The notes under the pieces are model-generated. The model searched no databases and had not been told where the DNA came from. It saw nothing but the letters and a program-made list of their open reading frames with translations. Positions 1-27,590 of a stretch of DNA of 27,590 bases are shown piece after piece. Made by a program: the position numbers and the translations under genes. Source of the DNA: a virus; the IMG/VR virus record IMGVR_UViG_3300010354_000492, positions 1 to 27,590 of that record. One strand, given 5' to 3'. Numbering within the stretch: the first letter of the stretch is position 1; the number at the start of each line of letters is the position of its first letter.

Positions 1-383
1 AATTTTTTAATTACTTTGATTGCTCTTTTTTCACAATCTCGCTCCATTGCCCGAACAAGAAAAAATGCTCTTTTTAATTTTTCTGGAGAATAATTTTTTC
101 CTTTGAACCATTCATCGATCATTAAACCAGCGACATCTGATTTTTTATAAATTTTTGAATTATTGATATATTGCAAAAAATGACAATATTCATGAACAAG
201 GGTGCTCATAAAGTCAGTAGATTTTTTAGCAATTTTTATAACTTTTTCAGATTCTGAAAAATAACCAACGGCCCGGTAACCCCCCACATTAACATTCTTT
301 CCACGACCGATTACCAGCCGCATATCGTATTCTGCCAGATGTTTTTTCACATGCCTGACAAACTGACGATTCCTGGTGCCCAT
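1..383 (-). CDS. HExxH zinc metallopeptidase-like protein, C-terminus cut off by window edge
   Basis: Reading the minus strand from the ATG at 383 gives 127 codons open to the window edge, so the C-terminus is missing. Residues 64-68 are His-Glu-Tyr-Cys-His, a zincin HExxH motif in a hydrophobic helix (STLVHEYCHFLQ). A second helix near residues 113-120 (MERDCEKR) offers Glu114 or Glu118 as the third zinc ligand, as in gluzincin-type peptidases. Phages of the marine T4-like group often carry small proteins with this EYCH/ERDCE pattern (family recollection, not searched). The substrate is unknown. The start is supported by GAGGAG (395 to 390) six bases upstream. A late-type box CCTAAATA lies 20 bases before the ATG. 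The gene is divergent from the winged-helix gene at 476. Confidence 0.8.
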   Translation of the reverse strand, partial: MGTRNRQFVRHVKKHLAEYDMRLVIGRGKNVNVGGYRAVGYFSESEKVIKIAKKSTDFMSTLVHEYCHFLQYINNSKIYKKSDVAGLMIDEWFKGKNYSPEKLKRAFFLVRAMERDCEKRAIKVIKK

Positions 384-403
384 AAAGGTCTCCTCAGTCT
401 TAT

Positions 404-411
404 TATTTAGG
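404..411 (-). promoter_or_regulatory. T4-late-type promoter box CCTAAATA for the metallopeptidase gene
   Basis: Minus-strand CCTAAATA differs from the T4 late -10 box TATAAATA in the first two bases. It ends 20 bases before the ATG at 383, which leaves room for a short leader and the GAGGAG ribosome site. The same C-T-A-A-A-T-A core precedes several other genes here. Assignment is by analogy. Confidence 0.5.
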
Positions 412-417
412 TAATTA

Positions 418-430
418 CTTGACAGTCAAG
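418..430. promoter_or_regulatory. Perfect 6+1+6 palindrome overlapping the -35 box, candidate operator
   Basis: CTTGACAGTCAAG reads CTTGAC, a central A, then GTCAAG, a perfect inverted repeat. It contains the whole TTGACA -35 hexamer of the promoter for the winged-helix gene. A protein bound here would block RNA polymerase, so autoregulation by the 78-residue DNA-binding protein is a natural inference. Only one copy was noticed. Confidence 0.45.
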
Positions 431-446
431 AATAAGGTGCTATTAT
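419..446 (+). promoter_or_regulatory. Sigma70-type promoter TTGACA-N16-TATTAT for the winged-helix gene
   Basis: A perfect -35 box (TTGACA, 419-424) is followed after 16 bases by TATTAT (441-446), one base from the consensus. The predicted start is near 453, giving a leader of about 23 bases that contains AAAGGA before the ATG at 476. This looks like a strong early promoter read by unmodified host polymerase. Confidence 0.75.
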
Positions 447-475
447 ATTAAAACTTCTTATAAGAAAGGAAATTT

Positions 476-712
476 ATGGAAATTACTACTGTTGACCGTC
501 CCACTAAGATTCAGAGAGTTTTTGATTACATGCGTTCAGGTGCTCCCATGACCGCAGGAGAGGCCCGTAAGCGTTTCCGTGTGCAGAACATGCGTGCAAC
601 GATGCACGACCTACGGGAGGCATTTGACCGCTTTGATATGAACTATTCTGTTTCCCGAGAGATGAAGAATGGTCGTTCGTATTACCGAATTGTCCGTAAC
701 AGAGCCCGTTAA
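476..712 (+). CDS. Small basic winged-helix (HTH) DNA-binding protein
   Basis: This 78-residue protein is basic and Arg-rich. Residues about 12-50 read as a helix-turn-helix: VFDYMRSGAPMTAGEARKRF, then NMRATMHDLREAF. They are followed by a Tyr-Ser-Val ... Arg-Ser-Tyr-Tyr-Arg-Ile wing. This resembles the small phage helix-turn-helix proteins with the layout 'sG..mT..eA...f.v.n..a.i.dLR' (HTH_39-like, from memory). AAAGGA (465-470) sits five bases before the ATG. The gene has its own sigma70-type promoter and terminator, so it is a single-gene unit, probably early. Arginine is mostly CGN here (13 of 15 by hand count), unlike the AGA-rich late genes around it. A regulatory role is inferred; the target is unknown. 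Confidence 0.82.
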   Translation: MEITTVDRPTKIQRVFDYMRSGAPMTAGEARKRFRVQNMRATMHDLREAFDRFDMNYSVSREMKNGRSYYRIVRNRAR

Positions 713-735
713 AATTTAAAAATAATTAAATTTTT

Positions 736-768
736 CAAAAACCCATTTTTATGGGTTTTTGTTTTTTT
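736..768 (+). terminator. Rho-independent terminator after the winged-helix gene
   Basis: An 11-bp perfect stem (CAAAAACCCAT, 736-746, with ATGGGTTTTTG, 751-761) encloses a TTTT loop and is followed by seven T (762-768). It insulates the early gene from the giant gene at 796, whose own late box follows directly. Confidence 0.9.
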
Positions 769-770
769 AT

Positions 771-778
771 GCTAAATA
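771..778 (+). promoter_or_regulatory. Late-type promoter box GCTAAATA before the giant gene
   Basis: GCTAAATA lies just after the terminator and ends 17 bases before the ATG at 796. It shares the CTAAATA core of other candidate late promoters in the window. No sigma70-like pair was seen here, so the giant gene is probably transcribed late with the structural genes. Confidence 0.55.
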
Positions 779-795
779 GTCAGTGAGATCTATTC

Positions 796-3700
796 ATGAC
801 TAAACGCGCATGTTGTTGTGGTGGCGGTGTTCCTGAGCCACCTGGAGTAACAGGTTCATTCTGCTGCAATCCGATATTTTTTACGGATTTTATTACATTG
901 TATGGGGATGATATGGCAGATCATGCCGAGGTCAGTCCACAAGACTGGATTGGTTTAGTTGTTAAACGGCCACCAATAGCAAAAGCAGACTTTGTTAGAT
1001 CACATGAACCCCCAGATGGTTGTAATTGTTGCTGTGCAGATTGCACAACTGGACCAAACCAACAACCTTTAACTTCTAATCCGTCAGACTTTGAAGTAGA
1101 TCCTACTAATGATGGAAGATATAGAAGATCATTTAATAAGTTAAAAACATTTATAAATTCTTCTATTTCAAATAGGAAAAAACAAACAAAAAAATCAATA
1201 CAGATAACATCAAAGCAAAGTGGTGCAGCAGTTAAACCAGAAGATGAAAACTTACAATATATTGTTAAACTGGATAGAGCAATCCATGGAAAAGATATTG
1301 GTGCTGATCTTAATGGTGTAAATCATAACACAAATAATTTTGCAATGATTGAAGATGGTGATGGTGGTTTAGAAGTTGAAGGTCCAGACTATAGCGGTGG
1401 CTTAGGAAATTGGGATCCAGATAACCCACCACCAGAAGTACCGTGTTTTAAACATGTTGGTGCATGGCTAGCAGGAGATTATACTAGCCCTTTACATAAA
1501 AAATGTAATGCAATGTGTTGCAAAGCGGAAGAGTATTCTACCTCAGCAAGAGGAGCAAATGATGTATTTTTTGCGTACAAATATTCTGGATGCCATTTAA
1601 CATGGTATCCGAGAGAATTTTCTTTTGATAAAGATCCATATGTACCACAATGTACTGGTGTTTTAACATGGCAAGTAAAATGCATTGATCCACCAGCATG
1701 TAATAATATACAATACAGACCAGCGCAAAATTCTTGTTCTGGTTGGGCTTTGCAAAGATTTGGAATCGGGGCAGCTGGAAATTTTAATTATCAAGAAGAG
1801 TGTTCGTATACAACTTTTTGGGAAAGGATGACCGATTTACGGTTTCCATGTGCCTGTGCTCCGTTTCCGCACATACACGGAGGAATAAAAGATTCTCTTT
1901 ATAATAGAATAAACGTAAGACTATCTCCAGGCCAAATGGGTTATGTTTCTAAAATGTATCCTCTCAGTGAACCTATGACTGGCCGTGATGAAGCTGGTTG
2001 TTGCTGGGTATCCAATAGCCAACTGCCAGGAAACTGGTCTGATTATTCAAATAATAGAAGTGCGTGTTATAAAAGCACATATCCATATTTTGATGGAAGA
2101 GGAAAACGACCTGAAAATATTATATCCTGTGGTCCAGGATTTAGGGGACATTATATACAACCAGCTGGTGGAATTGGTGGCTCTGATGACTATATTGTAG
2201 GGAATCCAAACTATACCACATCATGCTATGAATGGGGAATATCTCCATATTTACAAAGAATTTCTACCAAATACAATAAAATGGGTTTAGAAATTTTTAA
2301 ACATGGTAGATTTGGTGGCCACTTACAAGATTATGGGACAGTATTTGAAGTATCAAGATACGAAAAATTAGAATTATTAAGAGATATTCAAATTTCATTT
2401 GGAAGAAAACCAGGTAAAAAAAGTAGTCTCAGACAACAGTTTGTAGGATTTATTCAACTGGAACACCATTTTGAGTGTTATGCTTTTAGATCTGAAGATG
2501 GGACTGCTGTTATAGAAATGAATGCAATACAGAACCACTGTAACATGTTGATACCAAAATCTGAACGTGGTTACGGTGGAAAGTATACACAAACTGCTGG
2601 TGGTTGTTATAGATGGACACCATGGCAATATGATTCTAATTTATGGCAAATAAAAAGATCTGTTCCCAGAAGAGTAATCTATGCTGGTTCAGGAATACCA
2701 CTATTTCAATTTGATCTTGTAAATATGGAACAGAAGTTGTTAACAAATCCAGAATTGGGGGCTGGATGTCCGAGTGCATTTACACCAGAAGACTTTTTAT
2801 CACACTATTACAGATATTATTATGGGATGATTTCGTGGAGTGGTAAAGAGTGTAAAGAATTTAATAGACCACCAGAACCCCTAGAATGGGATTATACACA
2901 TTTTATAGATTCTTATAATTATGTTTCTTGTTGGTTAGAAAAAATGATTGAATGTGGTATATTGAGAATAAAAGACCATTCTATTGATATAGCGGAAGAA
3001 ACAAATAATATTATTGCTGCTGGCACCATTTTTGTAAATCCTGAAACACAAGAAGAAGAAATATTAATACCAGAACAGGTTGCTATAGAATGTGGTGGTA
3101 TAGCTGGATATGAACAACTTGTACAATTTTGGGGAGCAAGTGTCGGTGCACCCGACGCAGTTACGCCAAAATTAGTAAAAGAAAAATTATTTAATCCAGC
3201 TGGTGTTAGCAGAGTTGATAGAGAAACTAATAATAATTTGTATTATTCTTCTACCAACGAAGGAACAATCAGATTATTCTTACCAAGAAGAGCTAGGTTG
3301 CCTCTGGGAAGCGCTAGAGCTGGAATTACAGCATGGGGCTGTGCATCCGGGTTTAGTGCAAACAACCAATATGAAAACTTTATATGCCCGTCATATGTTG
3401 GACCAAATAATCCAAATGGTTCAGAATATGGAAATTCTTTAAAAATACCAGAACAATTTTTTGTTCCTCATGAAGAAAACAGTCCCTACGCAGTATACAA
3501 CCTTTTGAGACACGAAAAGGTATATTCAAATTTTGCTGGCACATTTATACAAGATGCCAGCGGAAAACTGTCATTTTTCTTTGGAGGTGTTCCATATGGA
3601 GATAATAGTGATCCCGTTACATATGAATTGACTAGTGGCGATTTAAAATGTCCACCAGAAGGACAAGATCCATTTGATATTATTGTTGGTAAATTTGGTT

Positions 3701-6700
3701 TGTATCCAGGCGCAATACAATGTGTTCCATTATATCTTTCTACTAGTACACTTTTTGCTGTGTGCGAAGACGATACAACTGGAGAAAGTTATATTTGCCC
3801 AGCAAATCCAATTGATATTTGGGACGGTAGAGTTGTAGATTTATGTTTTACACATAAATTTGCAGTGGCCCTGTGTGATTTTGAAAGAAAAGCATTTTCT
3901 GTAGTCTGTGGTGTTGAGGGTGGTCAAATTATCAATCCAGCATTCGAAATGGGCGGAACACCCCCGATACCAATAGAATTAACTTTTCCTGGACCTGCTT
4001 TTACCATATATAATGCATTTAATTGCAATGGCCCAAATATGGCTGTTCCATTTTCACCGTGCGATTCTCCCACATGTTTAACTAACGAACCATTTAATTA
4101 TGCACCATGTGGCTCTGCAGGTGCTGTTGTTGGTGCAAGGACATTTTATCCTGAACCCCCATTTGAAGGATATAGGTTAAAATCTTGGGGAAAGTGGGCT
4201 GGCTTGTTGGGAACATTTTCTGTTTCATATGAAGATGCAGTAGCACATAGCAACGATAGTCATTCTTATGCATTTTATGGATTTAATTATCCCCGGGATT
4301 CACAGTTTAGAGGTTATGATCCTAATATTCATGGTGTGACTTTAGATAAAGATGGAAACACAAGACAAGCAAATTTGAGATATCCTGGAACAAATACTTG
4401 GAATATTTGGACAAAAATTGGCTGCGGTTTATACCATTTTGCCGCTCTGGATGATTATGGTGGTTTGTTTATTACGCCACAAAGTTCAAATTTAGAAGGT
4501 CAATCGGCACACGGGATACCATACGAGTATAACTCACTTTACAATTTTTTAGCTGATAGCGAAGATCTTCCAGGAGATGTTTTGTGGAAATATGATGGCT
4601 TTGGTCCATTTTTTAATTATTATAATCATATTCCGAGACCAGGTTTCATAAAAGAAGAGGAATGGACTCCACTTCGGTATAATATGATAACTTATTTTTC
4701 GTCAACTTATAGACAAAAACATTGCATTTGTGCTCCATACGCAGGTAGCTGGATAGACTTACCTCAATATTGTGAACCAAGCCCAGTAAATCCTGGCTCT
4801 GTTGGTGGTTCTGAGCCCGGTTGTAAAGATTGTCAAACATCATTTATTACAAAACCAGTTCCTAACCCAGATAATCCAAATACAAATATTTGTGGTATAT
4901 GTTTTGGTCAAGAAGTCAATGGTCTTTATTTACCGTGGAGAGATAGAACTTGTTTTTATATGGGTTCCTTGGTTCAAGGAAATGGGTTTGCAGGATCTAC
5001 AGCATTTTTCTTTGGTTTTAGTGAAACGCAACCACATTATAAAGATTTAGCATGTGGTGCTTTTAACACTATGTTATTAACTAATGAAAATAAAATTGAA
5101 ATATATGGAACCTATTTGCAAGTCGATGAAAATGGTGTTGTTGTTGGTCCGCGTGTAGATGAATATGATGATGATGGAAATATAGTAAACTCGACATTAA
5201 TACCAGTTGAACCTTGGGTACCAGAACAAGTTAAAGCACTAAAAGGTGTTTGGGAATGTGAATATGCTTGTCCAATGTATTGTGCTATGGACTCAAACGA
5301 TCCACCAAGATTTACCCAAGACTTGCAAGGATATACTTTGCCACCTTGTTATAGTGGAATGACATTTTCACCACTAATCGGTGCCACATACAATCCACCA
5401 AATTTTGAAGATAGAATAAAAACAATAAAAAGTGCTGCTGATTATAGTTTATGTGTAACAAATGGAAATATTATCCATGTTTGGGGTGAAGCTAGCATGA
5501 TTCCTGGATACAATAAAGATACATATTATCCTGGAACCAAAGCATATGCAAAAATTGGAAAATTAGAATTGGGTGTACCAGAGGATAGTTCATATACAAT
5601 TACTGAAGTAACCACTGGGATACATGCATTTTACATTGCTTACAAAATTGTAATACCAAATAGTAGTTTTACTTATAATAAAATATATTCATTTACAAGA
5701 TACGGAAACGAAACAACAAAACTTGAAGCACCTGGGTCGCTTCAAGGTAAAGAAATAATTTCTATGTCTGCTGGAAATGGTTTTGCAGTTGCACTGTATG
5801 GTCAAGGAATAGAACCAAAAAAATGGGATGCAGAATCATTTGCTGTAGAAAATAGAATTGAGGGTTGGCAGTTAAATCACTTAGATTATCAATACAAAAA
5901 TTTTTCATCTATTCCAGAATATCATCAACGAGATGCTTTTTTTCATGCTATTCCTGGTCAGTGGGACGTATCTAAATTTTTATGGGGTGGAAATTGTTGT
6001 AATTCAATCATCAATCCAAGACACCCAACTCAAGAAGAAGATAGATGTGCAGCTCTAGCATATAATATTTACACCGATCCAGCAGTATTTGGGTATGATT
6101 ATACGGGGGTTTCTGATAGTTTAATTACATTTAAACCAACAAATGCAAACAATTGCAATTGTATTGGAACGACATTTGTAAACTTTAATATTGTAGAAGA
6201 TACTCGTGGATTTACTTCAGGTCAAATACTCAGTGCCGTCGCCAGAATGTCTCCTGCAGGAGGTCAAACATTAAGTATTTCTGGCTATGTTGTGGGCTAT
6301 ACTGGACACACATATGATAATTATAAAACACTTTCAATCTCTGTTGCTGGCGGACAGTTTATATTTTTTGATGATAATTACGGTTGGGATCCAGTTCAAA
6401 ATACTGCAGGTGGACAAGTTCGTGGTGAAAATGATGTGTGGGATATCAAACTAGATGATCAATTTAGATTTAATAAAAATCTTTCTTATAGTGGACATCC
6501 AGAACATCTGTGGATGCGATCTGATATAAGGAGATTGACAGAACAATCTTTAAATTTACTAAAAAATGTAACATCTGGTGCAGTTGATAATGTTGGACAG
6601 CTTGCGTGTACACCGGGTGGTGTAATTGATATTTCTGCGCAAGCTGTTGGTGGGTTAGCTGCTTTGTATGGTGGATGTTTAGCAGACCTTGGAAGTTGTT

Positions 6701-7881
6701 GGGGTGAAGCTAGACCAATGAAAGAAAGAGTTCTTTATCAACAGCAAATACCATTTCCAGATTGTATACCAGGGAGTGCATGCCAACCAGAGTTAAATAT
6801 AAAAAATAGAGGTACTGTTGTAGATGCTGAGGGAAGTGTTCTTTCTACTGGTGTGTATGCACCAAACCCAGAAGCATATCGTGCAGATAAAGATACTTTT
6901 CAAAAAGTATCACATCATTATGGGCCTACAAGAATTGGTAATGATTTGTGCACCAGACATAAATCAAAAGCATTATCTTATTTTAAATACTGTGAACGAC
7001 ACTATTATTTTGGTCACGACACTGAAAAAGATACATGGGAAATATATGAATCGCCAGATATATTAAGAAACATGGCTGTAAATGATATTACAGGCAATAC
7101 TTATGAACCTTTGCCAGGTTTAACTGGTGCAACTATTGCTGGCCCAACTGGTGGTTTTGGTCAAGGAAGTTGTGGGCCTATTAGTTTAAGTTCGTATCCC
7201 AAAGCTGGACCAAATTATCCTCGTCGTGATTGGGTTTATTGGCCATCCTTTTTCCTCTCGGATGCTTTTATTGCTAGATCCATTGCATGGAATGTTTGTG
7301 CAGGTGAAGATCCAGACTATCCATGCGATAGTCCTTGTCTTGCTGGTCAGTATGCAAGCAGTAAAGTCTATCAAATTTTAGCTAATGGTGGAATAGGAGC
7401 AATAGTCTGGGGGTCTCCATGTAATAGACCAGGAACAACATTTCTTGGGGAAACTGAAGACATTGGAAAAATGTGGAATAAGTACATTACTTATAATTCT
7501 ATGCATTATACAGCAACACCAGCAACAATTTTGTGGGGTGTAAAAAATGATATCAATGCAGTAATACCACCCGATGAAGATCCTAATTTTGAAAAGAAAG
7601 GATTTTTAAAAGTTTTAGTTGATGAACAATATACAGCTATGTTTGAACCTTATAGAGATACATCTAAGAGATGGCATCCACTTTGTTGGGAATCTGCCAG
7701 CGATTATGGTGATAGATATGGGACCCCAGGTAGTGTAAATTGTTTTGTAGGTATAGATAACGTATCTTGTATAGAATTGGATCCAAATAATGTTGTTCTA
7801 GATATAGAAAACGGAAATGCATTCTGTACACCAGCAAGTTGTTTATTGTACGAATGCTGCCCCCCGCCAAGTATAGGATAA
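796..7881 (+). CDS. Giant cysteine-rich protein (2361 aa) with RCC1-like motifs, function unknown
   Basis: A single uninterrupted frame encodes about 260 kDa. By hand count it has about 87 cysteines (roughly 3.7%), spread along the chain and clustered at the ends: CCC and CC within the first 25 residues, CNCCC near 75-80, ECC near the end. There is no signal peptide or clear membrane span. Six segments fit the RCC1 strand pattern (hydrophobic, G/S, aromatic/H, A-L, then G..WG or similar): residues about 1010-1026, 1204-1224 (CGLYHFAALDDYG), 1416-1438 (ACGAFNTMLLTNE), 1541-1564 (ending HVWG), 1604-1618 and 1652-1669 (AGNGFAVALYG). A partial beta-propeller is therefore plausible. The rest is rich in Tyr, Trp, Pro, Gly and Asn, like an extracellular or virion protein. 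Late-type promoter placement suggests a structural or host-contact part such as a fibre, but no fold outside the RCC1-like part is recognised. Confidence 0.9.
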   Translation: MTKRACCCGGGVPEPPGVTGSFCCNPIFFTDFITLYGDDMADHAEVSPQDWIGLVVKRPPIAKADFVRSHEPPDGCNCCCADCTTGPNQQPLTSNPSDFEVDPTNDGRYRRSFNKLKTFINSSISNRKKQTKKSIQITSKQSGAAVKPEDENLQYIVKLDRAIHGKDIGADLNGVNHNTNNFAMIEDGDGGLEVEGPDYSGGLGNWDPDNPPPEVPCFKHVGAWLAGDYTSPLHKKCNAMCCKAEEYSTSARGANDVFFAYKYSGCHLTWYPREFSFDKDPYVPQCTGVLTWQVKCIDPPACNNIQYRPAQNSCSGWALQRFGIGAAGNFNYQEECSYTTFWERMTDLRFPCACAPFPHIHGGIKDSLYNRINVRLSPGQMGYVSKMYPLSEPMTGRDEAGCCWVSNSQLPGNWSDYSNNRSACYKSTYPYFDGRGKRPENIISCGPGFRGHYIQPAGGIGGSDDYIVGNPNYTTSCYEWGISPYLQRISTKYNKMGLEIFKHGRFGGHLQDYGTVFEVSRYEKLELLRDIQISFGRKPGKKSSLRQQFVGFIQLEHHFECYAFRSEDGTAVIEMNAIQNHCNMLIPKSERGYGGKYTQTAGGCYRWTPWQYDSNLWQIKRSVPRRVIYAGSGIPLFQFDLVNMEQKLLTNPELGAGCPSAFTPEDFLSHYYRYYYGMISWSGKECKEFNRPPEPLEWDYTHFIDSYNYVSCWLEKMIECGILRIKDHSIDIAEETNNIIAAGTIFVNPETQEEEILIPEQVAIECGGIAGYEQLVQFWGASVGAPDAVTPKLVKEKLFNPAGVSRVDRETNNNLYYSSTNEGTIRLFLPRRARLPLGSARAGITAWGCASGFSANNQYENFICPSYVGPNNPNGSEYGNSLKIPEQFFVPHEENSPYAVYNLLRHEKVYSNFAGTFIQDASGKLSFFFGGVPYGDNSDPVTYELTSGDLKCPPEGQDPFDIIVGKFGLYPGAIQCVPLYLSTSTLFAVCEDDTTGESYICPANPIDIWDGRVVDLCFTHKFAVALCDFERKAFSVVCGVEGGQIINPAFEMGGTPPIPIELTFPGPAFTIYNAFNCNGPNMAVPFSPCDSPTCLTNEPFNYAPCGSAGAVVGARTFYPEPPFEGYRLKSWGKWAGLLGTFSVSYEDAVAHSNDSHSYAFYGFNYPRDSQFRGYDPNIHGVTLDKDGNTRQANLRYPGTNTWNIWTKIGCGLYHFAALDDYGGLFITPQSSNLEGQSAHGIPYEYNSLYNFLADSEDLPGDVLWKYDGFGPFFNYYNHIPRPGFIKEEEWTPLRYNMITYFSSTYRQKHCICAPYAGSWIDLPQYCEPSPVNPGSVGGSEPGCKDCQTSFITKPVPNPDNPNTNICGICFGQEVNGLYLPWRDRTCFYMGSLVQGNGFAGSTAFFFGFSETQPHYKDLACGAFNTMLLTNENKIEIYGTYLQVDENGVVVGPRVDEYDDDGNIVNSTLIPVEPWVPEQVKALKGVWECEYACPMYCAMDSNDPPRFTQDLQGYTLPPCYSGMTFSPLIGATYNPPNFEDRIKTIKSAADYSLCVTNGNIIHVWGEASMIPGYNKDTYYPGTKAYAKIGKLELGVPEDSSYTITEVTTGIHAFYIAYKIVIPNSSFTYNKIYSFTRYGNETTKLEAPGSLQGKEIISMSAGNGFAVALYGQGIEPKKWDAESFAVENRIEGWQLNHLDYQYKNFSSIPEYHQRDAFFHAIPGQWDVSKFLWGGNCCNSIINPRHPTQEEDRCAALAYNIYTDPAVFGYDYTGVSDSLITFKPTNANNCNCIGTTFVNFNIVEDTRGFTSGQILSAVARMSPAGGQTLSISGYVVGYTGHTYDNYKTLSISVAGGQFIFFDDNYGWDPVQNTAGGQVRGENDVWDIKLDDQFRFNKNLSYSGHPEHLWMRSDIRRLTEQSLNLLKNVTSGAVDNVGQLACTPGGVIDISAQAVGGLAALYGGCLADLGSCWGEARPMKERVLYQQQIPFPDCIPGSACQPELNIKNRGTVVDAEGSVLSTGVYAPNPEAYRADKDTFQKVSHHYGPTRIGNDLCTRHKSKALSYFKYCERHYYFGHDTEKDTWEIYESPDILRNMAVNDITGNTYEPLPGLTGATIAGPTGGFGQGSCGPISLSSYPKAGPNYPRRDWVYWPSFFLSDAFIARSIAWNVCAGEDPDYPCDSPCLAGQYASSKVYQILANGGIGAIVWGSPCNRPGTTFLGETEDIGKMWNKYITYNSMHYTATPATILWGVKNDINAVIPPDEDPNFEKKGFLKVLVDEQYTAMFEPYRDTSKRWHPLCWESASDYGDRYGTPGSVNCFVGIDNVSCIELDPNNVVLDIENGNAFCTPASCLLYECCPPPSIG

Positions 7882-7884
7882 ATA
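7877..7884 (+). promoter_or_regulatory. Late-type promoter box GATAAATA overlapping the giant-gene stop
   Basis: GATAAATA spans the last codons of the giant gene and ends 13 bases before the ATG at 7898, with AAAGG (7886-7890) between. Seven of eight bases match TATAAATA. It could give the downstream small genes independent late expression. Confidence 0.5.
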
Positions 7885-7897
7885 TAAAGGTAATTTT

Positions 7898-8569
7898 ATG
7901 AATAATTTAAATATGACACAACCCACTTATACTTTTAATAGTTCTGGAGGTTTTGATGGAAAAAATAATTTTAAAGTTTTTTTAGATTCACAAGGAAATT
8001 TAAAAGACACACGAAATAGACCATTTGGTATGTATAATATACCAATTGATATTCAAACTTTAATATATTTTAATATTTTTTATATTGGTTTGGGTGATAT
8101 TATTGATTTTTTTACAAAAAAACTTTATATTAAAAATTTAATAATGTTTATAACAAAAGGTAAATGCGGATGTGAAGAAAGAAGAAAACTATTTAATAAA
8201 TTTTTAAAAATTCCATATTTTATAAAAATACAAAAAAGAAGATTATATTTTGAAGATCATGAAATAATAGAACAGCTAAAGACAGCAAGAAAAAATAAAA
8301 TATCACTTATTAAAAAAACAACCTTTTTAGAAAAAGATTTAGAAGATTTTAATAAAGTTAAAAATGAATATGATAATTATTTTAAAGAATCTAAATTAGA
8401 CTTTTTTCAATCTGTAAACAATTATAAAAAACAATTTAAAAAAAATAATATGACTAACGAAGAAAATAAAAAAACAACACACCAACCAGTCAAACATCCA
8501 AATGAAAATAAACCAAAACCAGTAAATTATAAAGAAATAAAAGGTGGATGTGGTTGCAATAAAAAATAA
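7898..8569 (+). CDS. Hypothetical Lys-rich protein with two Cys-Gly-Cys motifs
   Basis: The 223-residue protein is not recognised. Residues 1-40 are polar (FNSSGGFDGKNNFKVFLD). A hydrophobic stretch near 50-70 (LIYFNIFYIGLGDIIDFF) could be an amphipathic or membrane-contacting helix. KCGCEERRKLFN near 88-99 resembles the C-x-C-x2-R-R motif of several small phage proteins. The middle is Lys-rich and probably coiled coil, a Pro/Lys/Asn linker follows, and the C-terminus is GGCGCNKK. It follows the giant gene by 16 bases with a good AAAGG site seven bases before the ATG. The shared Cys clusters suggest that the two products might act together, for example by metal binding or cross-linking; this is inference only. 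Base composition is extremely AT-rich, even for this window. Confidence 0.8.
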   Translation: MNNLNMTQPTYTFNSSGGFDGKNNFKVFLDSQGNLKDTRNRPFGMYNIPIDIQTLIYFNIFYIGLGDIIDFFTKKLYIKNLIMFITKGKCGCEERRKLFNKFLKIPYFIKIQKRRLYFEDHEIIEQLKTARKNKISLIKKTTFLEKDLEDFNKVKNEYDNYFKESKLDFFQSVNNYKKQFKKNNMTNEENKKTTHQPVKHPNENKPKPVNYKEIKGGCGCNKK

Positions 8570-8570
8570 T

Positions 8571-8598
8571 TTGCTTTTAAATTTTTTTATGTTAGAAT
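8571..8598 (+). promoter_or_regulatory. Candidate sigma70-type promoter TTGCTT-N16-TAGAAT
   Basis: TTGCTT (8571-8576) and TAGAAT (8593-8598) are 16 bases apart, the same spacer as three other sigma70-like promoters in the window. The start would fall near 8605, just before the ribosome site of the Sm-like gene. TATAAATG (8598-8605), one base from the late consensus, overlaps it, so either class could apply. Confidence 0.4.
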
Positions 8599-8614
8599 AT
8601 AAATGAGGATTAAT

Positions 8615-8914
8615 ATGGAAATAGGATTATTTAAATTTACTTATGGTGAAGAAATGATTGCAGAATATGAAGATAGGGGAGAACATTTTTATGTTCAAAA
8701 TACAGGAACTCTAATACCAAATGAAAATATGTCATGGAATTTAGTAACCTGGATGCCCTACACAAACATTAAAAATGGATTTTTAATTCCAAAAGAAATG
8801 GTTTGGTTTGTAACTCCAATATGCGAAGATATGATTTCTTATTACGAAAATTGGAAACAATCTGCAAAAAAACTTTATGAGGATGAACAAAAATCAAATA
8901 AAAAAACACTCTAA
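8615..8914 (+). CDS. Sm-like (LSm fold) phage protein
   Basis: This 99-residue protein begins MEIGLFKFTYGEEMIAEY and runs through short beta strands (FYVQNTGTLIPN, WNLVTWMPYT, GFLIPKEMVWFVTP) to a helical Lys-rich tail. The layout 'iGl...tsGEeiiaey.....y...nP..l.p........mpy......i.k..v.fv..P' matches the small Sm-like proteins known from T4-like marine phages, one of which has a solved LSm-type structure. Such proteins may form rings and bind RNA, but their role in phage is not established. The ATG at 8615 is chosen over the in-frame ATG at 8603 because TGAGGA (8604-8609), overlapping the earlier codon, is a well-placed ribosome site for it. A conserved small phage gene with accessory function is likely. 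Confidence 0.75.
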   Translation: MEIGLFKFTYGEEMIAEYEDRGEHFYVQNTGTLIPNENMSWNLVTWMPYTNIKNGFLIPKEMVWFVTPICEDMISYYENWKQSAKKLYEDEQKSNKKTL

Positions 8915-8917
8915 ATA
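8910..8917 (+). promoter_or_regulatory. Late-type promoter box TCTAAATA seven bases before an ATG
   Basis: TCTAAATA overlaps the stop of the Sm-like gene and ends seven bases before the ATG at 8925. There is no Shine-Dalgarno in the gap. If it works as a T4-type late box, the start site would fall at or next to the ATG. Confidence 0.5.
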
Positions 8918-8924
8918 TTTCTAA

Positions 8925-9206
8925 ATGTTTAGAGGAATTTATAAAACTTTTGATAATAATGGTGTCGTTGCATCATATTTTGCAAACGACACTGTTATTT
9001 TTCAAGGTTGCATTTATAGATGTAAAGCACCAACAAGCAAATCTCCAATACAAAGCCCAATAAAATGGGAATATATTGGAAATCATGTATTATATAGTGG
9101 CTCAAATCCACCAGTATCTCCTAAAGTTGGTCAATCCTGGGAAGTCAATGGAAAAGTGTATACTTATTATTATGACGGTAATAATTACTCTTGGGTCCAA
9201 TTTTAA
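8925..9206 (+). CDS. Small beta-rich virion-type protein (possible fibre or carbohydrate-binding module)
   Basis: The 93-residue protein has two parts. Residues about 1-50 (FANDTVIFQGCIYRCKAPT, then IKWEYIG) resemble the 'y..g..V.y.g..Y.a......P......W..ig' layout of small chitin/carbohydrate-binding or fibre modules. Residues 57-93 (PPVSPKVGQSWEV, ending YDGNNYSWVQF) match the 'G..W.n...G..y.yy.dg.s..Wv..' motif that recurs in phage tail-fibre and other virion proteins. No Shine-Dalgarno is visible and a late-type box lies seven bases upstream. The gene runs head-on into the minus-strand gene at 9203, sharing the bases of the two stop codons. A virion accessory role is likely; the exact position is unknown. 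Confidence 0.75.
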   Translation: MFRGIYKTFDNNGVVASYFANDTVIFQGCIYRCKAPTSKSPIQSPIKWEYIGNHVLYSGSNPPVSPKVGQSWEVNGKVYTYYYDGNNYSWVQF

Positions 9207-10516
9207 ATAATGTTTATTTGTAAAATCATGGAAACCCCAGCTTTTGTTACTTTTAAGTATATTGTAGATGGAGAATCTATATTTTTAAAATATATAAAAG
9301 ATGCTCCATCAAATCCAGGAACACCATTTAAATAATAAGATATTGATAGAGGCACGGAACAATTTGCATCTGTATATGGTTCAATTGTTGCAGAGTAAAG
9401 GGATGCATCAGATAAATCAATTTTAATTCTTGGTGATGTTATTGTTGTTCTGGTTGAGGCAGTTCCATAGTTTACAGATCCTGTTTCAACACCATCTATA
9501 ACCAATCCTAAACTCTGTGTATATGTTGATTCAATCATATCATCAGAGTTATATGTTAATATTGTTGCTATTTGCAATAAAGAAAGATAATTTATTGTAA
9601 ATGACATTGAGCTATAAGCATATGGATTATATAAATTTTTGTAATTAGTTGATGGAAAAAATCCATACCAATCATATTGATTTTGTTTATCTTGAAGTTC
9701 TCTGGAATATTTTTGTCTTAAATTTTGATTTTGAAATATATCAATAGTTTCGCCATCATAGTTTAATTTTTTTAGCACACCATTTACATTTGTATTTACT
9801 GATAGAGATACTAAATCAGGTACCCCGCGCATATAGTAATTTACAGTAACTGGAGTAAAATATAAATTTTCATTTGTTATAGTATTTTGATTATTTAAAT
9901 ACACTAGTTCACTTTTGTCATTTAACCGAACAAAAGAATCTATTTTTAATCTTCCAGTATTTAAAGATGAGCCTAAAACTTCGACAAATTCATCATAACC
10001 ATAGTCAGCGCCATAAACACCAAAAAATCTTAAATTAAATGGATCTTCCTTATTTACTTTGTTTATGTAATAGGAGCAAGTTCCACCAGTTATAGCAGAA
10101 AAGTTTATTCTTCCTATAAAATTTTTGCTTTCAAACAAACCATTTGGCAACGATGGAGAATATGTGTCTCCATAAAAATTTAAATATTGATTTGATGCTC
10201 CAGTTTTTCCTTTAAACGTATATGTACCAGAAAACGAATATTGAGTTCCTGTTTCTTCTACAAAGTACGTTCCACCAGAAATAGATAGTGTGCTTCCAAC
10301 GGGGATTCCATTAAAAAACCTTTTTAAAAATTTTAAATCATCCGCATTGGAAGTTTCAGAAAAATCCATATAAAAGCTTGTTCCAGCTTTGTATACATTT
10401 GGATAAGTATCAATCAATCCTTTAGTAAAACAAGGATCTAAAGTATTTCCTACAAATTCAGATACATTTGTGGTTGTTGATTTTGCTAAACTTAAAAATT
10501 TATCAGTTTCTGCCAT
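9203..10516 (-). CDS. Probable beta-rich structural protein, unrecognised
   Basis: The 437-residue product is rich in Ser, Thr, Tyr, Asn and Gly, with many short alternating beta strands (for example GSTLSISGGTYFVEETGTQY near 74-93) and almost no Lys-rich or helical regions. This is typical of phage fibres, decoration or baseplate-attached proteins. No family is recognised. The ATG at 10516 is chosen over an in-frame TTG at 10528 because it lies one base after the upstream stop (TAATATG), a reinitiation arrangement also seen at other junctions here. It is the second gene of a two-gene minus-strand unit with 10518-11504, and its stop overlaps that of the convergent gene at 8925-9206. Confidence 0.78.
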   Translation of the reverse strand: MAETDKFLSLAKSTTTNVSEFVGNTLDPCFTKGLIDTYPNVYKAGTSFYMDFSETSNADDLKFLKRFFNGIPVGSTLSISGGTYFVEETGTQYSFSGTYTFKGKTGASNQYLNFYGDTYSPSLPNGLFESKNFIGRINFSAITGGTCSYYINKVNKEDPFNLRFFGVYGADYGYDEFVEVLGSSLNTGRLKIDSFVRLNDKSELVYLNNQNTITNENLYFTPVTVNYYMRGVPDLVSLSVNTNVNGVLKKLNYDGETIDIFQNQNLRQKYSRELQDKQNQYDWYGFFPSTNYKNLYNPYAYSSMSFTINYLSLLQIATILTYNSDDMIESTYTQSLGLVIDGVETGSVNYGTASTRTTITSPRIKIDLSDASLYSATIEPYTDANCSVPLSISYYLNGVPGFDGASFIYFKNIDSPSTIYLKVTKAGVSMILQINII

Positions 10517-10517
10517 A

Positions 10518-11504
10518 TTATGAAGCAAAGAAGCTTAATGTTTGTGTTCCACTTCTTGCCTGTAGATAAATTAAATTTATGTTTCCAACATTAAAGAAAA
10601 CGCTTTCACCGGGTTCAAGTTGGTAACCATAGCTGGTTCCAATTGTGGATGTTCCAATATAGATCAAATCTGTGTTTGTTCCCAGTGATTTGAAATTAAT
10701 TCCAGCAGTGCATGTAAAACCAGATAGACCAAAAGAAGAAGATGTTACATTGTATAAACCAGCTCTAGCTGAAGTGGGTCTAACTAGTCCAAATACAGCT
10801 AATGCATTGTAAATTGCATCAAGCGTATTTCCCATGGTTCCCATTCTGTTGTAAACAGCAGTTATACCTGTTAGAATATTTGTATCATTTATTCCAACAG
10901 TGTTTCCAACAGTGGTTGCTACAGATGTTCCACCACTAATACCTTGAATTTTTAGAGCAGAACTTCCATCATTTGTCACGCCAACAGTTGTACTTAATGT
11001 AACGCTAACAGTTGCACCACTGATAATTGTATAAAGTGGGTTAGCAGAGTTTCCTAATTGAGTTCCGCTTGAATTTACTAAATTTGCATAAATCCATGTT
11101 ATACCATTTGGACCGTATACCGAAACGGAATCTGTGGATTTTGTTAAAGGTCTTCCACCAGTAACCTCGACTTTTGTTCCGCTATAGTTTGCGATGTATA
11201 CTGGTGTAGCTGTTGCACCTGCAACGTAAACCGTTCCAGATACTGGTACAGGGGTTCCAGAGGCCTTTCCTTCGACAACAAAGGTACCAGTGAAGCCTGA
11301 TATATTGGCTGTTAGGGCAGAGGCAACAGTTACTGGAAGGGGATTTGTACTAGAAACAAGGGTAGCAGCACCTGTCAGTCCATATACCAATTTTGTTAGT
11401 TGGAAATGGGCAGTGGCACCCGAAAAGACAACCGTATCTGTTGCAATTGTTGCGGTTATACCAGCTGTTTCAATAACAATATTTGGGTCTCTATCTGTTG
11501 CCAT
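10518..11504 (-). CDS. Probable beta-rich structural protein with conserved-type C-terminal sandwich
   Basis: The 328-residue protein is dominated by Thr, Ser, Val, Ala and Gly with alternating strands from end to end (SALTANISGFTGTFVVEG, GTPVPVSGTVYVAG). The C-terminal 60 residues (NTDLIYIGTSTIGTSYGYQL, then EPGESVFF, ending TLSFFAS) match the 'yiG.s.vtts.G..L.pGes......n...iy.....g..ls...' layout of small beta-sandwich ends found in many phage virion proteins. It is probably a fibre, decoration or capsid-associated protein. GAGGA (11513 to 11509) precedes the ATG, and a late-type box TCTAAATA lies 29 bases upstream. It is the first gene of a two-gene unit with the gene ending at 9203. Confidence 0.8.
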   Translation of the reverse strand: MATDRDPNIVIETAGITATIATDTVVFSGATAHFQLTKLVYGLTGAATLVSSTNPLPVTVASALTANISGFTGTFVVEGKASGTPVPVSGTVYVAGATATPVYIANYSGTKVEVTGGRPLTKSTDSVSVYGPNGITWIYANLVNSSGTQLGNSANPLYTIISGATVSVTLSTTVGVTNDGSSALKIQGISGGTSVATTVGNTVGINDTNILTGITAVYNRMGTMGNTLDAIYNALAVFGLVRPTSARAGLYNVTSSSFGLSGFTCTAGINFKSLGTNTDLIYIGTSTIGTSYGYQLEPGESVFFNVGNINLIYLQARSGTQTLSFFAS

Positions 11505-11533
11505 TTTGTCCTCTAAATAGTTTGGTTCTAGAA

Positions 11534-11541
11534 TATTTAGA
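11534..11541 (-). promoter_or_regulatory. Late-type promoter box TCTAAATA for the two-gene minus-strand unit
   Basis: Minus-strand TCTAAATA ends 29 bases before the ATG at 11504, with GAGGA in between. It lies in the 84-base divergent region facing gp33. Assignment rests on the shared CTAAATA core. Confidence 0.45.
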
Positions 11542-11553
11542 TAGATTTAATTA

Positions 11554-11581
11554 TTGAATTGCTAGTATTGTGGAGTATAAT
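11554..11581 (+). promoter_or_regulatory. Sigma70-type promoter TTGAAT-N16-TATAAT for gp33
   Basis: TTGAAT (11554-11559), 16 bases, and a perfect TATAAT (11576-11581). The predicted start, near 11588, falls at the ATG of gp33 (11589), so this transcript would be leaderless. GGAG (11572-11575) could serve only longer transcripts from upstream. Confidence 0.65.
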
Positions 11582-11588
11582 AAAACCG

Positions 11589-11822
11589 ATGTATATTAAT
11601 GATGCTGCCAAAGAAAGGTTTTCAAACCAGGTAATAGATAGGGCAAAACGAACAAAACTGCCCTTTATGGACTGTGTTTTAGAATTGGCAGAAGATATGA
11701 ATCTTGAACCGGGAACTGCTGGAAAACTTTTAACAAAACCTTTAATAGAAAAAATTCAAGTAGAAGCCCAAAATTTACATCTATTAAAAAAATCTAAAAC
11801 AAAACGTTTGCCACTTGATTGA
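11589..11822 (+). CDS. 33: Late-promoter transcription accessory protein, gp33-like
   Basis: This 77-residue protein is T4 gp33-like. In T4, gp33 bridges the host RNA polymerase and the sliding clamp gp45, and with sigma gp55 activates late promoters. The short form of marine T4-like phages is recognisable: an amphipathic core (KLPFMDCVLELAEDMNLEPG near residues 23-42), then KLLTKPLIEKIQVEAQNLHLL near 46-66, and a C-terminal LPLD that could be the clamp-binding tail. T4 gp33 is longer at 112 residues. The ATG at 11589 is preferred over a TTG at 11559 because the homology begins there. It lies directly upstream of gp32; T4 also keeps gene 33 close to gene 32. It is controlled by a sigma70-type promoter, as expected for a pre-late activator of the late-type boxes in this window. 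Confidence 0.85.
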   Translation: MYINDAAKERFSNQVIDRAKRTKLPFMDCVLELAEDMNLEPGTAGKLLTKPLIEKIQVEAQNLHLLKKSKTKRLPLD

Positions 11823-11835
11823 TTGGTTGTATAAT
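11808..11835 (+). promoter_or_regulatory. Sigma70-type promoter TTGCCA-N16-TATAAT for gp32
   Basis: TTGCCA (11808-11813), within the last codons of gp33, 16 bases, then a perfect TATAAT (11830-11835). The start would be near 11841-11842, giving a leader of about 35 bases with the hairpin at 11851-11867. It allows high gp32 expression independent of gp33. Confidence 0.72.
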
Positions 11836-11850
11836 TAAACTATAGAAAGG

Positions 11851-11867
11851 CCAAGGTAGATCCTTGG
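11851..11867 (+). promoter_or_regulatory. Leader hairpin over the gp32 ribosome-binding region
   Basis: CCAAGG (11851-11856), loop TAGAT, CCTTGG (11862-11867): a six-base-pair stem ending eight bases before the ATG at 11876. It sequesters AAGG and lies next to AAAGG (11846-11850). T4 gp32 represses its own translation through a structured leader, so an autoregulatory role here is plausible but inferred. Confidence 0.5.
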
Positions 11868-11875
11868 GAATAACA

Positions 11876-12730
11876 ATGCCAAATTTTTCAGATTTTAAAA
11901 AGAAGAGTAAGAATTCTGTCGCAGCACTAACGGAGCGTCTTGATAAGCTCACATCAAAGGAGGGCTATAAAGATGAACGCATGTGGAAACCGGGTATCGA
12001 TAAGGCTGGAAACGGATATGCGGTAATTCGTTTTCTTCCTGAAATTGATGGTGAGGATAGCCCCTTTGTTTCAGTTTATAGCCATACATTCAAAGGGAAG
12101 GGTGGCTGGCTATATGAAAATTGTCCTACGACAATTGGTGAAAAGTGCCCAGTCTGTGCAGCAAATACCGAACTATGGAATAGTGGTATTGAAGATGACA
12201 AAAACATTGCTCGTCAGAGAAAGCGCAAGCTTACCTATATTTCTAACATTTTAGTTTTGGAAGATCCAGCCAATCCAGAAAACAAGGGAAAGGTTTTCCT
12301 CTATCAGTATGGAACTAAGATCTTTCAAAAGATTCAAAGTCTTGCTCATCCAGAGTTTCAAGATGAGGTTGCTGTAGATCCATTTAACTTTTGGACTGGT
12401 GCGGACTTTAAGATCAAGATTCGCAATGTTGGTGGTTATGTAAACTACGACCGTAGCGAATTTGCTTCCCCTGCTCCTCTTTTTGGTGGAGAAGATAAAA
12501 AGCTGGAAGAGCTTTGGAAGAAACAGTATCCACTAAAGCCATTTATTGATAAGTCTCAATTTAAGAGCTTTGATGAGCTAAATGAGAGATTTAAGAAGGC
12601 CGTTGGTGATGACATCAGATCTCAATTTACAGATGCAAAGAGCATCGAAGATGATGTGGAAGAGACTGTTGTTGAAAATGTGGAGGAAAAAGATCCTCTG
12701 CAATACTTCTCCGAAATGGAGAATGATTGA
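11876..12730 (+). CDS. 32: Single-stranded DNA-binding protein gp32
   Basis: The 284-residue protein is the gp32-family ssDNA-binding protein that coats replication and recombination intermediates. The zinc site is visible: His70-x12-Cys83-x7-Cys91-x2-Cys94, against T4 His64-x12-Cys77-x9-Cys87-x2-Cys90. The basic N-terminus (KKKSKNSVAALTERLDKL) fits the cooperativity domain. The OB-fold core includes FLPEIDGEDSPFVSVYSH. The C-terminus is strongly acidic (DDVEETVVENVEEKD), the usual partner-binding tail. The ATG at 11876 is chosen over a TTG at 11864, which lies inside the leader hairpin. Codons are more GC-rich, with CGN arginine favoured, unlike the late genes, as for a highly expressed product. 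The gene has its own promoter and ends at a strong terminator. Confidence 0.95.
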   Translation: MPNFSDFKKKSKNSVAALTERLDKLTSKEGYKDERMWKPGIDKAGNGYAVIRFLPEIDGEDSPFVSVYSHTFKGKGGWLYENCPTTIGEKCPVCAANTELWNSGIEDDKNIARQRKRKLTYISNILVLEDPANPENKGKVFLYQYGTKIFQKIQSLAHPEFQDEVAVDPFNFWTGADFKIKIRNVGGYVNYDRSEFASPAPLFGGEDKKLEELWKKQYPLKPFIDKSQFKSFDELNERFKKAVGDDIRSQFTDAKSIEDDVEETVVENVEEKDPLQYFSEMEND

Positions 12731-12756
12731 AAAAAGCCCCGCAAGGGGCTTTTTTT
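12731..12756. terminator. Bidirectional Rho-independent terminator between gp32 and the minus-strand operon
   Basis: AAAAAGCCCC (12731-12740), GCAA tetraloop (12741-12744), GGGGCTTTTT (12745-12754), continuing in T. The A-tract on one side and T-tract on the other let it stop gp32 transcription rightward and the gp4-gp26 operon leftward. The minus-strand stop (12757 to 12755) touches the stem. Confidence 0.92.
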
Positions 12757-13405
12757 ATGTCCATATAGGTCTTGAACCAAATCGTCTCAGTCTCGCATCA
12801 AAGACCAGATTTGTAGCCTCAACGGTTGGTCGTTCTTCATACTTGTCTTTTTCTGTATTATTAATCCAATTTCCTTTTGGATATTTTAAATCACCCATAT
12901 TTTTGTCTAACTGATTTATTTTTCCTTCTAAATCTGTTACCTTTTCATATGTTGCTTCTGGGTCCATCTTTACAGAAAAATTTGAAATAATTTCTGAATA
13001 TTCTGGTTTTAAATCGGATTTTAAAGCTTCTGTTCCAGTATTTTCAATTAATTGTGGATCTGGCAAAGATATTTTAATATCGTCTGAAACTGCAGTAACC
13101 ACATTTTCTGGCATATCTATTTCTGGTAAAGATGCAATATTTACAGTTCTTTCTGGCAATTCTGCAGATTCAAAAACTTCAACAGGCAATTGGTCTGGTG
13201 ATTTTGTTACATCCTGTGGTTCTATGATAACAGATTCTGGTAAACTTGTATTTGGTATTACTGAAATCGTGTTCATTTCTGGTAAATCCATATCTGATGG
13301 ACCAGAAAAACTTTCTTGTTCTGAAGTGTTATTAAAGTTTATTATAGGAGAAAATGCAGAGGTTTCTGCCTCTACATCTAATGATATGTTATCTTCTTCA
13401 GCCAT
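12755..13405 (-). CDS. Acidic Leu-Pro-Glu-repeat protein, last gene of hub operon, unrecognised
   Basis: The 216-residue product is not recognised. Residues 1-150 are acidic, low in aromatics and probably extended. A short motif [L/M]-P-[E/D/V] recurs seven times, at about 41, 55, 73, 83, 93, 98 and 114. A predicted coiled coil follows near 150-175 (YEKVTDLEGKINQLDKNMGD), then a conserved-looking basic end (ATNLVFDARLRRFGSRPIWT, residues 197-216). It starts inside the upstream 60-residue gene (8-base overlap) and is co-transcribed with gp26 and gp4, so a tail or baseplate assembly role is likely. It is far too short for a tape-measure protein. A disordered scaffold, linker or chaperone is possible. 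Confidence 0.8.
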   Translation of the reverse strand: MAEEDNISLDVEAETSAFSPIINFNNTSEQESFSGPSDMDLPEMNTISVIPNTSLPESVIIEPQDVTKSPDQLPVEVFESAELPERTVNIASLPEIDMPENVVTAVSDDIKISLPDPQLIENTGTEALKSDLKPEYSEIISNFSVKMDPEATYEKVTDLEGKINQLDKNMGDLKYPKGNWINNTEKDKYEERPTVEATNLVFDARLRRFGSRPIWT

Positions 13406-13580
13406 AGAAATTAAAATCCTTCATACCGTTTGATTGCATTTGTTTTTGTTGTTTTGTATCTTCATACGCTATCAACAAGTTTATATAAACATCTCTTTCC
13501 CAAGGTATTAAATTTTCAATACTTTCATTTGACCAATTATATTTGTTTATTAGGGTAAAGTTTGTAGAATAATAATCCAT
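13398..13580 (-). CDS. Short 60-residue protein after gp26, possible tail-assembly chaperone piece
   Basis: The product is 60 residues. The pattern YNWSNESIENLIPWERDVYI, then NLLIAYEDTKQQ, resembles the small 'y.ws...ie.m.pwEr..Y..lL...l.e...' proteins that follow gp26-type genes or form the second part of tail-assembly chaperones in other tailed phages. This is a resemblance from memory, not a searched match. The ATG at 13580 is chosen over a preceding TTG at 13583. It lies 14 bases after the gp26 stop and overlaps the next gene by eight bases, so it is clearly part of the operon. Confidence 0.65.
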   Translation of the reverse strand: MDYYSTNFTLINKYNWSNESIENLIPWERDVYINLLIAYEDTKQQKQMQSNGMKDFNFYG

Positions 13581-13594
13581 CAAATCAAAAAACT

Positions 13595-14257
13595 TTACCG
13601 ATAGGAAAAAAAATTTAATAGGCCCGCCACTTCTTTTATTTCATTTTCTATGTTTATGTGAACAAACAATTCTGGTTCTGACTTTAAAAAAGAATCAAAT
13701 TGTGAAATTGTAGACATTGGTAGATTGTTTAAAAGCTCTTTAAATTCTTCTGGAACAAATTTATTGCATTCATAAATTTCATTTTTTACTGTAAATGATT
13801 TTATAAGACTTTTTATCATGTCTTCTTTTTCAAAATTTTTTAATCTAATAATATCTTTTACACATGGTGTTTTTAATTGTAAAAATATACCATTACCAAT
13901 ATCTAAAGATCTTTCTTGCAAAGTATTTCTATATTTAATTTCATTAATGTTTACTTTAATTTTATTTTTATTATAAACCAAATTTAAAATTTCATCTACG
14001 CTTTTTGATCTTATTTTTAAAAATAAGAATTCAGCATCAGCAACACATAAGTCCAAAACATCAACATTTTTTGTGTTTCTTTTTAAAATGTCGATCATAG
14101 CCGAAAAAGCTAATTGTTTATTTTGTTCTTGTAATATGATGCTAAGATTTTTTATATCCTTTATTCTAAATGGAGTATATTCTACTTCTTTTTTAGAAAA
14201 TGGAAGATCGACAGTATATGTCGGAAGTAAGCTATTCAACTCTTTTAATAAATCCAT
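13595..14257 (-). CDS. 26: Baseplate hub assembly protein, gp26/T4_baseplate family
   Basis: The 220-residue protein fits the T4 baseplate hub (gp26/gp51-type, T4_baseplate) family. Near the N-terminus it has LPTYTVDLPFSKKEVEYTPF and then RIKDIKNLSIILQEQ, followed by a helical part (DVLDLCVADAEFLFLKIRSK, SVDEILNLVY near residues 65-94). The family's conserved block is 'd.eyLflklRskSvge...l'. In T4 these proteins help to build the central hub of the baseplate. The start lies one base after the upstream stop (TAATATG). It is the third gene of the minus-strand operon led by gp4. The distinction between gp26 and gp51 is not certain from sequence alone, although cyanophage annotations use gp26. 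Confidence 0.83.
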   Translation of the reverse strand: MDLLKELNSLLPTYTVDLPFSKKEVEYTPFRIKDIKNLSIILQEQNKQLAFSAMIDILKRNTKNVDVLDLCVADAEFLFLKIRSKSVDEILNLVYNKNKIKVNINEIKYRNTLQERSLDIGNGIFLQLKTPCVKDIIRLKNFEKEDMIKSLIKSFTVKNEIYECNKFVPEEFKELLNNLPMSTISQFDSFLKSEPELFVHINIENEIKEVAGLLNFFSYR

Positions 14258-14258
14258 A

Positions 14259-14831
14259 TTAATTTACTCCAAATGTATATTCTCTATAATTTAACAGTAC
14301 CTGATATTTTAAAAAGTCATTTTGTTTTGCCATAGAAAATTCAAATGGCAAACACTCTAAAGGATATACCTCGTAAAAAGTACATACACGATTGGTATTC
14401 CCATTTGGATCTAAAAACTTTAATTTCATTTGAACTGGGGCAACAGAATAGTCATAGTAATTTACCATATAAGGCATGGAATAATTACCACGGATTCTTC
14501 CACCAGAATATATGAAGTTAAACCATTGATTAAAAAAATCTAATATAAAGTTATCATTGGTCACGGGAAAAGTTAATAGTATACCACCTACAAATTTTTG
14601 AGATCTGGGCACAATTCTTCCTGCTCCATAACCCATAAGATTATCCGCTATACCATCTACAGCGCGAGAACCTGCGGCTATAGCAGCAACCTTAAAGTCT
14701 TCTTGTGGTGGTGGTGTTATCCCCGGGGGCAAATTTAAAAACGAAACAGAATATCTATTATCACGTTGAAGACCACGGTGACGACTAATAAAGTTTTTTA
14801 TTTCAAAAATTGAATTTTGAGGATTAGCCAT
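14259..14831 (-). CDS. Tail-tube-fold protein, probably baseplate tube initiator (gp54/gp19 family)
   Basis: The 190-residue protein has tube-protein features: a short N-terminal arm (IFEIKNFISRHRGLQRDNRY), then SVSFLNLP, a central IVPRSQKFVGGILLTFPVTN, DFFNQWFNFIY near residues 98-108, and a C-terminal strand pair ending in FLKYQVLLNYREYTFGVN. This is the layout of gp19-like tube subunits, a fold shared by T4 gp19 and the tube initiator gp54. Because gp18 lies at the far right edge and gp19 normally follows gp18, this paralogue next to gp26 is more likely the initiator, shorter than T4 gp54. Its start overlaps the gp4 stop by eight bases, so the two are translationally coupled. Confidence 0.72.
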   Translation of the reverse strand: MANPQNSIFEIKNFISRHRGLQRDNRYSVSFLNLPPGITPPPQEDFKVAAIAAGSRAVDGIADNLMGYGAGRIVPRSQKFVGGILLTFPVTNDNFILDFFNQWFNFIYSGGRIRGNYSMPYMVNYYDYSVAPVQMKLKFLDPNGNTNRVCTFYEVYPLECLPFEFSMAKQNDFLKYQVLLNYREYTFGVN

Positions 14832-15243
14832 TGGCGAAGATCTCTTTTTCTGTTAAAATTTTAAATTCAAAATTATGCTTAGAGCAGTAATTTTGAGCTG
14901 CTTGCCATTTTGCATTGTTTATGATCCATGTTATTTTTTCTTTTTTGCTGGCATTTTCTTTTAGCATTATCTGTTTTTTTGGTTTAACCTCTATTAACCA
15001 TGATCTATTTTCTGTTCCTGACTTAAACTGAACCAAAAAGTCTGGGTAGTAATTGTGTATTTTATTATCTAATGGATTCAAATAGGGTATGGTTATTTCT
15101 TCGGAAGACCATTTTAATATACTTTGATTTTCATCAAAAAACTTACAAACAGACCGTTCCCATAGAGAACGGCATACAATGTTTTCTACATCACCAACAT
15201 ATTTTTCTTTATTTTTGGGAAAATATTTAGTTTTGTATGCCAT
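14824..15243 (-). CDS. 4: Head-completion nuclease gp4 (PD-(D/E)xK fold)
   Basis: The 139-residue protein carries a PD-(D/E)xK nuclease core: Glu29 in RSLWERS, Pro67-Asp68 in YYPDFLV, and Glu85-Val-Lys87 in WLIEVKPK. A helix follows (WIINNAKWQAAQNYCSKHNF). This matches T4 gp4, the head-completion nuclease that acts on filled heads before tail joining, and related TnsA-like folds. Length is near the T4 protein. It is the first gene of the minus-strand operon. No Shine-Dalgarno is seen; a late-type box ACTAAATA ends five bases before the ATG, so the mRNA may be leaderless. In T4 gene 4 is close to gene 53; here gp53 lies on the opposite strand past gp48. Confidence 0.9.
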   Translation of the reverse strand: MAYKTKYFPKNKEKYVGDVENIVCRSLWERSVCKFFDENQSILKWSSEEITIPYLNPLDNKIHNYYPDFLVQFKSGTENRSWLIEVKPKKQIMLKENASKKEKITWIINNAKWQAAQNYCSKHNFEFKILTEKEIFANG

Positions 15244-15248
15244 CTAAA

Positions 15249-15256
15249 TATTTAGT
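15249..15256 (-). promoter_or_regulatory. Late-type promoter box ACTAAATA for the gp4 operon
   Basis: Minus-strand ACTAAATA ends five bases before the ATG at 15243. It sits in the palindrome CTAAATATTTAG (15244-15255) within the 35-base gap between gp4 and gp48. No ribosome site lies between box and ATG. Confidence 0.6.
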
Positions 15257-15263
15257 TAAATTA

Positions 15264-15271
15264 CCTAAATA
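15264..15271 (+). promoter_or_regulatory. Late-type promoter box CCTAAATA for the gp48 operon
   Basis: CCTAAATA ends seven bases before the gp48 ATG at 15279, with only T and A between. It points away from the gp4 box, so the 35-base gap is a divergent late promoter pair. As nothing upstream runs in this direction, this box probably drives gp48 and its followers. Confidence 0.62.
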
Positions 15272-15278
15272 TTTTTAA

Positions 15279-16085
15279 ATGGCAAGTTTTTACCAATACC
15301 CACAAGGCGTTTACGCAGCAGAACAACCTTTATGGATGAATTTTTTTGCTGCACCATACTCTCTTATAAATCGAGAGCGTACTCGTCCTGGAGTAGTAAG
15401 TAGGGCAGAGTTCCACATCAAACTGCAGATGCCCAAAGAACCAGGTTATAACGTTCAACATGAGTTTGGTGAAAGTAATAGCAATCCAGTTGGACCTATA
15501 CTAACAAAAGCGGGTCTCGCAAATAGTGGTGGTCTTTCAAATATGCTTGAACGCATGGCTGCACCAGCAATGGCATATTATGAAAGGGTTTTTGCTACAA
15601 GTACTTTTAGACGTTTTAGTAATATTGCTGAAATGTCGATGATATCTGAAGGAAGAAAACAATATTTTTTCCAGTATATCTTTGTACCAAAAAATGAATA
15701 TGAATCTACAGTGGTAGAAGAAATATGTGGAACATTTAGAAAATGTTCATATCCAGCCGTTGCGAGTGGTTTGCCTGAAAGAAGTTATCCACAAAAATTA
15801 TGGGTTTTGGGTGTATCCCGTGGCAATGCAACAACAAATTGGTCTAATGCTAATCTTACAGCAAACTGGTTGGGCGAACCTCTGGTTTGTGTTTTAAACA
15901 CGGTTATGGTAAAAAGAAACGATGATGCTGATAGTATTATACGTTATTTACCAAATGGAGCATCTTCTGTAACACTATTGGGTTTACAGTTTACCGAGTT
16001 TGAAACAGGAACTTATGTTCCTTCGGCAAATGCAATATGGTCTAAATCTGAAATATCTTACAATAGTTTTGGTTCATCGGGTTAA
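15279..16085 (+). CDS. 48: Baseplate tail-tube cap, gp48-like
   Basis: The 268-residue protein matches the gp48 tube-cap layout of T4-like phages: an early strand pair (AEFHIKLQMPKEPG, residues about 44-57), a middle part with FSNIAEMSMISEGRKQYFFQ, then YIFVPKNEYE and VEEICGTFRKCSYPA, where the family has 'yqf.f.l.Pks..Ea..i..i...f......P'. Near the end come PQKLWVLGVSRGN and GEPLVCVLNTVMVKRND. gp48 caps the baseplate and, with gp54, starts tail-tube growth. It is shorter than T4 gp48 (364 residues). It is the first gene of the plus-strand tail operon. No Shine-Dalgarno precedes the ATG and a late-type box lies seven bases upstream. gp53 follows after three bases. Confidence 0.82.
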   Translation: MASFYQYPQGVYAAEQPLWMNFFAAPYSLINRERTRPGVVSRAEFHIKLQMPKEPGYNVQHEFGESNSNPVGPILTKAGLANSGGLSNMLERMAAPAMAYYERVFATSTFRRFSNIAEMSMISEGRKQYFFQYIFVPKNEYESTVVEEICGTFRKCSYPAVASGLPERSYPQKLWVLGVSRGNATTNWSNANLTANWLGEPLVCVLNTVMVKRNDDADSIIRYLPNGASSVTLLGLQFTEFETGTYVPSANAIWSKSEISYNSFGSSG

Positions 16086-16088
16086 AAT

Positions 16089-16940
16089 ATGCAATATTTT
16101 TCAAAACTCCCAAAAACAGAATTTCAAAGCACTATAGGAACATTTCGTATAAGTGATTTTTTTACTTATATTGATCCAACAAATTTACCACAACAATCAT
16201 ATTCTTTAGAGTATGACAATTCAAATACATTAGTTGAAGCTGCCGCATCAACATATGATAGTCCAGATTCATTTTGGATTTTTTGTCTTGTTAGTGAAAA
16301 TTATAATCCGTTTACACTAAATAAACAAAATCCAGTAAATGAAAAAGAAAAACAGGTATCAAAATTTAACATTGGAACAACTGTAGTAGATAAAGGTGCA
16401 ACATATTTTGTACCGCCAAAGGGAAGTATAATTCTTCCTTATGTTGCAAACAGTGGAAGTTCAGCATCATATTCCTCTGTTGGTAATTTTGATTTAGATG
16501 GTGGATTTGCTGTTGTAGATAATGATTTTTATTATTCGCGTAGTTCAATACTAAAAGAACTTAAAGTGAATACTTCTTTTATAAAAGAAGGCTTTACTGG
16601 ATCGCAATATGTTGTAATATCCCAGAGCAATACAGGAGGGTATTCATTAAATACAGTTTACTTGGATAGTGTTCAAAAAGCTTTAGAAAAAACAGCATAT
16701 ACTTATGATACTTCTTCTGGCAAATTAACAACACAATATAAAACATATAATCCAAAAATTACTGCAGCAGAACCAATCGCATCTATTTCAAAGACACCTA
16801 CAAAGTATTCTGGTGTAACAACAGTAGACATTGTAACATATGAAACAGTATTGAAAACTCAAACAAATAATATACCAGCTTATCCGGTAAATTACATTGG
16901 AGAGTTTACAAATTACTATGTGACAACAAAGTATTATTAA
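16089..16940 (+). CDS. 53: Baseplate wedge protein, gp53-like
   Basis: The 283-residue protein carries the gp53 signature near residues 51-75: AAASTYDSPDSFWIF, then CLVSENYNPF. T4 gp53 has ANAIYGNPQLYWVLL and then MCNDNYDPYY at the same place. In T4, gp53 clamps neighbouring wedges to form the closed baseplate. An N-terminal FSKLPKTEFQ and TFRISDFFTY also fit. The C-terminal two thirds is Ser/Thr/Tyr-rich beta structure, and the protein is longer than T4 gp53 (196 residues), so it has an extra domain of unknown role. It starts three bases after the gp48 stop without a clear ribosome site, and its own stop is followed by TAATATG, the start of the hub gene. Confidence 0.87.
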   Translation: MQYFSKLPKTEFQSTIGTFRISDFFTYIDPTNLPQQSYSLEYDNSNTLVEAAASTYDSPDSFWIFCLVSENYNPFTLNKQNPVNEKEKQVSKFNIGTTVVDKGATYFVPPKGSIILPYVANSGSSASYSSVGNFDLDGGFAVVDNDFYYSRSSILKELKVNTSFIKEGFTGSQYVVISQSNTGGYSLNTVYLDSVQKALEKTAYTYDTSSGKLTTQYKTYNPKITAAEPIASISKTPTKYSGVTTVDIVTYETVLKTQTNNIPAYPVNYIGEFTNYYVTTKYY

Positions 16941-16941
16941 T

Positions 16942-18939
16942 ATGCCAAATACACAAAAACAATTTAATCCAGCATATTCTACCTTAAAATCAATCATACT
17001 ATGCGATGAGGGATTTGCAAATGATGAGGGTGGAGAATCTTTAGATATTATAAAACAAAACACAGAATGTTTGTTTGAAAGAATAGAATTTACTGAAAGT
17101 ATTACAGAACTCGTACCGTCTGGTGTTTTAATTGTACAAGATCGTCAAGATATAGTTGGTAGATTGCAAAAGTACAATATCAATAGAATAATAATAAAAT
17201 TTGCAGAAGATATAGTAAAACCTTGGTATTTTCATGTAACATCCGTAAATTATTTAAACAATGCAGCTTCAGACACAGAGGAAAATTTTGTTGCTATATA
17301 TTTTTCAAATGAATATTACTTCGATAATCAAGAATATTCATTGCTTGCATCATTAAATTACAAAGGACCGCAGGTATTTAAAATAAAGGATTTTGTGGAG
17401 TATGTAAAACAAGATGGTTTTTTTAGAGAAACTGAAAGATATGATGTAGACGATAGCTATACAGATCCTACTGACAATTATGTTCTTTATAAACCACTAA
17501 ACGGCCTTCCTGATAGACAACCGGGACCAATTGATGACCCCCTTCAATATTTGAATTACTTAGCAACATATGCAGTCTGGGATGGAAATCGCCAATCATC
17601 TACAGCCAACTTACCTAAAAATCCATATTTTATGTTTTGGACAGGTTTAAATTCATCTGTCAATTTTAAATACTTTGATAAAAATTTAGAAAAAGATCCA
17701 TCATATGATTCATTAGATAATGATTTTAGAAGAATTGCAATATTTGATGGTGAGTCTGTTATTCAAAAATTAAGTGATGGAAAAATTTATAGAAAAGCAT
17801 ATAATATTTTAAGCAATCCAGCATACCAATATCTTTCAAAAAATTATTTTTATATAAGAAAAACTCCAAAGTTTTTAGATAATGTTTTGCCAGAATATCT
17901 GGAAAGTAATGGATCTCATGGAGAAAAATATAAAAAGTATACAACAGAAGCTTTGATGTATAATTTTCAAGATGAAGGACAAAGATACAATTTAGAGATT
18001 GTTGGTTCAACCCCAGCAGGAAGCACATATGCAGTTGGTGGTGCTGAGCAGCTTGTGTATGATGGACATGTTGGATTTTATACAGATTTAGATTCTGTAA
18101 ATCAAGAATCCTTTCTTACAGCATTTAATAATGATTTTGGTACAGACGAAAATATTGCAAAAATGGCTTTTGGTGGTTTAGACTATAAACAGTTTATGCC
18201 TTTTATTGATAATTCAGAAATGTGGAATAATGTTTTTGACATGACAGAAATACATCCAGATCAAGGCACAGTACCACCACGGGATGCTATAGAAGGTAAT
18301 GCTACTAATCTACAAAAGGTAATGAATATTCGTTATGAAACTTTTAAATATAAATTAGAAAATGATCAAGATCGCTTAGATCTTTTAAGAAAAATAGAAA
18401 AACAAAATTTTATGACTTACGCGTTATGTTGTATGGGCAATAGAAGTGGTGATGATTGTTTTTTTGCAGTTTTACAACAATTTGAAGTCGATTCTGGTTT
18501 TTCTGCCTATTTTAGTGATCCAGCACTACAAATGCCAGGACAAGCAAAAAAATACCGATACAAGTGGAATAAATTAACATTTTTAAGCGGTACTGGATAT
18601 ACAGCGAGTACTGGTGGAACCGGATATATGATTGAGGGTTGGACTTTGGATCCAGATATTAAGTCTGGTTTTACGCAAGACAACACTTGGGCAATAAACA
18701 TAAATGAAAGAAGCCTAACAGGTCCCGCAGGATTAACTCCTGCATATTTGCCACCAGGTTATGATTCGGTGTGTATACCAACAACATTTAAGTATAAACC
18801 AATAGGAGTTGCTGGTAGCTCTTATGGTTTAAGTGGATATATAAACCATATAGTAAGGCTATGCCGATATAATGATCCTTTAAATGGTTTTTATTACTTT
18901 AATGTAGAAAATATTATAGATGGATGCTGTGATTACTAA
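16942..18939 (+). CDS. Baseplate hub protein, gp27-like N-terminal and middle domains
   Basis: The 665-residue protein resembles the first half of T4 gp27. Residues about 10-120 contain a tube-type strand set (CLFERIEFTESITELV, SGVLIVQDRQDIVGRLQKY, NRIIIKF), and near 210-245 YLNYLATYAVWDG, NPYFMFWTGLNSSVNFKYF parallels T4 gp27 NYLSYVREVA and [20 protein letters not shown]. In T4, gp27 trimers form the hub that joins gp5 to the tube. The C-terminal tube segment of gp27 is not found here but appears in the next gene (18951-19760). The long middle (about 250-560) is unrecognised, and the tail is Cys-rich (GCCDY). Total length exceeds T4 gp27 (391 residues). The start lies one base after the gp53 stop. 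Confidence 0.72.
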   Translation: MPNTQKQFNPAYSTLKSIILCDEGFANDEGGESLDIIKQNTECLFERIEFTESITELVPSGVLIVQDRQDIVGRLQKYNINRIIIKFAEDIVKPWYFHVTSVNYLNNAASDTEENFVAIYFSNEYYFDNQEYSLLASLNYKGPQVFKIKDFVEYVKQDGFFRETERYDVDDSYTDPTDNYVLYKPLNGLPDRQPGPIDDPLQYLNYLATYAVWDGNRQSSTANLPKNPYFMFWTGLNSSVNFKYFDKNLEKDPSYDSLDNDFRRIAIFDGESVIQKLSDGKIYRKAYNILSNPAYQYLSKNYFYIRKTPKFLDNVLPEYLESNGSHGEKYKKYTTEALMYNFQDEGQRYNLEIVGSTPAGSTYAVGGAEQLVYDGHVGFYTDLDSVNQESFLTAFNNDFGTDENIAKMAFGGLDYKQFMPFIDNSEMWNNVFDMTEIHPDQGTVPPRDAIEGNATNLQKVMNIRYETFKYKLENDQDRLDLLRKIEKQNFMTYALCCMGNRSGDDCFFAVLQQFEVDSGFSAYFSDPALQMPGQAKKYRYKWNKLTFLSGTGYTASTGGTGYMIEGWTLDPDIKSGFTQDNTWAININERSLTGPAGLTPAYLPPGYDSVCIPTTFKYKPIGVAGSSYGLSGYINHIVRLCRYNDPLNGFYYFNVENIIDGCCDY

Positions 18940-18950
18940 AAGGAACTAAT

Positions 18951-19760
18951 ATGTCGTTTAAAACAAAACAAATAAAAACATATGGTACAAATTATGGTCA
19001 AGAAGCCTTTTATGCTATAAACGGTAAATCCACATATGAGTGTGCAAATGCATATATTACTCGTGGTATTTCTATGATACCAGTTTCATTGGTTGAATGT
19101 TTTCAAAGATATGAATCTATAACAGATATTGGAAAAAATGTTGGATTTATTTTACCCAAAAATACTCCAGATGATGAAAACCCATATAAACCATATGGTA
19201 ATACATTTTTTCAAAAGTTAAATTTTACTGCACAAAGTAACGATTATATGTTTTATTTGTGGACTGGTTCAAGTGGAGGAACAGGTGATGTTGGTATAGA
19301 TTCATATTTTCAAGATACATCCATTGAATGTTATTGGATCAATGAAGAACTGGGTCCTGAATGGCTTGGTTGCATGTGGGGATCACCATCATCAAATTTT
19401 AGTTGTACCTGCCCGGCAATCGGTGAAAAATTTGAATCTTATATTAAGCTTAGACTTAATGATGCAACTTTTTGGAATACACCAAAAGATACCCCTGTAA
19501 AAAGAGCAGAATTTTTAGATGCATTTAAATATGGTAAAAAAATAGAAGCGACTATTGCTGGTGATTTTAAATTAAAACTGGGTCAAGTTGTATATTTTAA
19601 TGCAAATTATGCTAGCGGTTACGTTAATGATCCAAACCAAACATCAGATCTCAGTGGTCTGTATTATATTACAGCCATGAAGCATGTAGTTACGAATTCA
19701 GGTGGACACGAAACATCCCTTTCTCTATCACAGATTGCTGGACCAACAGATTACACTTAA
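18951..19760 (+). CDS. Second hub protein, gp27-like C-terminal tube domain
   Basis: The 269-residue product ends with a recognisable hub/tube domain: KKIEATIAGDFKLKLGQVVY (about 199-218), LSGLYYITAMKHVVTNSGGH, then ETSLSLSQIAG. T4 gp27 has KCSTIGNFNLTPGVKIIF ... [20 protein letters not shown] at its C-terminus, and phage D-type hub proteins share 'G.p.l.vGd.V........y.V..v.H....g.y.T.l.l'. Residues 1-190 contain FTAQSNDYMFYLWTGSSGG and CYWINEELGPEWLGCMWGSP, which are not recognised. AAAGGA precedes the ATG. With the preceding gene it seems to make up a hub that T4 encodes as one chain. An alternative is two separate hub paralogues. Confidence 0.7.
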   Translation: MSFKTKQIKTYGTNYGQEAFYAINGKSTYECANAYITRGISMIPVSLVECFQRYESITDIGKNVGFILPKNTPDDENPYKPYGNTFFQKLNFTAQSNDYMFYLWTGSSGGTGDVGIDSYFQDTSIECYWINEELGPEWLGCMWGSPSSNFSCTCPAIGEKFESYIKLRLNDATFWNTPKDTPVKRAEFLDAFKYGKKIEATIAGDFKLKLGQVVYFNANYASGYVNDPNQTSDLSGLYYITAMKHVVTNSGGHETSLSLSQIAGPTDYT

Positions 19761-19768
19761 CATAAATA
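19761..19768 (+). promoter_or_regulatory. Late-type promoter box CATAAATA before gp25
   Basis: CATAAATA begins directly after the stop of the upstream gene and ends five bases before the gp25 ATG at 19774. Seven of eight bases match the T4 consensus. No Shine-Dalgarno is present in the gap. Confidence 0.6.
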
Positions 19769-19773
19769 TTTCG

Positions 19774-20154
19774 ATGGCTTTAAAAGATTTTTCCATAACT
19801 TTACAAAAAATTAAAACTTCATCATCAACAAATGATGTTGGAATTGTCACTGGATTTAATGCTATTACTCAATATATTGAAAATATAGCAAAAACCCAAA
19901 AAGGTGAAGTGCCTTCTGATGTAAATTTTGGTTCTGATTACTTTAATTATATTTTTAGTGGAAATGCAGATGCTGGTGTGATGGAATTAAAACTTGCTGC
20001 TGATATATCATCAAAAATACCAGAATTAGTTGATGTAAAAGTTAATGTTGTGAATTTTACAGATACAGTAGTAACATTTGAAGTATTTTATTCACTGAAT
20101 AATGGAATAACAAAACAACAAAACTCTTCTTGCTTCATAGAGGTAAAACTATAA
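19774..20154 (+). CDS. 25: Baseplate wedge protein gp25
   Basis: The 126-residue protein is the gp25/lysozyme-like baseplate wedge family (T4 gp25, 132 residues). Visible motifs are VGIVTGFNAITQYIENIAKT (residues about 20-39), KGEVPSDVNFGSDYFNYIFS (41-60, the family's 'GE...p.fGs.l...lF'), and the C-terminal strands IPELVDVKVNVVNFTDTVVT. In T4, gp25 joins the gp6-gp7 core bundle at the heart of each wedge. An in-frame ATG at 19702 lies inside the upstream gene and is not used: homology starts at 19774. No ribosome site is seen; a late-type box ends five bases before the ATG. The stop overlaps the gp6 start by one base (TAATG). Confidence 0.93.
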   Translation: MALKDFSITLQKIKTSSSTNDVGIVTGFNAITQYIENIAKTQKGEVPSDVNFGSDYFNYIFSGNADAGVMELKLAADISSKIPELVDVKVNVVNFTDTVVTFEVFYSLNNGITKQQNSSCFIEVKL

Positions 20155-21227
20155 TGGCATACGATCTTTCAAGCTTAAATGTAGCTTCTCTAGATTTTAC
20201 TCAAATAAAGAGATCTCTTATTCAATTTTTAAAAAATCAAGATGATCTAAAATCTTTAGATTTTGATAATCCAGCAAGCACAACAAATATGTTGATGAAT
20301 GTGTTTGCAACAGCCACAGCTTATAACGGCATATATGCTCAATACGGTTACATAAATTCTTTTGCAACCACGGCAACAACATTACCATCGATTATGGGTA
20401 TTGCAGCAAATTCATCAGTATTAATAGAACCAACAAAATGTGCAAAAACAACCAGAACAATTACAACCAATGCAACTAAGTTATCTGCTTATAGCACATT
20501 TACAGCAACAAATCCCAATAATGCTCAAGTTATTTTTTATAATGTAGAAGAAATTGCTGCAAACACAACATCCAGCATTCAATTATATTGCGGTAGCGTT
20601 GAAGAATTTACTGAATTTGATTATAATACACTTTCTATGCCTTTGCCGTATTACATAGACCCAGACACGATAACAGTAAATGTTACAAACACAAATACAA
20701 ATATAACAGTAACATGGGAAAAGGTTGATTCTGTTACAAAAACTTCAAGTGGAAATCAAACACACTATGCTGTTTTAAATGGTAATTTGGGTTATTTAGT
20801 AACAGTAAATATACCAACAGCACAAACTATAACTACTGATTATAAGGTTGTTGTTACAGCAATAAGATCAACTGGTTCTGCGGGGAATGGTGCAGTAATA
20901 AATCAAAGAACCAATGCCACATTTAATACATATGATCTTCCAAGCGGTGGTGTTGATTTAATTTCAGTTAATAAAGCAAAAACCCAATTAAGATTTAAAG
21001 CTACTGGTCAGGAGAGGTGTGTAACATTAAATGATTATAAGCAAGCCATTCTAAACTCAGGAATAAGTGGTACAGATATAGAAGATAACATAACAGTTGC
21101 AGCTGGCTCGGTTCCAGGACAAGTAAAAATTTACGTAACAGATCTTTCTAGCTCAGATGAAACTCCTTTATTGGATTATTTGTATACAAAATCACTAGTA
21201 GGAATTAATCTGGTATATAGCCTATGA
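20154..21227 (+). CDS. 6: Baseplate wedge protein gp6-like (J-type)
   Basis: The 357-residue protein fits the gp6/gpJ baseplate wedge family, which makes the iris-like ring of the wedge. The N-terminus (LDFTQIKRSLIQFLKNQDDL, FDNPASTTNMLMNVFATATA, then YNGIYAQYGYINSFATTA) has the family's 'df.....f...l........sn...l.e..a......y.....a.EsfL.tA' layout. The C-terminal half contains TGQERCVTLNDYKQAILNSG and PGQVKIYVTD, the usual 'R.vt..DY...l....v......' block. T4 gp6 is longer at 660 residues. The in-frame ATG at 20130 lies in gp25; the start overlaps the gp25 stop by one base. The end overlaps the next gene by four bases (ATGA). Confidence 0.85.
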   Translation: MAYDLSSLNVASLDFTQIKRSLIQFLKNQDDLKSLDFDNPASTTNMLMNVFATATAYNGIYAQYGYINSFATTATTLPSIMGIAANSSVLIEPTKCAKTTRTITTNATKLSAYSTFTATNPNNAQVIFYNVEEIAANTTSSIQLYCGSVEEFTEFDYNTLSMPLPYYIDPDTITVNVTNTNTNITVTWEKVDSVTKTSSGNQTHYAVLNGNLGYLVTVNIPTAQTITTDYKVVVTAIRSTGSAGNGAVINQRTNATFNTYDLPSGGVDLISVNKAKTQLRFKATGQERCVTLNDYKQAILNSGISGTDIEDNITVAAGSVPGQVKIYVTDLSSSDETPLLDYLYTKSLVGINLVYSL

Positions 21228-21859
21228 TTCTTCTTTTATCAAATATTCCCGTTACTGTAGGCATAAAGGTAGAAGAGCTGATAAAAAAAGCAAAACTTGC
21301 CTATGGAAGTGATTATTATAGTGTTGAGGGAGATGAATGGTTTGGTGATAATATTTCTGTAGATTCTTTATTACCAAAATGGATTATAAAAAAATACCAA
21401 GAAGACCCAACAAATGTTCTAATCGTTTCAATAATTAAAAATTATTTGCGTTGGCTTTTTAGTATTAAGTATGGGTATGGTGCAAATCTTGAGTGGGAAA
21501 CAATCCGCGTTCCACTTTACATGAATTCAATTTATAGAGAAGCACTTGCAGATTTTTATTTTCCTGGTGCGGATTTTAGTTCCGATCCCCTAGAGACATA
21601 TCTTCCCAATATTTCCAAATTTTCAGTAACATCTAATATAGATTATTTTCCACTAAAAGGAAAACCAGAAGCAATAAAATATCTTTTATCTACATTATTT
21701 GGAATTCCATGGGATAGTGTATATGTAAGTACAGCAAACTCAGGTTTACTTGAAGTTGCAGTTAGTGCATCTTACTTTGATGTTTTAATCCAAGTAGATG
21801 CATTCTTAAAAGAATATGTTTATCCAGCAGGCATTGGTGTAATTTATAGGAGTATGTAA
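21224..21859 (+). CDS. Probable baseplate wedge protein (gp7 / gpI-like)
   Basis: The 211-residue protein directly follows gp6 with a four-base ATGA overlap, the position of gp7 in T4 and gpI after gpJ in P2. The C-terminal half has the 'KG.peAikylls.lfGi....v.......' segment (PLKGKPEAIKYLLSTLFGIP, residues about 143-162) and ends in FLKEYVYPAGIGVIY, like tail protein I-type ends that close with 'y..PaGi...y'. The N-terminal half contains LPKWIIKKYQ and IIKNYLRWLFSIKYG. T4 gp7 is far longer (1032 residues), so if it is gp7-like this is a minimal version. Assignment leans on position and weak motifs. Confidence 0.6.
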   Translation: MILLLSNIPVTVGIKVEELIKKAKLAYGSDYYSVEGDEWFGDNISVDSLLPKWIIKKYQEDPTNVLIVSIIKNYLRWLFSIKYGYGANLEWETIRVPLYMNSIYREALADFYFPGADFSSDPLETYLPNISKFSVTSNIDYFPLKGKPEAIKYLLSTLFGIPWDSVYVSTANSGLLEVAVSASYFDVLIQVDAFLKEYVYPAGIGVIYRSM

Positions 21860-21860
21860 A

Positions 21861-22253
21861 ATGTTTAGTAAGATGGTGTCGTTTGCTATGGCTTTGGCAT
21901 CACGGGGATTTTCTGATAATAAAATTGATATTCCAACAAAACAACTTAGAGTTATATCTTGTTTTGGAATAGATAATATACCACCATGTGAGCATTTAAG
22001 ACAAAGTGCGTCTGATGGTAAACATTACTGTGGTGCATGCAAGTGCGGAGATAAAAAACATACATGGTTACTAAAAAGCTCTGAAGAGTACTCAAAATTA
22101 GATTATCCAAAGTTAAATTGCCCAATCTTTATGCCGGGATTTAATAATTATGACCCAAATTTAAAAAATACCAGAAAAGAACAAATTGAAAGTTTAGATC
22201 CTGAACAAATAAAGTATGTTCAGGTAACTGTTGGGAATGCACTACCAAAATAA
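21861..22253 (+). CDS. Six-cysteine protein, possible metal-binding, between wedge and neck genes
   Basis: The 130-residue protein has six cysteines at 34, 43, 57, 60, 62 and 87 (spacing C-x8-C-x13-C-x2-C-x-C-x24-C) plus nearby His45, His55 and His67. The segment HYCGACKCGDKKHTWL and the later KLDYPKLNCPIFMPGFNNY look strongly conserved in type. I recall similar small proteins in marine T4-like phages, without a known function. A zinc or iron-sulfur site is plausible. The start has a basic amphipathic helix (VSFAMALASRGF). The gene begins one base after the previous stop and is followed by a late promoter for gp13, so it is the last gene of the baseplate operon. Confidence 0.82.
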   Translation: MFSKMVSFAMALASRGFSDNKIDIPTKQLRVISCFGIDNIPPCEHLRQSASDGKHYCGACKCGDKKHTWLLKSSEEYSKLDYPKLNCPIFMPGFNNYDPNLKNTRKEQIESLDPEQIKYVQVTVGNALPK

Positions 22254-22271
22254 TTAAAGTACCATAAAATT

Positions 22272-22279
22272 CATAAATA
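22272..22279 (+). promoter_or_regulatory. Late-type promoter box CATAAATA before gp13
   Basis: CATAAATA ends five bases (ATTTT) before the gp13 ATG at 22285. No Shine-Dalgarno is seen in the 31-base gap. It is the same octamer, at the same distance, as before gp25. Confidence 0.6.
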
Positions 22280-22284
22280 ATTTT

Positions 22285-23112
22285 ATGGCAGTAGCTTCAA
22301 GACAAGAATTTATTGATTATACACTCAGACATCTAGGGTATCCTGTAGTCCAGATAAATGTAGATTCTCAACAGATAGAGGATCGTTTAGATGAAGCTCT
22401 GGAATACATGTATGATCGTCATTTTGATTTTAATGAAAGAGCTCTTTTTGCTTATGCTGTAACAGATACCGATGTTGCTAGAAGATATTTTGATACAACT
22501 ACTTTTGGAAATGCAATCGGCGCTCAAGAAAGAACATTTTCGGACGGGTCTACTGGATATTGGCCAAGAGCACAAGATATAAGATCAATTAGTCAGGTTT
22601 ACGCACCCTCTCACAAGGTTGGTGACTATATGTTTGACTTAAGATATCAGATGACCTTATTTGATTTCTTTGGTTTATATTTTAATCAAAGTGGGTACCC
22701 AATGGGTCCAATGGCTTCTTATATGGAAGCTATGTCTTATGTTAATTTGGTAAACAATGTATTCAATTATCCAGTATCATTTACTTTTACCAAGACAACT
22801 GACAGGTTATATCTGGACACAGATTATACAAAACTAACATCGTCTAGATACCTTTTAGTTGAAGCCTATGTTAAAGTCGATCCAGAAAAATATACAAAAA
22901 TTTGGAATGACAGAGTTTTTAAATTATATTTTTCTGCGCTATTAAAAAAACAATGGGCACAAAATCTTATGAAATTTAGTGGTGTTCCATTACCTGGTGG
23001 TGCGCAATTGAATGCTGGTGCTATGATGGCAGAAGCTACAAAAGAGCTGGCTGAAATAGACGCTACACTCCTAAGAACACACGAATTACCAGTGGATCCG
23101 CAAATAGGCTAA
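22285..23112 (+). CDS. 13: Neck protein gp13
   Basis: The 275-residue protein is the T4 gp13 neck family. The N-terminal signature SRQEFIDYTLRHLGYPVVQI, then NVDSQQIEDRLDEALEYM (residues about 5-43), matches the family's 'lLG.PV..InVt..QieDRIdeAl.....yh.dg'. Further in, DVARRYFDTT and a central MFDLRYQMTLFDFF are also typical, and the end has KKQWAQNLMKFSGVPLPGGA. gp13 and gp14 form the gateway connecting the filled head to the tail. T4 gp13 has 309 residues. There is no ribosome site; a late-type box lies five bases before the ATG. gp14 starts three bases after the stop. Confidence 0.93.
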   Translation: MAVASRQEFIDYTLRHLGYPVVQINVDSQQIEDRLDEALEYMYDRHFDFNERALFAYAVTDTDVARRYFDTTTFGNAIGAQERTFSDGSTGYWPRAQDIRSISQVYAPSHKVGDYMFDLRYQMTLFDFFGLYFNQSGYPMGPMASYMEAMSYVNLVNNVFNYPVSFTFTKTTDRLYLDTDYTKLTSSRYLLVEAYVKVDPEKYTKIWNDRVFKLYFSALLKKQWAQNLMKFSGVPLPGGAQLNAGAMMAEATKELAEIDATLLRTHELPVDPQIG

Positions 23113-23115
23113 TAG

Positions 23116-23781
23116 ATGGCAACAAACCCATATATAAATCTCACAACAAGAGCTCCCGAACAAAATCTTGTAGAAGATATAACTGTAGAAATAATACAGG
23201 GCATGGGTCAAGATTGTCTTTATATTCCTAGAAAATACTTTAATATCGATAAACTTTTTGGTGAGGATCCAGCGTCTTCTTTTGAAAAAATCTATACACT
23301 TGAAATGTATATTCTTTCATTTAGAGGATTTGAAGGTACGGATGTAGTAACACAGTTTGGTATAGAAATTAAAGACAAAATTAATTTAATATTTGCAAGA
23401 AAAAGATTTAGAGAACAAGTAACAAATTATGATAATGCTATAACTCGCCCAAGAGAAGGTGATTTGATTTACTTTCCACTTTCAAAATCTTTATTTGAGA
23501 TTAACTTTGTAGAACACGAAAACCCCCTATATCCTCTTGGAAAGCTTTATTCATATCAAATAACAGCTGAACTTTTTACATACAGCTACGAAAAAATTGC
23601 TACCCCAAACACAAACGTCAATACCCCTTACACTTCTACTCGTGGTTTGTGTGGCGGAACCGTAATACCAAGAAACAATATATTGGGAACAACAGCAGGA
23701 ATAAACGATATTTTAGGAACTACAGCATCTGGATATACGTTCGACACAAACGATCCGTTTGAAGTATGCGATAACACATGA
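23116..23781 (+). CDS. 14: Neck protein gp14
   Basis: The 221-residue protein is the gp14 neck family (T4, 256 residues). Early it has EQNLVEDITVEIIQGMGQDC, then YIPRKYFNIDKLFGED, the family's 'EQ.L.edl..E.i...G.d..YiPR....d.ifgEd'. Later come RPREGDLIYFPLSKSLFEIN and FVEHENPLYPLGKLYSYQIT, matching the conserved 'RP.EGDliyfp....lfei.fve.e.pfyqlg....y.l'. It pairs with gp13 at the head-tail junction. The C-terminal 40 residues are low-complexity Gly/Thr/Asn (two LGTTA copies) with a Cys near each end. It follows gp13 in the same operon. Confidence 0.93.
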   Translation: MATNPYINLTTRAPEQNLVEDITVEIIQGMGQDCLYIPRKYFNIDKLFGEDPASSFEKIYTLEMYILSFRGFEGTDVVTQFGIEIKDKINLIFARKRFREQVTNYDNAITRPREGDLIYFPLSKSLFEINFVEHENPLYPLGKLYSYQITAELFTYSYEKIATPNTNVNTPYTSTRGLCGGTVIPRNNILGTTAGINDILGTTASGYTFDTNDPFEVCDNT

Positions 23782-23796
23782 TAACTATTAAAGAAC

Positions 23797-24477
23797 ATGT
23801 TTGGATATTATTATAACCATAACCTCAGAAAAATTGTAGTAGCATTTGGATCACTCTTCAAAGATATACTTGTAGAGCACAAAAATCCAGATGGTGGTGC
23901 TAATATTCCAATAAGAGTTCCGATCACATATGCTTCTCAAGAAAAATTTATTCAAAGATATCTAAATCCATCTTCTATAACTGATGGAACAAGAATTGAA
24001 AATCAATTACCAAGAATGAGCTATATTATGGCTAGCGTTGCTCCTGATGCTAGCAGACGACGAAATAGATTTTCTCCAATATTAGGAAAAGAAACTGTTG
24101 GGGCAGCAAATACATGTACTCCAACAGGAAAGGCCGTATATAACGAGATACCAGTAAATCTAACTTTTAATCTTTATATCTACACAAGACATACAGATGA
24201 TACAATGCAAATTGTAGAACAGATTATGCCATATTTTGTTCCAGATCATACGATACAATTAGATTTAACAGAAGTAAATAAAAATATACAGATACCAATT
24301 GTGATGGCTTCAAATTCATTAAATAGTTCTTATGATGGGGATTTTGGAAATAGAAGAGTAAATATATCTTCTTTTAGTTTTTTGGCAAAGGCTTATATTT
24401 TTGGAAAGATTGTAGATACCACAGTAATAGACCAAACTGCAGGTATCACATTGGATATAGTAAATGAATATCAATAA
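23797..24477 (+). CDS. 15: Tail terminator / sheath stabiliser gp15
   Basis: The 226-residue protein is the gp15 family (T4, 272 residues), the hexameric ring that ends the tail tube and sheath and binds the neck. Motifs are FGYYYNHNLRKIVVAFGSLF (residues 2-21), IPIRVPITYASQEKFIQRYL, QLPRMSYIMA and VNLTFNLYIYTRHTDDTMQI, then VEQIMPYFVPDHT. The family has '...y..ir..v..f...F.di.......g....vPi.y....k.......P.is........d..R'. It follows gp14 by 15 bases, and its last 14 bases overlap the gp16 start. Confidence 0.93.
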   Translation: MFGYYYNHNLRKIVVAFGSLFKDILVEHKNPDGGANIPIRVPITYASQEKFIQRYLNPSSITDGTRIENQLPRMSYIMASVAPDASRRRNRFSPILGKETVGAANTCTPTGKAVYNEIPVNLTFNLYIYTRHTDDTMQIVEQIMPYFVPDHTIQLDLTEVNKNIQIPIVMASNSLNSSYDGDFGNRRVNISSFSFLAKAYIFGKIVDTTVIDQTAGITLDIVNEYQ

Positions 24478-24907
24478 AAATTTGGCTAACTTTTTTTCTG
24501 TTCCAGAAAACAAACCAGCAAATATAGAAAAATCTGCTGGTGGTACTTTTGATTCAAATAATTTTCAAAAAGATTATAGTTTAGTACAAGAAAATTTTAA
24601 ACAATTGATTGGTACGGGTAATGTTGCATTAGAATCTGCTCTTAAAGTTGCAACAGAATCAGACAGCCCCAGGGCATATGAAGTTGTTGCCATACTTTTA
24701 AAAACTATGGCAGATTTAAACAATAATGTTTTAGATGTGCACAAAAAAGCAAAAGATACAACAAATAGCAAAGTTGAAATTAAACAAACAAATAACTCCG
24801 TATTTGTCGGTTCAACAAAAGATTTACAGAATATTTTAAACAAAGAAAGAAGCACCGAAAAAGAAGTTATCGATGCTGAGGTGGTAAAGGATGAGCAAAA
24901 GCAGTGA
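24464..24907 (+). CDS. 16: Small terminase subunit gp16
   Basis: The 147-residue protein is the T4-type small terminase (T4 gp16, 164 residues), which recognises DNA and stimulates the gp17 packaging motor. The central helical block is recognisable: ALESALKVATESDSPRAYEV, then VAILLKTMADLNNNVLDVHK (residues about 64-103), where the family has 'sdspRayEvva.liktladankdLldlhkk'. The N-terminal 45 residues are polar and the C-terminus is acidic and charged. It overlaps gp15 by 14 bases and gp17 by 17 bases, so the three are translationally coupled. Confidence 0.92.
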   Translation: MNINKNLANFFSVPENKPANIEKSAGGTFDSNNFQKDYSLVQENFKQLIGTGNVALESALKVATESDSPRAYEVVAILLKTMADLNNNVLDVHKKAKDTTNSKVEIKQTNNSVFVGSTKDLQNILNKERSTEKEVIDAEVVKDEQKQ

Positions 24908-26543
24908 ATTTCAAGGATATAGAAATAATCCAAATTTAAAATTACCCGGTGTACAACTACAATACACCAAAGAACAAGTGGATGAATACATAAAATGTGC
25001 AACCGATCCTGTTTATTTTTGTGAAAAATATGTAAAAGTCAAAACTCTTGATAAAGGTGTAGTTCCCTTTAAACTGTACCCGTATCAAAAAAAGTTTGTA
25101 AATGAAATACACAAAAATAGATTTGTTATTTCAAAATGGCCAAGACAGTGTGGAAAGTCTACTTGTGTTACTAGTTACATTTGCCATTACATATGCTTTA
25201 ATCAAAGCGTAAATGTTGCTATTCTGGCGAACAGATTAAAGACCGCAAAAGAAGAACTTTTTTCAAAATTGCAACTTGCATATGAAAGTTTACCTCATTT
25301 TTTGCAACAAGGAGTTGTAGAATGGAATAAGACGAGCTTTAAACTAGAAAATGGGTCTAGGGTCATGTGTGATGCTACGTCCTCTACAGCAATCCGTGGA
25401 GGATCATATAATCTACTTCTATTAGACGAGTACGCCTTCTTACCTGGTCACGTTGCAGAAGAATTTTATTCATCGACCTATCCAACCATTTCTGCTGGTA
25501 CTACAACCAAACTTATAATAGTATCTACACCAAATGGAATGAACCATTTCCATAAACTGTGGATAGATTCTATGCGCCCAGTGGGGCACAAACTTAAAAA
25601 TAAATTTGTGCCTGTAGAGGTAAGCTGGAGAGAAACCCCCATAAGCCCAGGAGCTGCAAAATACAGAGATGATGAGTGGGCAGCAGAACAAATAGCCAAT
25701 ACTAGCCCCGAACAATTTGAACAAGAATATGGTTGTAACTTTTTAGGATCTTCAAATACTTTAATATCGTCTACAAAATTGAATATACTCGCTCCAGAAG
25801 ATTGTATAGAAGAAGACAAAGAAGGTCTTAAAATTTTTGAACAACCAAATAAAGATGGCATATATTTTATTAATGCAGATGTTTCTAGAGGACAGGGATC
25901 AGATTTTTCTGCATTTACAGTTATAGAAGGAACAAAGGCACCATATAAAGTTGTTGCTTCATTTAGAAATAATACGATAAGTCCTTTTAATTTTCCAGCT
26001 ATAATTAAAAAAGTTGGAGAAAAATACAACAATGCTTATGCTTTGATTGAGACTAATGATATTGGTGGCCAGGTTTCGTCTATTCTTTACAATGACTTAA
26101 ACTATGAAAATTTGCTTATGACCCGTATTATGGGAAGAAAGGGTCAGGTGTTATCACAAGGATTTGCTTCTGGTAAAAGCGAAATGGGTCTTAGAACAAC
26201 AACCCAAACTAAAAAATTGGGGTGTGCAATTTTAAAAAGATTGGTTGAAGAAGACAAAATTTTACTAAATGACGAGCGAATAATACAAGAGGCAATGACA
26301 TTTGTTTCCAAGGCAAATACATACAAAGCAGAAGATGGACATAATGATGATTTAATAATGACATTAGTATTCTTTGCATGGTTAACACGACAAGAATACT
26401 ATGCAGATTTAATAGAAACGGCAAAATTTAATTATGAAGAAGCTAAAAACCCAGATGAAGATAACGTTTTATTAAATTTTGATAAAAAAGATAACGATGA
26501 CGAAGAGTTTGTGCATGATGGTGCTATTTGGTATCCAACATAA
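24891..26543 (+). CDS. 17: Large terminase subunit gp17 (ATPase and nuclease)
   Basis: The 550-residue protein is the packaging motor and headful nuclease. Walker A is Pro84-Arg-Gln-Cys-Gly-Lys89-Ser-Thr91 (T4 SRQLGKTT), an arginine/adenine region with YPYQKKF lies upstream, and Walker B plus catalytic Glu is LLLLD179-E180-YAF. The C-terminal RNase H-like nuclease has Asp330 (NADVSRG), Asp338, Glu387 (LIETND) and Asp486-Asp487 (GHNDDLIM), equivalent to the T4 triad Asp401, Glu458, Asp542. Length is close to T4 gp17 (610 residues). The last 30 residues are acidic. The start overlaps gp16 by 17 bases, with GAGG and AAAGG just upstream. gp18 follows under a separate late promoter. Confidence 0.97.
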   Translation: MSKSSEFQGYRNNPNLKLPGVQLQYTKEQVDEYIKCATDPVYFCEKYVKVKTLDKGVVPFKLYPYQKKFVNEIHKNRFVISKWPRQCGKSTCVTSYICHYICFNQSVNVAILANRLKTAKEELFSKLQLAYESLPHFLQQGVVEWNKTSFKLENGSRVMCDATSSTAIRGGSYNLLLLDEYAFLPGHVAEEFYSSTYPTISAGTTTKLIIVSTPNGMNHFHKLWIDSMRPVGHKLKNKFVPVEVSWRETPISPGAAKYRDDEWAAEQIANTSPEQFEQEYGCNFLGSSNTLISSTKLNILAPEDCIEEDKEGLKIFEQPNKDGIYFINADVSRGQGSDFSAFTVIEGTKAPYKVVASFRNNTISPFNFPAIIKKVGEKYNNAYALIETNDIGGQVSSILYNDLNYENLLMTRIMGRKGQVLSQGFASGKSEMGLRTTTQTKKLGCAILKRLVEEDKILLNDERIIQEAMTFVSKANTYKAEDGHNDDLIMTLVFFAWLTRQEYYADLIETAKFNYEEAKNPDEDNVLLNFDKKDNDDEEFVHDGAIWYPT

Positions 26544-26548
26544 TTTTT

Positions 26549-26556
26549 TATAAATA
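26549..26556 (+). promoter_or_regulatory. Perfect T4 late promoter box TATAAATA before gp18
   Basis: TATAAATA is identical to the T4 late consensus. It ends 20 bases before the gp18 ATG at 26577, with AAAAGGA (26565-26571) between as ribosome site. It allows high independent expression of the sheath protein. Confidence 0.8.
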
Positions 26557-26576
26557 TTTGTTAGAAAAGGACACAA

Positions 26577-27590
26577 ATGCCAACAGTAAGCTCATTTATA
26601 AGCTCAAGCAATTATACCAGGGAATCTATAACGGGGAACTTTGTAGCCGCTATGAGAGTTGGTACAGGTTATGTCGCGCCATCTTTTACCAATGGAGGGG
26701 CATCTACTGATCCCGGTGGTATGTTCGGGTGGCTTATTTACGCAAGATCAAACACGGCTTATTATAATCCAGCAAAGGGAACAACAGCAGACAAATATAT
26801 TTTATATTCAAATCCGAGTGATTTAGTTGGCGATCTTAACAAATTATCTGGAGTAACAAACTGTCTATTGGGAACATCAACTGGAAGCACATTCTCATTC
26901 TTTGTTTCCACAGATTCAAGCACAGTAACAGAAAAACAAAACGGAACAGACTTTTTGTATGCTATAAATTATCTTGCATACGGTGGTCAACTTTTGTTAG
27001 CGCCTTTTACAACAGGATTTGGAACATATCAATCTAACACAGGAACATATATTGATGTAGTAATTGATAAAGATGTTGATCAAAATGTTGCTAGATGGTT
27101 AGAAACACAAAACTATACAATTGGAATATACCCAACCATAGCTCCAACAGGAGGAATTACTGGTGAAGGATTCACCCTTCCAAATTTTAATACTTTATTT
27201 GCAACAACAGCTAATGTTAGTGGTAATCCAGGAAAAAGAATTTTTGGAGTATATGGTACAAAATCTAGAAGTACAGCAAATAACGATTTAGATATTTCAA
27301 CTTTATTAAGCAATGGTAGCCTTTCATACACATTAAACACAACAGCCGATATTGCTGGATTCTTTGCAAGAGCAAAGGGAAGAAATGAAGAATATCTAAC
27401 TGTAGCTGGTTTGGATAGATCTATACCTTTAAATGGTTCAATAAACAATACAGTAGACTGGTCTAGTACAACTAAAAATGATTTAAGAAATAACAGAGTA
27501 AATTTCTTTGTAAATTATACTCCAAGATTTTTGGGATCAGATTTGGTTGGAGCAACATATTCAGCTAGTGCAACCACAGTAAATGATAGA
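26577..27590 (+). CDS. 18: Tail sheath protein gp18, N-terminal 338 residues (runs off the window)
   Basis: The frame from the ATG at 26577 is open through 338 codons to the last base of the window. It begins PTVSSFISSSNYTRESITGN, then FVAAMRVGTGY. Near residues 258-275 it has TADIAGFFARAKGRNEEYLT, then VAGLDRSIPLNGS, where sheath proteins have 'aDvaGi.ArtD..rG.w.apAG....i.g'. Next come NDLRNNRVNFFVNYTPRFLG and DLVGATYSAS, matching 'l....vN.i......g..v.ga.T'. It follows gp17 as in T4, and gp19 is expected next. T4 gp18 has 659 residues. AAAAGGA lies five bases before the ATG and a consensus late box is 20 bases upstream. The C-terminus is not seen. Confidence 0.85.
   Translation, partial: MPTVSSFISSSNYTRESITGNFVAAMRVGTGYVAPSFTNGGASTDPGGMFGWLIYARSNTAYYNPAKGTTADKYILYSNPSDLVGDLNKLSGVTNCLLGTSTGSTFSFFVSTDSSTVTEKQNGTDFLYAINYLAYGGQLLLAPFTTGFGTYQSNTGTYIDVVIDKDVDQNVARWLETQNYTIGIYPTIAPTGGITGEGFTLPNFNTLFATTANVSGNPGKRIFGVYGTKSRSTANNDLDISTLLSNGSLSYTLNTTADIAGFFARAKGRNEEYLTVAGLDRSIPLNGSINNTVDWSSTTKNDLRNNRVNFFVNYTPRFLGSDLVGATYSASATTVNDR

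Follow-up and report, generated by a model that had tools for sequence, protein, structure and literature searches.

What is the role of a 2361-residue, cysteine-packed protein encoded upstream of the gp33 and gp32 genes of a T4-like phage, and how is this site used in related phages? The window, by which we mean the whole stretch of DNA that was analysed, is the 27,590-nt (27.6-kb) IMG/VR virus record IMGVR_UViG_3300010354_000492. Its T4-like gene set comprises gp32, the late-promoter regulator, tail tube, baseplate hub and wedge, head closure and sheath stabiliser proteins and both terminase subunits, and by this gene content the source is an uncultured T4-like phage. The window gp32 and large terminase are less than 60% identical to those of the phages searched, the best matches being Synechococcus and Prochlorococcus myoviruses, in collections that exclude records very near the window's own record. 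Searches for psbA and ribosomal protein S21 in eight long contigs gave no match, so that neither a cyanophage nor a pelagimyophage is indicated, and a host search of genome contigs with the window gp32 found no relative.

An intact giant gene with conserved cysteines

The giant gene, the signals in front of it and its conserved neighbours are arranged as follows (class A is the propeller class defined below):

737..768, plus strand: hairpin with T-run resembling a terminator, AAAAACCCAT-TTTT-ATGGGTTTTT, separating the giant gene from the gene before it, read from the sequence
772-778, plus strand: CTAAATA, a box of late-promoter type located 24 nt upstream of the start codon
783..788, plus strand: GTGAGA, ribosome-binding-like, recurring in class A relatives
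796..7881, plus strand: giant Cys-rich protein, class A of the N-CCC family, 2361 aa, 87 Cys
796..819, plus strand: N-terminal tag MTKRACCC (family form M-[PTSA]-K-K-x-C-C-C), common to all classes
796..1050, plus strand: N-terminal Cys-cluster module, residues 1-85 (CCC ... FCCNP ... CNCCCADC), the best-conserved part of class A
7898..8569, plus strand: companion gene encoding 223 aa that include CGC and, at the C-terminus, GGCGCNKK; its relatives follow class A genes
11559-11822, plus strand: late-promoter regulator of the gp33 type (T4 late-promoter regulator family), a conserved anchor gene
11864-12730, plus strand: gp32, a conserved anchor gene (the gp33 and gp32 block spans 11559..12730)

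The preliminary description had recognised one intact giant gene with an unusual content of about 87 cysteines (by hand count) behind a late-type box, and these observations held. The reading frame at 796-7881 (+) begins with ATG and encodes 2361 residues with no internal stops; the cysteines number exactly 87, or 3.7% of residues, as against 0-2.2% in the other listed genes of the window, except for one 130-aa gene at 4.6%; and the CTAAATA box at 772-778 is real and is conserved in relatives. Hairpin-like stretches similar to that at 737..768 were also found before many relatives.

In a comparison of seven full-length homologues (34-58% identity), cysteine was the most conserved residue type, with a mean of 0.65 relative to 0.51 for tryptophan and 0.45 for glycine, and 41 of the 87 cysteines were invariant. 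This conservation indicates that the cysteine richness is no accident of composition, and the Cys-rich composition looks to be under selection. No ORF of at least 600 residues elsewhere in the family loci reaches 2.7% Cys. Purifying selection on the giant gene was apparent in its overlap with the related contig L001 (rough dN/dS of 0.15, by simple counts). The CxxCH motif is absent from the family proteins, and a listing of cysteines unshared between sister sequences, in which paired gain or loss was sought, revealed no informative pattern.

A gene family at the gp32 locus

About 40 distinct family genes were obtained from 2.9 million viral contigs, by one scan anchored on gp32 and another for the coding pattern M-x-K-K-x-C-C-C. 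With the exception of strays and contigs that are too short, these genes share one site upstream of gp33/gp32 with the same neighbour genes, and one family gene is present in each of the loci (20 of 20) whose sequence extends 9 kb or more upstream of gp32. Four contigs (L065, L070, L071 and L074) have the CCC gene on the strand opposite to gp32 and about 10 kb away from it, indicating that the locus was rearranged in that lineage. The family proteins range from 288 to 2490 residues, contain roughly 3-6% Cys and nearly always start with M-x-K-K-x-CCC, a motif that is single-copy in seven of the eight long contigs; the remaining one, the contig of L087, has MSKNNCCC. A late box (TATAAATA, CTAAATA or ATAAATA) is present no more than 70 nt upstream of the start in 37 of 42 family genes, compared with 2.5% of random stretches, TATAAATA being the T4 late consensus. 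Across the family, the Cys triplet is encoded by varying synonymous codons, which favours selection on the protein and speaks against the tag being a mere recombination hinge. One further gene with an MTKKKCCC start (L128:12584-13642; 353 aa, 9.6% Cys) is located in a contig without the gp32 neighbourhood.

A seven-bladed propeller in the window protein

A propeller or BLIP-II-like domain had been surmised in the preliminary description from at least six RCC1-like segments between residues of about 1010 and 1670. The RCC1 pattern and the domain stood up to analysis with homologue and PDB profiles and a predicted fold; the count and the starting point had to be revised, as there are seven repeats, between residues 911 and 1678:

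3478..5895, plus strand: predicted seven-bladed RCC1/BLIP-II-type propeller with long inserts, residues 895-1700 (profile and predicted fold)
3526..3594, plus strand: RCC1-like repeat 1, residues 911-933 (sequence and homologue alignments, as for all repeats but the third)
3832..3912, plus strand: RCC1-like repeat 2, residues 1013-1039
4408..4479, plus strand: RCC1-like repeat 3, residues 1205-1228 (Pfam RCC1_2 at 1206-1222; alignments)
5038..5109, plus strand: RCC1-like repeat 4, residues 1415-1438
5416..5487, plus strand: RCC1-like repeat 5, residues 1541-1564
5599..5706, plus strand: RCC1-like repeat 6, residues 1602-1637
5758..5829, plus strand: RCC1-like repeat 7, residues 1655-1678

For the window protein alone, the Pfam match to RCC1_2 (PF13540; E=0.0012) is below the curated cut-off. 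Among class A relatives, matches reach 1.7e-12 for RCC1_2 and 3.2e-10 for PF25390 (RCC1-like domain), each in 8 of 28 members. A profile of residues 895-1700 matched mostly RCC1 chains in the PDB (HERC2, RCC1, UVR8, SRM1 and RPGR). An AlphaFold2 model of the region, built from ten sequences only, had a pTM of 0.68, with pLDDT values of 70-95 for most blade stretches and below 40 in the long inserts. The top Foldseek matches of this model were RCC1 propellers, and VIA-align placed BLIP-II first (Z 18.9, 2.5 A, 241 residues), followed by plant receptor-kinase propellers, HERC, RPGR, UVR8 and RCC1, with Z values of 14-16 for RCC1, HERC and UVR8. In BFVD, the closest viral folds belonged to RCC1 proteins from phages and giant viruses, and their TM-scores were low. 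The assignment of residues 895-1700 as a seven-bladed RCC1/BLIP-II-type propeller is well supported by these profiles and the predicted fold, and a chance occurrence of the RCC1 pattern is ruled out by the homologue profiles, the PDB profile and the fold. Residues 1-890 were predicted with a mean pLDDT of 43.6 and gave no useful fold match, and profiles of residues 1-890 and 1700-2361 found no match in the PDB.

Unrelated bodies behind a constant N-terminus

BLAST clustering separated the family into the following classes:

Class A: the propeller class (the window, L082-L088, L108, L095, L097 and L022)
Class B: the WCDxDHW class
Class C: the glycine-rich class
Classes D and E: small proteins

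When classes A, B, C and D/E were compared with hhalign (nominal values from pairwise runs), the shared part was limited to the first 9-24 residues. The same profile-profile comparisons showed that D and E share 80 residues and that L096 and L106 belong to class A but lack most of the propeller. The bodies of at least four classes are unrelated by sequence beyond the tag, yet all are Cys-rich, and the propeller is one of several such bodies behind the same N-terminal Cys-triplet tag. Class C bodies contain an ALK/LTK-type glycine-rich domain (PF12810, down to 3.3e-10; 6.5e-6 in L109), which Pfam does not find in the window protein, and class B members show weak matches to collagen-like and tail-fibre PHROGs.

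That bodies are exchanged at the locus is evident from contigs L020 (class B) and L026 (class C), which are 93.6% identical over 9 kb from just behind the gene and dissimilar in the gene itself; L041 (class C) and L042 (class D) behave in the same way. When the class label is mapped on a gp32 tree, 12 changes are required against a minimum of 4, although support is good for only a few branches of this tree. Cassette exchange is a pattern known for host-contact genes, and a conserved N-terminal anchor with a variable body, a trait of receptor-binding and tail-fibre proteins, is present in this family. The N-terminal Cys-cluster appears to be a module of its own, because an 80-residue version of it forms a separate ORF before the giant body in L082 (4758-5006 and 5010-11300) and likewise in L095 (12395-12643 and 6854-12391) and L119. 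In both lineages, taking the split genes of L082 and L095 as assembled, the module ends in a TAA stop at the same place and the ATG of the giant body follows 3-6 nt on.

Nearly every family gene with enough sequence is followed directly by a small companion gene, which belongs to one of two families: a Cys-rich type with CxxC patterns accompanies classes B and C, and the type found at 7898 in the window (CGC...GGCGCNKK) accompanies class A. The companions of classes D and E mostly cluster with the latter. Relative to L001, the window companion (7898-8569) has five non-synonymous changes and one synonymous change, a rough dN/dS of about 1 by the same simple counts and from few changes, and hence no more than a hint; its neighbours have values of 0-0.15. 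A small winged-helix-like gene at 476-712 of the window (PF14090, E=2.5e-4) is of a type that lies directly before the giant gene in class A and, in most other classes, behind the gene and its companion. Farther left, at about 1-382, a reverse-strand gene is cut by the window's edge; its relatives (L026 6415-7011 and L066 6347-6946) encode proteins of about 198 aa that contain HEYCHF, which resembles the metallopeptidase motif of the HExxH type.

Relation to known systems

No counterpart of the giant protein was found in INPHARED (50,697 phage records) at E<=0.01. In that collection, the class A N-terminus gave chance-level matches only, and there were none for the bodies of classes B and C or for either type of companion. 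The window protein matched no PHROG and, apart from RCC1, no Pfam family, so that neither homology to a known fibre family nor an ordinary fibre family over its whole length was seen. A literature search found no description of this gene family. To judge from the sequences compared here, the locus looks like a plug-in site, of a kind not described before, for surface proteins that are interchangeable and probably contact the host.

The window protein shares with the RCC1/BLIP-II group (PF13540, PF25390) seven repeats, the sequence profile and the fold; it differs in that long, low-confidence inserts separate the blades and the propeller resides within a 2361-residue Cys-rich chain, and only one class of the locus has a body of this type. 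Propellers of the RCC1 type occur in other phages, as in the PHROG families annotated as regulator of chromosome condensation, none of which the window protein matches, and in jumbo coliphage phAPEC6, which encodes eleven RCC1-like proteins (PMC7247149). Within the same clade, phage G001 encodes in its structural region a separate 1076-residue canonical RCC1-repeat protein (L151:6622-9849 = G001 46622-49852) that matches the PHROGs 'regulator of chromosome condensation' and 'tail protein'; a profile of the window propeller did not find it. The C-terminal part of this G001 protein contains GDSGSPFF, like trypsin-type proteases. A virion precedent is phiKZ gp131 (PMC4901313), which has a propeller of seven blades and sits at the periphery of the baseplate. 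The C-terminal propeller of gp131 (PDB 4gbf) has the same number of blades and appears farther down the VIA-align results (Z 11.1, 4.7 A over 283 residues), but it scores below the RCC1 group, and the window protein has no homologous record in INPHARED. For functional virion cysteines and Cys-tied fibres, the precedent is phage Milano (PMC10811340). In that phage, disulfides formed by Cys38, a residue close to the N-terminus, attach the short tail fibres to the baseplate, and the mean Cys content of the structural proteins is 2.1%, compared with 3-6% in the present family, for which we infer disulfides from the conserved cysteines. This conservation is consistent with intersubunit disulfides of the Milano type.

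Possible role of the giant protein

A structural or host-contact role of the window protein is plausible and would fit the body exchange at the locus. We propose that the gene is made late and that its product may be attached to the virion surface as a disulfide-stabilised, interchangeable host-contact protein, a reading to which we give an even chance. The constant M-x-K-K-x-Cys-Cys-Cys N-terminus, or in class A the 85-residue module, would dock the protein to a constant virion partner, probably via its cysteines, or alternatively would lock chains together, while the whole body would be swapped as a cassette at the locus. In the window phage, the variable body with its seven-bladed propeller and long inserted loops would meet the host; the many conserved cysteines would pair into disulfides after lysis, thereby rigidifying the protein, and the small companion gene may help in folding or attachment. 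Contact with the host is suggested because the constant N-terminus carries bodies that hhalign finds otherwise unrelated, and because class differs despite a nearly identical 9-kb flank and changes 12 times on the gp32 tree. The late boxes of 37 of 42 genes and the late regulator in the window point in the same direction, as do the domains present at the locus, which are of surface-protein types (RCC1 propeller, ALK/LTK glycine-rich domain, collagen-like repeat), the top conservation of cysteine with no CxxCH, the occupancy of 20 of 20 loci together with purifying selection in the L001 overlap, and the precedents of the Milano short tail fibres and phiKZ gp131. A broader reading, that the Cys-triplet N-terminus of about nine residues is a universal docking plug (disulfide or metal) for unrelated giants with a constant socket on the virion, is tentative and rather less than likely; if true, it would describe a modular display system that takes up unrelated giant proteins in exchange.

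The main argument against host contact is that at least one phage of the clade, G001, encodes ordinary tail fibres in a cluster of their own, in which collagen-like proteins reach 2470 residues; the fibre-like giants of this phage have 0-0.7% Cys. Given this cluster and the separate RCC1 protein in the structural region of G001, the giant-protein locus would be an accessory device. That thioredoxin had no match in the eight long contigs also counts against the host-contact and disulfide reading (an Erv1 search was silent in all control genomes and hence uninformative). The fibres encoded elsewhere in G001, and the evidence given above that points to a late surface protein held by a constant anchor, would also suit a head, neck or tail-surface protein that decorates the virion, protecting or spacing particles rather than recognising the host, with bodies that are replaceable since many stable disulfide-rich folds would serve. 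We regard this as unlikely, because repeated whole-body swaps among near-identical phages are more usual for host-contact genes and because the ALK/LTK-type glycine-rich domains recall adhesin tips.

The late box and the existence of separate fibre genes would also agree with a lysis-stage factor that acts outside the virion, e.g. as a decoy or an agent on neighbouring cells, and the MTKRACCC N-terminus, which has no obvious secretion signal, would imply release from the cell by lysis. Such a factor appears improbable, as a constant N-terminal tag on unrelated bodies calls for a constant docking partner and no enzyme or toxin domain was found in the window protein or the family with PHROG and Pfam. 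Clusters such as CNCCCADC, the excess in class A of adjacent cysteines (80 versus 26 in shuffled sequences) and of CxxC (59 versus 26), and the CxxC patterns of the class B/C companions might instead reflect an intracellular protein whose Cys clusters hold zinc or iron-sulfur for a cytoplasmic function. The cysteines are spread over the whole chain, however; in class C, CxxC is close to the shuffled value (42/38), and in class B it exceeds that value modestly (41/29), and size and late timing better suit a structural role, which makes metal binding of this kind quite improbable.

If the giant protein is indeed on the virion, the locus would represent a Cys-rich host-contact system without relative among the phage records searched, and its existence would raise the questions of which partner receives the CCC tag and how a Cys-packed protein from a reducing cytoplasm becomes a stable surface device. 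The locus provides a clear-cut example from nature in which entire bodies are exchanged while an N-terminus of fewer than 25 residues stays constant, which should be of use in reading host-range evolution in uncultured aquatic phages. The 130-aa gene at 21861-22253, between the baseplate wedge and neck genes of the window, encodes a protein with 6 Cys (4.6%) and no PHROG match, and a role as a Cys partner is conceivable for this protein.
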